The position numbers and the translations under genes were made by a program. A DNA stretch of 64,000 nucleotides from NCBI GenBank assembly GCA_913057245.1, contig CAJXNH010000013.1:1-64000 (forward strand), given 5' to 3'. Of this stretch, positions 1 to 64,000 are shown in pieces. How positions within the stretch are numbered: position 1 is the stretch's first letter; the number at the start of each line of letters is the position of its first letter. The stretch comes from an uncultured Phaeodactylibacter sp. (GTDB lineage Bacteria > Bacteroidota > Bacteroidia > Chitinophagales > Saprospiraceae). The notes beneath the pieces were generated by a model. It searched no databases, was not told where the DNA came from, and saw nothing but the letters and a program-made list of their open reading frames with translations.

Positions 1-617
1 GCTTCTTTTTCCTGCAGGAGCTGCCGGGTGAGGGTGATGGCGCGGTCCCAGGTGGAGAGGATGGCGGCTATTTTTTGTTGCTCGGGTAGGGGGGGTAGTG
101 GGATTTTTACAGTCCCCAAATCATTCTGCCCTATGTTTGCTCTTACAGCACCTTGTCCTTTAGCCATTACTTGTTTTCTAAACAAAGAGCTCTGAAAGCA
201 GTACTTTTTAAACTGGTCATTCATTTTGTCATTTACTGACCTTGCTCTTATTACGAAACCGCCAAAAACGACTTTTTCATCATCCAGATATACTGCCGCA
301 AAGGCAATTTCCTCCTGTGTTTCGGATGTCCTGTTAAAAAGTACGTCCCCTCTTTTAACCGCATATTTTTCAACCACGTCTTCCGATACAGCAACACTTC
401 CAGGGATTGCATCAGCTTGAATGCTATTGTTGTTGAATATCTCAGAAACGTTTATAAACTTGACTCCTTTGCCATAGTCCTCTTTACCTGCATTGACTCC
501 ATTTTTAAAAGAGAAAAGGCTGTCCAGTCTTTCCACCTCCCACTCACCCGGCAGCCATCCGAGTTTGGTTTTTTGGTAGCCGGGGCGTTTCTTTTTATCT
601 CTGTTCATTTTTGTCAT
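1..617 (-). CDS. hsdS: Type I restriction specificity subunit HsdS (3' end beyond window)
   Basis: The frame is open from the ATG at 617 to the left edge, giving about 205 residues without a stop. The translation contains WLPGEWEVERL, the usual entry to the first target recognition domain, then GDVLFNRTSE, and ends with the conserved helix region PLPPLPEQQKIAAILSTWD. These are hallmarks of the DNA-specificity subunit of type I restriction-modification enzymes, which pairs with HsdM and HsdR. Only the first recognition domain and the start of the central helix are visible; a second domain should follow to the left. The start lies 1 base after the stop of the Shedu-type gene, so the two are co-transcribed. 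An in-frame ATG at 608 is an alternative start. The family call is firm; the DNA target cannot be read from sequence. Confidence 0.9.
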   Translation of the reverse strand, partial: MTKMNRDKKKRPGYQKTKLGWLPGEWEVERLDSLFSFKNGVNAGKEDYGKGVKFINVSEIFNNNSIQADAIPGSVAVSEDVVEKYAVKRGDVLFNRTSETQEEIAFAAVYLDDEKVVFGGFVIRARSVNDKMNDQFKKYCFQSSLFRKQVMAKGQGAVRANIGQNDLGTVKIPLPPLPEQQKIAAILSTWDRAITLTRQLLQEKE

Positions 618-618
618 C

Positions 619-1770
619 TCAGCTTGCTTTGCTAGTTGGTCCACACTCATGCTCTACAATAAATTTAGCGCGTTCATACAGTTCATCGTAGGTAATGATA
701 TCAATATTTCGGGAATCCCTTCTGTATAGCTCGAAAGTTTTCTTCTTTATGGCCTGAACTCGCTTGCCTTCTCCCTCTTTCTGAAGCTGTTCCCAAGAAC
801 CGATTATCAGAATCACTTTGGGGTCATAAGCGTGCTGGGTAATCAGCTCATCCTGATCATCGTATAGCTCTTTGGTGTTTTCTATTTTGAACATGCCGCT
901 TGCTTTTTGTTCAAGTATTTGCGACACCGCGTAGGTTAACGCTTGTGACAGTTGCCAGGACTTCGACCGGTTTTGATTTTTCTCAAACAAAGGAGTCTCA
1001 GGCTTTTTAAGTTCTACGAAAGTAGTAAATCTGCTGTCTCCAAGCAGGTAATCTGCAACGACTTGATCTTTACCAGCTGCTGTAGTGTCAGAAGCGGAAA
1101 ACTCGCGCTGCAATATAGACTGGAAACGATAATCTAACCCATATCCAAATATCCACTGATTCTTTTCGAAAAAGCGCTGCCAGGCTGTTTCATCTTTAGT
1201 GTTGGGGGACTTCAGTACGTCACGCTTATACGTATTCAAGTATTCCTCGTAAAGTAATCTACGGAATACTTCCAGCTGCTGCTTTCGATAGCCGGTATTC
1301 ACTATATCCTGCCCAGTCACTATTCCTTTATTTAAAAGTTCCTGAAGAAAATCACCTGCATCTTGCCCTGATAGTAGGGTAGCTACTTTTTGCCTGGTAG
1401 TCTCATCAATCAAGTCAGTCGTATTTTCTGACAGTGCTATTCTTCTCTCTGATACTCCTTTGAGGTCTATTTTGGTTATCAGATCGAGAAACATTTTGAG
1501 CTGTGCTATATTGAATTTGGAGAATTTGACTCTCTGTTTTTCTTTTTCATCGATAAGCTTGATGAGCTCGATTGCTTCAATGTCGTCTTTATCTTTGATA
1601 TAGACGACTTTCATCATAGTCCTGCTCGCTACTTTGATCTGGCATTCATCCTCGTCAGCGAACACTACTTGAAAAAAGCGCCCTTGTTCAAACTGATGGT
1701 TATATAACTGCTCCAAATGAGAGTTTACAATAATATCGTCTTCGGTTGGTTGAGGTCTAAATCTACTCAT
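619..1770 (-). CDS. Shedu-family nuclease (SduA-like, DUF4263)
   Basis: 383 residues. The C-terminal half matches the Shedu/DUF4263 pattern: WQRFFEKNQWIFG (about 197-209), then a PD-(D/E)XK-type core with D240 and FVELKKP (E253, K255), followed by a helix rich in QALTYAVSQI. Shedu proteins are single-gene anti-phage or anti-plasmid nucleases; that role is family knowledge. The N-terminal 190 residues are variable and probably regulatory or target-sensing. The gene sits between an HNH nuclease and HsdS inside the type I restriction locus, 1 base from hsdS, so it behaves as a passenger of the operon. Its catalytic residues appear intact. What triggers it is unknown. Confidence 0.8.
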   Translation of the reverse strand: MSRFRPQPTEDDIIVNSHLEQLYNHQFEQGRFFQVVFADEDECQIKVASRTMMKVVYIKDKDDIEAIELIKLIDEKEKQRVKFSKFNIAQLKMFLDLITKIDLKGVSERRIALSENTTDLIDETTRQKVATLLSGQDAGDFLQELLNKGIVTGQDIVNTGYRKQQLEVFRRLLYEEYLNTYKRDVLKSPNTKDETAWQRFFEKNQWIFGYGLDYRFQSILQREFSASDTTAAGKDQVVADYLLGDSRFTTFVELKKPETPLFEKNQNRSKSWQLSQALTYAVSQILEQKASGMFKIENTKELYDDQDELITQHAYDPKVILIIGSWEQLQKEGEGKRVQAIKKKTFELYRRDSRNIDIITYDELYERAKFIVEHECGPTSKAS

Positions 1771-1839
1771 AAAAAGCTGTTTGTTTTTTAGGATAAATAG
1801 AGGGAGTGCCAGCCCCCGCCAGCACCCCCTTGCTTCCCA

Positions 1840-2154
1840 CTACGCCCGCACAGCGCAAGTGTAGTCCGGATAATCATCTCCTTTGCGGCGGTTGTTTTCC
1901 CATTGCAAAGGTTGTAAGTTGTACAAATCGTCCGGTCCATCTTTACTTACAGGTAAGATGTGATCAATTTCCCAGCCCATCGACGTAAGCTCGCCATAGC
2001 TGTACCGATAAATAAGTGCGCCGCAGGCATCCCGGCGGTACTGTGCCGGGTCTTTGCCCCACACCGTGCGCCCTTTCTCCCAAACGGCTTGAATTTCAGC
2101 GGGTGTAAAGGAACGGCCGTCCCGCTTGCTGCCCGGCCTTCTGTAATTGCTCAT
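1840..2154 (-). CDS. Small HNH endonuclease-like protein
   Basis: 104 residues. The C-terminal half carries an HNH motif: WEIDHILPVSKDGPDDLYN followed by LQPLQWENNRRKG, with the metal-binding DH pair and downstream asparagines. The N-terminal part (PAEIQAVWEKGRTV) resembles the lead-in helix of small bacterial HNH proteins. It lies 69 bases upstream of the Shedu-type gene on the same strand and inside the restriction locus, which suggests a defence role, either as a stand-alone nicking enzyme or as a partner of the Shedu protein. That partnership is inference. HNH proteins of this size are also common in prophages. Confidence 0.75.
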   Translation of the reverse strand: MSNYRRPGSKRDGRSFTPAEIQAVWEKGRTVWGKDPAQYRRDACGALIYRYSYGELTSMGWEIDHILPVSKDGPDDLYNLQPLQWENNRRKGDDYPDYTCAVRA

Positions 2155-2254
2155 AGTTCAAAAAAATTAATAAAACAACAGGCCTTCGCGCTGACAACTG
2201 ACGAAGTGGAAGGCCATACCTCCGGAGCAAAAAAGGCGGGAAGAGAGATTTTGA

Positions 2255-2278
2255 AAATGTAGAAAAATGTCTACATTT
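2255..2278. repeat. Perfect 9-bp inverted repeat, possible operator
   Basis: AAATGTAGA and its exact reverse complement TCTACATTT are separated by 6 bases. It lies about 100 bases upstream of the HNH gene start, so it could be an operator or a hairpin in a transcript. No partner regulator is identified. Confidence 0.4.
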
Positions 2279-2324
2279 GATTTAGTTAATTGGATCAACG
2301 CAAAAGCGTTGTTCTCACTTCCCG

Positions 2325-2362
2325 GGCTTCATGAGGCGCTCAGTCTAATGAAGCCTTTTTTA
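2325..2362 (+). terminator. Possible intrinsic terminator, plus strand
   Basis: Stem GGCTTCAT/ATGAAGCC with a 15-base loop, followed by six T residues. No plus-strand gene precedes it, so it either ends a short RNA from this gap or blocks antisense reading into the island. Confidence 0.35.
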
Positions 2363-2475
2363 TACCAATGCAATTTGCGGCCAAAAAATCAAAAGTGCAA
2401 AGCCGGATTGTGAATAGTTTTCCACATATTGTTGGTATTTTAAGTTAACTTCTTGTTTTTTCATGCCCCCAAACC

Positions 2476-3477
2476 TTACTTATCTTCTTGATAATCATTT
2501 GATTTCCTAACTATATCATCAAAATCCGACTCCAGCCGCTCATCCTCTTGTTGCCGATAAATCTCGTAGGCTTTATCCGCCAGTTCACGTGCAATTTTGG
2601 CAGATACCTTGCCCGCATTCTGCAGGACATCGTATTCGTTGAATTGAAGGAAAGCGTCCAGTTTTTGCACCCAGTCGGTCATTTTCATCGGGATTTGCCG
2701 CTTGGCCTGGTTTTCGGCATAGTCCAGGTACATAGTGACGATGCGTTCCAGCCCTTGCAGCTCTTCCTCAGTCAGGTAGTTTTTGGCAATGTGGGTATCG
2801 GACTTCAGGATTTTGCCCACTGGGGCATGCTTCCAGCTGTTCAGCCCCATATTAGGCTTGGAAGTATCTACCCGTTTGGCGATGATCTCAGCGGCAGTCA
2901 GCCCGGTGATTGCCCAGTGGAGCTTGTTTTGGACCGTTTTGTAAAACTGCTGCGTGATCGGGGCTTTGGGGTCGTAGTCGATGCTGGCCTCGGCGTACAA
3001 GTCCGTAATTTTCTGGTAGAAGCGCCGCTCTGAAGCCCGTATCCTTCGGATGCGTTCCAGCAGCTCGTCAAAGTAGTCTTTGTCAAAGCGTTTGCCCTGC
3101 TTCAGTCGCTCGTCATCCATCACAAACCCCTTGATGAGGTACTCCCGCAGCACCTTGGTGGCCCAAATCCGGAATTGCGTAGCCTGATAGCTGTTGACGC
3201 GGTAGCCGACGGCGATAATGGCATCTAGGTTGTAGAAATTGGTGAGGTATTTTTTACCATCCTGAGCAGTTATTCGAATTTTTCGAATAACTGAATCCTC
3301 CTCCAATTCCCCGCTTTTGAAGATTTCCTTCAGGTGGTAGTTGATGGTCTGCACCTCCACGCCGAACAGCTCAGCCAGCTTCTTTTGCGTTAGCCAAAAG
3401 GTCTCCTCCTCAAAGCGGATTTCCACTTTCACGGCTCCGTCCGGTGTCCGGTAAAGAATGATGTCTGATTTCTGCAT
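2476..3477 (-). CDS. RhuM-family protein
   Basis: 333 residues, full length for the RhuM (virulence RhuM-like) family. The N-terminal third has the characteristic block FWLTQKKLAELF, a likely winged-helix or KilA-N-like DNA-binding fold, followed by NFYNLDAIIAVGYRVNS and FRIWATKVLREYL. RhuM genes very often sit inside type I restriction-modification loci, as here, directly 4 bases downstream of hsdM; their biochemical role is not established. The strong linkage suggests an accessory to restriction or a toxin-like guard, which is inference. No truncation is seen. Confidence 0.8.
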   Translation of the reverse strand: MQKSDIILYRTPDGAVKVEIRFEEETFWLTQKKLAELFGVEVQTINYHLKEIFKSGELEEDSVIRKIRITAQDGKKYLTNFYNLDAIIAVGYRVNSYQATQFRIWATKVLREYLIKGFVMDDERLKQGKRFDKDYFDELLERIRRIRASERRFYQKITDLYAEASIDYDPKAPITQQFYKTVQNKLHWAITGLTAAEIIAKRVDTSKPNMGLNSWKHAPVGKILKSDTHIAKNYLTEEELQGLERIVTMYLDYAENQAKRQIPMKMTDWVQKLDAFLQFNEYDVLQNAGKVSAKIARELADKAYEIYRQQEDERLESDFDDIVRKSNDYQEDK

Positions 3478-3481
3478 GGCA

Positions 3482-5035
3482 TTAGTGTTTTAAGCCGAGC
3501 TCTTTCAAGTAAGCCGCCATCTGCTCCTGTACCTGCGACAGCTCCCTTTCCAGCCCCTCGATGCGCTGCGCTACCGCGTCCAGGTCTACTTCCGGCTCTT
3601 CCTCGAAGGTATCCACGTAGCGTGGGATATTGAGGTTGAACTCGTTCTCTTTGATCTCCTCAAAGGTGGCAACGTAGGCAAATTTGTCTTCCACCGTGCC
3701 CGGTTGTAGTTGCCCCTGCTCAAACTGAGCATGCAGGCTGACGATGTGCTCCATGTCTTTTTCGCGCAGCACATTTTGGTTTTTGCCCTGCTCGAAGCGC
3801 TGGCTCGCGTCTATGAAGAGTACATCGCGGTTGTCGCCTTTACCTTTGTTGAAAATGAGAATAGCGGCAGGAATGCCCGTACCAAAAAACAGATTCGCAG
3901 GCAGGCCAATTACCGCCTCAAGCAGGTTTTCTTCAATGGTTTTTTGCCGGATCACCCCTTCTGAGCTTCCCCGGAAGAGCACACCGTGGGGCACCACCAC
4001 GCCTACTTTGCCCCGACCCTCATAGGCAGTTTCGATCATGTGGGAAATAAACGCCCAGTCGCCCTTGCTTTTGGAAGGAGCTCCCCGCCAGAAGCGGTTG
4101 TAGGTGTCATTGTCAGCTACCTCTTTTCCCCATTTGTCGAGGCTAAAAGGCGGATTGGCAACTACGGTATCGAATTTCATCAACGCATCCCCTTCCTTAA
4201 GCTTAGGATTGCGGATGGTATCTCCCCAGCGTATCGTGGCATTGTCCATGCCGTGCAGGAACATATTCATAACCGCCAGTGCCCAGGTGCTGCCGTTGGC
4301 CTCCTGCCCGTACAGCGCGAAGTTATCCGAGCCTACCTCTTTACCAGCTTTGATGAGCAAAGAGCCCGAGCCGCAGGTAGGGTCGCATATGCGTGCCCCC
4401 GGCGCGGATTTCGTCAGTTTGGCGATCAGGGTAGAAACCTGGCTGGGCGTGTAGAATTCGCCCGCTTTTTTCCCCGCATCAGAAGCAAAGAAGCCAATCA
4501 GGTACTCATAGGCATCCCCGATAATGTCCTGCCCGTCCAATGCAGATGGGCGGAGGTCAAGTCGCTTGTCGCTAAAGTCGATCAGCAGGTTTTTCAGGCG
4601 CGTATTTTTGTCTTTGACATCCCCCAGATTGCTGGAATTGAAATCAATGTTTCGGAATACGCCGGCACCGTCTTCACCGGACAGCTTTTGTGGGTTGGCC
4701 TCTTCCAGTGCCTCTAATGCCTGATTGATCAGCTCACCGATGTTGGGCTCATTGCGATGTTCATAGAGATAGCTGAAGCGGGCATGTGGAGGTACGATGA
4801 AACGCTCTTTTTGCATGGCCCAGTCTGCCCGGGCCTCGTCGCCTTTATAGCGCTCTAAATAAGCTTGCCACCGGTCCAGCCAGACATCGCCCACGTACTT
4901 GATGAATAGCATAGTCAGTACATAGTCTTTGTACTGCGAAGGGTCAATCACGCCCCGGAAGGTGTCGCAGGCTTTCCATACGACATTGAATACATCCTCT
5001 TTGGTCGTTTTATGCATTTTTTCTGTTTTTTCCAT
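3482..5035 (-). CDS. hsdM: Type I restriction-modification DNA methyltransferase HsdM
   Basis: 517 residues, normal for HsdM. An N-terminal helical domain (from about 10-150, FNVVWKACDTFRGV onward) is followed by a Rossmann methyltransferase with the AdoMet loop DPTCGSGSLLIKAG and the N6-adenine catalytic motif NPPF (in VANPPFSLDKWG). EFYTPSQVSTLI precedes the AdoMet loop, as expected. It methylates adenine in the target chosen by HsdS and forms M2S with it. The start overlaps the end of the upstream half-S gene by 26 bases, so they are translationally coupled. The order half-S, M, RhuM, HNH, Shedu, S is unusual, and HsdR is not in the window (probably left of position 1). Confidence 0.95.
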   Translation of the reverse strand: MEKTEKMHKTTKEDVFNVVWKACDTFRGVIDPSQYKDYVLTMLFIKYVGDVWLDRWQAYLERYKGDEARADWAMQKERFIVPPHARFSYLYEHRNEPNIGELINQALEALEEANPQKLSGEDGAGVFRNIDFNSSNLGDVKDKNTRLKNLLIDFSDKRLDLRPSALDGQDIIGDAYEYLIGFFASDAGKKAGEFYTPSQVSTLIAKLTKSAPGARICDPTCGSGSLLIKAGKEVGSDNFALYGQEANGSTWALAVMNMFLHGMDNATIRWGDTIRNPKLKEGDALMKFDTVVANPPFSLDKWGKEVADNDTYNRFWRGAPSKSKGDWAFISHMIETAYEGRGKVGVVVPHGVLFRGSSEGVIRQKTIEENLLEAVIGLPANLFFGTGIPAAILIFNKGKGDNRDVLFIDASQRFEQGKNQNVLREKDMEHIVSLHAQFEQGQLQPGTVEDKFAYVATFEEIKENEFNLNIPRYVDTFEEEPEVDLDAVAQRIEGLERELSQVQEQMAAYLKELGLKH

Positions 5036-5594
5036 TGGCTAAAAAAAGCAATAAATGCTCGTAATACCGGTCTTTTGATTTTTTAAGATTGTCCATGAAG
5101 CGTTGTTCTATTAGCCATTGCTGCGCTACCTTGATAATTTCCTGCTGCTCCTCCATAGAAGGTATCGGTATTTGAATTGACGAAAGTGCTTTCTTGGATA
5201 AAGACTGTACTTGTGTCCCCTTAGATAGACTTTGCAGGAGCTTCTGGTAGCGTTGAGTATTCAACAGCCATAGCAAATAGTCTGGCATTAGGCTCTGCTC
5301 TTTTAATCGGATTACAAAAAAGGTGGATGAGGCCACAGCTTGGCCGATTTGCTCCTTGTAAAGACAAGCTCTATTCGCTATTCCTTTTGCAACAAGCAGT
5401 ATATCCCCTTCAATCAGCAAGTGCTTATCAAGGCGCTTATCTAATTCAAGGCTTTTGGTTAAAGGGGCTTCTTGCCTGAATCTACCGTGCTCGTCGAAGT
5501 GCTTAGCTTGCAGATAGTAAATCTCCCCGCCAGAGCCTTCTTTTTGGTAGACGCCGGTTGTGATTTGAGCGATTTGATGAAGGGGTTTTTTCAT
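5010..5594 (-). CDS. Half-length type I specificity subunit (single recognition domain)
   Basis: 194 residues, about half a normal HsdS. It has one target recognition domain (GDILLVAKGIANRACLYK; DYLLWLLNTQRYQKLL) and one C-terminal conserved helix (IPIPSMEEQQEIIKVAQ). It precedes hsdM and overlaps it by 26 bases. Half-S proteins can act as homodimers that recognise palindromic split targets, which is family knowledge. With the full-type HsdS downstream, this locus has two possible specificity partners for one HsdM. It could instead be a regulatory or vestigial S fragment, but the frame is clean and begins with a good ATG. Confidence 0.8.
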   Translation of the reverse strand: MKKPLHQIAQITTGVYQKEGSGGEIYYLQAKHFDEHGRFRQEAPLTKSLELDKRLDKHLLIEGDILLVAKGIANRACLYKEQIGQAVASSTFFVIRLKEQSLMPDYLLWLLNTQRYQKLLQSLSKGTQVQSLSKKALSSIQIPIPSMEEQQEIIKVAQQWLIEQRFMDNLKKSKDRYYEHLLLFLANGKNRKNA

Positions 5595-5659
5595 TTTTGT
5601 ATATAGCTTATGCGTTTTTTAATGCTATTTATTTGATTTAAATTAAAATAATAGCAATA

Positions 5660-5690
5660 CAAATTTAGGAAAGAAGTATCAAAAGGGCAA
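5660..5690 (-). promoter_or_regulatory. Likely promoter of the restriction-defence operon
   Basis: On the minus strand, TTG (5690-5688), 20 bases, then TAAATTTG (5667-5660), which fits the Bacteroidota TTTG-N19/20-TAnnTTTG pattern. It lies about 66 bases upstream of the half-S start. The rest of the gap, 5691-6027, shows no gene or strong structure. Confidence 0.45.
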
Positions 5691-6027
5691 GTCTTTTCAC
5701 AGATTTATTTCTTTGTAATCGTTGTACAAAATATAAAAATATGGTGCTAAATAAGAGGTGAAACCTTGCTTGCCGAACGAAACATGCTACTATTGCGCAT
5801 TTCAAGTGCTGATTTTTTTGCTTCAGCCAGGCTTGCCAAATACTACTATGCAGCAATTAAAAACCGCTCTATTTCTCTTCTTGATTTCATCAGCTTCAGC
5901 TAAAGCTCTCTGGCTATGCCTGATTCCGCTGATCGGCAGGAAACACAAAAAAAAGACCTCGAACGTTTTTTGCATAGTAGCGTTAAGCGCACCGTAAGTC
6001 TTTAGAGTCTCATTACTAATTTACCTA

Positions 6028-7128
6028 CTACCCCTGCCCACCACGGGCCCGCTCAATCATAATCGCCTCAAGGATATTCTCGGTATTCAGCACGCCGAGG
6101 AGGTCGCCTTCGGGGCTGTAGACGGGGCAGATGCTGAGGTTGCGCTGGTTCATCAGGTCGTAGGCTTCATTGAGCTCCATGTCCGGCGCGAGCCTGACCC
6201 AATCGGTGTTGACGATGCGTTTGATGCGTTCTGCCGGGCCCATTTCCTGTAGCCCGCGCAGGATGTCATCCCGGGAGATGGTGCCGATGAGGTCGCCCTG
6301 CTCGGTGACGATGAAGTCCTTTTCCTGTCCGTCCAGCAGGGTGTCGATGGCTTCGCTGATGGGCGACCAGGCATCCATTTCGGTGAATTGGTGCATGAGT
6401 ACGTCTGAGACCTTGAGGTCGGTGAGGAGGTGGCGGGTGGTTTCGTAACGCGATTCTCCGCTGGCACCCAGGAAGATGAACAGCCCGATAAAGATCAGCC
6501 AGAAGTCGTACATAAAGCCCAGGAAGACGAAGCCAATGGCCAGAAATTGCCCGATCTGAGCGGCTATGGCGGTGGCTTTGGCCCGGTCGTACTTCATCGA
6601 CAGCAGTGCCCGCAGTACCCGTCCGCCATCCATGGGGAAGGCCGGGATGAGGTTGAAGAGCACCAGGATGATGTTGACGGCCAGCAGGTTGGGGATGAAG
6701 GCATTGCCCAGGCTGATCTGACTGGGGTCTTCCAGTTGTTCGGTGGGGAAGGTAATGCCTGCTACCTGCATTACGATAAAGAGCAGCAGGGCAATCACGA
6801 CATTTACAGCGGGCCCGGCAATGGCTACGAGCAGTTCCTCCCGGGGCTTCTCCGGCATTTTCTCCAAACTTGCCACCCCACCAATTGGCAGCAGGGTAAT
6901 GCGGCGGGTGGGAACGCCGAAGCGGCGGGCGGTCAGGGCGTGCCCGTACTCGTGCAGCACCACACAGGCGAAGAGGGTAAGGATAAAGACCACGCCCAGC
7001 AGGGCTTCCTGCATGTTTTGCCCGGAGCCCAGGCTTGAGAGGAAAATCCACCCCAGCAGAATGAGGAACGTCCAGTGGATGTAGACATTGATGCCGAAGA
7101 GGCGGGCAATCTTTAGCGACCAGCTCAT
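6028..7128 (-). CDS. Site-2-protease-family (M50) membrane metalloprotease with two CBS domains
   Basis: 366 residues. The zinc site HEYGH is at 59-63 in a membrane helix, and the third ligand region NLIPAFPMDGGR is near 159-170 (D167). Around four to six hydrophobic segments span 10-225. Two CBS domains follow (about 245-295 and 303-357), the second with GVLNTENILEA. Such M50-CBS proteases cleave within membranes, and the CBS pair is thought to sense adenosine nucleotides (family knowledge); the substrate here is unknown. It lies downstream of valS with 109 bases between, including a weak terminator, so it is probably a separate unit. The active site is complete. Confidence 0.9.
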   Translation of the reverse strand: MSWSLKIARLFGINVYIHWTFLILLGWIFLSSLGSGQNMQEALLGVVFILTLFACVVLHEYGHALTARRFGVPTRRITLLPIGGVASLEKMPEKPREELLVAIAGPAVNVVIALLLFIVMQVAGITFPTEQLEDPSQISLGNAFIPNLLAVNIILVLFNLIPAFPMDGGRVLRALLSMKYDRAKATAIAAQIGQFLAIGFVFLGFMYDFWLIFIGLFIFLGASGESRYETTRHLLTDLKVSDVLMHQFTEMDAWSPISEAIDTLLDGQEKDFIVTEQGDLIGTISRDDILRGLQEMGPAERIKRIVNTDWVRLAPDMELNEAYDLMNQRNLSICPVYSPEGDLLGVLNTENILEAIMIERARGGQG

Positions 7129-7179
7129 GGTAGGTTTTATTAATTAAACCGTCTGATGCCTCGATTTTGTTCGGCAAAA

Positions 7180-7215
7180 AAGAAAAGGCTGCCTCCTGTT
7201 ACCGGAAACAGCCCT
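7180..7215 (-). terminator. Weak terminator after valS
   Basis: Minus-strand GGCTG...CAGCC stem with an alternative inner CTGTT/AACAG pairing, then a T-rich run (TTTTCTTTTTT). It lies 23 bases beyond the valS stop. Confidence 0.4.
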
Positions 7216-7237
7216 GCTTAATATGCTTTAATATACC

Positions 7238-9955
7238 TTACTGGCAGCCCATGCTGGCCAGTTGCTCTTCCAGGTTTTTGACCTTGGCCTGGCCGTCAGC
7301 CAGTTTCATGCGCTCGCGCTCCACTACCGGTGCGGGGGCATTATTGACGAAGCGCTCGTTGCTCAGCTTTTTCTCCACGCTGGCTACGAACCCTTTTTGG
7401 TATTCCAGGTCTTCCTTAAGTTTTTTGCACTCGGCTTCCGTGTCAATTTCCTGATTCAGCTCCAGGAAAAACTGGGTCTTGCCGGACAGGAAGGATACGC
7501 TGTTGGGGACCTCTTCGCTGCTGAAGTCCAGCCCGGACAGGTTCGCCATCTTGATGATCATCTCGCGCAAGCCCACAAGTTCGAACAACGCGCGGCTGTT
7601 GGCTTCGTCCTGAACGAAAAGGGCGAGCTCATCTTTCATCTTCACGCCTTTGCTGTTGCGGGTTTCCCGTACACTGGCTACGATGTTCTTGGCCTGCTCG
7701 ATGCGGTCGATCAGCGCCTGATCGTAAGCTTCAGCGGTTGGGTACTTGCTCATCACACAGTCATCCCCATCTGCCCGCTCCCGCAGGTTGTGCCAGATTT
7801 CTTCGGTGATGAAGGGCATGAACGGGTGCAGTAGGGTCATCAGCCGCTCGTAAATGCTGAGGGAAGCCTCCAGGGTTTCGGCATCAATCGGCGCGCCATA
7901 GTCGGGCTTGATCATCTCCAAATACCAGCTGCAAAAGTCGTCCCAGATGAGCTTGTACAGCATCATGAGGGCATCTGAAAGGCGGTACTGCTCGTACTGC
8001 TGCCCCAGCTTTTCGATGGTCTCGTTCAGCCGCTGCTCCATCCACTGTACAGCCAGGCGGTTGATGGCATCGCCTTCGCCGGCTTTGACCTCCCAGCCCT
8101 TCATGAGGCGGAGGGCATTCCACATTTTATTGCAGAAGTTGCGGCCCTGCTCGCAGAGCTTGCTTTCGTTCAGGACCTCTTTGGTTTCCGGATCGAAGGG
8201 GGCATCAAATACAATATCGTTGCCGGCTGCTGCACTGGAGAGCATCGCAAAGCGTACGCCATCCGCACCGTAGTTCTCGATGAGCTGCAGGGCATCCGGT
8301 GAGTTGCCGAGCGACTTGCTCATCTTGCGGCGGTCTTTGTCGCGGACCATGCCGGTGAAGTACACATCGTTGAAAGGTTGAATACCTTTTTCCTTTTTGG
8401 CGGCTTCACCAAGCAGCCCCGGGGCGTACTCGTATCCCATCATGATCATCCGGGCTACCCAGAAGAAAATGATGTCCCAGCCCGTTACCAGCACATTGGT
8501 CGGGTAGTAGTAATTCAGCTCTTCATTGGTTTCGAAGCCATCAAAGACGGAAATCGGCCAAAGCTGGGAGGAGAACCAGGTGTCCAGCACGTCTTCGTCC
8601 TGATGCAGGTCGTCCAGTTGCAGGTCCGGTTTGCCCAGTTCTGTCCGGGCTTTGTCCAGGGCTTCGGCAGCTGTTTCGGCCACGAAGATTTTGTCCTCAT
8701 AGTACCAGGCCGGGATGCGCTGCCCCCACCACAGCTGACGGGAGATGCACCAGTCGCGGATGTTGTCTTCCTTCAGCCAGCTGTTGAACATATTGTAGAA
8801 GTGCTCCGGGAAGAAGCTCACTTCGTCCGTTTCCACTGCCTTTAGCGCCGTTTGGGCAAAGTCCTTCATTTCGAGGAACCACTGCAGCGTCAGGCGGGGC
8901 TCTACGATGGCATCGGTCCGCTCAGAACGGCCGACTTTATTGCGGTAGTCTTCGTCCTTCACCAGGTGCCCGCCGGCTTTGAGGTCTTTAACGATCAGCT
9001 TGCGGGCTTTGAAGCGGTCTTCGCCTACGTAAAGCTGCGCTGCTTCGCTCATGGTGCCATCGGCATTCAGGACGTCGATGACTTCCAGCCCGTGGCGCTC
9101 GCCGATTTCGTTATCGTTCATGTCGTGCGCAGGGGTGATTTTGAGGGCACCCGTACCAAACTCCATGTCCACATAGCGGTCTTCAATAATGGGGATGGCG
9201 CGGCCGATCAGTGGTACAATCGCTTTTTTGCCCTTGAGGTGGGTAAAGCGCTCATCGTCCGGGTTGACGGCAATTGCGGTATCGCCCAGGATAGTCTCGG
9301 GGCGTACGGTAGCAATCGTGATGTACTCGTCTTCCGTGCCCTCGATTTTGTAGCGGAGGTAGTACAGTTTGGAGTTTTCGTCTTTGTAGATGACCTCCTC
9401 GTTGGACAGTACGGTCTGCGCTTCCGGGTCCCAGTTGGTCATGCGCAGCCCGCGGTAGACTTTGCCTTTGTTGTAGAGGTCTACGAATACCTTGAGGACG
9501 GCTTCGGAAAGCTTGTCCTCCATCGTGAAGCGGGTACGTTCCCAGTCGCAGGAGGCGCCCAGCTTTTTGAGCTGATCGAGGATGATGCCGCCGTATTTGT
9601 CTTTCCATTCAAAGGCGTACTTCATGAACTCGTCGCGGCTCAGGTCGGACTTTTTGATGCCCCGCTCGCGCAGCATTTTCACCACTTTGGCCTCCGTTGC
9701 GATAGAGGCGTGGTCCATACCGGGCACCCAGCAGGCATTTTTGCCCTCCAGGCGGGCCTTGCGGATGAGGATGTCCTGAATGGTATTGTTGAGCATGTGC
9801 CCCATGTGGAGTACGCCGGTTACGTTGGGCGGCGGGATCACGATACTGTAAGGCTCGCGCTCGTCGGGCTCAGAGTGGAAGTAGTTTTTGGACAGCCAGT
9901 GGTCGTACCATTTGGCTTCGGTATCCTGTGGGTTATAGCGGGTGGAAAGCTCCAT
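7238..9955 (-). CDS. valS: Valine-tRNA ligase
   Basis: 905 residues, full length. It is a class Ia synthetase that charges tRNA-Val. HMGH (50-53) in VLHMGHMLNN is the HIGH motif and RRKMSKS (KMSKS at 544-548) the second ATP site. The CP1 editing domain lies between them, with the family block TGWDIIFFWVARM at about 491-503. The C-terminal part (about 610-780) is the anticodon-binding helical bundle and the last 80 residues form the ValS-specific coiled coil (LEEQLASMGCQ at the end). The start is only 6 bases after the ancestral end of the upstream secreted-protein gene, so it probably shares a transcript with it. No defect is seen. Confidence 0.98.
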   Translation of the reverse strand: MELSTRYNPQDTEAKWYDHWLSKNYFHSEPDEREPYSIVIPPPNVTGVLHMGHMLNNTIQDILIRKARLEGKNACWVPGMDHASIATEAKVVKMLRERGIKKSDLSRDEFMKYAFEWKDKYGGIILDQLKKLGASCDWERTRFTMEDKLSEAVLKVFVDLYNKGKVYRGLRMTNWDPEAQTVLSNEEVIYKDENSKLYYLRYKIEGTEDEYITIATVRPETILGDTAIAVNPDDERFTHLKGKKAIVPLIGRAIPIIEDRYVDMEFGTGALKITPAHDMNDNEIGERHGLEVIDVLNADGTMSEAAQLYVGEDRFKARKLIVKDLKAGGHLVKDEDYRNKVGRSERTDAIVEPRLTLQWFLEMKDFAQTALKAVETDEVSFFPEHFYNMFNSWLKEDNIRDWCISRQLWWGQRIPAWYYEDKIFVAETAAEALDKARTELGKPDLQLDDLHQDEDVLDTWFSSQLWPISVFDGFETNEELNYYYPTNVLVTGWDIIFFWVARMIMMGYEYAPGLLGEAAKKEKGIQPFNDVYFTGMVRDKDRRKMSKSLGNSPDALQLIENYGADGVRFAMLSSAAAGNDIVFDAPFDPETKEVLNESKLCEQGRNFCNKMWNALRLMKGWEVKAGEGDAINRLAVQWMEQRLNETIEKLGQQYEQYRLSDALMMLYKLIWDDFCSWYLEMIKPDYGAPIDAETLEASLSIYERLMTLLHPFMPFITEEIWHNLRERADGDDCVMSKYPTAEAYDQALIDRIEQAKNIVASVRETRNSKGVKMKDELALFVQDEANSRALFELVGLREMIIKMANLSGLDFSSEEVPNSVSFLSGKTQFFLELNQEIDTEAECKKLKEDLEYQKGFVASVEKKLSNERFVNNAPAPVVERERMKLADGQAKVKNLEEQLASMGCQ

Positions 9956-9961
9956 ATTTTA

Positions 9962-10849
9962 CTATCTGGGAATGATCAGTTTGAAATGCTGCAAATATAT
10001 ATTTTTATTCGGTTCCTTCAGTTGCAGGACGTACAATCCCGAAGATAAATCGGGGAGTTGCAGTTCGTGCCTGCCAGGGCTCAGCCCGGCCTAGGACCGG
10101 ATAGGCTGGTCGAGGGCAGAAACAAGCGTGGCGGACAGTACCTGACTGCTGGTATTGGCCACCCAAACCCGTCCATCGGAGGGCAGGGTAGAGAAGACCT
10201 GTACCTGACCCAGCTGTTCCATCGCGGTAGCGCTGACCATGACCGGGCAGTCAAAACTGAAGGTGCACTGTGCATCGTCTACCGAAGAATAAGCAAGCGT
10301 ATCAGCCAGGCGGAAGCACTGCAGCTCGGCGTATTCGCTCGGGTTGAGCAGCCCCAGGTAGAGGGGCCCGGCGAGGCTGCCCACACCGCTAATCCAGGTT
10401 TCCTGCAGCCCGTTGGTGGGCACAAAGTTGATTACGGTCCGGAGCTGTCCACCTGAGCCTACGGTAGTGACGGAAGCCACTTTCAGCTGGGTGCTGCCGG
10501 AGAATTCAACGTACTCCAGCATGATCTCATCGCCGGCTTGCAAGCTGAAATCGTACAGTAGGTATTCCTGCGTCTCTCCGGGGCGTACAAAGAAGCTGCG
10601 CACGCCGGTTGACCGGACTGCAGCGAGGTAGGTGGTGTCACCACTATCCGGGCTGATACTGAGCATTGGCGTGTAGTGGCGCCCGTCGATCAGGGTGTCC
10701 CCACAGGCGACTTGCCGAAAGGTGTCAAGCCCGGCAATATTGCTACGGAAGCCCTGCCAGGCAGCGTCCTGTACCGGAAAAGACTGCCCGGTTGCCGGGC
10801 GGGCTGACAGCAGGGCAATCCATAGGAATAAAGCAATGCGTTGTGGCAT
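9962..10849 (-). pseudogene. T9SS-exported protein gene interrupted by an amber codon in its sorting domain
   Basis: Reading from the ATG at 10849, the product starts MPQRIALFLWIALLSARPATG, a normal signal peptide, then about 230 residues of an unrecognised secreted protein. A TAG at 10093-10091 (codon 253 of 296) stops it at SALDQPIRS. The same frame stays open for 42 more codons to a TAG at 9964-9962 and reads GRHELQLPDLSSGLYVLQL and YLQHFKLIIPR, a typical end of a type A T9SS C-terminal domain. The stop therefore removes the last strands of the sorting signal and should block export through T9SS. It may be a recent nonsense mutation or a base error. A GTG start at 10912 is open but less likely than the ATG. 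The body of the protein matches nothing I recognise. Confidence 0.8.
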
Positions 10850-10898
10850 AAATGCGGTTTTATTAGAGTTTATTAAAGTAAATTTTGTAGGCCCCTGA

Positions 10899-10985
10899 AT
10901 TGCCTTTTTCACCAGCTCTGCATCACGTCCTCACCTTCGTAGCTAAGGCTACGAGGTTCCGGGCGTTCTTTGATCTGGCAAAAAA
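10899..10985. repeat. Palindromic intergenic element, probable third member of the TAGC-GCTA family
   Basis: The central hairpin TCGTAGC (10937-10943), TAAG loop, GCTACGA (10948-10954) is flanked by imperfectly paired arms, with CTTTTTCACCAG on the left and CTGGCAAAAAAT on the right. Core and flanks resemble the elements at 21118-21282 and 27618-27779, but no clean terminal repeats or target duplication are visible. Confidence 0.4.
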
Positions 10986-11025
10986 TCCTAATCCATGGTC
11001 TATACAAAACCTACATTAATAAACT

Positions 11026-12282
11026 CTATTTTACCGCAGGTACCTCATCGAATATCGGAGCTTCCACTTGTGTGCGGAGCAGGTCTTCCATGTTTTCCCG
11101 CTTGCGGATCAGGTAGGCCTGCCCTTCGTGGACGAGCACCTCTGCGGGCCGGTAGCGGGAGTTGTAGTTGGAAGCCATTGAGAAACAATAAGCACCTGCA
11201 TTATGCATACAAATGAAATCGCCCTCCTGAAGTTCCGTCATTTGCCGATTTATGCCAAAAGTATCGGTTTCGCAAATGTAGCCGACTACGGTGTAGAAGC
11301 GGGCTTTGCCTTTGGGGCGGGAGATATTGGTGATTTTATGGTAGGCGTTGTAGAACATGGGGCGGATAAAGTGGTTCAGCCCGGAGTCCACGCCCGCGAA
11401 GACGGTGGAGGTGGTTTGTTTGATGACATTCACCTGAGCAAAGAAGTAGCCGGCTTCGCTTACCATGAATTTGCCAGGCTCAAATATTAGCTTGAGGTCT
11501 TTTCCGTATTCTTTGCAAAACTGATTGAATCGCTCTGAGATGCGGCTGCCCAGCTCCTCAATATCCGTTTCCACATCTCCCGGTTTATAGGCCACTTTAA
11601 AGCCACTGCCAAAGTCGATGTAGTCGAGATCCGGGAACTCCTTAGCGATATTCAACAGGATTTCTGCCCCGCTCAGGAAGACTTCCGGGTCGAGGATGTC
11701 AGAACCGGTGTGCATGTGGACGCCTTCCACCTGCAGGCCGGTAGCCTCTACGATGCGGTGTACAAGCGGCATTTGGTGAAAGGAGATGCCAAACTTGGAG
11801 TCGATATGACCTACTGAGGTTTTGGCATTGGCCCCAGCCATGATGTGGGGGTTGATGCGCACGCAGACCGGCGTGTCCGGGAAGGCCTGCCCAAACTGCT
11901 CCAGGATGGAGGTGTTGTCAATATTGATTTTTACGCCATATTCCACCGCTTCCTCGATCTCTTCCAGGCTGACGCAGTTGGGCGTGAAGATGATGTCCTG
12001 CGGGTCAAAGCCTGCGCGGATACCCATGGAGACTTCCTGTACGGACACGGTGTCCAGCCCGGAGCCCATCTTCCGGAAGAGTTTCAGGATATTGATATTC
12101 GACAACGCTTTGCAGGCGTAGTTGAGCTGCAGTCGTTTGACTTTCATGGCATTTTCCATGCGTTTGTACTGCCGCTGAATAATGGCACTGTCATACACAT
12201 AAAGCGGGCAGCCATACTCCTCGATGAGCTGCAGCGGATCCACGCCTCCGCTAAGGACGTAACGGTCGTTGTCTAAAACCAT
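11026..12282 (-). CDS. lysA: Diaminopimelate decarboxylase
   Basis: 418 residues. It is a fold-III PLP enzyme that decarboxylates meso-diaminopimelate to lysine, the last step of lysine synthesis. The PLP lysine is K58 in LNYACKALSN. The glycine-rich phosphate loop is DFGSGFK, the substrate block is FEPGKFMV, and the second active-site cysteine lies in GYICETDTFG. HMHTGSDI is the conserved strand near the cofactor. The length is normal, and the start has a TATCTTTG element 24 bases upstream. It stands alone on its strand, with an XRE regulator gene upstream. Confidence 0.93.
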   Translation of the reverse strand: MVLDNDRYVLSGGVDPLQLIEEYGCPLYVYDSAIIQRQYKRMENAMKVKRLQLNYACKALSNINILKLFRKMGSGLDTVSVQEVSMGIRAGFDPQDIIFTPNCVSLEEIEEAVEYGVKINIDNTSILEQFGQAFPDTPVCVRINPHIMAGANAKTSVGHIDSKFGISFHQMPLVHRIVEATGLQVEGVHMHTGSDILDPEVFLSGAEILLNIAKEFPDLDYIDFGSGFKVAYKPGDVETDIEELGSRISERFNQFCKEYGKDLKLIFEPGKFMVSEAGYFFAQVNVIKQTTSTVFAGVDSGLNHFIRPMFYNAYHKITNISRPKGKARFYTVVGYICETDTFGINRQMTELQEGDFICMHNAGAYCFSMASNYNSRYRPAEVLVHEGQAYLIRKRENMEDLLRTQVEAPIFDEVPAVK

Positions 12283-12305
12283 GGTCTTGAGTTCATTTTA
12301 GCCTG

Positions 12306-12313
12306 CAAAGATA
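12306..12313 (-). promoter_or_regulatory. -7 element of the lysA promoter
   Basis: TATCTTTG on the minus strand, an exact match to TAnnTTTG, 24 bases before the lysA ATG. No clear TTG lies at the expected -33 distance, so the promoter is only half supported. Confidence 0.4.
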
Positions 12314-12349
12314 AAGAATGGATCAGGAAAAACAGGGCTTATTGGCAGG

Positions 12350-12826
12350 CTAATGCCCCGTAAAACGTTGATTGATGGCCACGAGGCGCTCCAGAATATC
12401 CAGCACAGCCTCAAGGTTGCCGGTTTTTTTCTGTTCCGGATTGAGGAGGAGGTACTCGCGGAAGCCCTGCGCCACCTTATCGGCATCATTGGTTTTGGCG
12501 GAAAAACGGCTGAGCATTTGGAGTAGGTCGTCCTGCCGCGGATCGTTTTCAGGGTTGAGTATAGGGTGGTCAGAAAGCTCTGATTCGAGCAAAATCGAAG
12601 GGTCTACGTCAAAGAAATAGGCGATCATGAGGAAGTTAGCCGCATTAGGTTCTACGGTCCCCGTTTCATAAGAAGCAATATTGCTCCGCTTCAACCCAAC
12701 TTCCTGTGCCAGCTTTTGCTGACTGAGCCCGCGGGCCCTTCTTAGCGATTTGAGATTTCGCGAAAATGGAGTCTTTGCCAATGCTACGTCAAATAAATAG
12801 GTAAATCCCTCATCCACGCAAGCCAT
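12350..12826 (-). CDS. XRE-family helix-turn-helix regulator
   Basis: 158 residues. A Cro/C1-type helix-turn-helix occupies about 20-80: LKSLRRARGLSQQKLAQEVG, then RSNIASYETGTVEPN. The C-terminal 75 residues are helical and charged and match no domain I know. The first 18 residues look non-conserved; a TTG start before AKTPFSRN would give a more typical protein. The target is unknown; it lies 67 bases upstream of lysA on the same strand, so read-through into lysA is possible. Confidence 0.8.
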   Translation of the reverse strand: MACVDEGFTYLFDVALAKTPFSRNLKSLRRARGLSQQKLAQEVGLKRSNIASYETGTVEPNAANFLMIAYFFDVDPSILLESELSDHPILNPENDPRQDDLLQMLSRFSAKTNDADKVAQGFREYLLLNPEQKKTGNLEAVLDILERLVAINQRFTGH

Positions 12827-12899
12827 GAGGGGATCAAAAACAATGTTGCAATTTAGGAAATCTTTTGATTTGGTGCTCAGAAAAAAAACAGCTGGGCAT

Positions 12900-12934
12900 A
12901 AAAAAACCGGGCTTACCTTTTTCAGGCGCCCGGC
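12900..12934 (-). terminator. Intrinsic terminator after the small GNAT gene
   Basis: Minus-strand stem GCCGGGC...GCCCGGT with a 15-base loop, followed by seven T residues. It lies 33 bases past the stop of the gene at 12967-13275. Confidence 0.7.
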
Positions 12935-12966
12935 TTTGTCGGGTGATTGGCTAATAAGGGTATGGT

Positions 12967-13275
12967 TTATTTGGTCCGCATCCCGGCAAATTCAGGGTGG
13001 CGGTTCATCCATCCTGACATAAAAGAGCAGGTGGTTTTAATTTTATAGCCCATTTTCTCAGCGAAGCGAACGGCTTCCATGGCCATTTTTTCTTCGATGT
13101 CTACGCCGCTGAGTACTTCCGGGACATAGGTTTTTTTAATTTCCAGTACATTCGGGTTAGGATCTGTGTGGATGTGGTACTGCATGTACACATCTTCGTC
13201 CCCCTTCATATCGAAGCGGAACTGTTCGCGTGAAGTATCCTGATGAATGTCTAACGCTTGTTTCGTAATTTCCAT
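12967..13275 (-). CDS. Small GNAT-like N-acetyltransferase (NATD1/YjdJ type)
   Basis: 102 residues, the size of the small GNAT-related family. After an N-terminal beta region (FRFDMKGDEDVYMQYHIHT) comes the characteristic second half VPEVLSGVDIEEKMAMEAVRFA, GYKIKTTCSFM, WMNRHPEFAGM. These proteins keep only the acetyl-CoA-binding core of the GNAT fold; the substrate is unknown. It follows the aldehyde dehydrogenase gene by 44 bases on the same strand and ends at a good terminator, so the two probably form an operon. Confidence 0.75.
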   Translation of the reverse strand: MEITKQALDIHQDTSREQFRFDMKGDEDVYMQYHIHTDPNPNVLEIKKTYVPEVLSGVDIEEKMAMEAVRFAEKMGYKIKTTCSFMSGWMNRHPEFAGMRTK

Positions 13276-13319
13276 AATTGACTTGAATGTGTTTTGGTTC
13301 CTGAGCCCGAAGGCTCCAA

Positions 13320-14684
13320 TTACTCGATGTAGACGGTTTTGGGATTGGTAAATTCCCTAAGACCGTAGTGGGATAGCTCTCTGCCGTACCCGCTGTTTTT
13401 AATCCCGCCGAAGGGCAATCGCGGGTCTGACTTTACCATCTCATTTACAAAACAGGCCCCTGCCTGCAGATGTTCGCGCGCTATGTGTTCGCCTCTCTCT
13501 ATATTTTGTGTGAATACTGCGCTGCCGAGCCCGTAGCTCGTGTCGTTAGCGATAAGGATCGCCTCTTCTTCGTCCCAGGCCTGAATGACAGAAGCCACCG
13601 GGCCAAAGAGTTCTTCATGATAGGCCGGGGTGCCCTTTTTTACATCGGTGAGGATGGTGGGCGGGTAGAAAAAGCCTTTGCCTTTAGGCTTTTTGCCGCC
13701 GATGAGCCGTTTGGCTCCTCCTTTGAGGCTTTTTTTAACCTGCGTGTGGAGTTGGTCGCGGAGGTTCTGCCGCGCCAGAGGGCCCAATGCGGTTTCGGCT
13801 TCCAGAGGGTCGCCCATGACGGCTTCTTCCATTTGGGCCTTGAAGGCTTCCAGAAACTGATTGTATACCTGCCGCATCACAATGAAGCGCTTAGCGCCGA
13901 TACAGCTTTGCCCGTTGTTGAGCAGCCGCCCTTTTGTGCAGACCTGTGCCGCTTTAATGACATCTGCATCATCGAGAATGAGGTAGGGGTCGCTGCCTCC
14001 CAGTTCCAGTACGGTCTTTTTGAGGGCTTTGCCTGCTATGCCTGCCACTGCCCGTCCCGCGCCAACGCTCCCGGTGAGGGTAACGCCCTGGATAACGCGG
14101 TTTTTGATGATCTTCCTGACGCGCTTTTCGTCAATAATCAAACTGGAAAAAACGCCTTTGGGGAAGCCGGCTTTCTCCATGATGTCGGCTATAGCGAGTG
14201 CACAGCCGGGCACATTGGGGGCGTGCTTGAGCAGGATGGTGTTGCCCGCCATGAGGTTGGGGGCTGCAAAGCGAAAAACCTGCCAAAAGGGGAAGTTCCA
14301 GGGCATGACTGCCAGGATGACGCCCAGCGGGCGGTAGGAGATATAGCTTTTGGAGGCTTCTGTGGCGATGTATTCGTCCCTCAGAAAGCGCTCGGCGTTT
14401 TGGGCGTAGTAGAGGCATACCCAGGCGCATTTCTCTACCTCCGCCTTAGCATCTTTGAGGAGTTTGCCCATTTCGCGGGTGATGAGCATCGCCAGGGCGT
14501 CCTGTTCTTCCCCCAAAATACGGGCGACCTCCCGGAGCAGGCGGGCCCTTTCCTCCAGGTCGGTGCGGCTCCATTCCTGAAAGGCGGCCTGAGCACCAAA
14601 AATAGTCTTGTTCAGCTTCGTATTGCTGATGAGCTTATAGGATTTGACGTTTTTGCCCGTAGTTGGGTCGATTGCAGTTTGCAT
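13320..14684 (-). CDS. NAD(P)-dependent aldehyde dehydrogenase, succinate-semialdehyde dehydrogenase type
   Basis: 454 residues from the ATG at 14684, which begins MQTAIDPTTGK, the usual start of this group; an upstream in-frame start adds 16 unlikely residues. Catalytic residues are present: E in VLELGGSDPYLIL and the nucleophile C in NNGQSCIGAKRFIV, with PWNFPFWQVFRFAAP as the cofactor-side block and ELFGPVASV near the end. It oxidises an aldehyde, probably succinate semialdehyde, to the acid. The motif NNGQSC rather than NQGQ-C fits the GabD/Sad group. Exact substrate is inference. Confidence 0.85.
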   Translation of the reverse strand: MQTAIDPTTGKNVKSYKLISNTKLNKTIFGAQAAFQEWSRTDLEERARLLREVARILGEEQDALAMLITREMGKLLKDAKAEVEKCAWVCLYYAQNAERFLRDEYIATEASKSYISYRPLGVILAVMPWNFPFWQVFRFAAPNLMAGNTILLKHAPNVPGCALAIADIMEKAGFPKGVFSSLIIDEKRVRKIIKNRVIQGVTLTGSVGAGRAVAGIAGKALKKTVLELGGSDPYLILDDADVIKAAQVCTKGRLLNNGQSCIGAKRFIVMRQVYNQFLEAFKAQMEEAVMGDPLEAETALGPLARQNLRDQLHTQVKKSLKGGAKRLIGGKKPKGKGFFYPPTILTDVKKGTPAYHEELFGPVASVIQAWDEEEAILIANDTSYGLGSAVFTQNIERGEHIAREHLQAGACFVNEMVKSDPRLPFGGIKNSGYGRELSHYGLREFTNPKTVYIE

Positions 14685-14718
14685 ATTAATATGGAGTCGA
14701 TTTTTTATACTGACGATT

Positions 14719-14744
14719 AAGTGGTTTGCCACAGCAAACCACTT
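14719..14744. terminator. Perfect 11-bp hairpin between two minus-strand genes
   Basis: AAGTGGTTTGC and its complement around a CACA loop. It sits 14 bases past the stop of the lipoprotein gene at 14759-15145 and 35 bases before the aldehyde dehydrogenase start. There is no T-run next to it, so it may be a terminator-like or mRNA-stabilising hairpin. Confidence 0.4.
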
Positions 14745-14758
14745 CGTATTGCGTATAC

Positions 14759-15145
14759 TTAAAGAGGTATTCCAAGGGTTTGGCTGATGTCCAGTAGCTG
14801 TACTTCCAGTTCGTCTAACTCATGGTACCATTGCCCGAGCACGCTATCCTGCTGCAGGTGCTGAGTGCGCTGGCTGAGTTGTTGGTATTGTTTCTCCAAA
14901 GCCTCTGCCTGAGCACGCAGCCTGCCGGCCTCCTGTCGGGGGACGCTGTAGGCTCTACGCCGCATTTTTTCCGTGCGCCAGTTGATTTCCTGCATCGCTT
15001 CGCCCAGCCGGAGCAACATGACTTCCCGGATACTGTCCCGAACTTCATAGACATCGTCACTATTCGGCGGGACGGTATTGTCGATAGGGCGGCATTGCAG
15101 CAGGAGCAGACTGAGTAATAAGACTGTAGTGTAGGTTTTCTGCAT
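14759..15145 (-). CDS. Small lipoprotein of unknown function
   Basis: 128 residues from the ATG at 15145. The N-terminus MQKTYTTVLLLSLLLLQC is a lipoprotein signal with lipobox LLLQC at 14-18. The remainder is charged and strongly helical (EAGRLRAQAEALEKQYQQL), consistent with a short coiled coil. I do not recognise the family. The lipid anchor places it in the envelope. It is divergent from the chitinase gene, with 148 bases between. Confidence 0.7.
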   Translation of the reverse strand: MQKTYTTVLLLSLLLLQCRPIDNTVPPNSDDVYEVRDSIREVMLLRLGEAMQEINWRTEKMRRRAYSVPRQEAGRLRAQAEALEKQYQQLSQRTQHLQQDSVLGQWYHELDELEVQLLDISQTLGIPL

Positions 15146-15293
15146 TTGCTGAAATCTAAAGCTGTGAATGAACTCTTCCAATATAGTGAATCCCGGGGAC
15201 TCTGCGGATTGGTTTTAAATCGTCTGAGTTTGAGTTTTTATCTTAAGAAAATCCCTATATTTCGGCTCAAACCAAGCAACCTGTCTTAGAAAC

Positions 15294-16730
15294 ATGCACT
15301 ACCGGCTGATGTTCTCCTTTCTCTTATTGTGTGCCGTTTTGCCCAGCCTGCAGGGGCAGGAGCAGAAGGTAGTCGGTTATTTGCAGTACGGGCGGGGTTA
15401 TATGCTGGATGAAATTCAGTTTGAAAAGCTGACCCACCTGTGCATCGCTTTTGCCAATCCGGATGAGAAGGGCCGGTTGCAAACGGGAGGCGTTGACATC
15501 AGCCCTATCGTAAAAAAAGCCCGAGCCGTTAATGTCAAAGTGCTCATTTCGGTAGCCGGCGGTGCGCTTGACCCGGACTGGGCGGCGGCCTGGAAGACCT
15601 ATATGCAGCCCTGGAACCGGCAGTATTTTGTGGAGGAGATCATGAATTACGTCCGCAGCAACCAACTGGATGGGGTGGATGTAGACCTGGAGTGGAAGCA
15701 TGTCGATCACCATTACAGCCCATTTGTTCTGGCGCTTGGGCGGGCTTTGCACGCAGAGGGTAAGCTCATCACAGCGGCGCTGCCGGGGAAGAAGCGTTAC
15801 AAACACATTACAGAGGCTGCGCTCCGCATTTTCGACTTTATCAATATCATGGCTTATGACCTGACGGGGCCCTGGAACCCCAAGCTTTCCGGGCCGCACT
15901 CGCCTTTTACGTTCGCAGAGTCTTGTCTGAAGTACTGGAAAAAGCAGGGCGTTCCCGCTTCTAAACTGGTTTTAGGGCTGCCGTTCTACGGTTGGGACTT
16001 TACAAACCGGGACCGTATCCGGTCTGTGAATTATAGCGTGATTGTCGACCGCAACCCGGCATTTGCGCATCTCGATCAGGTCGGGCAATTGTATTTTAAC
16101 GGGCTGATCACGATCACCGCAAAGACCGAACTGGCCCTGCAGCATGCCGGTGGAGTCATGCTTTGGGAGCTCGGCCGGGATGCTTTCAACGAATATTCTT
16201 TGCTGGAAGCAGTTAGCCGGGTGATGCGTGGCGATACTGCAACCTTGTCTGAGCAGCAGCCCCTGATTGCTGTCCGGGAAGAAGAAAAAGAAAAAACTGT
16301 TGCGCTAAAAACGGAAATGCAGCAGCAAGCAACCGCGCGCTTCATTGGGCCGATGTTGCCTCCGGACGAAGTGGCAGCCGGTTTTGGCAATCATCCTCTT
16401 GCTGCGGAGCGGACAAATCCTTACCGGCTGGATTTGGAGGTGCTGCCCAATCCATTTGCCGATACCATTACTATTGTCAATCACGAGAAGGACCCTATCT
16501 ATCTGGTGTTGACCAACGACAAGGGGCAGGTTCTGTTTGAATCTGATGTACAGCCAAATTCTACCCTGACCTGGGAAACTTCCAGCTTTCCGCATGGTTA
16601 TTATACTTTCTCTGCTATGGTTGGCGGGCGGCAACTGTCCCACCGGCTGATCAAGCGGATCCCTGCGGATAAGCCATTGAAAGGCGTACAATCTAAAGGA
16701 GGGGTACTGCAAAACTGGCCCCAACATTAA
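15294..16730 (+). CDS. Secreted GH18 chitinase-like glycoside hydrolase with a T9SS-like tail
   Basis: 478 residues. A signal peptide (1-21, ending SLQG) is followed by a GH18 TIM barrel. The catalytic motif DGVDVDLEW (D126, D129, D131, acid E133) is intact, and ISVAGGALD and NIMAYDLTGPW are the other family strands. Residues about 378-455 look like a T9SS sorting domain (LEVLPNPFADTITI ... GYYTFSAMVGGRQLSHRLIK), but about 25 extra residues follow it. It should hydrolyse chitin or a related beta-1,4-GlcNAc polymer outside the cell. The PIG-L deacetylase gene is 42 bases downstream, suggesting joint amino-sugar processing (inference). TATATTTC at 15256 may be a weak -7 element. Confidence 0.85.
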   Translation: MHYRLMFSFLLLCAVLPSLQGQEQKVVGYLQYGRGYMLDEIQFEKLTHLCIAFANPDEKGRLQTGGVDISPIVKKARAVNVKVLISVAGGALDPDWAAAWKTYMQPWNRQYFVEEIMNYVRSNQLDGVDVDLEWKHVDHHYSPFVLALGRALHAEGKLITAALPGKKRYKHITEAALRIFDFINIMAYDLTGPWNPKLSGPHSPFTFAESCLKYWKKQGVPASKLVLGLPFYGWDFTNRDRIRSVNYSVIVDRNPAFAHLDQVGQLYFNGLITITAKTELALQHAGGVMLWELGRDAFNEYSLLEAVSRVMRGDTATLSEQQPLIAVREEEKEKTVALKTEMQQQATARFIGPMLPPDEVAAGFGNHPLAAERTNPYRLDLEVLPNPFADTITIVNHEKDPIYLVLTNDKGQVLFESDVQPNSTLTWETSSFPHGYYTFSAMVGGRQLSHRLIKRIPADKPLKGVQSKGGVLQNWPQH

Positions 16731-16772
16731 GCGGAACCATCCAAATCGAACCATAACTAACTGACCTGAAAG

Positions 16773-19286
16773 ATGATGAAGTGTAAGATGTGTATACTAC
16801 TGGTCTTGATGCTGCCCCTGCTAATGCGCGGGCAGGCGCCCGAGCGCTGGACAGCAACTGAGATTTACCAGGGTATCGAGAAGTTAAACTTCCTGGGTTC
16901 TGCCCTGTACGTAGCCGCTCACCCGGACGATGAGAATCAGCGCCTGATTGCTTATCTCGCTAATGAATACAATGCCGAAATGGCTTACCTTTCTCTGACA
17001 AGGGGCGATGGCGGGCAAAACCTGATCGGCCCGGAAATCCGGGAACTGCTTGGCGTTATTCGTACACAAGAGCTCCTGGGTGCCCGCCGCATTGACGGGG
17101 GCAGGCAGATGTTTACCCGGGCCAACGACTTCGGGTATTCAAAGCATCCCGATGAAACGCTGGAAATCTGGCAGCGGGAGGAAGTCCTGGGCGATGTGGT
17201 CTGGGCTATCCGCAAATGGCAGCCGGATGTGATCATCAATCGCTTCGACCACGAATCAGCCGGGCGTACCCACGGGCACCACACTTCCTCAGCCATTTTA
17301 TCTTATGAAGCCTTTGATCTGGCAGGCGACCCTGAAGCCTACCCGGAACAATTAAACTACCTGGACCCCTGGCAGCCCCGCCGCCTGTTTTTCAACACAT
17401 CCTGGTGGTTCTACGGCAGCCGGGAAGCCTTCGCGAAAGCGGACAAAACCAACCTGATGAGCGTGGATATCGGTGTTTACTACCCGATGCGCGGTAAGTC
17501 CAATAACGAGATTGCCGCCGAAGCACGGAGCATGCACAAATGTCAGGGCTTTGGAGCAACCCTGCAGCGGGGCACCCAGCAGGAATACCTGAAACTGCTC
17601 AAGGGCGATATGCCTGCGCAAAAAGAAGACCTGTTTCAGGGCATTAATACCACCTGGAGCCGGGTGAAAGGGGGAGAGGTCGTTGGTGCGATCCTGGATC
17701 AGGCCCTGGAAAATTTCACCTTTGAGCAACCTTACAAGGTGGTGTCCTACCTTCTGGATGCCCGCAAAGCGATGGATGGGGTAGAAGAGGGGTACTGGAA
17801 GCGCGTCAAATCCAAAGAGCTGGACGAACTCATCCTGGCCTGTATGGGGATGTACGTGGAAGCTACTGCCGAGGATTACTCCGCCACCCCGGGCGAAATG
17901 ATTGAGCTGACGATGGAGGCCATCAACCGTTCGCCGGTCACTGCGCGGCTCAAATCGGTGACTTACGAGCCGGTGATGGCGGATACGACGCTGGCACTGG
18001 AACTGGAAAACAATCAGCAGTATGAGTTTTACAAAAAGCTGGAACTGCCCAATGATATGAGCTACACCAATCCGTACTGGCTCAATGAAGAAGGCTCTCT
18101 GGGTATGTATAAGGTGGAAGATCAGCAACTGCGCGGGCTGCCGGAAACGCCCCGGGCTTTGCAAGTGGCTTTCCATCTGGAAATTGAAGGCATGCCTATG
18201 ACCGTCATCCGGGATGTGGTGTACAAGGAAACGAAGCCCTCGCAGGGGGAGACCTATCGCCCCTTTGAAGTGACGCCTCCGGTGTTCGCCAATATTGCGG
18301 AGAAAGTGTATGTTTTTGCCGGTGACGAGCCACAGGAAGTGGCGGTCCGTGTACGGGCTGGCAAGGATGAGGTGAAAGGGCAGTTGTCGCTGTCTTTACC
18401 GGAAGGCTGGCGGGCAGAACCCGCAAAAGCGGCATTTGAAATTGCGGCCAAGTCCGGAGAACAGGTGGTTACGTTCATGCTTTATTCCCCTGCTGAGCAA
18501 AGCGAGGGGCGTATTCAGGCGGTAGCTACTCTGGATAATGGGAAAGCTTACACCAAAGGCTTGAATGTCATTGCCTATGATCACATTCCCACACAGACTG
18601 TCATGCTGGAGAACAGTGCCAAAGTCGTGAAAGTAGATATAGCCACAGCCGGTAAGCAAATTGGTTACATCATGGGAGCCGGGGATGAAATCCCAAACAG
18701 CCTGGAGCAGATCGGGTATGAGGTGACCTTGCTATCGGACGAAGACATCACCCTGGAGCAACTGCAGCAGTACGATGCCGTGATATTGGGCATTCGGGTG
18801 TACAATACCAATGAGCGTATGGCTTTTCATCAGCCGGTACTGCTGGACTATGTCAAACAGGGCGGCACCCTCATCAATCAGTACAACACCACCTGGAACC
18901 TCAAGGTAGATATGGAAGCTATCGCGCCTTACCACCTGAAAATCAGCCGCGACCGGGTGACCGTAGAGGAAGCCGAGGTGCGTATGCTTGCGCCTGATCA
19001 TCCGGTGCTCAACTGGCCGAATAAAATCACGGCTGATGATTTTGAGGGCTGGGTGCAGGAAAGAGGGCTTTACTTCCCCAATGAGTGGGGCGATGAGTTC
19101 ACCGCGGTCTTGTCCAGTAACGACCCCGGCGAAGATCCAAAGAACGGTGGGCTGTTGGTGGCGCCCTACGGTGAAGGGTACTATGTTTATTCCGGCTACA
19201 GCTGGTTCCGCGAGCTGCCGGCAGGGGTGCCCGGTGCCTACCGCTTGTTTGCCAACCTGATTTCAATTGGGAAGGAGAACCGATAG
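16773..19286 (+). CDS. Secreted PIG-L/LmbE-family deacetylase with C-terminal beta and amidotransferase-like domains
   Basis: 837 residues. After a signal peptide (about 1-21) the N-terminal 280 residues form a PIG-L (LmbE) domain with zinc motifs AHPDDE (49-54) and HGHH (167-170) and the block TRGDGGQNLIG. This family removes acetyl groups from N-acetylglucosaminyl substrates, which is family knowledge. The middle looks like beta-sandwich modules (NEW3-like, about 370-600), and residues about 625-830 resemble a ThuA/amidotransferase-like Rossmann fold (AVILGIRVYNTNERM, GGTLINQYNTTWNL). It follows the chitinase by 42 bases on the same strand and ends before a strong hairpin. Role in chitin-derived sugar use is inference. 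Confidence 0.85.
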   Translation: MMKCKMCILLVLMLPLLMRGQAPERWTATEIYQGIEKLNFLGSALYVAAHPDDENQRLIAYLANEYNAEMAYLSLTRGDGGQNLIGPEIRELLGVIRTQELLGARRIDGGRQMFTRANDFGYSKHPDETLEIWQREEVLGDVVWAIRKWQPDVIINRFDHESAGRTHGHHTSSAILSYEAFDLAGDPEAYPEQLNYLDPWQPRRLFFNTSWWFYGSREAFAKADKTNLMSVDIGVYYPMRGKSNNEIAAEARSMHKCQGFGATLQRGTQQEYLKLLKGDMPAQKEDLFQGINTTWSRVKGGEVVGAILDQALENFTFEQPYKVVSYLLDARKAMDGVEEGYWKRVKSKELDELILACMGMYVEATAEDYSATPGEMIELTMEAINRSPVTARLKSVTYEPVMADTTLALELENNQQYEFYKKLELPNDMSYTNPYWLNEEGSLGMYKVEDQQLRGLPETPRALQVAFHLEIEGMPMTVIRDVVYKETKPSQGETYRPFEVTPPVFANIAEKVYVFAGDEPQEVAVRVRAGKDEVKGQLSLSLPEGWRAEPAKAAFEIAAKSGEQVVTFMLYSPAEQSEGRIQAVATLDNGKAYTKGLNVIAYDHIPTQTVMLENSAKVVKVDIATAGKQIGYIMGAGDEIPNSLEQIGYEVTLLSDEDITLEQLQQYDAVILGIRVYNTNERMAFHQPVLLDYVKQGGTLINQYNTTWNLKVDMEAIAPYHLKISRDRVTVEEAEVRMLAPDHPVLNWPNKITADDFEGWVQERGLYFPNEWGDEFTAVLSSNDPGEDPKNGGLLVAPYGEGYYVYSGYSWFRELPAGVPGAYRLFANLISIGKENR

Positions 19287-19320
19287 GGCAGAGACCAGGA
19301 AATAACAATGGTCAAAATAT

Positions 19321-19352
19321 TGAATGCCCGGTAAGCATTTACCGGGCATTCA
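19321..19352. terminator. Bidirectional terminator hairpin
   Basis: Perfect 14-bp inverted repeat (TGAATGCCCGGTAA and its complement) around GCAT, between the convergent PIG-L and phosphoesterase genes. Confidence 0.7.
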
Positions 19353-19383
19353 GACTTTGAAAAAGGTGTATTTGGAAAGAGCA

Positions 19384-20265
19384 TTAGTGAGCCGCAGGAT
19401 GCTGCCTTATGATTTGCTGAAAGATTTCTTCGGTGCTGATGTTGCCGATCAGGTCGGCATCCTCTTCTATTTCAGCGCTTTGTTCGGCCTCTTTGACCCG
19501 GAGTTTTGGATTGACAAAGGCATAGTCCATTTCATCGTATTCGTAGATTGACCAGCGGCCCCATTTGTATTCCAGGGCGGTCAGGCTTTCCACCCAGTCG
19601 CCGGAGTTGAGGTAAGTAACCTGATGCCCGTGTGCTTCCTGCGAGCGCATTTGTGCCCGGTGGATGTGCCCGCAGACCACGTAGTCGTACTTTTGCTCTC
19701 CGGCCAGCTGTATGGCGGTATCCTCAAAATCCGAAACAAATTTAATGGCTTCCTTGACCGATGATTTTACCCGCTTGGCAAAGGACATCCGCGGTTTGCC
19801 CATCGCCATGCGCACCTTGTTGATGAAGCGGTTGAGCATGATGAGCCAGTCATAGCCCTTACCACCGATTTTGGAAATCAGGGGTGAGTACTTAATAAAG
19901 AGGTCGAAGATATCGCCATGAAATATCCAGTAGGTTTTGCCATTGAGCTGAAGCAGGAGTTTATCGCGCAGGTGGATATTGCCGGAAGAGAAGTCAGAAT
20001 ACCGGCGCAGGGCATCATCATGGTTGCCGGTGATATAGTAGACCTTGGTGCCTTTGGCCGCCATTTTCAGGATGCGCTGAATCACCTGAATGTGCTCCTT
20101 AGGGAAGTACCGTTTGCGGAACTGCCACATATCAATGAAGTCTCCATTGAGGATAAGGGTGCCAGTTTTGATACTTTTGAGGTAATTGAGCAATTCTTTG
20201 GCATGACAGCCATAAGTGCCCAGGTGCACATCTGAAATAATGACAATATCTAATTCCCGCTTCAT
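19384..20265 (-). CDS. LpxH-like metallophosphoesterase (UDP-2,3-diacylglucosamine diphosphatase family)
   Basis: 293 residues from the ATG at 20265 (MKRELDIVIISDVHLG); a longer open frame to 20337 adds 24 residues unlike the family. Calcineurin-like metal motifs are all present: ISDVHLG, LNGDFIDMW (GD), TGNHDD, IFHGDIFD and VCGHIHRA. It matches the Bacteroidota LpxH-type group, expected to cleave UDP-2,3-diacylglucosamine in lipid A synthesis. The acidic C-terminal tail (VKEAEQSAEIEEDADL) is an extension I cannot assign. Convergent with the PIG-L gene. Confidence 0.82.
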   Translation of the reverse strand: MKRELDIVIISDVHLGTYGCHAKELLNYLKSIKTGTLILNGDFIDMWQFRKRYFPKEHIQVIQRILKMAAKGTKVYYITGNHDDALRRYSDFSSGNIHLRDKLLLQLNGKTYWIFHGDIFDLFIKYSPLISKIGGKGYDWLIMLNRFINKVRMAMGKPRMSFAKRVKSSVKEAIKFVSDFEDTAIQLAGEQKYDYVVCGHIHRAQMRSQEAHGHQVTYLNSGDWVESLTALEYKWGRWSIYEYDEMDYAFVNPKLRVKEAEQSAEIEEDADLIGNISTEEIFQQIIRQHPAAH

Positions 20266-20488
20266 ATTTGCCTTTGAATCTGCGTGCCAGCTTGTGGAAA
20301 ATCCCAGGAACTGACGGTTACCATGAATTGGGTGCAAATTCCGGCTTATATGTAAAGTAGGTGTAAAACGGGAATTATATATGTTTTAATCTTTTGCCTG
20401 GCTGAGGGGACAAAGAGAGCAGTAGGGGGCGGGGAGCCGGGCTTTTGGACCGTTGTCAGCTCCCCGTCACCTTTTCTAAGGGTAGTCT

Positions 20489-20920
20489 TTACTCGGTAGG
20501 TGCAGGACCTTCCACTTTCTTTAGAACGCGGGTATACTTGGAACGCCGGGTGGTATCAGCGGCCAGGACAAGCTCTTCGTTGGTGAGCTTGGTGATCGTG
20601 TTGGGAATTTCAGAGCCCAGGTTCATGAATAAGGTTTTGGCATCCGGGCTTATTTCCCAGGAACCGTTGAGCGTGGCACCGTTGGGGGTCGTAACGGACA
20701 TTGAGCCGTCCTCCTCAAAGATAAAGGCATCATTTTGGTACATCATCACGAAGCGTTCCAGTGCAACTTGTTCCTGAGGAGAAGGCTTGTTTTTACGGAA
20801 TTCTTCAGTCATACGGGCAGGGTCGTATTGCCATTTGCCCAATATCATCTTTTTTTCTTCATCATTGTTGCTGCAAGCCGCAAGCAAGGCGATCAACGCC
20901 ACAAAAGCAATCTTTTTCAT
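20489..20920 (-). CDS. Lipocalin-like small lipoprotein
   Basis: 143 residues. Signal and lipobox are in MKKIAFVALIALLAAC, cleavage before C16. The mature part reads ILGKWQYDPARM, then FIFEEDGSM, NGSWEISPDAKTLFM, which is the beta-barrel pattern of lipocalin-like proteins common in Bacteroidota (a GKW start and GSW/W-SPD repeat). The ligand is unknown. It is a single-gene unit in the envelope. Confidence 0.75.
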   Translation of the reverse strand: MKKIAFVALIALLAACSNNDEEKKMILGKWQYDPARMTEEFRKNKPSPQEQVALERFVMMYQNDAFIFEEDGSMSVTTPNGATLNGSWEISPDAKTLFMNLGSEIPNTITKLTNEELVLAADTTRRSKYTRVLKKVEGPAPTE

Positions 20921-21063
20921 GGGATAAGTGATTGTTAGTTAAACATTTGAATGGGGTATCGGTCTGCCTTTTTTCCTGCAAAAGGAGACACGTACGCCGC
21001 AAAAGTAGGGCCTGAAACGGAAACATCCACCATTCCCACCCAAATATTTGCCTAAGATAGTCT

Positions 21064-21111
21064 TAGTAGTGGGGCAAAACCAGTTGTGTATTTTATTTTT
21101 CGAGAAGCCCT
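21064..21111. repeat. Solo copy of a repeat also found at 50228-50363
   Basis: TAGTAGTGGGGCAAAA (21064-21079) runs into a 37-base stretch at 21075-21111 that recurs at 50327-50363 with two mismatches. Here the parts are contiguous; at 50 kb they are separated by about 85 bases forming a palindrome. Confidence 0.6.
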
Positions 21112-21117
21112 GAAGCT

Positions 21118-21282
21118 AGTGCCTCAAGCCATCAATCCTTGACACCCCAAGTTTTGTTGTTTTCCGCCTACTCTTCGTTGAAGAACCACTCCTTTAGCTC
21201 GGGCTAAAGTCGCGAACCTTCGCCTTGATTAGTCGAAAAATAACTTCAACTTAAGTATCAGAGATCTATGACTTGAGGCACT
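21118..21282. mobile_element. MITE-like element A (165 bp)
   Basis: Terminal inverted repeats AGTGCCTCAAGCCAT (21118-21132) and ATGACTTGAGGCACT (21268-21282) differ at one position. The core hairpin CTTTAGC-TCGG-GCTAAAG (21192-21209) and its flanks resemble the element at 27618-27779 in reverse orientation. It has no coding capacity. Its right end forms the stop region of the araC-type gene. Dinucleotide TA flanks both sides, a possible target duplication. Confidence 0.6.
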
Positions 21283-22150
21283 AAGAAACGACTTTCCTGA
21301 TATTTTTACGATAAGCCCTCGGGCTGAGGTTGGTAATCTGCTTGAACTGCCGGTTGAAATGAGATAAGTTGTTGAACCCGCTTTCAAAGCTCACCGCGGC
21401 AATCGTCATGCTGTCATCCCCAAGCAGGCGGCAGGCGTGAGCAATGCGGAATTCATTCACAAACTGGCTAAAGGTTTTGCGGGTGAGCTTCTTGAAATAC
21501 CGGCAAAAGGCAGGCACTGTCATATTGGCCAGGCGTGCTGCTTCATCAAGGTTAACTTCATCCTTAAAGTTGTGCTGTACATACTGGTAGATCGCCTCTA
21601 TGCGGTCCTGGTCCTGCGTGTTGACCTCCAGCGCAAAACCGCTGGCGTTCAGCATTTCGTAGTCCTCGGCTTCTGCCATTTCCTGAAGGATGTGCAGTAG
21701 GGTGAGCAGGCGGTCAAAGTTATCTTGCTTAAGCATAGCCTGAAGACGTTCGCCCACCCGGTCCTTCACCGGGCCACTAAAGGAAAGCCCCTGCCGGGAC
21801 CGTTGGAAGAGCTGCTTGATGGCTTGCATTTCAGGCTTTTTCAAAAAGTCGGGCCCCAGAAAGTCTTCCTTCATTTGCACCACAATCTCGGTATGTGCCT
21901 CAAAGACTTCCTCTGTAAACCCAAAATGGGGGAGGTTGGGCCCCAGAAAAATCAGGTCACCCGATTCAAAATAAGAGATATGGTCCCCGATATGCCGTTT
22001 GCCTTTACCCTTGGAGATGTAGACAATCTCGTACTCCGGGTGGAAGTGCCAGTTGGGGTGATTGCAGTCGTCAGATTCATCGAAACTCCTTAATGTAAAG
22101 GAGTTGCCAAAAACCGGTTCTATTTTTTCAAGTGCAGCTTTCATGCTCAT
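21281..22150 (-). CDS. AraC-family transcriptional regulator with cupin sensor
   Basis: 289 residues. The N-terminal cupin (HFHPEYEIVYISKGKGKRHIG, about 35-90) is a sugar- or effector-binding fold. The C-terminal 100 residues have the two helix-turn-helix units of AraC/XylS, including LDEAARLANMTVPAFCRYFK and SFESGFNNLSHFNRQFK. It probably controls the divergent MFS transporter or another sugar gene; the target is inference. An ATG at codon 3 is also possible. The stop codon overlaps the end of the MITE-like element A, so the last base of the gene and the element are joined. Confidence 0.9.
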   Translation of the reverse strand: MSMKAALEKIEPVFGNSFTLRSFDESDDCNHPNWHFHPEYEIVYISKGKGKRHIGDHISYFESGDLIFLGPNLPHFGFTEEVFEAHTEIVVQMKEDFLGPDFLKKPEMQAIKQLFQRSRQGLSFSGPVKDRVGERLQAMLKQDNFDRLLTLLHILQEMAEAEDYEMLNASGFALEVNTQDQDRIEAIYQYVQHNFKDEVNLDEAARLANMTVPAFCRYFKKLTRKTFSQFVNEFRIAHACRLLGDDSMTIAAVSFESGFNNLSHFNRQFKQITNLSPRAYRKNIRKVVS

Positions 22151-22383
22151 GGTTTATCAGCTTGGGGCTTCCGCAGTATAATTTGGTCATGTGGTAAGGG
22201 CTATGGGCGGGAACAGCCACATAGCTGAGGGAACAAATGGTTGGTTGTTTGAAGGACGCCGACCGTCCTTTGTTTTATACTGCTAATACAGCAGGAGATC
22301 AAGAAAAGTTCAGCCCTTCACAAAAAGTTAATATGGTATTGATATTGGTGAAAATGGCGGAAGAATGGTTGTTGTAACGCCGT

Positions 22384-22391
22384 TACCTTTG
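22384..22391 (+). promoter_or_regulatory. -7 promoter element TACCTTTG
   Basis: Exact TAnnTTTG match about 130 bases upstream of the MFS gene and about 50 bases before a strong terminator. A TTG at the right -33 distance is not present. Confidence 0.35.
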
Positions 22392-22397
22392 TACTAA

Positions 22398-22485
22398 CAA
22401 ATTTGAAAGAAGACTTAAGTTTCATACACTGTTTTTGAAAGTGGTGACGACCCCATGGTTAGGGGGGGCGTCACCATTATTTTTT
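22398..22485 (+). ncRNA. Candidate short RNA or attenuator upstream of the MFS gene
   Basis: About 88 bases between the TACCTTTG element and a hairpin terminator with no convincing reading frame. It may be a free small RNA or a leader that stops transcription before the MFS gene starting 36 bases later. The call rests on promoter and terminator only; no conserved RNA family is recognised. Confidence 0.3.
22443..22485 (+). terminator. Strong intrinsic terminator
   Basis: GGTGACG (22443-22449) pairs with CGTCACC (22469-22475), extended by CCCC/GGGG inside, then ATTATTTTTT. It lies between the divergent araC-type and MFS genes and faces the MFS gene. Confidence 0.7.
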
Positions 22486-22520
22486 GCATGACTTACCAAT
22501 TGTCCATTTTCTAAGTAATT

Positions 22521-23672
22521 TTGTCTATGATCAAAACCCTCAAAACGTTCGCGTTTCATATGCCCAGCCTTTCGGTAGGGCTCACTTTTTTCACATTGAG
22601 TATGCTTTTTGGCAGCTGGCTGGCCCGTTTGCCTGAAGTACAGGCCCGTTTGATGCTGTCTGAGGGGCAGCTTGGGCTTGCACTTTTAGGGCTTCCGGTA
22701 GGCGCGTTACTGATGATGCCGCTGGCCGGGTGGCTTTCTGCCCGGTTGAGCAGCGGGCAGGCGATGACGCTTTCCACTTTGCTTTTCTGCGGCGTATTTC
22801 CACTACCGGCTTTTGCCCAGGGGCCTTACAGCTTGTTCGCCGGACTGCTGCTCATCGGCTTTGTGAACAGCTTTATGAATATCTCCATGAATGCAGCCGC
22901 GGCGGCAGTGGAGCGCCATTACCACATCGCCATTATGTCGGTTTGCCACGGTATGTTCAGCCTTGGAGCGATGGTGGGAGCAGGCAGCTCCGGCCTCATT
23001 GCCTCTCTCGGGGTTTCCCTTCAGGTACACCTGATCACAGTTGCGCTGCTGATGGTCGGTTTGCACCTGCTGCTGCGTCCGGTCATTCATTCTCTTCCCA
23101 GTGCGCCAGCAGAGAATAACGGCCTTTCCATACCACCCCGGGCGTTGCTGGGGCTTGCCTTCATCGGCTTTTGTATTATGATTGGGGAGGGGGCAATTGC
23201 GGACTGGAGTGCGATTTTTCTCCGTAAGGAACTACAGGCGGGCCCGTTTATAGCGGGGTTAGCCTATGCCGGGTTTTCCATGGCGATGGCCATTGGCCGC
23301 TTTATGGGCGATGGTATTCGGTTGCAGCTGGGGCTGGGCAAAGCTGTTACGATGGGCAGTCTGTTAGGCGCTGCCGGGCTCCTGTTGGCTATTTTGGCAC
23401 CATTGCCATCACTGTCAGTGCTCGGTTTCACCATTGTGGGGCTCGGTTTTTCCACTGTAGTGCCCCTGCTGTTTAGCGCTGCGGCAAATACGCCGGGCGT
23501 GAGTGCAGGCAATGGAATTGCCGCGGTGGCCAGCTCTGGTGTCATTGGTTTTCTCGTCGCTCCACCCCTGATTGGATTGATCAGTGATCACTTTGGACTT
23601 GCATTGGGGCTGGGATTTGTAGTGGTACTGGCTGTTTTGGCCTCGGTAACTGCACGGGGCATAAAGGCATAG
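22521..23672 (+). CDS. Major facilitator superfamily transporter
   Basis: 383 residues with about 12 hydrophobic segments. FGSWLARLPEVQARLMLSEG near the N-terminus and the loop GWLSARLSSGQAMT fit the YbjJ/fucose-permease-like MFS group; GRFMGDGIRLQLG is the repeated cytoplasmic loop of the second half. It moves a small solute by proton or gradient coupling; the substrate is unknown. It is divergent from the AraC-type gene, which may regulate it, and a terminator lies in its leader. The TIR fusion gene converges on it, with 11 bases between stops. Confidence 0.85.
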   Translation: MSMIKTLKTFAFHMPSLSVGLTFFTLSMLFGSWLARLPEVQARLMLSEGQLGLALLGLPVGALLMMPLAGWLSARLSSGQAMTLSTLLFCGVFPLPAFAQGPYSLFAGLLLIGFVNSFMNISMNAAAAAVERHYHIAIMSVCHGMFSLGAMVGAGSSGLIASLGVSLQVHLITVALLMVGLHLLLRPVIHSLPSAPAENNGLSIPPRALLGLAFIGFCIMIGEGAIADWSAIFLRKELQAGPFIAGLAYAGFSMAMAIGRFMGDGIRLQLGLGKAVTMGSLLGAAGLLLAILAPLPSLSVLGFTIVGLGFSTVVPLLFSAAANTPGVSAGNGIAAVASSGVIGFLVAPPLIGLISDHFGLALGLGFVVVLAVLASVTARGIKA

Positions 23673-23683
23673 GTCAGCCTTTC

Positions 23684-25216
23684 CTATAAAGCATTCAGGA
23701 GAGAGGTGTCCGCCAGGGCCGCCCATTGCAGGTGCGGGTCATTGACCAGGTGTGGGTATTGCCGCTTCAGGAACTGTGTGTATAAAGCTTCACCATCCTG
23801 GGTATTCCCCTTTTCCTGGTTGCCAATACCGAAAAACTGGCGATTGTCTGCCAGGTCGCAGAGATGCACCTTATTCAGTGAAGTTTGGAAGTAATTGTTC
23901 AGGGCATCCTCCAGCGATCCGCGTATAGAGCTGGGAATGATACTCGGTAGCGGCTTGATGATGGCGTTCACGAGTACCCCCACTGCTTTTTGCGGGTAAA
24001 ATTCGTCATTGAGGAAATGATCGACTTCCCGGAACCAGCCTTTTAACAGTTCTGTGATTTCCTCCCGGTTGAGGTTGATGTATTCCTCACTGGTCAGCAG
24101 CACATCCGCGATGAGGTTGGGGTAGTCGGAAGAGTCGGTCAGGACCTGAATATCACCGCAGCCTTCCGCAATGCAGGCTTCCACGAAGGGGCTCCAGAGC
24201 ACCAGTGCATCCAGGGTATCATCTTTAATGAACCGCTTGGTAAGAAGGTCAAGGTCGGTGTGTTTCTGCGGTATGGCTTCCACCTCTCCGGGCTGAATGC
24301 CATGTTCCTGCAGCACGTACTTGAGGAAGGTGTGGGAAGGCGAGTCCTGGGGGTACAAAATGCGTTTGCCCCGAAGATCAGCCACCGTTTTAATTCGGCT
24401 CCTGGACAGAATGGCATCGGCACCGTTGGACCAGGAAGCCTGGTAGAAGACCTTGGGCGACCATTCCTTGATTTTATCGGCTACGTAGGGCAGGCGGTCT
24501 ATCGTGCACCACATCATATCAATCTGCCCGGCTTTGAAGTCATCGCAGAGCTGATCGAGATGGTCGTTCAGTTCGAAATGAACTTCGCGTTTGTACTTTT
24601 GAAAGAGTGGGGTATTTTCATTACGGGCGAAACCACCATTGTACATGATGCTGGGTATGAAGCCGATCCAGGTAGGCAGGGCAATCTGTACGGACTTGGC
24701 ATTAATGCGGGCAATATATTCCTCCAGAGACTGGGCAATGCTTTCGTAGATTTTGCCCCGGTCTTTATCGGCTTCCGGTAGTTTGTCGAATACCCTGAGG
24801 TTTTCAATATCAAAATGCTGATCGTAAATATCGTCCCAGCCATAGAGGTGATTAAGCAGAATAGGCATAATGAAGCGCTCCTCCTTGCGGTAGGCATCGC
24901 TGTCGCTAAACCTGGCGTAGGTGGTCAGTAAGTCCCGCACTTCCTCATCTACAATATCGTCGTTGACAAACTCCGGGCTGAAAAGCAGCAGCGTGATATC
25001 TGCCCGCTTGAGCTCATCCTTGAGCTGCCGATCTACGGAGCCCCCTATGTCAATGTCGGTGGCGGTCCAGATGTGTACATTCGGATAGCGGGCATTGATG
25101 CTGGTGAATTGCTTTTCCAGCTCCTCCCAGGCTTCCTGATCGGCCTTGGCGTAAAGAACGGCAATGTGGATGTTGGTGCTGCGGTCCTGCGTCTCTGGTA
25201 TCGGTTGTATGGGCAT
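23684..25216 (-). CDS. TIR domain fused to an ABC-type (SsuA/NMT1-like) substrate-binding domain
   Basis: 510 residues and no signal peptide, so cytoplasmic. Residues about 14-165 look like a bacterial TIR domain: NIHIAVLYAKADQEAW, the BB-loop-like DIDIGGSVDRQL (55-65), the strand ADITLLLFSPEFVND (72-86) and EEV (91-93), where the catalytic glutamate of NAD-cleaving TIRs would lie. Residues about 174-400 resemble periplasmic binding proteins of the nitrate/sulfonate/taurine family: VQIALPTWIGFIPSI, AGQIDMMWCTID, KTVADLRGKRILYP, LDALVLWSPFVEA. The last 110 residues are helical and unassigned. The binding domain may sense a small molecule and switch the TIR enzyme, as in other TIR defence proteins; this is inference. 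A -7 element lies 20 bases upstream. No partner gene sits beside it. Confidence 0.75.
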   Translation of the reverse strand: MPIQPIPETQDRSTNIHIAVLYAKADQEAWEELEKQFTSINARYPNVHIWTATDIDIGGSVDRQLKDELKRADITLLLFSPEFVNDDIVDEEVRDLLTTYARFSDSDAYRKEERFIMPILLNHLYGWDDIYDQHFDIENLRVFDKLPEADKDRGKIYESIAQSLEEYIARINAKSVQIALPTWIGFIPSIMYNGGFARNENTPLFQKYKREVHFELNDHLDQLCDDFKAGQIDMMWCTIDRLPYVADKIKEWSPKVFYQASWSNGADAILSRSRIKTVADLRGKRILYPQDSPSHTFLKYVLQEHGIQPGEVEAIPQKHTDLDLLTKRFIKDDTLDALVLWSPFVEACIAEGCGDIQVLTDSSDYPNLIADVLLTSEEYINLNREEITELLKGWFREVDHFLNDEFYPQKAVGVLVNAIIKPLPSIIPSSIRGSLEDALNNYFQTSLNKVHLCDLADNRQFFGIGNQEKGNTQDGEALYTQFLKRQYPHLVNDPHLQWAALADTSLLNAL

Positions 25217-25235
25217 AATTCTTAGTGTTGCGCTT

Positions 25236-25243
25236 CAAACATA
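25236..25243 (-). promoter_or_regulatory. -7 element of the TIR-fusion gene
   Basis: Minus-strand TATGTTTG matches TAnnTTTG, 20 bases before the ATG. The -33 box is not clear. Confidence 0.35.
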
Positions 25244-25383
25244 TAGTCTAAAACGGGGAAAAGCGGCGCTCGTTACGCTTTTGCGGGTTAAATTAAGACT
25301 TTTTTAATTTATCAGCGCATTGCCCTGAACGGTTACTGCTAAAGGATGATATTTCGCGGCTTTTCTCTTGTCAGGTCGATAGG

Positions 25384-25851
25384 TCACCTTTGATCTCGTT
25401 CTGCCCGTTCGCTCAGGATTTCGACCAGCTTGAACAAGGTCTTTTGAAACTGCAGGACCTCCGGTTCCGTGAGGCGGCTATCGTTGAAGGATCCAATGAT
25501 CGTTTTAGGGATTTCCTGAGCTTTGGCCTTTAGCTGTGCGCCGGTTTCAGTGAGTTGGACCAGTACACTGCGCTCGTCTTTAGCGGACCGCCTGCGGCTG
25601 AGGAGTGCTTTCTGCTCCAGGCGTTTGAGCAAAGGTGTAAGGGTATTGGATTCCAGGTAAAGGCGGTTGCCGATTTCATTGACGGTTTGCTCCCCGTGCT
25701 GCCAAAGGACCAGCATGACCAGGTACTGCGGGTAGGTCAGGTCAAGGGCCTTTAGCAAAGGGGCGTAAATTTTTGTCGTCATTCTGGAAGCGGCGTAGAG
25801 CGGGAAACAAAGCTGGTTCTCCAGATAAAGGGCCGCTGCAGTATCGTTCAT
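25384..25851 (-). CDS. ohrR: OhrR-type MarR-family organic hydroperoxide regulator
   Basis: 155 residues. The N-terminal block ENQLCFPLYAASRMTTKIY carries the conserved redox cysteine (C15) of OhrR. The winged helix follows: LTYPQYLVMLVLWQHG, EIGNRLYLESNTLTPLLKRL and the wing RRRSAKDERSVLV. Oxidation of C15 by organic peroxides releases the repressor from DNA (family knowledge). The gene starts 2 bases after the gpx stop, so the two form a peroxide-response operon. A different MarR subtype is possible but the cysteine context is convincing. Confidence 0.85.
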   Translation of the reverse strand: MNDTAAALYLENQLCFPLYAASRMTTKIYAPLLKALDLTYPQYLVMLVLWQHGEQTVNEIGNRLYLESNTLTPLLKRLEQKALLSRRRSAKDERSVLVQLTETGAQLKAKAQEIPKTIIGSFNDSRLTEPEVLQFQKTLFKLVEILSERAERDQR

Positions 25852-25853
25852 GG

Positions 25854-26327
25854 TTACAGCAGTTTTTTGATCGTTGACTCCATCTTTTCGGGCTTCGTGA
25901 CCGGTGCGAAACGCTTCACTGGCTTTCCGTTCTTATCAATCACAAATTTGGTGAAATTCCATTTGATTTTTTTTCCGAACAAACCCTTGAGTTCATCCTT
26001 CAGGTACTTGAAGATAGGGTGCGCCCCCTCTCCATTAACCTCAATTTTGGCAAACATGGGGAAGCTGACCCCGAAGTTGATCTCGCAGAACTCCTGAATA
26101 GCATCGGCATTTCCAGGTTCCTGATTGGCAAATTGATTGCAGGGGAAGCCCAGCACGACAAGCCCTTCGTCCCGGTACTTTTGATAGAGCTTTTCCAGCC
26201 CTTCGTACTGAGGCGTCAGGCCGCATTTGCTGGCGGTATTGACCACCACAACGGTCTTGCCTTTGTATTCTTCCATTTTGACTTTTTTGCCATTGAGCTG
26301 TTCGGCTTCAAAGTTGTAAAATTCCAT
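25854..26327 (-). CDS. Glutathione peroxidase-like thiol peroxidase
   Basis: 157 residues, typical. The peroxidatic cysteine is in NTASKCGLTPQYEGLE, the conserved glutamine region is FPCNQFANQEPG, and the tryptophan motif is KWNFTKFVID. These BtuE/Gpx-type enzymes reduce hydroperoxides, usually with thioredoxin. It is co-transcribed with the OhrR regulator. A 153-bp mobile element lies between it and the doxX gene. Confidence 0.92.
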   Translation of the reverse strand: MEFYNFEAEQLNGKKVKMEEYKGKTVVVVNTASKCGLTPQYEGLEKLYQKYRDEGLVVLGFPCNQFANQEPGNADAIQEFCEINFGVSFPMFAKIEVNGEGAHPIFKYLKDELKGLFGKKIKWNFTKFVIDKNGKPVKRFAPVTKPEKMESTIKKLL

Positions 26328-26361
26328 AGCAGGTCGATTTTATCGGTTTGATTGACTGAAT

Positions 26362-26514
26362 GTAACTATTCAGCATAGTCTGTGAATCGCATTTTCTGCC
26401 TTTGTTTGCCCCAACCCTGAAGGGTGCAAAGCCAGAAAATGCACTGGCTCCCTTTAGGGATGGGGCAAAACAGGGCATTTTCTACTTATTTTTCCATGTA
26501 TGCTGAACAGTTAC
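26362..26514. mobile_element. MITE-like palindromic element (153 bp) overlapping the doxX 3' end
   Basis: Terminal inverted repeats GTAACTATTCAGCATA (26362-26377) and TATGCTGAACAGTTAC (26499-26514) differ at one position. Imperfect 8-bp direct repeats flank it: GACTGAAT (26354-26361) and GATTGAAT (26515-26522). Inside are further paired stretches around GCATTTTCTG and TTTGCCCCAACCCT/AGGGATGGGGCAAA. No transposase is present, so it is non-autonomous. Confidence 0.7.
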
Positions 26515-26923
26515 GATTGAATAAATATTTGAATGCTCCGGTTGACCAAAGTGCCCACAAAATGAGTACAGGCTGAAAGAACAGCCGGATAAGCCGCTTG
26601 CGGTCAGTGTCCAGCCCAAAAGCGTCAATGCCATTGGTGTATTGGGAAATGTTGCCCGGAAAGATCAGCACATAAAAGATCGCCAGCGCAATGCCCACCT
26701 TGACCTTATGGCGGGTCAGGAAAATCATAGCCAGCCCGAGCGTAATTTCCGTCACACCAGAGGCGAGGACCACCAAGTCCATAAAAGCAGGGTCGTTCGG
26801 CAGCCACCTCGGCACCTGAGCCTGGTACTCCTCCCGTTGGAAGGTAAGATGCCCGATGCCGGCCAGCCCCATGAGCAAGCCCAGAATGATACGGAATACG
26901 TTTTGCAGTGTTGTTGTTTTCAT
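26486..26923 (-). CDS. DoxX-family membrane protein with element-derived C-terminus
   Basis: 145 residues with four hydrophobic segments; FRIILGLLMGLAGIGHLTF at the N-terminus and VVLASGVTEITLGLAMIF are DoxX-like. The last nine codons (RNCSAYMEK and the stop) are read from the mobile element at 26362-26514, so the native C-terminus was replaced when it inserted. A good promoter lies 33-63 bases upstream of the start. DoxX proteins are linked to thiol or sulfur redox and respiratory chains; the exact role here is unknown. Confidence 0.85.
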   Translation of the reverse strand: MKTTTLQNVFRIILGLLMGLAGIGHLTFQREEYQAQVPRWLPNDPAFMDLVVLASGVTEITLGLAMIFLTRHKVKVGIALAIFYVLIFPGNISQYTNGIDAFGLDTDRKRLIRLFFQPVLILWALWSTGAFKYLFNRNCSAYMEK

Positions 26924-26955
26924 TTATATCGGTTAAGATTAAATCGTGTGCGATG

Positions 26956-26986
26956 TAAATATAGGAGTGTTTTAATAATTTTGCAA
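26956..26986 (-). promoter_or_regulatory. Promoter of the DoxX gene
   Basis: Minus-strand TTG (26986-26984), 20 bases, then TATATTTA (26963-26956), one mismatch to TAnnTTTG, 33 bases before the ATG. Confidence 0.45.
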
Positions 26987-27110
26987 GGGCAAAGAAGCAA
27001 TTAGCCCTAGTTTGTCCGCAATACGAACTGATTCGTAGTGCGGGTCAGGCAGCAGGATATATTCTAAAGCCGACTCAGAACACTAAATTTTGCCTGTGCA
27101 AAAAGAACAG

Positions 27111-27608
27111 ATGACCTCCAGAAAGCTGGACTATGAAAGAGACAAGGATGATGTAACTGCATTCCTGGTCCGTAACCAAGCCTATCTGATCTATCAGGAT
27201 GGGCGGGATGTGGATGAAGCCACAACAAAAGAAGTGTTTTATGGCGAACTGCCCGCTACGCATACCTATGAGGACAAACAGATCACAGGTTATTTCCTTA
27301 ACGGGGAACTGATAGGGCTGGTCGATATTTTAAAGCACTACCCAAAGCCACATACCTGGGTAATAGGGTTAATGCTGACAGAAGCGTCGAACAGAAGGCA
27401 GGGCATAGGCCGGATGATTTATCAGCAAACAGAAGCCTATCTGCTTGACAATAACACAAAGGTTGTCCGCCTGGGCGTGTTGGAGGATAATATCATCGGA
27501 AAATCCTTTTGGGAAGCCAACGGCTTTTTGGAGACCGGAGCATTCCGATGGCATGCTGATAAAAGGAAAATACTGGTTTATGAGAAAGATATTTCTGGAT
27601 GCGCTTAA
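27111..27608 (+). CDS. GNAT-family N-acetyltransferase
   Basis: 165 residues from the ATG at 27111; the longer open frame starts with TTG. The acetyl-CoA loop is RRQGIGRMIYQQ (Q/R-x-x-G-x-G/A type), preceded by the beta-4 strand TWVIGLMLTEA and followed by VVRLGVLEDNIIGKSFWEANGF. The substrate is unknown. A MITE-like element begins 10 bases past the stop. Confidence 0.85.
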   Translation: MTSRKLDYERDKDDVTAFLVRNQAYLIYQDGRDVDEATTKEVFYGELPATHTYEDKQITGYFLNGELIGLVDILKHYPKPHTWVIGLMLTEASNRRQGIGRMIYQQTEAYLLDNNTKVVRLGVLEDNIIGKSFWEANGFLETGAFRWHADKRKILVYEKDISGCA

Positions 27609-27617
27609 GGGCATTTA

Positions 27618-27779
27618 GAGCCTGTTGGGATTTTGGTCTTCTAGGCGAGAACTTGCAATTTTTTGATTAGACGAGGCACGAAAACCGGAGCTTAGCCTAA
27701 GCTAAATGAGGATTTTCGGAACGAAGTATAAGCAAAAAAGTGCTGTTCGCAGCCCGATTACTAAAGTCCAAACAGGCTC
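27618..27779. mobile_element. MITE-like element B (162 bp) with TTA target duplication
   Basis: Ends GAGCCTGTT (27618-27626) and AACAGGCTC (27771-27779) are exact inverted repeats. TTA lies directly on each side (27615-27617 and 27780-27782), matching the TNA target duplication of IS5-type elements. The core AGCTTAG-C-CTAAGCT (27689-27703) and flanks match element A at 21118-21282 in the other orientation. It is non-coding and mobilised, if at all, by a transposase elsewhere. Confidence 0.7.
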
Positions 27780-28011
27780 TTAGTACAATCCGGAAATGCT
27801 CAGGTTTAGTGGCTGCTTTTTTACGCCCCGCTTCCGTTTAACAAACCCTGTCGGCTTTGTTCGCTGCATCGAAGAGGAGGATTGTACCCACCAGACATTT
27901 GAAAAGATACCGGATCGGCAAAGACTCTCCTTCACAACCCTTAATGGTGAAGTGAGGAGATCGCTGCTGGATTTTTGGCCTTAGAGAAGGGAGTTGCAAA
28001 AACGAATAAGA

Positions 28012-28046
28012 CCCTTGATCCCATTCAGGACCAAGGGCCTTTTTTG
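28012..28046. terminator. Terminator-like hairpin beyond the tRNA gene
   Basis: CCCTTG (28012-28017) pairs with CAAGGG (28032-28037), followed by TTTTTTT on the plus strand. It sits 65 bases past the tRNA 3' end and can also end minus-strand transcripts, though the T-run is weaker there. Confidence 0.5.
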
Positions 28047-28109
28047 CCGCTTTTGCCATCATTCTTTGCCGCTTTCGTATCTAAGAGGCAATGATTCAGC
28101 AAAAACGTT

Positions 28110-28184
<75 letters not shown>

Positions 28185-28239
28185 TGCTTTTTAGCGAATG
28201 CAAATATAAGTGCTTTTTGGAAAAGGTGCAATAAGCCCG

Positions 28240-29733
28240 CTAATTTTTGCGCTCGAAAATCACTACGTAGCCACCAATATTGGCCACTTCAGTATAGTGG
28301 GCGGCCCGGTAGGCGGTAAAGCGTTCGGTTTCAACGGGATAGCGGAAGACCATGAAGCGGGGGGCAGCGGCCTCAATTTTCGCTACTTCTTTCTCCACAT
28401 CAATCTCCATGGCTTCGATGTGCTTGTCCATCCAAAACAGGGAAGGGTGGACATAAGGAATGAGTGGAAGGCGCCGGGTCATGAAATAGATGGCCTGGTC
28501 CTCCTGCGTGTAGATACGGTCGCCGGGCTCAAGATGCTGATTGAGGTATTGTGCAGCGTAACGGACATTATCCGGGCGGTCGAGGTAGTCTTTCTTTTGA
28601 AGCAACAGGTGCGTAACAAAGAGTAAGCCCAATAAGGCATAGCCAATTCGCGGGTGGCGCATCCAACGCAGCCACCGGGGCACCTCTTGCCGGGGCAGCC
28701 CGAAGAACTCTCCGGCCAGGTAACTAAAGGGCAGCATAAACTGAATGTAATAATGCCCAAAGGCATTGCCGGGAATCAGTACGGAGGCCAGTGCAAAGGC
28801 AGACCAGATCAGCCCAAACTGCCGAACGGACAGCTTGACGCTTTTGTGCCAAAGCCCTATGATAAACAATACGGTAACGGGTAAAAATCGCAGGAAAAAT
28901 TCAAAAAAGAAAACGATGTAGTGCGAAAAGGTGCGGGAGGAAGGATAGCGCCCGGCTACGGTGACCGAGTTAAACCAAAAGCGGTCGAACTCCCCAATCT
29001 GATAATAGTAACCAACAACTACTGCAAAGGGGATGGCAGCACCCAGCGCCATCGTCAACGCCTGACTCAGTGCTTTGACGACATTGCCTTCCCGGCGCAA
29101 AGACAAAAAGATAAGAAAAGCTCCGAATGCGAGCCCATCAAAGAGCACCACGTATTTGATGACAAAGCCAATACCCAGCAGCAGGCCGGCTGCAAGGAAG
29201 GCCAGGTAGTTTCGATATTTGAAAAACAGTAAAAGTGCACCCGCTGTGAAAAGGTTGAAGTAAGTCTCCGTATTTGGGGAAACACCATAACGGGTGTACA
29301 GTGAATTCAGAATAAGGTAGATGATACCTGCTGACAGCGCTGCCGCCCAGTTACTGCCTTGTATGCGTTTGGCGCGGTAAAGCAGAAAAGCCGTTAGGCC
29401 CAGTACGAGGGCTGCAACAAGCCGGTAGCCCCAAAGGGCATGGCCAAGCAGGGACTTTAGGGCGGCCAGTACCAGAAAAATGCCTATGGGCTTAGTATCA
29501 ATGTAATCTACCTGATAGGTGTAGCCCTGTGATACGGCATCCGCTATGACGAGGTAGGTAGACTCATCGTGGTCAATGACTGATGGGAAAAAGGAAATCA
29601 GGCGGATGGCTACGGCCACCAGCAGCAAGATACCTAAAGCCTTGATAGAGTCGGAAAGTTGCAATGTTGGATGTCGTTCGTTTTGTTGGTCACAATGGAG
29701 CGACAAATATAGGACAATTAATCTGCTTCCCAA
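28240..29733 (-). CDS. GT39/ArnT-like integral membrane glycosyltransferase
   Basis: 497 residues with about 11-13 hydrophobic segments. The N-terminal SFFPSVIDHDESTYL has the DxDE-type loop of PMT/ArnT family enzymes, and the first periplasmic loop is followed by YTRYGVSPNTETYFN. A hydrophilic periplasmic domain ends the protein (EPGDRIYTQEDQAIYFMTRR). These enzymes move sugars from polyprenyl-phosphate carriers onto lipids or proteins; donor and acceptor are unknown here. The start overlaps the upstream gene by 16 bases; a TTG at 29664 is an alternative start that would give a more typical N-terminus. Confidence 0.8.
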   Translation of the reverse strand: MGSRLIVLYLSLHCDQQNERHPTLQLSDSIKALGILLLVAVAIRLISFFPSVIDHDESTYLVIADAVSQGYTYQVDYIDTKPIGIFLVLAALKSLLGHALWGYRLVAALVLGLTAFLLYRAKRIQGSNWAAALSAGIIYLILNSLYTRYGVSPNTETYFNLFTAGALLLFFKYRNYLAFLAAGLLLGIGFVIKYVVLFDGLAFGAFLIFLSLRREGNVVKALSQALTMALGAAIPFAVVVGYYYQIGEFDRFWFNSVTVAGRYPSSRTFSHYIVFFFEFFLRFLPVTVLFIIGLWHKSVKLSVRQFGLIWSAFALASVLIPGNAFGHYYIQFMLPFSYLAGEFFGLPRQEVPRWLRWMRHPRIGYALLGLLFVTHLLLQKKDYLDRPDNVRYAAQYLNQHLEPGDRIYTQEDQAIYFMTRRLPLIPYVHPSLFWMDKHIEAMEIDVEKEVAKIEAAAPRFMVFRYPVETERFTAYRAAHYTEVANIGGYVVIFERKN

Positions 29734-30332
29734 TCCCGCATTTTGCGCAGCAGCAGGTCAATCCTCGCTACGATATCTTTCTGTTCCCGGCGCTTAAGCT
29801 GTGCCGCCTTTCGGGCGAGTTCTTCATCGTCAGACCGCTCCTGGGTCAGCTCTTTCAGTACATCGGTGTAGTTTTGGGATTCCCAGTATCCACTTTCATC
29901 CTCTACCTCCAGGTCATGAATATACTTTTCTTGCAGATAACGCAGTAAGCTGATTGCAGCAGCGTGGATTTCCGGTCCGGCAGATTGGGTATGCACCGTG
30001 ATCCAGCTGGGGGTAACGGCGTAATTGTCAACCGCACTAACCGCCACTTGCATTGGGGAAGTTAAGACGCCTGAAGCGCTAAAACAGAAGTAAAGCGGAG
30101 CAGAGTCCTGGTGAATTTGCAGAATAATCCCCTTCAGGCCTGAGTCGCCCACGATAGCAGGTACCCCTGCACTGTTACGTTCCAGGCGGGCGTCGGGCTT
30201 ACGGTCCCAGTGCCCGTCAAGTACCTGAGTAGGCCAGTGCATAGACTTCCCAATATCTTCCAGTTCACTGAGGAGTGCTGCGGATTGCCGTTTGTCCGTC
30301 AGGGTGCCCCGGTAGTGGATACTTAGCCCCAT
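29718..30332 (-). CDS. Conserved hypothetical protein (204 aa)
   Basis: Begins MGLSIHYRGTLTD and has a C-terminal half rich in charged helix (ELTQERSDDEELARKAAQL, KRREQKDIVARIDLLLRKM), probably coiled coil. No signal peptide or membrane helix is seen. The middle has LKGIILQIHQDSAPLYFCF and a beta-rich stretch. I do not recognise the family. It sits between YpdA (3 bases upstream) and the glycosyltransferase (16-base overlap) on one strand, so it is part of a three-gene operon. Confidence 0.7.
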   Translation of the reverse strand: MGLSIHYRGTLTDKRQSAALLSELEDIGKSMHWPTQVLDGHWDRKPDARLERNSAGVPAIVGDSGLKGIILQIHQDSAPLYFCFSASGVLTSPMQVAVSAVDNYAVTPSWITVHTQSAGPEIHAAAISLLRYLQEKYIHDLEVEDESGYWESQNYTDVLKELTQERSDDEELARKAAQLKRREQKDIVARIDLLLRKMRDWEAD

Positions 30333-30335
30333 ACG

Positions 30336-31322
30336 TCAAATCGTTTGCAGCTTAGGCACACGCCGGGCAACTTGCTTTGCGATGACTGTGCCGTGGTCTC
30401 TTGTATTCTCAATGAATAGTGAATTGGTCTTCATACCTGCACAGACCACACCTGCCAGAAAAACATTGGGCAGGCTGGTTTCCAGGGTTTCCGGGTTATG
30501 ATTGGGCACCCGTGCTTCGTCCTCCGGTATTTCGAGCCCAAGGCTGGAGAGCAGATCGTAATTCGGGCGGTACCCGGTCATGGCCAGCACCCAGTCGTTG
30601 TCCAGCTCTACTTCTCCTTCCGGGGTTTGGAGGATTACTATATCGGGGTGAATGGATTGTACGGTACTGTTCCAGTAGGTTGGGATACTGCCTTCTGTTA
30701 TACGGTTTTCGATGTCGGGTTTAATCCAGTACTTCACACCTTTATAAATGGCATTGCCCCGGATAGCCATCGTAACTTTTGCCCCTTTGCGCCAAAGCTC
30801 CAGTGCTACCTGGCAGGCAGAATTAGCAGCTCCAACCACAAGTACTTCCTGTCCGACATAGGGGTGGGCATCATCGTAGTAGTGCTTGACTTTGGGAAGG
30901 TCTTCACCGGGCACGTCCATCATGTTTGGGGTATCGTAGAAGCCAGTGGCCACGACCACCGCCCTGCCCTGATAGGTGCACTTTGAAGTAGAGATTAAAT
31001 AACCGCCAGTGCCATCGGGCTCCATTTTTGACACAGGTTCGTAAGTATGCACATTGAGGGACCAGGCTTGCTGCAGGCGCCGGTAATATTCCAGTGCTTC
31101 CCGCCGTGTAGGCTTCTCCGTATGTGAGATAAAGGGTACGTCTCCGATCTCCAGCCGTTTGGAAGTGGAGAAGAAGGTCATATTGTCCGGGAAATTGTAA
31201 ATGGAGTTGGCCAGCACCCCTTTTTCAAGCACCAAATGACTGAGCCCTTCCTTATGAGCAGCGATTGCGCAATTAAGCCCGGTTGGTCCGCCGCCAATGA
31301 TGATCAAATCGTAACTTTCCAT
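30336..31322 (-). CDS. YpdA-type thiol-disulfide flavin reductase
   Basis: 328 residues from the ATG at 31322 (MESYDLIIIGGGPTGLNCA); an upstream ATG at 31349 adds nine residues. FAD- and NADPH-binding Rossmann loops are GGGPTG and LVVGAANSACQVALEL. SIYNFPDNMTFFSTSKRLE, in place of a CxxC thioredoxin reductase motif, marks the YpdA family, which reduces bacillithiol disulfide in organisms that use bacillithiol. That substrate is family knowledge; this genome's thiol is not shown. Confidence 0.88.
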   Translation of the reverse strand: MESYDLIIIGGGPTGLNCAIAAHKEGLSHLVLEKGVLANSIYNFPDNMTFFSTSKRLEIGDVPFISHTEKPTRREALEYYRRLQQAWSLNVHTYEPVSKMEPDGTGGYLISTSKCTYQGRAVVVATGFYDTPNMMDVPGEDLPKVKHYYDDAHPYVGQEVLVVGAANSACQVALELWRKGAKVTMAIRGNAIYKGVKYWIKPDIENRITEGSIPTYWNSTVQSIHPDIVILQTPEGEVELDNDWVLAMTGYRPNYDLLSSLGLEIPEDEARVPNHNPETLETSLPNVFLAGVVCAGMKTNSLFIENTRDHGTVIAKQVARRVPKLQTI

Positions 31323-31381
31323 GATTGTCTTGCATTTTTGGACAATCATTCAACGCAGTAAAGGGGGACAAGGTTGATGGA

Positions 31382-33391
31382 TCAGGGGATGACCTGTTGC
31401 AGGACGATCTTGAAAAGTCCTTCCGGCCTGACCGGCTTTACCACATAGTCGTTAATGCCAATCGACTGGCACCGTTCCTGTTCCTGTTTGGATTCATTAG
31501 CGGTTAGGGCAATGATGGGGACTTTGGACTGGCTCCTGATTTTTATGGCAGCTTGTATGCCATTTAGCACAGGCATTTCGAGGTCCATCAGGATAAGGTC
31601 GTAGTCGTTCCTGGTGGCCATCTTAACACCTTCAAGCCCATTAGCCGCCACATCTACTGTAACCTTATCCGACCAATTTGTCAGCATGCGCTTCGTAGCC
31701 AGACGATGCAGGTCATGGTCTTCCACCAGCAGGATACGAAGGGGCGTTGTAGGCGTTTCGGGCAATGCTCTGGGTTGCTGTTCGGGGGTCTCGACCGGCA
31801 GTTCGATTTTGATCTCGAACTTTTGGCTGGTCTTGCGGATAGGCTTGAGCTGTCCGCCCATGATGGAGGTCAGCTGCTTGGCAATGATCAGGGGCAGCAT
31901 CCGGCTGGCCTCTACACTATGGTCCTTAATGATCTCTTCATCCTCAATCATTTCCTTGGCTTCTTCGAAGTCAAAATCATCAGATTGGAACAAACAACGC
32001 ACTAATAGCTCAAGGTTGGCATTACGGCTACCCCGGACGCCAAGCGAAAGGCGGGTTTGGGCATCGGGCACCGTAAAATTGACGGCAAGCTCGATGGTAT
32101 TGTAAATGAGTTGAGTGAGCAGCTGCGGGTCACTGATAATAGTGTCCGGTAATTTCTGGGATACCTCGAGGACGAGCTCACTGCCTGATTTCTCTGCTCT
32201 GATTTTAGAGATATCCAGCACGGTTTTCAGCATATTCGAAACTTGGATATCTGAATAGTTCAGGCTGACCTGCTCGGTGCGGAGGGTACTGAGATTGATC
32301 CAGTTATTTAGTGCGAAGCTAAGGTCCTCCAGAGAAGATTTTATCCCCTTGATGTACTCTTTTTGCTGGTCTCCAAGCGGGGTTTCCTCCAGGAGATAAA
32401 TAAAGTTAATCACCGATGCGATAGGGGTCCTGAGGTTGTAGGAAAAATCGGAAAATAAGACTTTATGGTTTTCGTGGGATCCATTATCGGTCCGGTGGTC
32501 CGGTTTTTGCGGCGTGCTTGCTTTGTCCGGTTTGGCCGGTTCTTCCGGGTCAGGCCCCGGGCCGCTGTTGGGCTCCGGTTGAGGAGGGGAGGGCTCAGGC
32601 GCCTGATTAGATATATCCTGAATACTGCCCAGGAGCATCATTTGGTTATCCTTTTCAACATAACTGACTTGCGCGTTCACCTGTACGTGGCGGACTTTCT
32701 TATTGTCGATGACAATCCGATGGTTGATGGTGTGCGGCTTACCATCGCTCATCGCCTCCTCAAAAAACTGCTCTACCTCTGCGCGGTCATTGACGTGCAC
32801 ATATTTGAGGTATTCGGAAAGAGAAGGAACGAAGCTGCCCGGCTGGAACCCAAAGAAGCGGAATATCTCATCATCCCAGTGCATGGACGTATCGACCATG
32901 TTCATCTCCCAGCGCCCGAACCTGGCAATTTTTAGCGCCCGGCGGGTGCGTTCTTCGTTTTTACTGAGGTCATCGGCCTTTTTCTGGAGCTTGGATTGGG
33001 TGGCGAAGCGCTGAAGAGAATAATTTATGGTTTTGACGAGCAACCGATGGTCAAAGGTGCCCTTGACCAGAAAGTCCTGAGCGCCTGCTCTCACGGACTG
33101 AATGCCCATGATCTCATTCTTATAACCGGTCATGACAATGACCGGGGTGTTGGGGGCCTTTTCCCTGAACTGCTGCAAGGTTTTAAATCCTGTAACATCC
33201 AGTAGGTTAAGATCAAGCAATACAATATCCGGTGAGCATTCCCACAGCTTTTCCAGCCCCTCTGACAGCGAGTCCGAAGTAAACAAAGTGTGCTTATAAT
33301 TGGCCTCATTTAGGAGTGCTTCCAGCAGTGCAATATCTGGCTCGGAGTCCTCAATGACCAAAATTCTCGTGTTGTTATTGCTCATAACCAT
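31382..33391 (-). CDS. Two-receiver PAS hybrid with a degenerate histidine-kinase core
   Basis: 669 residues, no membrane segment. REC1 covers 8-125 with phosphoacceptor D60 (DIVLLDLNLL). A PAS-like region lies at about 150-260 (WDDEIFRFFGFQPGSFVPS). A Pro-rich linker (262-300) follows. The kinase-like part begins FSDFSYNLRTPIAS, where the H-box histidine is Y318. The ATPase-like part keeps SDPQLLTQLIYNTIELAVNFT-like N-box residues but L replaces the second Asn, and the G1 and G2 glycine motifs are lost (ASRMLPLIIAKQL in place of GxGLGLxIxKxL). REC2 (551-669) has D603 in DLILMDLEMP. It therefore cannot autophosphorylate as written and may serve as a receiver scaffold. An ATG at codon 3 is possible. 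Confidence 0.85.
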   Translation of the reverse strand: MVMSNNNTRILVIEDSEPDIALLEALLNEANYKHTLFTSDSLSEGLEKLWECSPDIVLLDLNLLDVTGFKTLQQFREKAPNTPVIVMTGYKNEIMGIQSVRAGAQDFLVKGTFDHRLLVKTINYSLQRFATQSKLQKKADDLSKNEERTRRALKIARFGRWEMNMVDTSMHWDDEIFRFFGFQPGSFVPSLSEYLKYVHVNDRAEVEQFFEEAMSDGKPHTINHRIVIDNKKVRHVQVNAQVSYVEKDNQMMLLGSIQDISNQAPEPSPPQPEPNSGPGPDPEEPAKPDKASTPQKPDHRTDNGSHENHKVLFSDFSYNLRTPIASVINFIYLLEETPLGDQQKEYIKGIKSSLEDLSFALNNWINLSTLRTEQVSLNYSDIQVSNMLKTVLDISKIRAEKSGSELVLEVSQKLPDTIISDPQLLTQLIYNTIELAVNFTVPDAQTRLSLGVRGSRNANLELLVRCLFQSDDFDFEEAKEMIEDEEIIKDHSVEASRMLPLIIAKQLTSIMGGQLKPIRKTSQKFEIKIELPVETPEQQPRALPETPTTPLRILLVEDHDLHRLATKRMLTNWSDKVTVDVAANGLEGVKMATRNDYDLILMDLEMPVLNGIQAAIKIRSQSKVPIIALTANESKQEQERCQSIGINDYVVKPVRPEGLFKIVLQQVIP

Positions 33392-33726
33392 TAACCGCTT
33401 CTTTCATTCCTCCCATTTGCCAGTTCCTGGATAGGGGTTCGAGGTTAAAAATTGCATTGTTGCCCTGTCGGGTAGTTGACCTGAAAGCGATTCGCAGCCT
33501 TTGCGAAACGGAGTCAGGAGCAGCTCTGTCTGAGCGGCTGTCATAGCCTTTGACTATCCAGGCTCAGGTATCTAATATCATTTAGGTGCATTCACCGGAA
33601 TGCGGAGTAGTGTTCCATGGTAAGTTCACAACCGGGTTGCTAACCGGGCTGTGAAAATTTCCGGCTGTATTGGGCTTTGACCGGAGTCTTGTATAATCGG
33701 CGGGACGAAGGACTACCAGGATTCGC
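33392..33726. other. Intergenic gap with short hairpins
   Basis: No gene is seen. GCATTC/GAATGC with a 4-base loop and an imperfect TTCACA...TGTGAA stem (about 33626-33656) lie here. The two response-regulator genes on either side are on the same strand and may share signals. Confidence 0.4.
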
Positions 33727-34173
33727 TCAGGAAACCTTGGTTGGTAAAATTGTGGTAGTTAACCAGAAATCTTCTATCTTATGTATGATTTCAAAAAATT
33801 TATCGAAATCAATAGGCTTGTTAATAAAGCAGTTGGCGTGCAGGTCGTAGCTTTTCAGAATGTCTACACCGGCATTGGAAGTCGTGAGCACAACCACGGG
33901 TGTCCGCTTCAGTATTTCATCAGATTTGATGACACCAAGGACTTCCCGACCATCCCATTTTGGCAGGTTTAAATCCAGAAGGATGAGATCGGGTAGGAGA
34001 GCATCTTCATAAGGAGGCTCCTTACGAAGGTATTTGATGGCTTCAATGCCATCTGTCACGACATCAAGTTTGATATCGTTTTTGCTTTCCCGGAAAGCTT
34101 CTTGAGTAAGTCTTACATCCCCCGGATTATCCTCGATTAAGAGGATATTGTGTGCTTTTGTTTTGTTGACCAT
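33727..34173 (-). CDS. Single-domain response regulator (Rcp1/CheY-like)
   Basis: 148 residues of one receiver domain. The acidic pair is in LLIEDNPGDVRLTQEAF, the phosphoacceptor is in DLILLDLNLPKWDG, the switch Thr/Ser is VVLTTSN and the conserved Lys is in CFINKPIDFDKF. It has no output domain, so it is a phospho-relay or kinase-regulating protein. It lies 335 bases upstream of the two-receiver hybrid on the same strand; a pathway link is inference. Confidence 0.92.
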   Translation of the reverse strand: MVNKTKAHNILLIEDNPGDVRLTQEAFRESKNDIKLDVVTDGIEAIKYLRKEPPYEDALLPDLILLDLNLPKWDGREVLGVIKSDEILKRTPVVVLTTSNAGVDILKSYDLHANCFINKPIDFDKFFEIIHKIEDFWLTTTILPTKVS

Positions 34174-34504
34174 GTTGCCAATTTCAATAATTGGGTCTCA
34201 GCTTTGATCCGATTCTTTGATCCATTATACCGAGCTACTCAAAGCAGCTACGTCAGGTAGCCTTTAAACACTGCGGCACTTTGTAAGCTTTTGTCAATTA
34301 CTAGACCTGTTTATTTTCGAGCTTATGTCGTATAGTAACCAATGTAAAATTAGGATTATTTTGATAAAATAATGAATAGTGGGGTGGTAAATTAAGGTTT
34401 TTCCTGTCACCTTTTCTACGCACTTGGGTGAAAGACAAAAGATCAGACTGCTAAATAGTGCATTTTGAGTTGGCATAAATTTTGGACTTAGTCTCCTTTC
34501 CGCA
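34174..34504. other. Intergenic gap before the polyprenyl synthase promoter
   Basis: AT-rich and divergent. A short CCAATT/AATTGG hairpin lies at 34178-34194. No open frame, repeat or RNA gene was found. Confidence 0.4.
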
Positions 34505-34535
34505 TTTGTGGAACCATATTGCTTGCCTATCTTTG
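34505..34535 (+). promoter_or_regulatory. Near-consensus Bacteroidota promoter
   Basis: TTTG (34505-34508), exactly 19 bases, then TATCTTTG (34528-34535). The ATG at 34555 lies 19 bases further on, which rules out the upstream ORF start at 34519 because that lies inside the promoter. Confidence 0.65.
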
Positions 34536-34554
34536 TCCAAACATCACACCTTTT

Positions 34555-35535
34555 ATGCTTGAGATCAAGGCGCTTAGGGAAGCCTTCGAAGCTTACCGCC
34601 AACAGCACGCTTTTACAAAGGCTCCGCAGGGGCTCTACGAACCAGTTGAATATATTATGTCTTCTTCCGGCAAGCGGTTACGGCCGGTCCTGGTTTTAAT
34701 AGGGGGCGCTTTGTTTAAGGGGGATTTCGCCTACAGTCTGCCTGTCGCTATGGCCGTGGAAATCTTCCATAATTTTTCTCTGGTCCACGATGATATTATG
34801 GATGCAGCACCTTTGCGAAGGGGCCGCCCTGCGGTGCATACTAAATATGGATTGAATACAGGTATTCTCAGTGGTGATGTCATGCTTATTTACGCCTATC
34901 AGTTTCTGTCGAAAGGGGGCAAAACCGCCAGGGAAGTAGCCGCCTTACTAAATATATTCAACGCTGTGGCAATAGAGGTTTGTGAAGGACAGCAATTTGA
35001 TGTGGACTTTGAGTCCCGGAATGATGTCACAATTTCGGAATATATCAATATGATCGAGCTCAAAACGGCGGCCCTTATCGGGGGGAGCCTTCAGATGGGA
35101 GGAATCACCGCCGGAGCACCCCCGGCAGCTCAGCTTCAACTCCGTGACTTTGGGCGCAATATTGGCATTGCCTTTCAGCTTCAAGACGATATCCTGGATA
35201 CCTTTGGGGACCCTGAGAAGTTTGGAAAGCGGGTGGGTGGCGATATCCTGCAAAACAAAAAAACCTTTCTTATTCTTAAAGCGCTTGAGCTTGCTGAAGG
35301 AGATACTTATAAAGCCCTTCACGATTTGATGACGACAACTCCTGATGACGAAGCTGGTAAAGTCAGTACGGTCACACAAATCCTGCGGGAGCTCAGCATA
35401 CCGGCATGGGCAGAACAACAAAAACAGCAATATCAGGAGCGGGCCTTTAGCGCACTCGGTCAATTGGATGCGCCCCAGCAGGGCAAGGATCAGCTTCGGT
35501 CACTGGCAGAACAACTACTGGTACGGGAATCCTAA
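34555..35535 (+). CDS. Polyprenyl (trans-isoprenyl) diphosphate synthase
   Basis: 326 residues starting MLEIKALREAFEAY. Both aspartate-rich motifs are present: DDIMD (79-83) in FSLVHDDIMDAAPLRRG and DDILD (211-215) in AFQLQDDILDTFGDP. SSGKRLRPVL and NKKTFLILKAL are further family blocks. It condenses isopentenyl diphosphate with an allylic diphosphate to make a longer prenyl chain; whether C15, C20 or longer is not clear from sequence. The chosen start follows a near-consensus promoter by 19 bases. Confidence 0.93.
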   Translation: MLEIKALREAFEAYRQQHAFTKAPQGLYEPVEYIMSSSGKRLRPVLVLIGGALFKGDFAYSLPVAMAVEIFHNFSLVHDDIMDAAPLRRGRPAVHTKYGLNTGILSGDVMLIYAYQFLSKGGKTAREVAALLNIFNAVAIEVCEGQQFDVDFESRNDVTISEYINMIELKTAALIGGSLQMGGITAGAPPAAQLQLRDFGRNIGIAFQLQDDILDTFGDPEKFGKRVGGDILQNKKTFLILKALELAEGDTYKALHDLMTTTPDDEAGKVSTVTQILRELSIPAWAEQQKQQYQERAFSALGQLDAPQQGKDQLRSLAEQLLVRES

Positions 35536-35896
35536 CCTCCACGGAGTTGCAAAAGAAAAGGAGCAACCACCGTAAAGTGGCTACCCCTCACACTATGAAA
35601 CACTATAAATTAATAAGCTTAAATGCATTGGTTTGAAAGGCCAGACCATGTCAATATTCATGATTTGGCGCAAAGCACTGAACAGCTTGTTCTTGAAAAC
35701 TCAAAAACAATAAGCATTGTGCTGCTTTCTCTGAATAGCACTTATGCGATAGACCTAAATAAATAAGGTAGTTACCACAAACCGGAAGGAAGGCCGGGAG
35801 GGTAACAGCCTCTGTTTGTTTGTTGTGTAGTTCTCTGGACTTGCGAAACTACTATCGTAGCGGTTTCAATTCAAATGTATTAACTAATATTAACAA
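35536..35896. other. Intergenic gap, no gene seen
   Basis: Convergent gap after the polyprenyl synthase. A weak hairpin ACGG-GTTGC/GCAAC-CCGT lies near 35541-35573, and a CACAAAC/GTTTGTTGTG pair brackets about 35780-35828. No reading frame or known element. Confidence 0.4.
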
Positions 35897-36340
35897 TTAC
35901 AAGAAAATTTTGCCATTCCACCATTCCTGCTCAATTGTTGCTGCTTTTTTCTTGTAAAAATTAATAGCTGGCTCATTCCAGTCCAAGACCTGCCACTTCA
36001 CCAACCGGCAGCCTTTGGCTTTAGCCGTGTCCAGAAAGGCGTCAAAAAGAGCCTCCCCAATTCCGCTGCGGCGGTAGGCCGCCTGAACGACGAAATCCTC
36101 CAGGTACAGCATCTTGCCCTTCCAGGTGGAGTAGGTCATATAGTATAAAGCCATACCAATGATCTTGTGCTCCTGCTCTGCTACCAGGGCTTCAAAGACG
36201 CCTTCCCGGAAGTCGCGCTGATAGTCTTCCAGCGTGGCTGTGAATTCATGGGCAGCCTTTTCATATTCAGCCAGTTCAAGTACGAGGTTGTGAATGGCGG
36301 GCAGGTCCTCTGCAGTGCCCGGACGGATATTGATCTGCAT
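35897..36340 (-). CDS. GNAT-family N-acetyltransferase
   Basis: 147 residues. Starts MQINIRPGTAEDLPAIHNLV, typical for the diamine/amino acid N-acetyltransferase group. The acetyl-CoA loop is AAYRRSGIGEALFDAF after LYLEDFVV, then KWQVLDWNEPAINFYKK. The pattern resembles spermidine/thialysine N-acetyltransferases; the substrate is inference. It starts 6 bases after the acylphosphatase stop. Confidence 0.88.
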   Translation of the reverse strand: MQINIRPGTAEDLPAIHNLVLELAEYEKAAHEFTATLEDYQRDFREGVFEALVAEQEHKIIGMALYYMTYSTWKGKMLYLEDFVVQAAYRRSGIGEALFDAFLDTAKAKGCRLVKWQVLDWNEPAINFYKKKAATIEQEWWNGKIFL

Positions 36341-36346
36341 AAGCGA

Positions 36347-36616
36347 TTATCTGATGATTGCAAACTGCTGGAAAGCAGCAATGGGTTGTTCTTCCACTTC
36401 CACGGATTCGACGCGGGCTTCTGAAGGGCCTTCCCCGCACCATTCTATCCACCGTTGAAGTTTCGCATCGGGCCCCTGCCCAACAGCGGAAACCGTACCA
36501 TCCGGCTCGTTTTTTACCCAGCCTTTGATACCAAGCTGTTGCGCTTTCTCCCGCGTGGAGGCTCTGTAGAAAACCCCTTGTACCCTGCCGGTAATCCGCA
36601 GTTTTACTTGCCGCAT
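36347..36616 (-). CDS. acyP: Acylphosphatase
   Basis: 89 residues from the ATG at 36616; the longer open frame uses a TTG at 36637. The loop GRVQGVFYRASTREKA binds the acyl phosphate with the catalytic arginine, and GWVKNEPDGTVSAVGQG contains the catalytic asparagine. It hydrolyses acyl phosphates such as carbamoyl or acetyl phosphate. Its leader is short because a strong terminator for the upstream protease gene lies only 27 bases before the start. Confidence 0.93.
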   Translation of the reverse strand: MRQVKLRITGRVQGVFYRASTREKAQQLGIKGWVKNEPDGTVSAVGQGPDAKLQRWIEWCGEGPSEARVESVEVEEQPIAAFQQFAIIR

Positions 36617-36642
36617 AACATCGTGTTTTGCAGGCAATATAC

Positions 36643-36669
36643 AAAAAAGGGGCTGCGCAAGGCAGCCCC
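36643..36669 (-). terminator. Strong intrinsic terminator of the M43 protease gene
   Basis: Minus-strand GGGGCTGC (36669-36662), CTTGC loop, GCAGCCCC (36656-36649), then six T residues. It lies 47 bases after the protease stop and 27 bases before acyP. Confidence 0.8.
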
Positions 36670-36715
36670 ATGAGGATTGAGGTTGTTCGCCATTTTGAGC
36701 ATGGCGAAGGTACAG

Positions 36716-39700
36716 TTATTGTTTGATCACTTGCTGGCTGAAGGTCGACTCCGCGTCCGTGACTTGAAGTAGATAGCTACCTGCCTGCAGTTGCTTCAGA
36801 TTCATTTGGTATTGTTGCCATCCCGCAGTGGTTGCCGTTTGAATGCCACGAAGCAGCAGCTGGCCGTCAAGGCTGAATAACCGGTATTCAACCGGACCTG
36901 CCTTTGCGGTATGGTGCCCGATATTCAGTACATCCCGGACCGGATTGGGGGCAACCTGGGGCAGCCTGCCAGACAGGGTTGCTTTTTCCAGGCCATTGAT
37001 GACCAACACGTCATCTTGCTGGTAGCGTGGTGTCTGCCCGCTTTCAAACAACGGCCGGTAAAAGTCAGCCGACTGCTGTCCGCCTCTCCATAATTGCAGG
37101 TAATAAGGCTGCCCTGCTTTCAGGGCTTCCTGCTGATGCGGCGTTGCTTCATCGTCTCCCCAAACCGTCAGGGCAAAGTGTTCGCCTTCGTAGCGGCTGC
37201 GGCCAAATACATTACCTTCTGCATCCGTCACCACGACTTCGTCACCGGGCATCAGCCAACGGTTGGCTACAGGGGCCGGGAGAATAAGGGTCGCGCTGTT
37301 GCCAGTGGGCCTGAGCCCGGCTGCCGCCCGTTCTTCCAGTATGGCATCTCCTTCGCCTCCGGGAGTCGGAGCATACAATGCATTCAGATCCGGGCTGATT
37401 AAGGAGTTGGGGCTGTAAGTCAGGGTGTCATTGGCTGTGAGCCGGAGGTGATAGCCGCGTCCGGGCATCATATTACCGATGTCATCAATATTGAGTGCTG
37501 GAATGTAGGTGTCACCTGTGCCGTTCTTGGCGATCAGGAGATTGGAACCGATACCGGCCATTTCACCGGCAATGGGTGATGGGCTGTCTCTTAGATAGGC
37601 TACAATCTGCCAGCCGGCACTAAGTGGGATGGAGGTTTGAGGGTCCATTTGCTCACCGGTGAGGGTCAGTACCCTGGTGTTCCCCATTTTGACCTGATAG
37701 CCCTCGAGCATATTCCAGTCGCCAATGTCATTGATGTTAAAGGTTGGAATGTAGGAGTTGCCAACGCCATCCTTTACAATAATAACATCTGTAGCTACCG
37801 GGCTGAAAATCTGGTCAATAGCCAGGTCCGAAGGCATCACATAACTGGAAATGGTATTCCAGCCTACATCGAGGGTGATATCCAGCGAAATATCGAGGGT
37901 CACCGTAAGGCTCTCCAGAGCGCTGATGCCATCCGATGCATAGCTGTCGGTATGGGTGATCAGGATATCCGTTGGGGCATAGGTCGCAAGGGCCTCATAG
38001 GCCAGACCCTCTGAAGTGCGCCAGACCATAACGGTAAAGGTCTCACCCGGTGCAAACCCGTCCTTTTCCGGAGTTTGGGAGTCATCGCCGTATACCGTTA
38101 TCACGGTATTGCTCTGTGGGTTCCATTGTCCGAATCCGGCACAGCGCATAGTGTCCGTATCGGTGTAGAAGAAGCCGATCCAGTCGTCCGTGCTCAGTGG
38201 CTGCCCGTCGATGCTGCTGAATAAGTCATCGGGTACAATTACACTGTGGTTGTCGCCCGTCACCGTAACCGTCCACGGTGCCCCGGTTGTGGGGATGAAA
38301 ATACTGTCGAGCTTGCTCAGCCCATCCAGCGCGAAGCGGTTGGTGTGTGAAATGATATTGTCAATTGGTGCAAATGCGCCCTGAGCATCCAGGGTGTCCT
38401 GTGTCAGGGACTGCAGTACGCGAATCTGGAAGAACTCTCCCTCGTCAAATCCATCTTTCGCAGGCGTCTGGGCGTCATCTCCGTATACCGTTACCGCTGT
38501 GTTATTGTTGGGGTCCCACTGACCGGCACCAGCGCAGCGGGGGGTGCCGTTATCGTCGTAGAAGAAGCCGATCCAGTCGGTGGGGCTGAGTAGGCTGCCG
38601 CCCAGGTCGCTGAAGAGGGTATCCGGCAGTACAACAGTATGCGTGATACCCGTTGGCGTGACGGGCCATGGCGCAACATTTGATTGTGGATTCTGATTGA
38701 TCGTAGCCGTTGTTGAGTTGCCGCCGCCTGAGATCAGGATATTGGCAATACGCAGGGAGCCGCTGTTGTTGGCTTCATAACAAACCGTGACCGTACCATC
38801 CCCAGTGCCACTTGCCGGTGTAACAGAAGTAATCCATGCCGTCTGGGAATTAGCCGTCCAGGAGGTATTACTGCTGATGCTGAAGTTCACGCAGTTGGCC
38901 GGGTGCTCGGTGGTAATACTGGAAGGGGTTACCGTGAGGGTACTCGCTGTTCCTGCGGCCTGTGTGATGGTTGCCATTTGGGGCGGTAAGCCTTGGGTGC
39001 TCACAATCACCATGACAGAACGTGGGGCGCCGGTAGTATTTTCCGTAAAGGAAACGATCAGGGTCTGATTGCCATTTCCTGAGGCGGCAGAAAGCGTAGC
39101 CCATGACTGACTGGTATTTGCGGTCCAGCTTACATTGGATGTTACGGAAACCGTAGTTTGTCCCGCCGGGGCGCTCACTTGCTGATTGGCCGGGCTAATG
39201 GTCAGGACCGGTCCGGTGGCAGCAGCATTTTGCAGAATGGTGGCGGTTTGACTGGGCTGCCCTGCGCTGCTGAGCGTCAGGGTCGCTATGCGTTGGGTTG
39301 ATGTCGTATTTTCACTGTAAGTGATGGTAATAGTCGCATTGCCCGTTCCGGAGGTTTGGGAAAGCGTAGCCCAGCTTTGGCTGGAGCTAAGTGTCCAGCT
39401 CGTATTGGACGTAACCTGAACGGTGGTTTGCCCTGCCGGTGCTGTCACCACCTGCGAGGCAGGGGTAATGGCAATATTTGCCGGGGCACCTGCCTGGGTC
39501 ACAGCTACGTTTTGGTCGGCTACGCCGTCTCCGGTTACAAGAACATTCACAGTACGGCTGCTTGTGCCCAGATTGGGGGTAGCGTTCAGGGTGACGATAC
39601 CATCACCAAGGCCGCTTAACGGGCTGGCATCTAACCATGGGGCATTCTCTGCCACCTGCCAGTTGGTATTGGAGGAGATGCTGAAGCCTGCCGTGCCCCC

Positions 39701-42457
39701 GGTATGGGGTATACTGAGACTGCCCGGAGTGATGGTCAGGAAGTCGGGGTTGTTTATAGTCAGCTGATAATCCTCTACTTCGCGGATACCTCCGGTGGCA
39801 CATGGGGTACTGTAGCCACCTGTGCTCATAGCCACTCGCATCCGGGTACTGCCGGAAGCCAGGTTGTCTGGAATAGATAGCTGCCCACTTAAAGATCCCT
39901 GGCTGCCACTTGTGCCCTGATAAAGCTGTTCGCCCGCATCATCAAAGTCATTATCCTGGTTCAGATCGACCCAAACCCGCCAGTACACCAGCGTACTTGA
40001 AGACAGCCCCTGAGCCTGCAGGAACAAGGGGTAACTGTTACCTGGCTGTACGCTGGTATTGAGGTTGGTGTAGTGGCCATATCCGTGATCGTTACCGGAA
40101 ATATTGTTGATGGCGCCTATATTTACCCGGTCAATCCAGACCGTTCGGCTGTTGCCATAAGAATAGCAATAGGCGTCATCGCAACCAATAGTGGAAAATG
40201 CGGAAGTAGCAGAAAAATCGCTAAAGCTGCTACCGCAGTCCGATCTAACCTCCACCTGGTAGTCCGAACAAGGGATAAGATTGTAGACGTAGTCAGTCGT
40301 ATCGGTTAACCAGGAAGTCGTGGACCAGGTAAAGCTACCCACGGTCCGGTACCTGATTTGATAAGCGGTGGCACCGGGCGATGGGGCCCATGCGATCCTG
40401 GCAGAAGCGTACCCCACGTCGCTTGCAGAAGGTGCGGATGGAGCACTACAGAAGCCTGGCTGTATATTCAGACTATAGTCCTCCACGTCTGTAAATCCAC
40501 CGGTAGAGCAAGGTTCAGGGAAATTATTGCGGTCCATGCTAATGCGCAGCCGGGTATTTCCAACCACACTTCCGGGAGGAATGGTAATTGCACCGGATAC
40601 CAGTGAACTACTATTGGTCGCTGCGGAAAGCAACAGCTCGCCAGGGTCTTCAAAGTCGCTGTCCTGATTGAGGTCTGCCCATACCCGCCAGTAGACAGGC
40701 GCTACGAACTCATCATCAGAATTCATAATCAGGGTATAGGACTGGCCTTGTACCACATTAGCACTCATGTTGGTGAAGTTGGAGTATCCATTTCCGTTGC
40801 CGGAATTATTGGATAAGTTACTCAGGGCTACACTTGTGATCCAGGCACTCCAACTATTGCCGTAGGAATAGCAGTAGGCATCGGAGCAACCCGTGGTACC
40901 AATAGTATAAGGGTTACTCCAAATGCTGGGGATGCCGTTGCAAACCGATTGAACTTGCCACTCCAGCGTATTACAAGGGGACAAGTTCTCTATAGTATGT
41001 TCGCTTTGGACCAGACCCTGCTCGACCGTCCATGGAGCAGTGGAAACGGTGCGGTACCTTACATTATAGCCTTGTGCGCCGGGTACCGCTTCCCAATCCT
41101 GAGTGATATGAGAGTAATCAGCTGAAACCGTTTCTACATTAGAGGGTGGACTGCAGGGAGTCGTATAGGAAAAGGCAAAACCAAAGTTCTCAGCAGACCA
41201 TCGGTCGTCCCACTCAAAGTAGTAGCGGGTGCCTGCCGTTACATTCAGGATGACCTCACTGGCGAGATTCGGCCCGCTTTGGCTGATAGCGCAGTCATCA
41301 TCACTGTTGTCAATAGGGGTGAGGTTGCCGCAGGAGCCGGTGTAAACCCAAAGCCGGGTATTCACATCATTCAGGCAGCTGCTGATGGAAATACTGCCAT
41401 CGGCAGGGGCATCATAGTAGAACCAGTCCGCATGCTGAGCGCCACCGGAACAGTTCACGCACCCGTTCCCCTCATCAGGCCCATCGGGGAAATAGTTGCC
41501 ATTGGTGGTGATAGGCTGGGCATCCGCACAGGTAGAACCTACGCTGGGTGCTGTACCGCAGGAAAGGTAGCCTCTGGCGTTGGTGTTGTAAAAGCTGGCC
41601 CGCGCATACTGGCCGGCAGAGAAGGTGTTTCGACAGCTGTGAGGCGCATAAGACATGATATTAGACACGTCCGGGTTGTAAGAGTCGCCATTGGCATCTG
41701 TGAAGGTTCCGGTATACACACAGTTAGACACCACATATCCGGTACATCCAATGCCCAGTAAGCCAGGGTCGGCAGGCGTATCGCAGATGTCATCGCCAGC
41801 GGTGCTGCAATTGGAGCCGTTTACAAGCTCATCGGTCAGCCCTCCGCAGTTGGTCTTACCGTGCGTATGGTAAAGCCCGAAGTAATGCCCCACCTCGTGC
41901 GCAAAGGTGTTCCCTCCGGATGAAAAGCAGCTTTTAGCTACAGTAATCAGGTCGCGCCCGCCACCGGGAAGGTAAGCGTATCCGCAAAGGCCACCCCCTG
42001 AACTTGTCGTGAGGCTGCCACCTGGAATGATAATGTTGAGGACATCCTCTACGCCATAAGTATTCCAGAAGCTGGTCTCTTCTGAAATGCTAAAGTTGAA
42101 GTAGGTGTCGCTGTTGATGAAATTGATGGGCGCACACTGGAAAAATTCCATGCTCGCATTAATAAAAAAGTCATTGACTTCAGTCAGCCCGGCATTGAAC
42201 TCGGCTTCAGTTACACCGCCAGTGCCATCATTCCGGCGTATAATGTGCACCTGAACGGGGACCATATCCACCGTGCTGTAACTACCGGGAGAAAATGCGG
42301 CTGCAAAGTTCTCGTAGTCCTGCTGTAGACTGTCCATCAATTGAATAGAGGCTGGGTTGGCTATTGCACCGCAGGGGGAAATCGTAGGGGTGTTTTGTGC
42401 CAGAAGTGGGGGGAGCGCCAAAAAAAATAGTCCTAGAAACTGTACCAAACACTTCAT
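36716..42457 (-). CDS. 1913-residue T9SS-exported M43 metalloprotease with GEVED, BACON and repeat modules
   Basis: Signal peptide 1-20 (LALPPLLA). The M43 pappalysin-like peptidase spans about 60-300, with zinc motif HEVGHYFGLYH (187-197) and CDTPADPG. A pre-peptidase-like beta domain follows (about 305-435). Then two cycles of FN3 plus GEVED (EPCSTGGFTDVEDYSL and a second ATGGIREVEDYQL), about four BACON repeats (SNTSWTLSSSQSWATLS type), two copies of a module with DWIGFFY and VTVYGDD, a domain with VGWNTISSYV, and a C-terminal T9SS sorting domain (APNPVRDVLNI ... GSYLLQV). The protease should act at or outside the cell surface, and the modules may bind glycans or mucin-like material (BACON is linked to that). 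No frameshift is seen. Confidence 0.9.
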   Translation of the reverse strand: MKCLVQFLGLFFLALPPLLAQNTPTISPCGAIANPASIQLMDSLQQDYENFAAAFSPGSYSTVDMVPVQVHIIRRNDGTGGVTEAEFNAGLTEVNDFFINASMEFFQCAPINFINSDTYFNFSISEETSFWNTYGVEDVLNIIIPGGSLTTSSGGGLCGYAYLPGGGRDLITVAKSCFSSGGNTFAHEVGHYFGLYHTHGKTNCGGLTDELVNGSNCSTAGDDICDTPADPGLLGIGCTGYVVSNCVYTGTFTDANGDSYNPDVSNIMSYAPHSCRNTFSAGQYARASFYNTNARGYLSCGTAPSVGSTCADAQPITTNGNYFPDGPDEGNGCVNCSGGAQHADWFYYDAPADGSISISSCLNDVNTRLWVYTGSCGNLTPIDNSDDDCAISQSGPNLASEVILNVTAGTRYYFEWDDRWSAENFGFAFSYTTPCSPPSNVETVSADYSHITQDWEAVPGAQGYNVRYRTVSTAPWTVEQGLVQSEHTIENLSPCNTLEWQVQSVCNGIPSIWSNPYTIGTTGCSDAYCYSYGNSWSAWITSVALSNLSNNSGNGNGYSNFTNMSANVVQGQSYTLIMNSDDEFVAPVYWRVWADLNQDSDFEDPGELLLSAATNSSSLVSGAITIPPGSVVGNTRLRISMDRNNFPEPCSTGGFTDVEDYSLNIQPGFCSAPSAPSASDVGYASARIAWAPSPGATAYQIRYRTVGSFTWSTTSWLTDTTDYVYNLIPCSDYQVEVRSDCGSSFSDFSATSAFSTIGCDDAYCYSYGNSRTVWIDRVNIGAINNISGNDHGYGHYTNLNTSVQPGNSYPLFLQAQGLSSSTLVYWRVWVDLNQDNDFDDAGEQLYQGTSGSQGSLSGQLSIPDNLASGSTRMRVAMSTGGYSTPCATGGIREVEDYQLTINNPDFLTITPGSLSIPHTGGTAGFSISSNTNWQVAENAPWLDASPLSGLGDGIVTLNATPNLGTSSRTVNVLVTGDGVADQNVAVTQAGAPANIAITPASQVVTAPAGQTTVQVTSNTSWTLSSSQSWATLSQTSGTGNATITITYSENTTSTQRIATLTLSSAGQPSQTATILQNAAATGPVLTISPANQQVSAPAGQTTVSVTSNVSWTANTSQSWATLSAASGNGNQTLIVSFTENTTGAPRSVMVIVSTQGLPPQMATITQAAGTASTLTVTPSSITTEHPANCVNFSISSNTSWTANSQTAWITSVTPASGTGDGTVTVCYEANNSGSLRIANILISGGGNSTTATINQNPQSNVAPWPVTPTGITHTVVLPDTLFSDLGGSLLSPTDWIGFFYDDNGTPRCAGAGQWDPNNNTAVTVYGDDAQTPAKDGFDEGEFFQIRVLQSLTQDTLDAQGAFAPIDNIISHTNRFALDGLSKLDSIFIPTTGAPWTVTVTGDNHSVIVPDDLFSSIDGQPLSTDDWIGFFYTDTDTMRCAGFGQWNPQSNTVITVYGDDSQTPEKDGFAPGETFTVMVWRTSEGLAYEALATYAPTDILITHTDSYASDGISALESLTVTLDISLDITLDVGWNTISSYVMPSDLAIDQIFSPVATDVIIVKDGVGNSYIPTFNINDIGDWNMLEGYQVKMGNTRVLTLTGEQMDPQTSIPLSAGWQIVAYLRDSPSPIAGEMAGIGSNLLIAKNGTGDTYIPALNIDDIGNMMPGRGYHLRLTANDTLTYSPNSLISPDLNALYAPTPGGEGDAILEERAAAGLRPTGNSATLILPAPVANRWLMPGDEVVVTDAEGNVFGRSRYEGEHFALTVWGDDEATPHQQEALKAGQPYYLQLWRGGQQSADFYRPLFESGQTPRYQQDDVLVINGLEKATLSGRLPQVAPNPVRDVLNIGHHTAKAGPVEYRLFSLDGQLLLRGIQTATTAGWQQYQMNLKQLQAGSYLLQVTDAESTFSQQVIKQ

Positions 42458-42865
42458 AAATATTCGGGTTTTAAAAAACTTTAAGAACCCAAACAGATAT
42501 CAAACCCCGCGCCCTCTACAGTTTACTGTGACAGATTAAGTAGCAAAAGGCAGCGCGTCAGGCGCAGGCCTGACACTCTGTTTTTGGGCATATCTGTTTG
42601 ATGTTAACAATTAATTAATGTCAACCTCTTCACGAGATTGAGATATAGCGTGTTCTTTGTTGCCTTAGTGTTGTGGGGAAGTGTTGTACGTTGTACGATC
42701 TTGGTAAGATAGACATAGTGCCCTCAGCAGGGGGGAGTAAATATAAGGTGATTTCTAATATTTCTATGCTTAATACGTCAGGGATTTTATTGGGTTTCAA
42801 AATCCATGTTAATTTTCTTCTGATTTTTTGAAACTGTCGCTCCTCATTCACATTTATGTTTAAAT
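42458..42865. other. Intergenic gap between the large protease and the zinc-ribbon gene
   Basis: CAAACAGATAT (42490-42500) recurs inverted at 42590-42600, a possible operator pair. Between them is a GTCAGGC-GCAG-GCCTGAC hairpin (42557-42574) followed by T's on the plus strand. The 92-codon minus-strand open frame at 42630-42908 has no signal, motif or compositional support and overlaps the zinc-ribbon start, so I do not call it. Confidence 0.4.
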
Positions 42866-43033
42866 ATGAAAACAAAGATCTGTAATACCTGTAATCGGGA
42901 GGAAACAACGTTATACAGAGTACAGCTTCAAAAGAAGGGCCCCTGGGTTTTCGTCTGTAAAAGCTGTTGTAAGCAACACCAGCAACGACCGGGGTACCGG
43001 TATGGTGGGACCTGGAAGGGCTACCGGCATTAG
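42866..43033 (+). CDS. Small zinc-ribbon protein (55 aa)
   Basis: A short gene starting MKTKICNTCNREETTLYRVQ and ending GYRYGGTWKGYRH. Two cysteine pairs (C6, C9 as CNTC and C31, C34 as CKSC, with a further C35) form a probable zinc ribbon. The tail GYRYGGTWKG and the block GPWVFVCKSC are typical of a small conserved bacterial family with no assigned function. It lies 46 bases upstream of the amidohydrolase on the same strand. I think it is real because of the motif density and codon structure. Confidence 0.7.
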   Translation: MKTKICNTCNREETTLYRVQLQKKGPWVFVCKSCCKQHQQRPGYRYGGTWKGYRH

Positions 43034-43079
43034 TTTGCCGAAAGTTCGTTATTTTGAGCCCTTCAAATAATGAATTAGT

Positions 43080-44807
43080 ATGAACCGACTCCTTTCCTTT
43101 TTCCTGCTCCTGGCTTTAGGCACGAGCTGTAGCCAAAGCCTTTCCGTTGATCAGTTTGCCGATACGCTGATTATCAATGGCAATATTTACACAGTGGACA
43201 CTTTGTTGCCCGGCGCTGAGGCGGTTGCTCTCAGGGGAGGCCGTATCATAGATGTGGGGAGCACAGCTGATCTAATGGTACTCCGGGGGGACAGTACCGA
43301 AGTTATTGATCTGCAGGGGCGCTTTATGATGCCCGGGTTTATTGAGGGGCACGGGCATTTTTCAGGCCTTGGGTACAGCCTCATCAACCTCAATTTTCTA
43401 AAATCCAAAAGCTGGGAAGAGATTGTGCAGATGGTAGCGGAAGCCGCGGAACAGGCGGAGCCTGGAGCATGGATTGTTGGTCGCGGCTGGCATCAGGAAA
43501 AGTGGACGGAGACGCCAAGCCCATCGGTCTTAGGCTACCCGTATCACGACGCCCTGAGCGAAGTGTCGCCTGATAACCCAGTCATGCTGCGGCATGCAAG
43601 CGGGCATTCTCTGTTTGCCAATGCTAAGGCCATGGAACTTGCCGGCGTAACTGCCGAAACACCCGATCCTTCAGGAGGGGAGGTGGTGCGGGACTCCCGC
43701 GGCAAGGCGATTGGCGTTTTCGAAGAGCGTGCCATGAGCCTCATCAATGCGGCATACGATGACTACCGCGCCGGCCTTTCTGAAGAAGCCAAAACGAAAG
43801 AGTGGTACAGGGCTATTGAATTGGCGGAAGAAGAGTGCCTGAAAAAAGGCGTTACCTCATTCCAGGATGCTGGTTCCAAATACTTCGAACTCGAGCGCTA
43901 TGAGCAAATGGCAGAAGGCGGCGAGCTGGATTTGCGCCTGTGGGCCATGGTTCGCCACAGCTACGATGAGATGAAAGATAATCTGGATGGCTATCCCAAA
44001 ATTGATGTCGGCAACCACTATTTCACTTGCCGTGCCATCAAGTCTGAAGTGGACGGTGCCCTAGGTGCCTTCGGTGCATGGCTGCTGCGGGCTTACAACG
44101 ATAAGAAAGGCTTCACCGGGCAAAACACCACGCCAATCCCGGAGGTGAAAAATATCGCTCAGCTGGCTATGGACAACGATATGCAAATGTGCGTACACGC
44201 GATCGGCGACCGTGCTAACCGGGTAGTCCTTAGTATTTATGCTGAACAGTTCAGTGCAAATCCGGAAAAGGAAAACCTCCGCTGGCGCATTGAACATGCC
44301 CAGCATCTCGATACAGCAGACATTCCACGCTTTCGCGAAATGGGCATCATCGCCTCCATGCAGGGCATTCACTGTACCTCCGATGCACCCTTTGTGGAAA
44401 AGCGACTGGGCAGAGAGCGCTCCCGGCTTGGTGCCTACCCCTGGCGCAGCCTGCTGGATGAAGGCGTCATTATCGCCAATGGTACAGACGCCCCGGTGGA
44501 GGATGTGGACCCGCTGCTGAGCTTTTACGCTTCCGTTACCCGAAAACGGGCAGATAATGGTTTCGAATTTTTTCCGGAGCAGCGAATGACCCGGGCGGAA
44601 GCCATCCATTCCTACACCCTGGGCAATGCTTATGCCGGCTTTGAGGAGGACTTTAAGGGCTCCGTAACCAAAGGCAAAGCGGCTGACTTTGTGGTGCTTT
44701 CACACGACCTCGTCAATTGTACGGACGAAGAAATCCTGGAGTCCAAAGTGCTGATGACGATGGTGGACGGGGAGGTCAGGTATCAGGCGGAGGAGTTTAA
44801 TCAATAA
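43080..44807 (+). CDS. Lipoprotein amidohydrolase (family 3, YtcJ-like)
   Basis: 575 residues. Lipoprotein signal with lipobox LGTSC (cleaved before C17). The metal-dependent amidohydrolase core shows IINGNIYTVD, GGRIIDVG, MPGFIEGHGHFSGLG, HAIGDRANR, EHAQHLD and NGTDAPVEDVDPL. YtcJ-type enzymes act on amides, formamides or N-acyl compounds; the substrate is unknown. The lipid anchor places it in the envelope. It is convergent with the next gene, with 5 bases between stops. Confidence 0.88.
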   Translation: MNRLLSFFLLLALGTSCSQSLSVDQFADTLIINGNIYTVDTLLPGAEAVALRGGRIIDVGSTADLMVLRGDSTEVIDLQGRFMMPGFIEGHGHFSGLGYSLINLNFLKSKSWEEIVQMVAEAAEQAEPGAWIVGRGWHQEKWTETPSPSVLGYPYHDALSEVSPDNPVMLRHASGHSLFANAKAMELAGVTAETPDPSGGEVVRDSRGKAIGVFEERAMSLINAAYDDYRAGLSEEAKTKEWYRAIELAEEECLKKGVTSFQDAGSKYFELERYEQMAEGGELDLRLWAMVRHSYDEMKDNLDGYPKIDVGNHYFTCRAIKSEVDGALGAFGAWLLRAYNDKKGFTGQNTTPIPEVKNIAQLAMDNDMQMCVHAIGDRANRVVLSIYAEQFSANPEKENLRWRIEHAQHLDTADIPRFREMGIIASMQGIHCTSDAPFVEKRLGRERSRLGAYPWRSLLDEGVIIANGTDAPVEDVDPLLSFYASVTRKRADNGFEFFPEQRMTRAEAIHSYTLGNAYAGFEEDFKGSVTKGKAADFVVLSHDLVNCTDEEILESKVLMTMVDGEVRYQAEEFNQ

Positions 44808-44812
44808 GTGTG

Positions 44813-46204
44813 TCAGTCTTTTATTGGCTGGAATAGGGCAGACCTGGATCTAATCTTGTTGAGGATTTCAGTACTGGATCCTCTATCCTGTAAATCTAAA
44901 CGGGGTGCTTTTTTCCGGCGGTCAGCAATCATCAAAACCTGATTTTCAAACAGCTTTAAGTCCAGGGTAGTGCACTGTTCCTTGTTGTCCACTGCACAAA
45001 TATGGGTTTGTGCCAGACTGGGGTCGAATTCCAATAACCGAAAATCATCCGGGGCCAGCTCAAAACTGAGGCTATCGTCAATGGTCACCTCAATGGTTTG
45101 ATTGGAGTTGTTGAGGTCAGAGGCGTAAATCAATACCCGGGATACAGGCTGACGAAGGACTTTTTCAACCAAAGTGGTCGGTACACCGCAGCCAGGCGAA
45201 ATGTAGTACTCCAGCTTGCCTGGATTGATTCTCCTAATCCCCTCGTAAGTGAGGACGCCAAGTACGCCGCCTACAAACATACTGAAGGCAGTGGCATACT
45301 GGTCAGGTGGTTCAGGCAGGTCTGCAACTGGCCCATACCGGCTGGGATTCAGGCGATAATAGCCGTCTTTTATGCGGGTGTAAACCTTACTGTCAAAACT
45401 GATCCCCCAAAAATCGAATCCATCATGCCCTGCAACCAGCCGATTGCTATCTGGCAGGCATAAGTCATCAGGAAACTCCCATTGTATACTTAGCTTACCC
45501 TTGATATCTTCAATTTTGTGCGCCCTAGGAAAAGTGGTAATCCGACCGTCAATATAGTCGGTGTAGGTCGCAAAAATACCTTCCGGCAATTCGCGCCCTA
45601 AAGGAGTTGAGGATGGAATGGGGTCCCGCATCAGTAACGCCTGCTCAGTAACAGGAATAAGTTGTAGGTCTCCTGATCTCCATCGGTTGAGAAAACTATT
45701 AATGCAGCTTTCCAGTGCCCGCTCAATATTGCTACCATGTGTCTGAAGGTTTGTCTCCAATCTGTATGTCTCGGTATTTGTTGCAATCTGTCCTAAGGCT
45801 TGGAGGCTGCCATTGTTGTCTCGAGTATAGAAGCCGAGACGTAGCGCGCATACCGTTCGTTCTTTGTAAGTGTTATAGAGTTCATGCAGCCGGATTTCCT
45901 CCACGGTAAGCAGTAGGGCAGGGGCGTCAGGTAAATTAGAAAACCCTGGTGCTAGAAAAGACATAATTTCCTGCTCCATTGGTTTGTGAAACCGGGCAAG
46001 CCGAATGTTCCGCATAAGCCCAAGCCGTACATAGCCGATACACTCCCCCATAGGCAATAAATTAATCACCCGTTCCAGACGGAATGGGTGTGGCTGAACA
46101 TCAAATGGTCTGCCCGATAGACTAATTTCTGCCATTTTATCCTGAGCAGACAAAGGCACTTGCAAAAAGATTCCGAGCGTAAATAGAAATATACTGAGGT
46201 GCAT
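44813..46204 (-). CDS. Secreted protein of unknown function
   Basis: 463 residues with a signal peptide (1-20, ending VPLSA). The N-terminal half reads VGECIGYVRLG-like beta strands (LPMGECIGYVRLGLMRNIRL), and a short hydrophobic stretch lies near 310-325 (FSMFVGGVLGVLTYEGI), a possible single membrane helix. I do not recognise a domain. It is downstream of the osmolyte transporter operon by 22 bases on the same strand, so it may be co-transcribed, but nothing ties its function to that transporter. Confidence 0.65.
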   Translation of the reverse strand: MHLSIFLFTLGIFLQVPLSAQDKMAEISLSGRPFDVQPHPFRLERVINLLPMGECIGYVRLGLMRNIRLARFHKPMEQEIMSFLAPGFSNLPDAPALLLTVEEIRLHELYNTYKERTVCALRLGFYTRDNNGSLQALGQIATNTETYRLETNLQTHGSNIERALESCINSFLNRWRSGDLQLIPVTEQALLMRDPIPSSTPLGRELPEGIFATYTDYIDGRITTFPRAHKIEDIKGKLSIQWEFPDDLCLPDSNRLVAGHDGFDFWGISFDSKVYTRIKDGYYRLNPSRYGPVADLPEPPDQYATAFSMFVGGVLGVLTYEGIRRINPGKLEYYISPGCGVPTTLVEKVLRQPVSRVLIYASDLNNSNQTIEVTIDDSLSFELAPDDFRLLEFDPSLAQTHICAVDNKEQCTTLDLKLFENQVLMIADRRKKAPRLDLQDRGSSTEILNKIRSRSALFQPIKD

Positions 46205-46226
46205 TTTTTCTGAGAAGTTCGCTTTT

Positions 46227-47777
46227 TTATCGTTGGCCTACAAGGTCAGAAATGGTTTTAACATTCAAGGACTCCGCTTGCGCCTCCCGCATCATCAGGG
46301 CATAGGTATTGTTAAATCCAAGCGGACTAAGCCACTGCAGCCCGTATTGGGCCTCAAATTCCCGGCTGACATAACGGTAGACAGCATCGGGCTGAGTAAT
46401 GATGCGCTCAAGGGTGTCCTGAGGCGGGTCGAGTAGTACCTGCAGCCCGGTCCCGGTATACTCCGGGTAGAGGTCGATCTCGCCGTTTCGTAGCGCATCG
46501 AAACAAATCTTGGTGCCTCCCAGCCCCGGGCGGGTGTCCACATCGTAGTCGGTGTACCCGTTAATGAGCTGACTGAAGAGCTCTACCAGGATGTACTGCT
46601 CAGTAAAAATCTTGGAACCGATAATCAGCGTTTCCCCACCTTGATTTTGGTCCGATTTCCACAGTCCCTCCGCTTTTAGGAAGTCCCGGGCGACCTGTTC
46701 AGGCGATATTTTGTCGAAATCTACCCGGTAATTCAGCACGGTCATCACCGAATCATTGATCCGGCCAGCGAGCAGATCAAGAGCCTCCTTTAGTATTTTA
46801 TTTTCCTCAGCCAGCTTTTTCTGCACAATTGGAGCACAATAATAAGGGGGGAAAGCATGGCGGTCATCTTCTAGCTGTCGGAGGTTATAAGCCTCCACCC
46901 GGCCATCGGTAGCGTAACCGCTAATCACCTCTACTTCACCTTCGTAGACTGCTTTATACATTAAAGCATTGTTTAGGATAGTAGTGGTAAAATCCACGCC
47001 GTAAGTATCCACTACTTTCTGATAGCCATCGGGGCGGCCCATGAATTCGGGTGGGAAACCGGCGCTCCAGCCCGGCGCATAAGCCTGCGGCCAGAAGTAG
47101 GCGGAAGAGAGCAACGGGATGATTAGCAGCAAGGGCTTGCCTGTTTTGGAAAGCTTGCGCGCGTTTGTGTTTTGCAGCAATGCGAGCAGTTGGTCAAAGA
47201 TAATGGCGAGCAGGGCAGCGGGCAGTGCTCCGGCGAGGATCATCGTGGCGTTGTTGAGTGCGATACCTCCAAAGATAAACTCTCCAAGCCCGCCGGCACC
47301 GATATAGGCAGCAAGCGTAGCTACCCCAACATTGATCACCGTTGCTGTTCGGAGCCCGGCAAAAATAACCGGGAGGGCCAGGGGCAGCTCCACCTGCCGC
47401 AGCAATTGCCCCTTAGAGAGCCCTATGCCCAGCGCCGCCTCCTTAACGGCAGCATCCACTTCGCTAATGCCTGTGTAAGTATTGCGCAAGATGGGCAGCA
47501 GGGCATACAGGAACAGGGCAAAAATGGCGGGTTTGAGCCCAATGCCCAGAATCGGGATCAGAAAACCCAGCAACGCAATGCTTGGAATGGTCTGCAGGAT
47601 CCCCGTAAAAGCCAGCACGCCACCGGATAGCCTGGGGCGGCGTGTGATGAATATGCCTGCGGGTATCGCAATAAGCGCGGCCAGCAAAAGCGAGATAAAA
47701 GTAAGCCCGATGTGCTCAAGGACCTGCTCCATCACTTTTTCCTGATTATCGCTGAAGAAGGTAATTAGTTCGCCCAT
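46227..47777 (-). CDS. Osmolyte ABC importer: permease fused to a circularly permuted binding domain
   Basis: 516 residues. Residues 1-205 are an OpuC/ProW-type permease with the EAA loop (EAALGIGLSKGQLLRQVELP). A single helix (about 214-230) leads to the binding part. In OpuBC/ProX proteins the order is an N-half (IGSKxFTEQ, LGGT, YPEYTG, PLGFNNTYAL, TISDL) followed by a C-half (RPDGY, YATDGR, FPPYY, LNYxVD). Here the C-half comes first (about 238-376: RPDGYQKVVDTYGV, SGYATDGRVEAYNL, AFPPYYCAPIV, LNYRVD) and the N-half second (384-516), ending at TISDL. So the domain is permuted. It overlaps the ATPase gene by 13 bases. It should take up glycine betaine, choline or a similar solute. Confidence 0.85.
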   Translation of the reverse strand: MGELITFFSDNQEKVMEQVLEHIGLTFISLLLAALIAIPAGIFITRRPRLSGGVLAFTGILQTIPSIALLGFLIPILGIGLKPAIFALFLYALLPILRNTYTGISEVDAAVKEAALGIGLSKGQLLRQVELPLALPVIFAGLRTATVINVGVATLAAYIGAGGLGEFIFGGIALNNATMILAGALPAALLAIIFDQLLALLQNTNARKLSKTGKPLLLIIPLLSSAYFWPQAYAPGWSAGFPPEFMGRPDGYQKVVDTYGVDFTTTILNNALMYKAVYEGEVEVISGYATDGRVEAYNLRQLEDDRHAFPPYYCAPIVQKKLAEENKILKEALDLLAGRINDSVMTVLNYRVDFDKISPEQVARDFLKAEGLWKSDQNQGGETLIIGSKIFTEQYILVELFSQLINGYTDYDVDTRPGLGGTKICFDALRNGEIDLYPEYTGTGLQVLLDPPQDTLERIITQPDAVYRYVSREFEAQYGLQWLSPLGFNNTYALMMREAQAESLNVKTISDLVGQR

Positions 47778-48733
47778 GACTGCAGGTTGTTTTTAAAGGC
47801 TTCGATGAGCATGGAGAGGGTGAAGTAGCGTTGTTGCCCCTGGTAAGTGGTGGCGCCAAGCGGATGCTCGCCCCGTGCTTTGGCGAGCCGGTAGATGGCT
47901 CTTAGTAGCGGCAGGGTAGGGGATAGGGGCAGTGCATTCCCTGGCAATGGCGGCACTTCGGGGAGTTCGCTGAAGATATCCCGTAGTTTCGCCGACCGCA
48001 ACTCGAGCTGTGCGGCTTTTTCCGCTACAAAGTCAGCCACAAAGTCATTGGCGGGAGATTGTAGCAAGGCTTCCGGTGGGGCAAGTTGCTGCACTTCGCC
48101 CCGGTTGAGGAGGCAAACCAGGCTGCCCATTTCAAAGGCTTCTTCAATATCGTGGGTCACCATAATGGTGGTCTTGGAGCGCAACTCTTCCAGCTCCATA
48201 AAGTCGCGCCGGATTTGCTGCCGGGTCAGCGGGTCGAGGGCACCAAAGGGCTCATCCATCAGTACGATGGGCGGATTGGCAGCCAGTGCCCGGGCAATGC
48301 CTACCCGCTGCTGCTGCCCACCGCTGAGCTCGTGCGGGTATTTTTGGGCAAAAGCGCCGGTATCCAGCCCCAGTTGTTCCAGCAAGGCACCGGTCCGGGC
48401 TTTGATTTTGCTGACTTCCCAGCCCAGCAACCTGGGCACTACGGCTATGTTCTCTGCCACGGTGTAGTGCGGGAACAGTCCCATATCCTGAATGACATAA
48501 CCCATTTGACGCCGCAACTGCACTACCGGCTGCTGGCTGATGTCCTGCCCGTTCACCCAAACTTTGCCGGCACTTGGTGTGATGAGGCGGTTAAGCATTT
48601 TAAGGGTGGTGGTTTTGCCGCAGCCACTTGGGCCGATGAGGGCAAGGGTTTGCCCCTCCTGCAATTCGAAGGAGACTTCTTTTACAGCAGTAAAATCACC
48701 GAAATGCCGGGTTAGGCCCTGGGTTTTAATCAT
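47765..48733 (-). CDS. Osmolyte ABC importer ATP-binding subunit (OpuCA-like)
   Basis: 322 residues. Walker A GPSGCGKTTTLKML, signature LSGGQQQRVGIARALA and Walker B VLMDEPFGALDP are intact. VPRLLGWEVSKIKAR is typical of the OpuA/ProV/OpuC group. The C-terminal 90 residues do not show clear CBS domains, which many members use for ionic-strength sensing. It powers the fused permease/binding protein and overlaps its gene by 13 bases. Confidence 0.9.
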   Translation of the reverse strand: MIKTQGLTRHFGDFTAVKEVSFELQEGQTLALIGPSGCGKTTTLKMLNRLITPSAGKVWVNGQDISQQPVVQLRRQMGYVIQDMGLFPHYTVAENIAVVPRLLGWEVSKIKARTGALLEQLGLDTGAFAQKYPHELSGGQQQRVGIARALAANPPIVLMDEPFGALDPLTRQQIRRDFMELEELRSKTTIMVTHDIEEAFEMGSLVCLLNRGEVQQLAPPEALLQSPANDFVADFVAEKAAQLELRSAKLRDIFSELPEVPPLPGNALPLSPTLPLLRAIYRLAKARGEHPLGATTYQGQQRYFTLSMLIEAFKNNLQSWAN

Positions 48734-48950
48734 GGATTCTTTGTTTTTAGGCTTAGCCTTAGTTTTGGGTATCTAGTTTGAAAGGCAACTTGAATAGCTG
48801 CTAAAATACAGGAACAGATGCAGAATGCCCATAAATTGAGCAATAGGTACGGTGTTTTATCGGTGATCAGGTCTAGTTAGCAGAAAAATACGAGGACAAA
48901 ACAGGCATTTAGACTATCTTGACTTATTATACTGTAAACAGAGTGCTCCT

Positions 48951-49898
48951 ATGATGACTAGCTTCGGGGGATATTTGCGCTTCCGAATACGGCAGCTTGG
49001 GCGCATCCTGTATTCTGCAGGCTGGCCTGGAGTTGTTGCCCTGCCGCTGCTGCTGGTCTTCGCCCTGCAGGGGGTTGAAGCAATGGGCGGGGCGCCTGGG
49101 TGGAGTATCCCATTGATCGCTGTGTTGCTTTCCATAAGCTGGCACTACAGGCGAAAAGACCACCTTTTCCTAAAGCGTACAGGGTTTGCAGTGGGCTGGA
49201 TCCTGGGGCTGGAATATGCTATGGTGAGTAGTGTGGTGGTATTGCCCTTGCTGATTTACAGTGGGAATTGGCCGATGTGGCCGGTGGCAGTCCTGGGTAT
49301 TTTGGCTTGTGGCTTCCTGCCCGTTCGGCCTGCGCGGGCGGCATTCAATCCAACGGTTATTGTAAGCTGGCTGCCCGTTACCCTTTTTGAGTGGCGGAGT
49401 GCGCTGAGGCGGTACGGCGTCCTGTTTGCCCTGCTTTGGCTGCTAAGCCTGGCAGCACCCTACGGTATGGCCGTCTTGCTGATTGTCCTGTTGCTTTGGG
49501 CCAGCTTGATCCCCTCGGTATTTGAATATCAGGAGCCCCGGGAGGTGACAATAGCGGTCATCGTTAATGGAGGAGGGGCGTGGCGGTACGGGCTGCGGCA
49601 TCTTGCGCTGCAGTTAGTGATTTTTGCGCCGGGCTTGGCTTTGCACCTGGCATTCCATCCGGCATACTGGTATCTGGCCTTAATTGGTTTGGGCTTTATT
49701 GCGCTGATGCTGGCTTTCTCCATCGCTTATAAATACGCCACCTGGCACCCGGGCCGGCAATGGGTTATGCAAAGCCTGCCAGTCACCCTGGCTTACTTTA
49801 GCCTGTTTTTTCCCCTGCTGTTGCCAGTAGTGGGCTTTTACCTGCTGCGGTTTGTGAAAAGAGCGCGGCATCATTTCAAAATGGCATACGATGCTTAA
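48951..49898 (+). CDS. Polytopic membrane protein, possible ABC-2-type permease
   Basis: 315 residues with about eight hydrophobic segments (for example GVVALPLLLVFAL, VLFALLWLLSLAAPYGMAV, YWYLALIGLGFIALMLAFSIA). No conserved motif that I know. Its stop overlaps an ABC ATPase start by 8 bases, which supports an ABC exporter permease. Since that ATPase gene is truncated, the transporter may be dead or use another ATPase. Confidence 0.6.
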   Translation: MMTSFGGYLRFRIRQLGRILYSAGWPGVVALPLLLVFALQGVEAMGGAPGWSIPLIAVLLSISWHYRRKDHLFLKRTGFAVGWILGLEYAMVSSVVVLPLLIYSGNWPMWPVAVLGILACGFLPVRPARAAFNPTVIVSWLPVTLFEWRSALRRYGVLFALLWLLSLAAPYGMAVLLIVLLLWASLIPSVFEYQEPREVTIAVIVNGGGAWRYGLRHLALQLVIFAPGLALHLAFHPAYWYLALIGLGFIALMLAFSIAYKYATWHPGRQWVMQSLPVTLAYFSLFFPLLLPVVGFYLLRFVKRARHHFKMAYDA

Positions 49899-50223
49899 CA
49901 TCAGTAACCTCACTGCCGGATACGGCAATACGCTCATCCTGGACGCGATCAACCTCAAGGCTGAGGCCGGTAAGGTACACGGTATATTGGGGGTCAACGG
50001 AGCCGGAAAAACTACTTTTTTTAAAGCCTTGTGCCGTTTGGGCCCTGCCTTTTCCGGGGAAGTTACCTCAGCGAAGGGCAAATCCAGCAAACCTATGACA
50101 AAGACAATTTCCCCGCCCTGGAGCAGTTTATCAAAACCACGGTACACGCCCGCACAAAAGCAGCATGGGCAGAAATACGCAAGCCCTCGTAAAACTTTTC
50201 TGGTGTTCAACTTTTATGATTAG
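49891..50223 (+). pseudogene. Truncated, chimeric ABC transporter ATPase gene
   Basis: The first 57 residues are a normal ABC ATPase start (SNLTAGYGNTLILDAINL and Walker A VNGAGKTTFFKALC). After FSGE the frame turns into unrelated Pro/Ser-rich sequence and stops at 110 residues, so the signature, Walker B and switch regions are missing. Another frame of the same stretch (about 50064-50191) reads plausible protein (YDKDNFPALEQFIK, HARTKAAWAEIRKPS and a stop), which could be a frame-shifted or foreign gene tail. A palindromic repeat begins 4 bases after the stop. Probably a deletion or recombination remnant; a base error alone is unlikely. Confidence 0.7.
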
Positions 50224-50227
50224 ACAT

Positions 50228-50363
50228 TAGTAGTGGGGCAAAAATAAAAATGCACAACTTTCAAAAAGGTTTTGCCCCAACATTACACAAAACCCGCCCT
50301 ATGGTTGGTTTTGTGCAACGTTAGAACAAAACCAGTTGTGTATTTTATTTTTCTGGAAGCCCT
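50228..50363. repeat. Palindromic intergenic repeat related to 21064-21111
   Basis: TAGTAGTGGGGCAAAA begins it, an inverted copy of the arm lies at about 50240-50275, and the direct copy at 50327-50363 matches 21075-21111 with two mismatches. TTACACAAAACC pairs with GGTTTTGTGCAA in the middle, and GGGGCAAAA (50235) pairs with TTTTGCCCC (50270). It sits between the broken ATPase gene and cysE, so it may lie in the cysE leader. Confidence 0.6.
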
Positions 50364-50378
50364 TATGAATAAATCATC

Positions 50379-51200
50379 ATGAAAGAGCAGCAGTTTATCC
50401 AGCAATTGTTCCGCGCCCATCGCGATTCCCGCAAAATCCCTTCGCCCAGCGAAGTGTGCAGTTGGTTGGATGGGTTGCTCACCGTCATGTTTCCGGAGCT
50501 TGCGAACCGGCGGTACCGCAGCGAACGCGAAGTAGGTCAGCATTATCAGCAACTGAAGCTGGAACTCTTTACCCTGCTTGAAAAGATTGAAGACCTGCTG
50601 CCTACGCGGGCGGAGGACCTTGAAGCTGCTTTCCTGGACGAGCTGCCCCGAAATTATGAGCTGCTTCAGATGGATGCGGATGCAATCATGGCGGGCGACC
50701 CGGCGGCCGTCAGCCGTACGGAGGTCATCCGGACTTACCCGGGCTTCCGGGCCATTGCGGTATTCCGGTTAGCGAATACTTTTCACCGGCTGGGCGTACC
50801 GTTAATTCCGAGAATCCTCACCGAGCATGTGCATGGGGTTACCGGGATTGATATACACCCTGGCGCCACCGTTGGCGAAAGGTTCTGCATCGATCACGGT
50901 ACGGGCGTTGTCATTGGTGAGACGGTGGAGATTGGCAATAACGTGAAGATTTATCAGGGGGTCACCCTGGGTGCCCTGAGTGTCCGCAAAGAATATGCGA
51001 AAACCAAGCGTCATCCAACCATCGAGGATAATGTAGTGATCTATTCCGGCGCAACGATTTTAGGAGGGGAGACCATTATCGGGCGCGATAGTGTAATTGG
51101 CGGTAACGTATGGATTACCCGTAGCGTCGCTCCCGGATCAAGAGTCTACTACAAAAGCGTCGCTCAGCCCGAAGCAGAGCGCACAACGGGCGGCATGTAA
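50379..51200 (+). CDS. cysE: Serine O-acetyltransferase
   Basis: 273 residues. An N-terminal helical domain (about 1-130) is followed by left-handed beta-helix hexapeptide repeats: GIDIHPGATVGERFCIDHG, TGVVIGETVEIGNNV, YQGVTLGALSVR, IYSGATILGG, IGGNVWITRSV. This enzyme makes O-acetylserine, the precursor of cysteine. The catalytic His/Asp loop is in CIDHGTGVVIGET. Length and motifs are normal. Confidence 0.93.
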   Translation: MKEQQFIQQLFRAHRDSRKIPSPSEVCSWLDGLLTVMFPELANRRYRSEREVGQHYQQLKLELFTLLEKIEDLLPTRAEDLEAAFLDELPRNYELLQMDADAIMAGDPAAVSRTEVIRTYPGFRAIAVFRLANTFHRLGVPLIPRILTEHVHGVTGIDIHPGATVGERFCIDHGTGVVIGETVEIGNNVKIYQGVTLGALSVRKEYAKTKRHPTIEDNVVIYSGATILGGETIIGRDSVIGGNVWITRSVAPGSRVYYKSVAQPEAERTTGGM

Positions 51201-51211
51201 ACCAGGATTGT

Positions 51212-51571
51212 TTAAACCAAGTCCTCGTCGCGCCATTTTTTTTGAGGTTTCTTGTCCAGTTCCTTAAGCTCCAGGTGATCTTCGTCGTAGTAGCCAGAGT
51301 CGAGCCGGCGCATTTCCTTTTCCATTTCCCGCTGTTCCCAGTCTGCGGTCTCTCCCCGCATGCCCGGAAAACCGAATACCTGATAGTAATGGCTCATTAA
51401 GCCCACACCCCAGCCCAGGAGTGGATAGATGAACCAAAAGTGGCCAGGTGAGGTGAAGATATTCAACAAAAACAGGAAAATATTGACAATAAGAAAGGAG
51501 CCTAAGTGCTCGTAGAATTTCTTTTTTTCCTTTACCCTTTTACGGGCCCGTTCGTAACTGCTGTTTTCCAT
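51212..51571 (-). CDS. 2TM-domain membrane protein
   Basis: 119 residues. Charged N-terminus (YERARKRVKEKKKFYEHLG), then two membrane helices (about 23-40 and 45-65: FLIVNIFLFLLNIFTSPG and HFWFIYPLLGWGVGLMSHY) and an acidic cytosolic tail. This fits the Bacteroidota 2TM family, often linked to membrane-stress or two-component genes. Its function is unknown. Confidence 0.75.
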   Translation of the reverse strand: MENSSYERARKRVKEKKKFYEHLGSFLIVNIFLFLLNIFTSPGHFWFIYPLLGWGVGLMSHYYQVFGFPGMRGETADWEQREMEKEMRRLDSGYYDEDHLELKELDKKPQKKWRDEDLV

Positions 51572-51694
51572 TACGCTGTTTTAGCATTTCGGTACTCAAG
51601 GTAACGATATGAACGCCTCCGGTCAAGGTTATTCGACAGAATGAAGGTTTGGGACGCTTTTTGCACGAAATAAGCCGGTCGAAAAGTACGGCAT

Positions 51695-52045
51695 TTAAGA
51701 GCCTGAATCTCCTCTGACCAGGCTTCCGGTCCAGGCGCCAAGGGCGGCAAATATTGCGCCAAAAAGCCCGGTGATCAGTACGAGTAGTGGCCCGCCTATC
51801 CCGCCAAAGAGCTCACCAATTCTTGCGCTTAAAATACCATCGTTCTGGGCATTAAGGACCGCAGCATAACCTCCCCACAGCAATAGCCCGCCGAGGAAGC
51901 CGCCTAACAGGGCAGGGCGGGGGCGCAAACGAAAAATAAGGGCAATAAGGGCCGCCAGCACCGGCAGGCTCCACCAGGCCAGCAGGGCCTGGCCTACAGC
52001 GCCACCCACCAGGATGGCTATGGTTGCAGATAAGGTCTTTTGCAT
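51695..52045 (-). CDS. Small membrane protein of unknown function
   Basis: 116 residues, mostly hydrophobic, with about four segments (ATIAILVGGAVGQALLAWW, VLAALIALIF, ALLGGFLGGLLLWGGYAA, LLVLITGLFGAIFAALGA). It starts 2 bases after the penicillin acylase stop on the same strand. No family recognised. Confidence 0.6.
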   Translation of the reverse strand: MQKTLSATIAILVGGAVGQALLAWWSLPVLAALIALIFRLRPRPALLGGFLGGLLLWGGYAAVLNAQNDGILSARIGELFGGIGGPLLVLITGLFGAIFAALGAWTGSLVRGDSGS

Positions 52046-52047
52046 AG

Positions 52048-54471
52048 CTATTCAGCAGTTTTGAAGGTGAGTCGGTAAAGGGGCGTTACAGCCGGGTCAT
52101 CGGGACTGTCCAAAAGGTGAAGGCGGTTGTATTGGCCTTCCACCCAGGGTGTAACCATAGGGTCGTAAAAAGCACTGCCTGGGTTGCCGGAAGGGCCGCC
52201 GGGGAATACGCCCCACGCATTAGGCTGCTCACCCAACTCCACCACCATTCGCCAGGAGGGGCCGTGATTGGGCTTAATGGCATTGGGGGCATCGCCGTAG
52301 CCGCCAACATCAAGGTCTGACCTGGAAAAAGCAGGGATCATGGCCATGTGCCCGATGTCAGTAGATTTATGATCCGCCCAGGAAACGGGTGGTTTTTCCA
52401 GAGCCGCTTCCAACCCCAGCAAGACGATATCCATTGCGGTTTCCACATCCGGAGTGGACTGATGGTCAAAAATAGGATGACCGGGCTGAGTGGCCAGCAG
52501 CTCAATGAACCGCCAGTCTTCCGGCTTAAGGACTTCCAGGGAGTCCTCCCATACGGTGAATTCATCAAAAGCTTGTGCGTAAGTGGTTTCAAACCAGTCT
52601 TCAAACAGGCTGGGGGCCTCCGCATCTTTAGTGAAATTATAGTCCCAGTTTCTCAACGTTTTGACCCGTTCGTGCGCTCGTAATTCGGAAGTCGTGCTGT
52701 CGAGCAATTGCAGCAGTACCGGCAGGGCATCCTCCGGCTTCAGGCTGCGGCTGTCCAGTTGGAGGGCTTTCATGTCCTCCACGGTAATGTTTTCCATCTC
52801 CGCCAGGCGACGGTTGATGTAGCGCCCCCGGTAATCATCAAAGCCCCCATTGTAGTAATAGGGGTAATCTGGCGCGGTTGACCGCTGGTTGGCGGAGGAG
52901 ACAAAGCCCCGCTCGGGATTGACGACCCGTGGCAGGTGCTCATGCGGGATAAAGCCTTTCCAGCCTGAAGCCGATCGGCTGCCATCCTGTACGAAACGGC
53001 CTTGTTGGTCTTCCTTAAGCGGCAGTTTACCATTTACAGTTATCGCAATATCATTGGCTTTGCTGGCGAAGACGAAGTTCTGGGCCGGGCTTTCCCACCC
53101 ACGCAGGGCCCTTTGATAGTCTGACAGCCCCTGCCCGCCCATCAGACGCGTGAAAACGCCAAGCGCGTAAAAAGGCTTTTCCGCCGGCTCATCGTGGGCC
53201 AGCCAGCGCATCGCCATGTCATGATTGGGATGTTCCGGGTCATCGTAGGTGACCGGTCCCCAGATGGTGTAGCGGACAGTATCTCTGACCGGCTCATCTC
53301 TGCCTTTCACCTGAATGACTTCCACGACTTCCCGCACGGGCTTTTCCTCCCCATCAATTCGGTATGCTGTTTTCTCCGGGTTCGACCAGTCGATCCGGTA
53401 CCAGTCGAGCACATCGTGCCCTACATTCGTGACGCCCCAGGCCATGTTTTTATTGAACCCGATAATGATGCCTGGTACGCCCGGAAAGGAAACGCCGTAA
53501 GCATTGTACTCCGGCGTCTGCATTTGCACTTCGTACCACACAGCAGGCAGGCGGAGTTGCAAGTGAGGGTCATTACATAAAATTGGTGCACCGTTAGCGG
53601 TTTTCTCAGCACTTACCGCCCAGTTATTGCTACCGATGAATGGGGAGGGGAGCTCGAAGGGCGTATGGGTGGCACCGCTGCTCAGCATGCTATCACCGGT
53701 TGCTGAAGGCATAAGGGGTACCGGATTGAAGCCCCATTGAACCGCACCCGGAATGATGGGCGATTGTTTTGGGTTATGTTCGGGGTAAAGCACCTGGAAG
53801 AGGCTGTCACCTAGTAATGAACGGGCATTGGTGGCGGGGATATCCTCATGCCGGCTGCACAGGGCCTCCGACATGGATTTGTAAAAGGCAGCGATATGCA
53901 GGGGTGTCCAGGGCTCTGGTGCATACCCCAACAGCTTAAATTCTATGGGGTAATCGGCAGGGCTGAGGCTACTGATGTAGGCGTTGGCCCCTTCGCAATA
54001 CGCATTGATTAGGTTGGTTTCCTCAGGAGAGGACATCCACTTTTTCAGGGCATTTTCTGCGCCCCACAGCAGCCCCTTGCGCCTTTGCAGGCGGTCGCGT
54101 TCCAGAGTGTGCTCCCCCATGACTTCAGAAAGGCGCCCAATGGTTGCCCGTACCGAAATATCCATCTGCCAGAGCCGGTCGCGGGCATGGATGTAGCCCT
54201 GTATGAAAGCGGCATCTTCATTGCTTTGCGCAAAAATGTGGGGCACGCCCCGCTCGTCGAACAGGACTTCGCTTTGATCGGAAAGCTGGGGGAATGCCAA
54301 CTCTTCGTCCGGGAATTTGTCGGTCCGTTCGGCATTTTGCCAAAAGCCGGTAAAAGGGCTCAGGAATGGGCCCATAGCGGGCAGGGGAGAGCCCAGGGGC
54401 TGGTGCAAACTGGCCAGTACCGTCAGGCCGGCGGTCAGCAGCAGGGCAAAGAAAAACCTTATCTGTCGCAT
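52048..54471 (-). CDS. Penicillin acylase-family Ntn hydrolase
   Basis: 807 residues. A signal peptide (about 1-22) is followed by the alpha chain (VLFDERGVPHIFAQSNEDAAFIQGYIHARDRLWQM). The spacer ends at PFIG, and S281 in SNNWAVSAEKTANG is the N-terminal nucleophile of the beta chain after self-cleavage. Further blocks are ILCNDPHLQL, SFPGVPGIIIGFNKNMAWG and FGPTYDDPEHPNHD-like WGPVTYDDPEHP. It probably cleaves an acyl group from an amide in the periplasm, as in acyl-homoserine-lactone or penicillin acylases; the substrate is inference. A 116-residue membrane protein gene follows by 2 bases. Confidence 0.9.
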   Translation of the reverse strand: MRQIRFFFALLLTAGLTVLASLHQPLGSPLPAMGPFLSPFTGFWQNAERTDKFPDEELAFPQLSDQSEVLFDERGVPHIFAQSNEDAAFIQGYIHARDRLWQMDISVRATIGRLSEVMGEHTLERDRLQRRKGLLWGAENALKKWMSSPEETNLINAYCEGANAYISSLSPADYPIEFKLLGYAPEPWTPLHIAAFYKSMSEALCSRHEDIPATNARSLLGDSLFQVLYPEHNPKQSPIIPGAVQWGFNPVPLMPSATGDSMLSSGATHTPFELPSPFIGSNNWAVSAEKTANGAPILCNDPHLQLRLPAVWYEVQMQTPEYNAYGVSFPGVPGIIIGFNKNMAWGVTNVGHDVLDWYRIDWSNPEKTAYRIDGEEKPVREVVEVIQVKGRDEPVRDTVRYTIWGPVTYDDPEHPNHDMAMRWLAHDEPAEKPFYALGVFTRLMGGQGLSDYQRALRGWESPAQNFVFASKANDIAITVNGKLPLKEDQQGRFVQDGSRSASGWKGFIPHEHLPRVVNPERGFVSSANQRSTAPDYPYYYNGGFDDYRGRYINRRLAEMENITVEDMKALQLDSRSLKPEDALPVLLQLLDSTTSELRAHERVKTLRNWDYNFTKDAEAPSLFEDWFETTYAQAFDEFTVWEDSLEVLKPEDWRFIELLATQPGHPIFDHQSTPDVETAMDIVLLGLEAALEKPPVSWADHKSTDIGHMAMIPAFSRSDLDVGGYGDAPNAIKPNHGPSWRMVVELGEQPNAWGVFPGGPSGNPGSAFYDPMVTPWVEGQYNRLHLLDSPDDPAVTPLYRLTFKTAE

Positions 54472-54504
54472 GTTGTTAGTTAGGGCAATTTAAAAAAGAA
54501 AGAT

Positions 54505-55062
54505 ATGAAAACTTCCTGGGCTGTAATGGGCCTTTTTTTGATTTGTACAGCCTGTGGCCCCGATTCCACTGAGCGTCAGAAGGGTACAGGGGACCGCCGG
54601 TTCCGCACGACACCGCCCTCTTTGCTGTATTTTAAAAATATGAGAAGCACACAGTATACCGTAGAGGAACAGCCCAGGAGCCGCATTGAGCTGTACCGGC
54701 TCAGTAAATTTGAAACCACTGCCAGGCGGCCGGTCATCTATCCGGTCATCGCCAACAACTGGCTGGAGGATGAGGCCTACCTTTTCCTACAGCCCAACGA
54801 CTGGGAAGCGGGCTTCCTGTCGCCTTTGACGCTATCTCAAGATACCAGCTGGTCTTCTGAAACCTTGCAACTGCAACCGCCGACCCCGGTGCAGCAATAT
54901 GAACTGGGGCTGCGCCTTTACGAAAGCCTGAAGCAGGGCGAGGCCTGGTATGCCGCTGCTGCGGATTCTAGCTTCGCCCCGCTTTTTGAGGATGGAGACG
55001 AGCGGTCCTACTTTTTAATGACGGTTCGGGACTACCTCAAACTTACCGACAACGACGATTAG
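54505..55062 (+). CDS. Lipoprotein of unknown function
   Basis: 185 residues. Signal and lipobox in MGLFLICTAC, cysteine at 17. The mature part is polar with YPVIANNWLEDEAYLFLQ and DWEAGFLSPLTLSQD. I do not recognise the family. It is divergent from the penicillin acylase gene and overlaps the yaaA end by 4 bases, tail to tail. Confidence 0.65.
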   Translation: MKTSWAVMGLFLICTACGPDSTERQKGTGDRRFRTTPPSLLYFKNMRSTQYTVEEQPRSRIELYRLSKFETTARRPVIYPVIANNWLEDEAYLFLQPNDWEAGFLSPLTLSQDTSWSSETLQLQPPTPVQQYELGLRLYESLKQGEAWYAAAADSSFAPLFEDGDERSYFLMTVRDYLKLTDNDD

Positions 55063-55829
55063 CTTTCACGGGTAAACACAAAATGCTGATCTGTTGAAAG
55101 TTCTGCATTAAAGGCATAGCCGTCCATATCAAAAGCTTTGAGGCCTTCCGGGGTAGTGATCCGGTTTTTAACCGCATATCGTGCCATCATTCCACGCGCC
55201 TTCTTGGCGTAAAAGGCAATGATCTTATACTTTCCGTCCCGGTGTTCCTTGAAGTCAATATGGTACAGCTTGCCAGCCAGGTTTTTAGGCTTCACGGCAG
55301 AGAAGTACTCCTTGGAAGCCAGGTTGACGACGCTTTTGTCCTGGCCGTTGGCGTTCAGGTCGGCGTTGAGGAGCTCAGTGATGCGGTTACCCCAGTATTC
55401 ATACAGGTTTTTGCCGCGTTCGTTTTGGAGCTTAGTGCCCATTTCAAGGCGGTAAGGCTGCATCAGGTCCAACGGGCGGAGCACGCCGTAAAGCCCGGAG
55501 AGGATACGTATCTGTGTCTGCGCAAATTTCAGGTCGTCTTCTGAAAAGTCTTCAGCGCCCAGCCCAACGTATACATCGCCCTTGAAAGCTAAAACAGATT
55601 GCTTGGCATTATTGAGGTCAAAGGGGACCTCGAAGTCCTGATAGCGCTCCCGGTTAACAGTGGCGAGGTCTTCGCTGATTTTCATGAGGTCCATGAGCTC
55701 TGATTCTGATTTGTCCTTCAGGATATCGATCAGAGGTTGGCTGTCACTCAGCAGCCGGGGCTGATCGTGCAAGTCTGTTGCAGGCTCAGTGTAATCAAGT
55801 GTCTTAGCTGGTGAAAGTAGTAAAAGCAT
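55059..55829 (-). CDS. yaaA: Peroxide stress protein YaaA
   Basis: 256 residues from the ATG at 55829 (MLLLLSPAKTLDY); a longer frame to 55892 adds 21 non-family residues. Blocks LLLLSPAKTLD, LAFKGDVYVGLGA, SGLYGVLRPLDLMQPYRLEMGT and GMMARYAVKNRI are diagnostic of YaaA/DUF328. YaaA lowers free iron and protects DNA during hydrogen peroxide stress (known in E. coli). Its upstream region has repeated GTCACAAA sites. Confidence 0.93.
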   Translation of the reverse strand: MLLLLSPAKTLDYTEPATDLHDQPRLLSDSQPLIDILKDKSESELMDLMKISEDLATVNRERYQDFEVPFDLNNAKQSVLAFKGDVYVGLGAEDFSEDDLKFAQTQIRILSGLYGVLRPLDLMQPYRLEMGTKLQNERGKNLYEYWGNRITELLNADLNANGQDKSVVNLASKEYFSAVKPKNLAGKLYHIDFKEHRDGKYKIIAFYAKKARGMMARYAVKNRITTPEGLKAFDMDGYAFNAELSTDQHFVFTRES

Positions 55830-55843
55830 GTCTGTGTTTTTTA

Positions 55844-56026
55844 TGTCACAAAGTGATTGGTTTTTGTTTCGATTTCTGGAGTTTAGCTGCAAAACGAGTT
55901 AAATGAAAAAAATGTGACACTGTAAATACTTACTTAAACAGTGCAAATTCGTCACAAAAAAAAGCCGGCAGTTGTTGTTTTTTTGTGTATATTGCACGTT
56001 ATAAAGTTCGTGTATGATGTCACAAA
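55844..56026. promoter_or_regulatory. Four GTCACA/TGTGAC half-sites between yaaA and an RNA-like promoter
   Basis: TGTCACAAA (55844-55852), TGTGACA (55913-55919), CGTCACAAA (55950-55958) and TGTCACAAA (56018-56026). These resemble Crp/Fnr-type half-sites (TGTGA/TCACA). They could bind one regulator controlling yaaA and the small RNA. Crp/Fnr identity is inference from the core only. Confidence 0.4.
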
Positions 56027-56040
56027 ACGAAATATATTAA

Positions 56041-56072
56041 TTTGGCTATTATTATAATTCATTCTATGTTTG
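56041..56072 (+). promoter_or_regulatory. Near-consensus promoter of a short RNA
   Basis: TTTG (56041-56044), 20 bases, TATGTTTG (56065-56072). The downstream transcript ends at a terminator 82 bases later. Confidence 0.6.
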
Positions 56073-56078
56073 TACCAC

Positions 56079-56154
56079 GCACTTAAGAAGTAGTTTTTGT
56101 GTTTATTTGTTTGGGTTAGAGGCCCTTACTTCATTGCAAGTAAGGGTTTTTTTT
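56079..56154 (+). ncRNA. Candidate small RNA (about 76 nt)
   Basis: Promoter 56041-56072 predicts a start near 56079, and a terminator stem CCCTTACTT/AAGTAAGGG (56123-56131 with 56138-56146) followed by eight T's ends it. There is no reading frame longer than a few codons and no downstream plus-strand gene for 900 bases, so it is not a leader. Target and role are unknown; its promoter shares the GTCACA array with yaaA. Confidence 0.5.
56123..56154 (+). terminator. Intrinsic terminator of the small RNA
   Basis: 9-bp perfect stem with a CATTGC loop and TTTTTTTT. Confidence 0.8.
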
Positions 56155-56251
56155 GTCTCTGTATCAGATTATAACAAGATAACTCTAAGCCGTAAAAAAG
56201 GTTTTCTTACATGGAGCTTCCCCATTTGCCTGGGGGACTTTGGAATCAAAT

Positions 56252-56291
56252 AAAAAGCCCCGGATCAAAGCGTAATGATCCGGGGCTTTTT
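56252..56291. terminator. Perfect 16-bp terminator hairpin
   Basis: AAAAAGCCCCGGATCA pairs exactly with TGATCCGGGGCTTTTT around an 8-base loop. It ends the DUF1573 gene on the minus strand and is functional in both directions. Confidence 0.85.
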
Positions 56292-56313
56292 ATTTATTAA
56301 ATCAGGCGAGGTT

Positions 56314-56790
56314 CTACTGATTGTTGAACATATTGCCTTCGTTAGTGGGAAGCCCGGCAGGTTCCTCCGGCTTTTTAGTTACTTCCCCTTTGATCGTCAG
56401 CATTTGCTTTTCATCACCGGCGTTAGTCGTCAGGGTTACGCGCTTGGTAAACTTACCGAGGCGGTTCGTGTCGTAGCGAACTTTAATTTCGCTGGTTTCG
56501 CCTGGCGCAATTGGCTCCTTTGGGTATGTAGGCACGGTACAGCCACAGCTGCCCTTGGCATGCGTGATGATCAGAGGCTCTGTGCCCGTGTTGGTAAACT
56601 TGAATACACGGTAAGGGTCAGATCCCTGCTCAATCGTACCGTAGTCTACAGTTTCAGTTTCAAAAGACATCTGAGGACCTTCTGCAGCTTCTTCGGCAGC
56701 AACCGGAGTGGCAGCAGCATCGTTCTGACTGAAGCTTACAGTAGCTACCAGGGCCAGCAGCGCTAATACGGAAAATACTTTCTTCATCAC
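56314..56790 (-). CDS. DUF1573-family secreted protein
   Basis: 158 residues. Signal peptide (about 1-21, ending VSFS), a Glu/Ala-rich linker, then the DUF1573 immunoglobulin-like domain (about 40-140): FETETVDYGTIEQGSDPYRV, HAKGSCGCTVPTYPKEPIAPG, NAGDEKQMLTIKGEV. The CGCT pair is typical. Function is unknown; the family is widespread in Bacteroidota envelopes. The strong terminator follows its stop by 22 bases. Confidence 0.88.
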   Translation of the reverse strand: MMKKVFSVLALLALVATVSFSQNDAAATPVAAEEAAEGPQMSFETETVDYGTIEQGSDPYRVFKFTNTGTEPLIITHAKGSCGCTVPTYPKEPIAPGETSEIKVRYDTNRLGKFTKRVTLTTNAGDEKQMLTIKGEVTKKPEEPAGLPTNEGNMFNNQ

Positions 56791-56834
56791 GTTATTCTTT
56801 TTTTTGATAGATCACAAATAAATTGGATGTGACC

Positions 56835-56842
56835 CAAAAATA
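56835..56842 (-). promoter_or_regulatory. -7 element of the DUF1573 gene
   Basis: Minus-strand TATTTTTG, an exact TAnnTTTG, 45 bases before the ATG. The best TTG is only 13 bases upstream, so the -33 part is doubtful. Confidence 0.35.
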
Positions 56843-57087
56843 CGGTTAATGCTACCAATATAAAAGCTGAACGGCTTACATTATGGTTAATGAGTTGTTA
56901 ATCCATCCTTTAACAAGCGGTGTGGGCCAGTTCCGGAGCCGAACAAATGCAGGCTTTCTTTGTCTATTTTAGTAGGGTTTGTGCCAAATTTTTTGTATAT
57001 TAGCAAAGCTAAAACCAAGTCCTTTGAAATTAAATTTTGCAAAAGCGCAAGATTAACCAAATTATAACCAGTATAACTGATAAAAGT

Positions 57088-59493
57088 ATGCTAGACCATT
57101 CTTTCACCCGTGAATCTGCAAATTCAGAAGACGGGCCATCCAGAGCATCAATTATCAAAGATTTTGAAATTTGCTGTATCAGCCGGGAAGCCAGCTTGTT
57201 AGCCCGCAAGGAAGTGCTGACCGGAAAAGCCAAGTTCGGGATTACCGGCGATGGCAAAGAGGTGCCTCAGGTGGCTATGGCCAAAGCGTTCCGCAAAGGC
57301 GACTGGCGCAGCGGGTATTACCGCGACCAGACCTTTATGTTCGCCCTTGGCCTGGCAACGGTGGAAGACTTCTTCGCCCAGCTCTACGCCGATCCTGAAA
57401 ATGACCCCTTCTCTGGCGGGCGTCAGATGAATGGCCACTTCGCTACCCCTACCATCGATGACGAGGGCGAATGGCTCGACTTGCTCAATCATTATAATGT
57501 TAGCGCGGATATCTCCAGCACTGCCGGGCAAATGGCTCGTGCGCTTGGGCTTGCCCTGGCTTCAAAACATTACCGGGTAAATGCAGAGGTCCTTAAAGGA
57601 AGCGACTTCTCTCAGAACGGAAAAGAAATCAGCTTTGTAACTATTGGTGATGCTTCAACCTCCGAGGGAATCTTTTGGGAAACCGTCAATGCGGCTGCGG
57701 TACAGCAGGTACCGCTTGCGATATCAGTTTGGGATGACGGATACGGTATTTCCGTGCCAATCGAGTACCAAACGGCTAAAGCAAGCATCTCCAGGGCACT
57801 TCAGGGCTTCCAAACCGAAGGTGATGATACCGGCCTGGATATCTATGTGGTCAAAGCCGGTAATTATCCGGAACTGGTGGAAACCTACATGAAAGGTATC
57901 GCCAAAATGCGGGAGACCCACCGCCCGGCGCTGTTCCATATCACAGAAGTCACTCAGCCACAGGGGCACTCCACTTCTGGTTCTCACGAACGCTACAAGT
58001 CAAAGGAGCGCCTACAGTGGGAAAAAGACCACGACCCCATTCTGCTGATGGAGCGGTGGATGATCAAGGAAGGCATCTTCACAGAAGAGGAGGCGAAGAA
58101 AACCCGCAAGGATGCCAAAGCTTATGCTAAGGAGTGCCGCGACAAGGCCTGGAAAGCGGCGAACGCGCCAACCAAAAAGCGATTAAAGGACCTCAAAGCC
58201 GTCTTCGATCAAATTCCGGCGGATCATGGCCCCTGTGACGAATTGAAACAGGAGCTTGATCGCCTCATGCACCCGGTAGATGGGGAAGTCACCCAAGTTG
58301 CCCGCCGCATGCTTTACCAGATTATGGGTGCCGGGCTGGAGGTGGAAGCCGAACTTCGCAATTGGATTGAGCAATCTTATCAGCTGGCCCACAAGCATTA
58401 TCATGCGCATTTGCATAGCAATTCGCCTCAGGCTGCGCTGAATGTACCGGTGGTGCACAAAGCGTTCTCTGATGAATCGGAAGTGAAAAATGGCTACGAA
58501 GTTCTCAATACTTTTTTCGATAAAAAGCTGGAGCAGTATCCGGAACTCTGTGCCTTTGGTGAAGATGTAGGTGATATCGGCGATGTAAATCAGGGCTTTG
58601 CAGGCATGCAGCAAAAATATGGCGAAGGCCGGGTCTTCGATACCGGTATCCGGGAATGGACCATCATGGGGCAGGCGATTGGTATGGCGATGCGTGGCCT
58701 ACGCCCCATTGCAGAGATTCAGTACCTCGATTACCTGATTTACGGGCTGGAGCCACTCATGGATGACCTGGCAACGGTACGCTGGCGCAGCAACGGTCAA
58801 CAGAAAGCGCCGGCGATCATCCGTACCCGCGGGCACCGGCTGGAGGGTATCTGGCACGCTGGTTCGCCTATGGGTATGATTTTGAATGCCCTGCGTGGGA
58901 TGTACGTGATTGTGCCCCGTGATATGGTACAGGCGGCAGGCTTCTACAACACCATTCTGCAGTCCGATGACCCCGCTCTGATCGTAGAGTGCCTCAATGG
59001 TTACCGCCTCAAAGAGCGCGTGCCGGATAATCTCGGCGAATACACCATTCCTTTGGGGGTACCCGAAGTGTTGCATGAAGGCCGGGATGTGACGCTGGTC
59101 ACTTACGGCTCCTGCGTTCGCGTAGCACAGGCAGGGGTACAGTTGCTGGAACAGCAGGGCATTTCTGTAGAGTTGATCGATGCGCAGACCCTGCTGCCTT
59201 TTGATCTCGAGCACATTATCCTGGAATCCCTGAAAAAGACCAACCGCATTATTTTTATGGATGAGGATGTGCCCGGTGGCGCTACGGCATTCATGATGCG
59301 GGAGGTGTTGGAAGTGCAGGGCGGCTATCGATATCTTGACTCTGATCCGGTTACGCTTACCGCGCGTGCGCACCGCCCGCCCTACGGTTCCAATGGGGAT
59401 TACTACACCAAGCCAAGCCCTGAGGATGTCTTCGAGCAGGTTTATAAAATGATGCATGAGGTGAACCCGGGCCGTTTTCCGGGAAAGTTGTAA
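57088..59493 (+). CDS. Fused alpha-beta E1 subunit of a 2-oxoacid dehydrogenase
   Basis: 801 residues from the ATG at 57088 (MLDHSFTRES); the longer frame from 57037 adds 17 residues. The E1 alpha part (about 25-440) has the thiamine diphosphate site GDASTSEGIFWETVNAAAVQ and DWRSGYYRDQTFMF. The beta part (about 490-800) has FGEDVGDIGDVNQGF, DTGIREWTIMGQAIGMAMRG and HRLEGIWHAGSP. The fusion is common in Bacteroidota branched-chain or 2-oxoisovalerate dehydrogenase-like enzymes; substrate choice is inference. It decarboxylates a 2-oxoacid and passes the acyl group to the lipoyl E2. Confidence 0.9.
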   Translation: MLDHSFTRESANSEDGPSRASIIKDFEICCISREASLLARKEVLTGKAKFGITGDGKEVPQVAMAKAFRKGDWRSGYYRDQTFMFALGLATVEDFFAQLYADPENDPFSGGRQMNGHFATPTIDDEGEWLDLLNHYNVSADISSTAGQMARALGLALASKHYRVNAEVLKGSDFSQNGKEISFVTIGDASTSEGIFWETVNAAAVQQVPLAISVWDDGYGISVPIEYQTAKASISRALQGFQTEGDDTGLDIYVVKAGNYPELVETYMKGIAKMRETHRPALFHITEVTQPQGHSTSGSHERYKSKERLQWEKDHDPILLMERWMIKEGIFTEEEAKKTRKDAKAYAKECRDKAWKAANAPTKKRLKDLKAVFDQIPADHGPCDELKQELDRLMHPVDGEVTQVARRMLYQIMGAGLEVEAELRNWIEQSYQLAHKHYHAHLHSNSPQAALNVPVVHKAFSDESEVKNGYEVLNTFFDKKLEQYPELCAFGEDVGDIGDVNQGFAGMQQKYGEGRVFDTGIREWTIMGQAIGMAMRGLRPIAEIQYLDYLIYGLEPLMDDLATVRWRSNGQQKAPAIIRTRGHRLEGIWHAGSPMGMILNALRGMYVIVPRDMVQAAGFYNTILQSDDPALIVECLNGYRLKERVPDNLGEYTIPLGVPEVLHEGRDVTLVTYGSCVRVAQAGVQLLEQQGISVELIDAQTLLPFDLEHIILESLKKTNRIIFMDEDVPGGATAFMMREVLEVQGGYRYLDSDPVTLTARAHRPPYGSNGDYYTKPSPEDVFEQVYKMMHEVNPGRFPGKL

Positions 59494-59515
59494 TGCACCT
59501 CAATGGCAAAAGCAT

Positions 59516-59560
59516 AATGCCCAGGTTCCGGGATTTAACCGGAGCCCGGGCATTTTTTTT
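59516..59560 (+). terminator. Intrinsic terminator after the E1 gene
   Basis: AATGCCC (59516-59522) pairs with GGGCATT (59548-59554), with a short inner GGTT/AACC pairing, then TTTTTTTT. Confidence 0.8.
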
Positions 59561-59576
59561 AACCTGAAGTATTTTC

Positions 59577-61295
59577 TCAATACCCCCGCGCATCATCATC
59601 CGGGTTACGGAAATCGCCCACCGCATGGAGCGTCCCGTCCTTGTCTTTTAGGATGGCTTTGATCACCGCCATGCGCTCAATTTCGCGGAAGGTATGCCCC
59701 ATGGCCTTTAGCTCCGCCATCGTACTGTCGGGCAGAGCGCCACGCTCCACAAGGATTTCATCAGGCAGCCATTGATGGTGGAAACGGCCCGCATTGACCG
59801 CCTCCTCTAAGGACATTCCAAAGTCAGTAACATTGGTGATGACCTGAAATACAGCCGTAATGATGGTGGAGCCGCCCGGCGCACCCAATACCATATACAA
59901 TTGTCCGTCCCGCTCAACAATAGTGGGTGTCATAGAGCTCAGCATCCGCTTTTGAGGAGCAATAGCATTGGCTTCAGCCCCCACGAGCCCAAACTGATTG
60001 GGTACGCCGGGTTTGGCGCTGAAGTCGTCCATCTCGTTGTTGAGGAAGAAGCCACCGCCCCGCACCCATACCTTGGAGCCAAAGTTGGAATTAAGCGTTG
60101 TGGTGATGGCCACCGCCTGGCCTTCAGCATCTACAACGGAGGTATGGGTCGTTTCAAAACTTTCCTTGAGCAATTTGAAATCTCCGGCAATGATATTGTC
60201 GCTTGGCGTGGCCCGGTTGAGGTCGAAGTTGGCCATCTGCCGGTCGAGGTAAGCCCGGCTCATTAGGGAGTCCATAGGCACATCGTAGAAGTCGGTGTCA
60301 CCCAGGTGGGCTGCCCGGTCAGCGAAGGCCCGGCGCTCGGCTTCTACCATCAGGTGGACGGCTTCAGCGCTGTGAAAGGGCTTTTCATGCAGGTCAAAGG
60401 GTTCCACCATATTTAACATTTGCGAAAGCGCCACCCCACCGCTGGAAGCCGGGGGCATGCTGATAACAGTATAGCCCCGGTAATTAGTACGGGTGGGCGT
60501 ACGCCAGGCGGGTTCATAGCCCTGAAGGTCCTCCAGGGTGAAGATGCCGTTGCGGGACTGGGATTCCGCTACCATAGCCTCTGCTACCGGGCCTTCGTAG
60601 AATCCCCGGGCGCCCAGTTGCTGAATCTTGCGCAGGGTGCGGGCGAGAACCGGTTGCCGGAGGACGTACCAGGCTTCGAAAGTATCGCGGATGAAAGGGT
60701 TTGGCCCTTCGTTGTAGGTCCGGAAAGCCTCCTGGAAGCTATGGAGTCGCTCGGCTTCGGCGGGGGAGATGGGGTAGCCTTCTTCAGCCAGGCGGATGGC
60801 AGGTTCCAGCAGCGCCTCCCAGTCTTGCAGCGAACTATACTTTTTAAAGGCGGCTTCCATACCCGCTACCGTGCCAGGAATGCCCGCAGCCAGAGCATCA
60901 TTGCGGCTCAGCCCTTCGACCACCTGTCCGGTGCTGTCGAGGTACATGTCTCGCTGAGCAGCCAGGGGCGCTCGTTCCCGGTAGTCAAGCGCATCCGTGG
61001 TGCCATCGGGCTGCCGGAGTACCATGAAGCCACCTCCGCCCAGGTTGCCTGCCCTAGGGTAGGCCACTGCCATCGCAAACTGCACGGCGATGGCCGCATC
61101 TACTGCATTTCCACCTTTCTTGAGGATATCAATGCCGACCTGCGTGGTGAGTGGGTGTGGAGATACCACGGCGGCTTCATTTGCCAGGGCCGTTTTTTGG
61201 GCAGCGTAGGGAGGAGCCTTGGTTTCAGAGCGGTTGCAGCTCCACAGCAGGACCAGAAAAAACAGTAGAAAAGTGTGGTTTTTCATTTTTGGCAC
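59577..61295 (-). CDS. ggt: Gamma-glutamyltransferase
   Basis: 572 residues. Lipoprotein signal with lipobox LLWSC at 16-20, so it is anchored in the envelope rather than free in the periplasm. The self-cleavage and nucleophile site is TTHTSVVD (Thr382). Other blocks are GGNAVDAAIAVQFAMAV, AGNLGGGGFMV, SSGGVALSQMLNMVE, and GAPGGSTIITAVFQ. It hydrolyses or transfers the gamma-glutamyl group of glutathione-like substrates. No missing residues. Convergent with the E1 gene. Confidence 0.94.
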   Translation of the reverse strand: MPKMKNHTFLLFFLVLLWSCNRSETKAPPYAAQKTALANEAAVVSPHPLTTQVGIDILKKGGNAVDAAIAVQFAMAVAYPRAGNLGGGGFMVLRQPDGTTDALDYRERAPLAAQRDMYLDSTGQVVEGLSRNDALAAGIPGTVAGMEAAFKKYSSLQDWEALLEPAIRLAEEGYPISPAEAERLHSFQEAFRTYNEGPNPFIRDTFEAWYVLRQPVLARTLRKIQQLGARGFYEGPVAEAMVAESQSRNGIFTLEDLQGYEPAWRTPTRTNYRGYTVISMPPASSGGVALSQMLNMVEPFDLHEKPFHSAEAVHLMVEAERRAFADRAAHLGDTDFYDVPMDSLMSRAYLDRQMANFDLNRATPSDNIIAGDFKLLKESFETTHTSVVDAEGQAVAITTTLNSNFGSKVWVRGGGFFLNNEMDDFSAKPGVPNQFGLVGAEANAIAPQKRMLSSMTPTIVERDGQLYMVLGAPGGSTIITAVFQVITNVTDFGMSLEEAVNAGRFHHQWLPDEILVERGALPDSTMAELKAMGHTFREIERMAVIKAILKDKDGTLHAVGDFRNPDDDARGY

Positions 61296-61363
61296 GGTTG
61301 TTGGTATTAGTTAGATGTCATTGAAAAACGAAACTACATCAAAATACTAAAACACCGGAATAT

Positions 61364-61601
61364 GGGCGCAGAATGCTGCGCCCGCGGTGAAAGGGCCAAC
61401 TTCAAAAGGGATTATACCGGTGTAGCCCGTATCCGTCATCTTTAGAATGGTAAGGAGAGCAGTGTGGGGCAAGATCACCTGCTACACGGGCTGCACTTTT
61501 CCCTTTGGAGCGTCAAGAATGTTTGTTTGTTAGTAGCCAAAGGGCTACTGGTTTACTGGCTTTTGGGTGCTGCCGCACAGTGTGCGAGCAGCACTTTTTT
61601 T
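61364..61601 (+). ncRNA. Candidate structured RNA between ggt and the next lipoprotein gene
   Basis: The gap 61296-61691 has no credible gene. On the plus strand it holds GGGCGCAG-AATG-CTGCGCCC (61364-61383), an AGTAGCC/GGCTACT hairpin (61532-61549) whose bases can instead pair CCCTTTGG (61501-61508) with CCAAAGGG (61537-61544), and a strong terminator. Paired alternatives suggest a folded RNA about 200-240 bases long. No promoter was found and I match it to no known RNA. Confidence 0.35.
61567..61601 (+). terminator. Strong intrinsic terminator, plus strand
   Basis: GTGCTGC-CGCAC-AGT-GTGCG-A-GCAGCAC is a 12-bp stem with one bulge, followed by seven T's. No protein gene precedes it on the plus strand. 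Confidence 0.75.
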
Positions 61602-61610
61602 ATTGGCAGC

Positions 61611-61644
61611 ATAAAGAAAGGCAGTCCGCGGGTGCGAACTGCCT
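61611..61644 (-). terminator. Terminator of the lipoprotein gene at 61692-62498
   Basis: Minus-strand AGGCAGT/ACTGCCT stem with a 12-base loop, then TTCTTTAT. Confidence 0.55.
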
Positions 61645-61691
61645 GTGTAGTAGTGATTCCGTTCTAGATAGGTGAGCAATGCGCTCAATAT

Positions 61692-62498
61692 TTACTCTGC
61701 CGGGTCTTCCTGCAGGGTGAAGGTGCGGGTGACCGGATTCAGCGGAGTGTCTACTTTATTGCCTTCGGCATCAACGAGGGTAAGTGTGATGGTGTTCTCA
61801 CCCATCGGCAGGCCTTCGACGTAATAGGGCTGCCAGGTGTCGATCATATGGTCTTCGCCGTTGATGGTGGCTTTAACCATGTGGTCGGTGCCGAAGCCGG
61901 GTACGTTGACCGGGTAAAAGTCGAGCATGACTTTCTCCGTTTCCGCTTTGCCGGTGTAGGTGCCCTTGGGGCGGCTGTAAAACAGAATAGGCTCTTCAAA
62001 GTCCTCTAATGCCATAAAACTGTTGTCTTTGATTGTTGCTTTTTGAGCAACATGGGCATTATCCGTCTTGATGCTCTCGTGGTAAGAGCGGGACAGGAAA
62101 GCTAGCATGTAGTGGTCGCCATCTTCAATTTCGTAGTCAAATTCGGCTTCGTATTTGGCAGCGTAGGGCTGGTCGTCGATAATCAGGTGGATGTGCTGGC
62201 CTTTAGCGCTGTTGGCGCACATTTTGGCACCTGCATCGGGGGTTTGCACGCCGAGTTGGTACGTCTCGCCACTGATCATAAAGTTGAATTTACCGTCTTC
62301 GAAAGTGACGCCCTCAATGGTCGCATCAGGGAAGGCTTGTGACTCGCTGAATGCGGTAAGGGTGTAGTTTTTAGCAGGTTCTGCTTCCACTGCGGTAGTA
62401 TCGGCTGTGGAGGCTTCCGTGTCGCCGGTGTTGCCACCGCTCTGGCAGCTGGTAAAAAACAGGGCAAGCACAAATAACAGGCTTAGCGTTCTCATCAT
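61692..62498 (-). CDS. Lipoprotein of unknown function with a HIHL-type domain
   Basis: 268 residues. Lipoprotein signal MMRTLSLLFVLALFFTSC, then an Ala/Glu/Thr-rich linker (21-45). A central domain has GQHIHLIIDDQPYAAKYEAE and HYMLAFLSRSYHESIK, reminiscent of DUF4399-like His-containing envelope proteins, and a C-terminal beta domain near VKATINGEDHMIDTWQPYYV. Not assigned a function. TACCTTTG lies 33 bases upstream. Confidence 0.65.
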   Translation of the reverse strand: MMRTLSLLFVLALFFTSCQSGGNTGDTEASTADTTAVEAEPAKNYTLTAFSESQAFPDATIEGVTFEDGKFNFMISGETYQLGVQTPDAGAKMCANSAKGQHIHLIIDDQPYAAKYEAEFDYEIEDGDHYMLAFLSRSYHESIKTDNAHVAQKATIKDNSFMALEDFEEPILFYSRPKGTYTGKAETEKVMLDFYPVNVPGFGTDHMVKATINGEDHMIDTWQPYYVEGLPMGENTITLTLVDAEGNKVDTPLNPVTRTFTLQEDPAE

Positions 62499-62530
62499 TA
62501 ATCTGATTTTGGATTGATGTGTTAATATTA

Positions 62531-62538
62531 CAAAGGTA
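62531..62538 (-). promoter_or_regulatory. -7 element TACCTTTG of the lipoprotein gene
   Basis: Exact TAnnTTTG on the minus strand, 33 bases before the ATG; the nearest TTG is only 14 bases upstream, so the -33 part is weak. Confidence 0.35.
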
Positions 62539-62641
62539 AGGGTTCTTTAGAACAACCGCTTTTCCTTAGACTTTAGAAGGATAAAAAGGTGGGCAAGGTT
62601 CAGATTCTTTCCTATTTTCAAACAGAAAAGCGACCATCACT

Positions 62642-64000
62642 ATGGCTAACGATATCGTAGAACTGAAAGTAGAGGGCATGACGTGCAACAATTGCGCAGC
62701 CAGCCTAAACAAATTCCTGGAGCGTAAGGGACTGGAGGAGGTGTATGTGAATTTCCAGACGAAGGAGGTGCGTTACCGGGAGACAGCATCGGGCATCGAC
62801 CGGGAGAAAGTCCGGCAGGGCATCCACAAACTGGGCTTTTCGGTGGTGGATGAAGACAGCGATGCCAAAGGGCCCTGGTGGACACTGGAGCGTAAATTAC
62901 TGATCAGTGCCATCTTCACTTTCCCGCTGCTGATGTACCACTTCTTTATGATGGCTGGTGTAGAATTGGCGATTATGGAAAATTATTGGTTCCAAATGGC
63001 CCTCTGCCTTCCGCCTTTCGTGATCGGGTTCCTGCACTTTGGCCGCTCGGCCCTGGCGTCACTCAAGGGAGGCGTGCCCAATATGGATGTGCTCATCTTC
63101 GTAGGCAGCACAGCGGCTTTCATTTACAGCCTGGTGGGAACGCTGCTCTGGGAAGCCAATTATATTTTTTATGAGACGAGCGCTACGATTGTCACCTTGG
63201 TGCTGGTGGGCAACTGGCTTGAAAAGCGAGCGGTAGAGCAGACGACGACTGCGATTGGGGAGCTGACGAAGCTACAGGTGGAAACCGCCCGCAAAATCAT
63301 GCCTTCCGGTACGGTAGTCACACTGAAGCGGGAAGAAGTCAAAGTGGGGGATACCCTGCTGGTGAACGAAGGCGACAAAGTACCGTTGGACGGTCAAATT
63401 CTGGAAGGAGACGCTGCAGTGGATGAGTCTATGTTGACGGGCGAAAGCCTGCCGGTGAACAAGTCGGCTGGAGACCGGGTCATCGGGGCCTCAGTGGTCG
63501 TTGGGGGGACTATGAAAATGAAAGTGACGGCCGCGGGCCGGGATACGGTGCTAAGCCAAATGATAGAATTAGTGAAAACGGCTCAGCAGGACAAGCCAGA
63601 TATACAGCGGCTGGCGGATAAAATCAGTGCCATTTTTGTGCCGGTGGTGTTGAGCATTGCCCTGTTGACGCTGCTGCTGGGGCACTTCGCCTTTGGGCTG
63701 GCTTTCGGGCAGGCGCTGATGAATGCCATCGCCGTGCTGGTGATTTCCTGTCCCTGCGCAATGGGGCTGGCTACGCCCACAGCGGTAATGGTAGGCGTTG
63801 GCCGTCTGGCGAAGAACGGCATTCTGGTGAAAGGCGGGCAAACCCTGGAGGTTTTCTCCCGCGTTAAAAAAGTCGTCTTTGACAAAACCGGCACACTGAC
63901 CACAGGCGATTTTCGCATTAAGCATATTGAGTACCATCAGCCGGATGAGGCCCGGGCAAACGCCTTGATTTACAAGCTGGAGCAGCACTCTTCTCACCCC
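62642..64000 (+). CDS. copA: Copper-translocating P1B-type ATPase (3' end beyond window)
   Basis: 453 codons are open to the right edge. The start [20 protein letters not shown] is a heavy-metal-binding domain with the CxxC pair. Membrane segments follow, then TGES (LTGESLPVN), the metal-binding CPC ([15 protein letters not shown]) that marks copper transport, and phosphorylation motif DKTGTLTTG. The window ends at the HP motif SSHP. The remaining nucleotide-binding domain and last helices lie beyond. It exports Cu(I) from the cytosol. Confidence 0.94.

Follow-up and report, generated by a model that had tools for sequence, protein, structure and literature searches.

A TIR domain joined to an ABC-type solute-binding domain in one protein of Phaeodactylibacter and its relatives

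TIR domains often destroy the coenzyme NAD+. Solute-binding domains of the SsuA/TauA type normally serve ABC transporters outside the cell. What can a protein that carries one of each be doing? The question is raised by a gene in the window, the 64,000-nucleotide stretch of DNA from an uncultured Phaeodactylibacter sp. that we analyzed. The gene encodes, as one protein with no visible export signal, a TIR domain and a complete SsuA/TauA-type solute-binding domain. We call the product TIR-SBP. Its features are as follows.

23684..25216, (-) strand: TIR-SBP fusion gene, 510 amino acids (open reading frame and translation; 34 full-length homologs)
24722..25177, (-) strand: TIR domain, residues 14-165
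24941..24943, (-) strand: codon of E92, the predicted catalytic glutamate (conservation and alignment to a TIR_2-type protein)
23693..24697, (-) strand: solute-binding domain (SsuA/TauA/NMT1 fold), residues 174-508
23906..23956, (-) strand: 17-residue insert, about residues 421-437, a candidate coupling or assembly element (anchor-column counts)

Two domains in one chain

An earlier, sequence-only reading of this DNA proposed that a TIR domain and a binding fold are fused here, and the open reading frame, Pfam, the predicted folds, and the 34 full-length homologs confirm it. Specifically, Pfam places TIR_2 at residues 18-122 (28.2 bits against a cut-off of 28) and NMT1 at residues 270-392 (37.3 bits). 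NCBIfam matches SsuA and related binding proteins, all below their cut-offs, and the matches among PDB sequences are SsuA, TauA, and a chain named nitrate transport protein, with no others. Structure prediction, which that reading had suggested for residues 1-170 and 174-400, recovers the TIR fold and the binding fold. The binding fold is SsuA/NMT1-like, as had been claimed; it does not end at about residue 400 before a helical tail but reaches the C-terminus, spanning residues 174-508. The claim that a signal peptide is absent also holds: by hydropathy, TIR-SBP has no N-terminal hydrophobic segment that could act as export signal or anchor. A periplasmic import role was dropped for want of such a signal. 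A search for other TIR-NMT1 fusions, likewise suggested earlier, found 49 database clusters with the same architecture, which together with synteny rule out an assembly artefact or chance fusion.

The catalytic glutamate of NADase-type TIRs had been placed at residues 91-92, and the alignment points to E92, which is glutamate in 49 of 50 homologs (asparagine in P0049), while E91 is kept in 21 of 50. E92 aligns with a glutamate of a TIR_2-type protein, and its position in the motif suggests a catalytic role. D54 is likewise kept in 49 of 50 sequences, and D26, D73, S80, F83, R94, and P118 are kept in all 50. The helix-C tryptophan of the WxxxE motif of NADase TIRs is missing: residue 88, four before E92, is isoleucine in 24, valine in 23, and leucine in three of the 50 TIR-SBPs. 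According to one study, the corresponding W204 of AbTir is required for NAD+ cleavage and 2'cADPR production, and the equivalent tryptophan of TcpC is dispensable for NAD+ cleavage (PMC11374754). Because residue 88 is never tryptophan in the 50 sequences, we predict plain NAD+ hydrolysis rather than signaling through 2'/3'cADPR.

Confidence in the TIR model is middling (mean pLDDT 71), and beyond its first rows the Foldseek list for this model mixes TIRs with lumazine synthase and flavodoxin-like folds. No solved TIR is matched by sequence among PDB sequences, either directly or through an intermediate TIR. A search with the TIR part alone returned TIR-SBPs in nine of nine matches and nothing else; thus, the origin of the TIR domain is not revealed by that search. 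The single, weak PADLOC match of TIR-SBP is to the Thoeris protein ThsB, at residues 20-89 (E 9e-8); compared with ThsB, TIR-SBP has a different C-terminal part and lacks ThsA among its scanned neighbors.

Other TIR genes were seen along the way. The window's genome holds a second TIR_2 match (G000:C3:114463-114780, in L002), in a 933-aa open frame where the TIR is followed by repeat-like sequence. Among stand-alone TIR proteins, the nearest (L049:3254-5305, L050:7052-9165, and L051:2563-4680) lie in three-gene clusters whose companions, judged from motifs, we take to be a patatin-like gene and a small membrane protein. Two of these three loci have another TIR-like gene close by.

Distribution and genomic setting

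A search of 5.8 billion proteins yielded the 34 full-length homologs, at 44-96% identity. A second search with the binding part as query gave 60 matches: the top 43 are 42 TIR-SBPs and a fragment, P0052, and below them stand 13 proteins of a type that we call SBP-OmpA and four solitary binding proteins. The few source names attached to the TIR-SBP homologs are Phaeodactylibacter, Lewinella, and Lewinellaceae. The genome_contigs collection holds eight TIR-SBP loci, the nearest named one in Phaeodactylibacter xiamenensis KD52 (96%). Within the window's family, 10 of 398 genomes carry the gene (one copy cut by a contig end), namely five of the six same-genus genomes listed and genomes of two other genera; it is absent from G264, a same-genus genome that is 99% complete. 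Four of 396 genomes in an order sample match over both parts (partly the same genomes as in the family set), and in a phylum-wide sample the window's own genome is the only carrier among 395.

When 94 binding domains were placed in a tree, all 50 that are fused to a TIR, from the query and 49 database clusters, grouped as one branch at 100/100. P0052 was left out of the tree and the counts, and P0037, P0039, and P0071 were left out of the tree as too short. There was one fusion event, with no TIR-less member in the tree sample apart from the dropped fragment P0052. The gene is under strong purifying selection: computed by NG86 among the window's copy and those of two close relatives, dN/dS is 0.037-0.055 over the whole length and 0.03-0.07 in each domain. 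A mobile or phage-borne copy was rejected, as a pattern-based scan of viral_contigs found no TIR-SBP relative and no match in plasmids or phages covers 80% of the query.

Three genes flank TIR-SBP in the window.

22521..23672, (+) strand: MFS transporter gene, convergent, downstream (Pfam MFS_1; tblastn in relatives)
25384..25851, (-) strand: MarR-family regulator, upstream (Pfam MarR; also in L033 and L035)
25854..26327, (-) strand: glutathione peroxidase-like (Gpx) gene, upstream (Pfam GSHPx; also in L033 and L035)

By tblastn, the order Gpx-MarR-TIR-SBP-MFS is retained in both close relatives, L033 and L035, and the MFS gene adjoins TIR-SBP in relatives at 96% and at 58% identity (the latter being L037, the same locus as L042). 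In Lewinella-type relatives, a DUF554 gene and a DUF2851 gene adjoin TIR-SBP. L034 and L037 have another upstream gene in common (76% identity), presumably an elongation factor, which adjoins TIR-SBP in L034 and lies three open reading frames further off in L037. Given these retained neighbors, the gene looks vertically kept within two lineages.

A PADLOC scan of ten nearby window genes found no specific defense gene, only weak matches, which fall on a metallophosphatase and a MarR-type regulator. It found no ThsA either, and Thoeris membership was therefore dropped. A STALD search for ThsA elsewhere was negative in four of four genomes, and the control genomes gave no match either. No permease or ATPase gene appeared in the Pfam scan of the ten window genes (which covered the neighbors other than the small open reading frame 20489-20920) or in the relatives' open reading frame lists, read by eye. 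The sequence-only reading had suggested a self-contained defense or death switch. Synteny within two lineages, strong purifying selection, and the lack of a specific defense gene among the ten scanned neighbors do not bear that out. As a separate observation, a CHAT-nSTAND1-WD40 gene in G386 (L042:6760-11004), likely a conflict-system gene, lies three open reading frames from TIR-SBP.

The binding domain and its relatives in huge phages

The binding part is most closely related to the SBP-OmpA proteins (about 30-35% identity in the best bacterial matches), which combine an NMT1 domain with a C-terminal OmpA domain (six scanned) and begin with a hydrophobic segment (three tested). TIR-SBP shares many conserved residues with them. 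Specifically, T182-W183, N193, W236, T238, D240, W262-S263, D267, W341-S342-P343, and D371 are conserved in both the 50 TIR-SBPs and 26 bacterial SBP-OmpA proteins, and we assume that these residues line the pocket. Some positions fixed in bacterial SBP-OmpA are different in TIR-SBP (S261/D, R241/A, and A266/G); thus, the ligand of TIR-SBP may differ from that of SBP-OmpA.

Unlike TIR-SBP, SBP-OmpA has no TIR domain and no 17-residue insert. Between anchor columns 415 and 452, all 50 TIR-SBPs have 38 residues, whereas the interval measures 21-22 residues in 39 of 39 SBP-OmpA proteins, 21-24 in five of five solitary binding proteins, and 19-26 in 28 of 30 SBP-OmpA proteins from phages and viral contigs (one of the others has 31, and one has 0, its row being cut there). 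The insert, at about residues 421-437, reads KPLPSIIPSSIRGSLED, and P422, L423, P424, I426, I427, P428, I431, and L435 are invariant in a 35-row alignment. Because exactly the TIR-fused clade carries the insert, we propose it as a candidate element for coupling or assembly.

SBP-OmpA belongs to an importer cassette. Four bacterial loci were examined, and they contain an ABC permease/ATPase and/or one or both of two genes that lack a Pfam family over cut-off; in L041 and L047, SBP-OmpA lies beside an ABC permease and an ATPase. The two further cassette genes encode about 220-257 and 339-354 amino acids (L045:6907-8650 and L060:3766-5750), match no Pfam family over cut-off where scanned (L045), and have relatives in bacteria and huge phages. 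By eye, both look coiled-coil-like, and the longer one has a hydrophobic stretch.

A phage ABC-importer cassette with SBP-OmpA is related to one on Saprospirales-type chromosomes. Its carriers are Lak phages, the 735-kb phage LR756501, Bacillus phage G, and IMG/VR contigs of up to 512 kb (phage loci L059:3352-9718, L060:3766-9524, L061:2112-9197, and L062-L088). A search of 50,697 phage records with the SBP-OmpA of the 735-kb phage gave 25 matches, 20 of them over at least 80% of the query. Lak phages account for 15 of these, the 735-kb phage itself for two records, and Bacillus phage G, at 28% identity, for another two. Of the 27 IMG/VR contigs found, viral by IMG/VR's own label, seven exceed 300 kb and 11 exceed 200 kb, the rest being shorter. 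At the 30 phage and viral-contig loci, SBP-OmpA is accompanied by all four companions in 21, by three in five, and by two in four.

A second tree, rooted and built from 81 binding domains, took in 16 of the 50 TIR-SBP rows, six of the 13 P-numbered SBP-OmpA rows, and three of the five solitary rows; the 16 TIR rows again form one branch (100/100). That branch nests in a clade supported at 99/98, which also includes 27 SBP-OmpA rows from phages or viral contigs and 26 from bacteria, with no finer placement; long branches counsel against over-reading its position, and several viral rows are identical pairs. The short viral contigs L069, L071, and L083 (27-111 kb) fall among the bacterial rows and could themselves be bacterial DNA. 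Across 11 genomes searched with a bacterial SBP-OmpA as query (the ten with TIR-SBP and G264), full-length SBP-OmpA was found only in the three of genus g18. In seven of the ten TIR-SBP genomes it was not found, TIR-SBP being the sole match over the binding part, although three of these seven are incomplete (G000, 61.9%; G974, 83%; G955, 92%). TIR-SBP is therefore not simply the partner of the cell's own importer of that kind.

A possible ligand-gated switch

SsuA/TauA/NrtA-type binding proteins (NMT1, PF09084) share family score and fold with TIR-SBP. Unlike them, TIR-SBP has no visible signal peptide or anchor, is fused to a TIR domain, and has no permease or ATPase seen alongside. The regulatory domain of CmpC is among the fold matches of the TIR-SBP binding part, and in CmpC/NrtC an SsuA-type fold is likewise cytoplasmic and regulates an attached enzyme: in CmpC it keeps the transporter's ATPase domains blocked as long as nitrate is not bound (PMC13249358). 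CmpC is the closest working precedent for the sensor part. The regulated enzyme in CmpC/NrtC is a transporter ATPase; in TIR-SBP, it would be the TIR domain.

A sensor and a TIR domain also occupy one chain in TIR-STING and TIR-SAVED. CARF-TIR Cat1 is reported to be a ligand-gated TIR NADase in a single chain (PMC12162218), the arrangement of small-molecule sensor and TIR that we propose for TIR-SBP, and Cat1 is the closest precedent for the TIR output. The activator of Cat1 is the cyclic oligoadenylate of type III CRISPR, whereas no CRISPR or CBASS gene is seen adjacent to TIR-SBP. In cyanobacteria, GUN4 fused to TIR and other domains joins a metabolite-binding domain to a TIR in one chain, and allosteric tetrapyrrole sensing has been suggested (PMC7159879); the GUN4 sensor belongs to a domain family other than that of TIR-SBP.

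We put at about even chances the reading that TIR-SBP is a cytoplasmic, ligand-gated, NAD+-cleaving switch. The notion is that the binding domain, its fold taken from the model, would close around or release a small molecule in the cytosol. The change would then travel via helix 150-172, and probably also the insert 421-437, to alter TIR assembly, and the assembled TIRs would cleave NAD+ using E92, as the motif position suggests. Ligand binding, NAD+ cleavage, the direction of gating, and oligomerization are what we infer for TIR-SBP. The outcome could be growth arrest, metabolic control, or phage defense. A sensor coupled to a TIR enzyme, as first proposed, thus remains the best reading, based on homology and models.

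Other readings are unlikely to different degrees. The TIR could be a non-enzymatic assembly domain, with ligand binding allowing it to dock on the cell's other TIR proteins. This we consider unlikely: the TIR is divergent in sequence and lacks the helix-C tryptophan, and these genomes do hold further TIR or ThsB-like matches, but a pure scaffold would not obviously need E92 and D54, each kept in 49 of 50, and no second TIR gene was seen beside TIR-SBP.

Similarly improbable is a role in antiphage defense as a guard baited with a relative of the binding protein of the huge-phage cassette, such that infection by a phage with this cassette alters the level of its solute and triggers TIR-driven arrest. 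The shared clade with phage SBP-OmpA, the presence of the cassette in Lak phages, the 735-kb phage, and phage G, and the seven genomes in which no SBP-OmpA was found, so that the sensor there does not depend on such an importer in the same cell, all point that way, although G000, G955, and G974 are below 95% complete. Against the guard stand the kept synteny, the low dN/dS, the lack of specific defense neighbors, and the differences at residues 261, 241, and 266, by which the ligand may differ. SBP-OmpA is, moreover, common on bacterial chromosomes of the family, and the sensor therefore need not derive from a phage. We regard as quite improbable the specific version in which an immune sensor arose from a relative of the huge-phage importer protein by losing its anchor and gaining a TIR NADase, so that it would monitor the cytosol for the solute imported by these phages and cut NAD+ upon a change. 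Finally, it is very doubtful that the binding fold acts enzymatically in the cytoplasm, like Thi5, MqnD, and DszB, with the TIR supplying or removing an NAD-derived compound.

The main text of a TIR survey (PMC7075850), in the part available, contains none of the terms NMT1, ABC transporter, periplasmic, solute, or substrate-binding. The sequence-only reading knew of no described system with this fusion, and we likewise found no paper on a TIR-NMT1 or substrate-binding fusion, in a search that left most subscription literature outside, so that absence is unproven. The known triggers of sensor-TIR proteins are mostly nucleotide signals or phage proteins. In the ligand-gated switch that we favor, the ABC-type binding domain would make a TIR enzyme directly responsive to an ordinary metabolite, a new class of input. 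Such an input would be easy to test because ABC-type binding domains are soluble and their binding of small ligands is usually tight. The relationship to the huge-phage cassette raises a further question: what do these phages import, and do their hosts monitor it?
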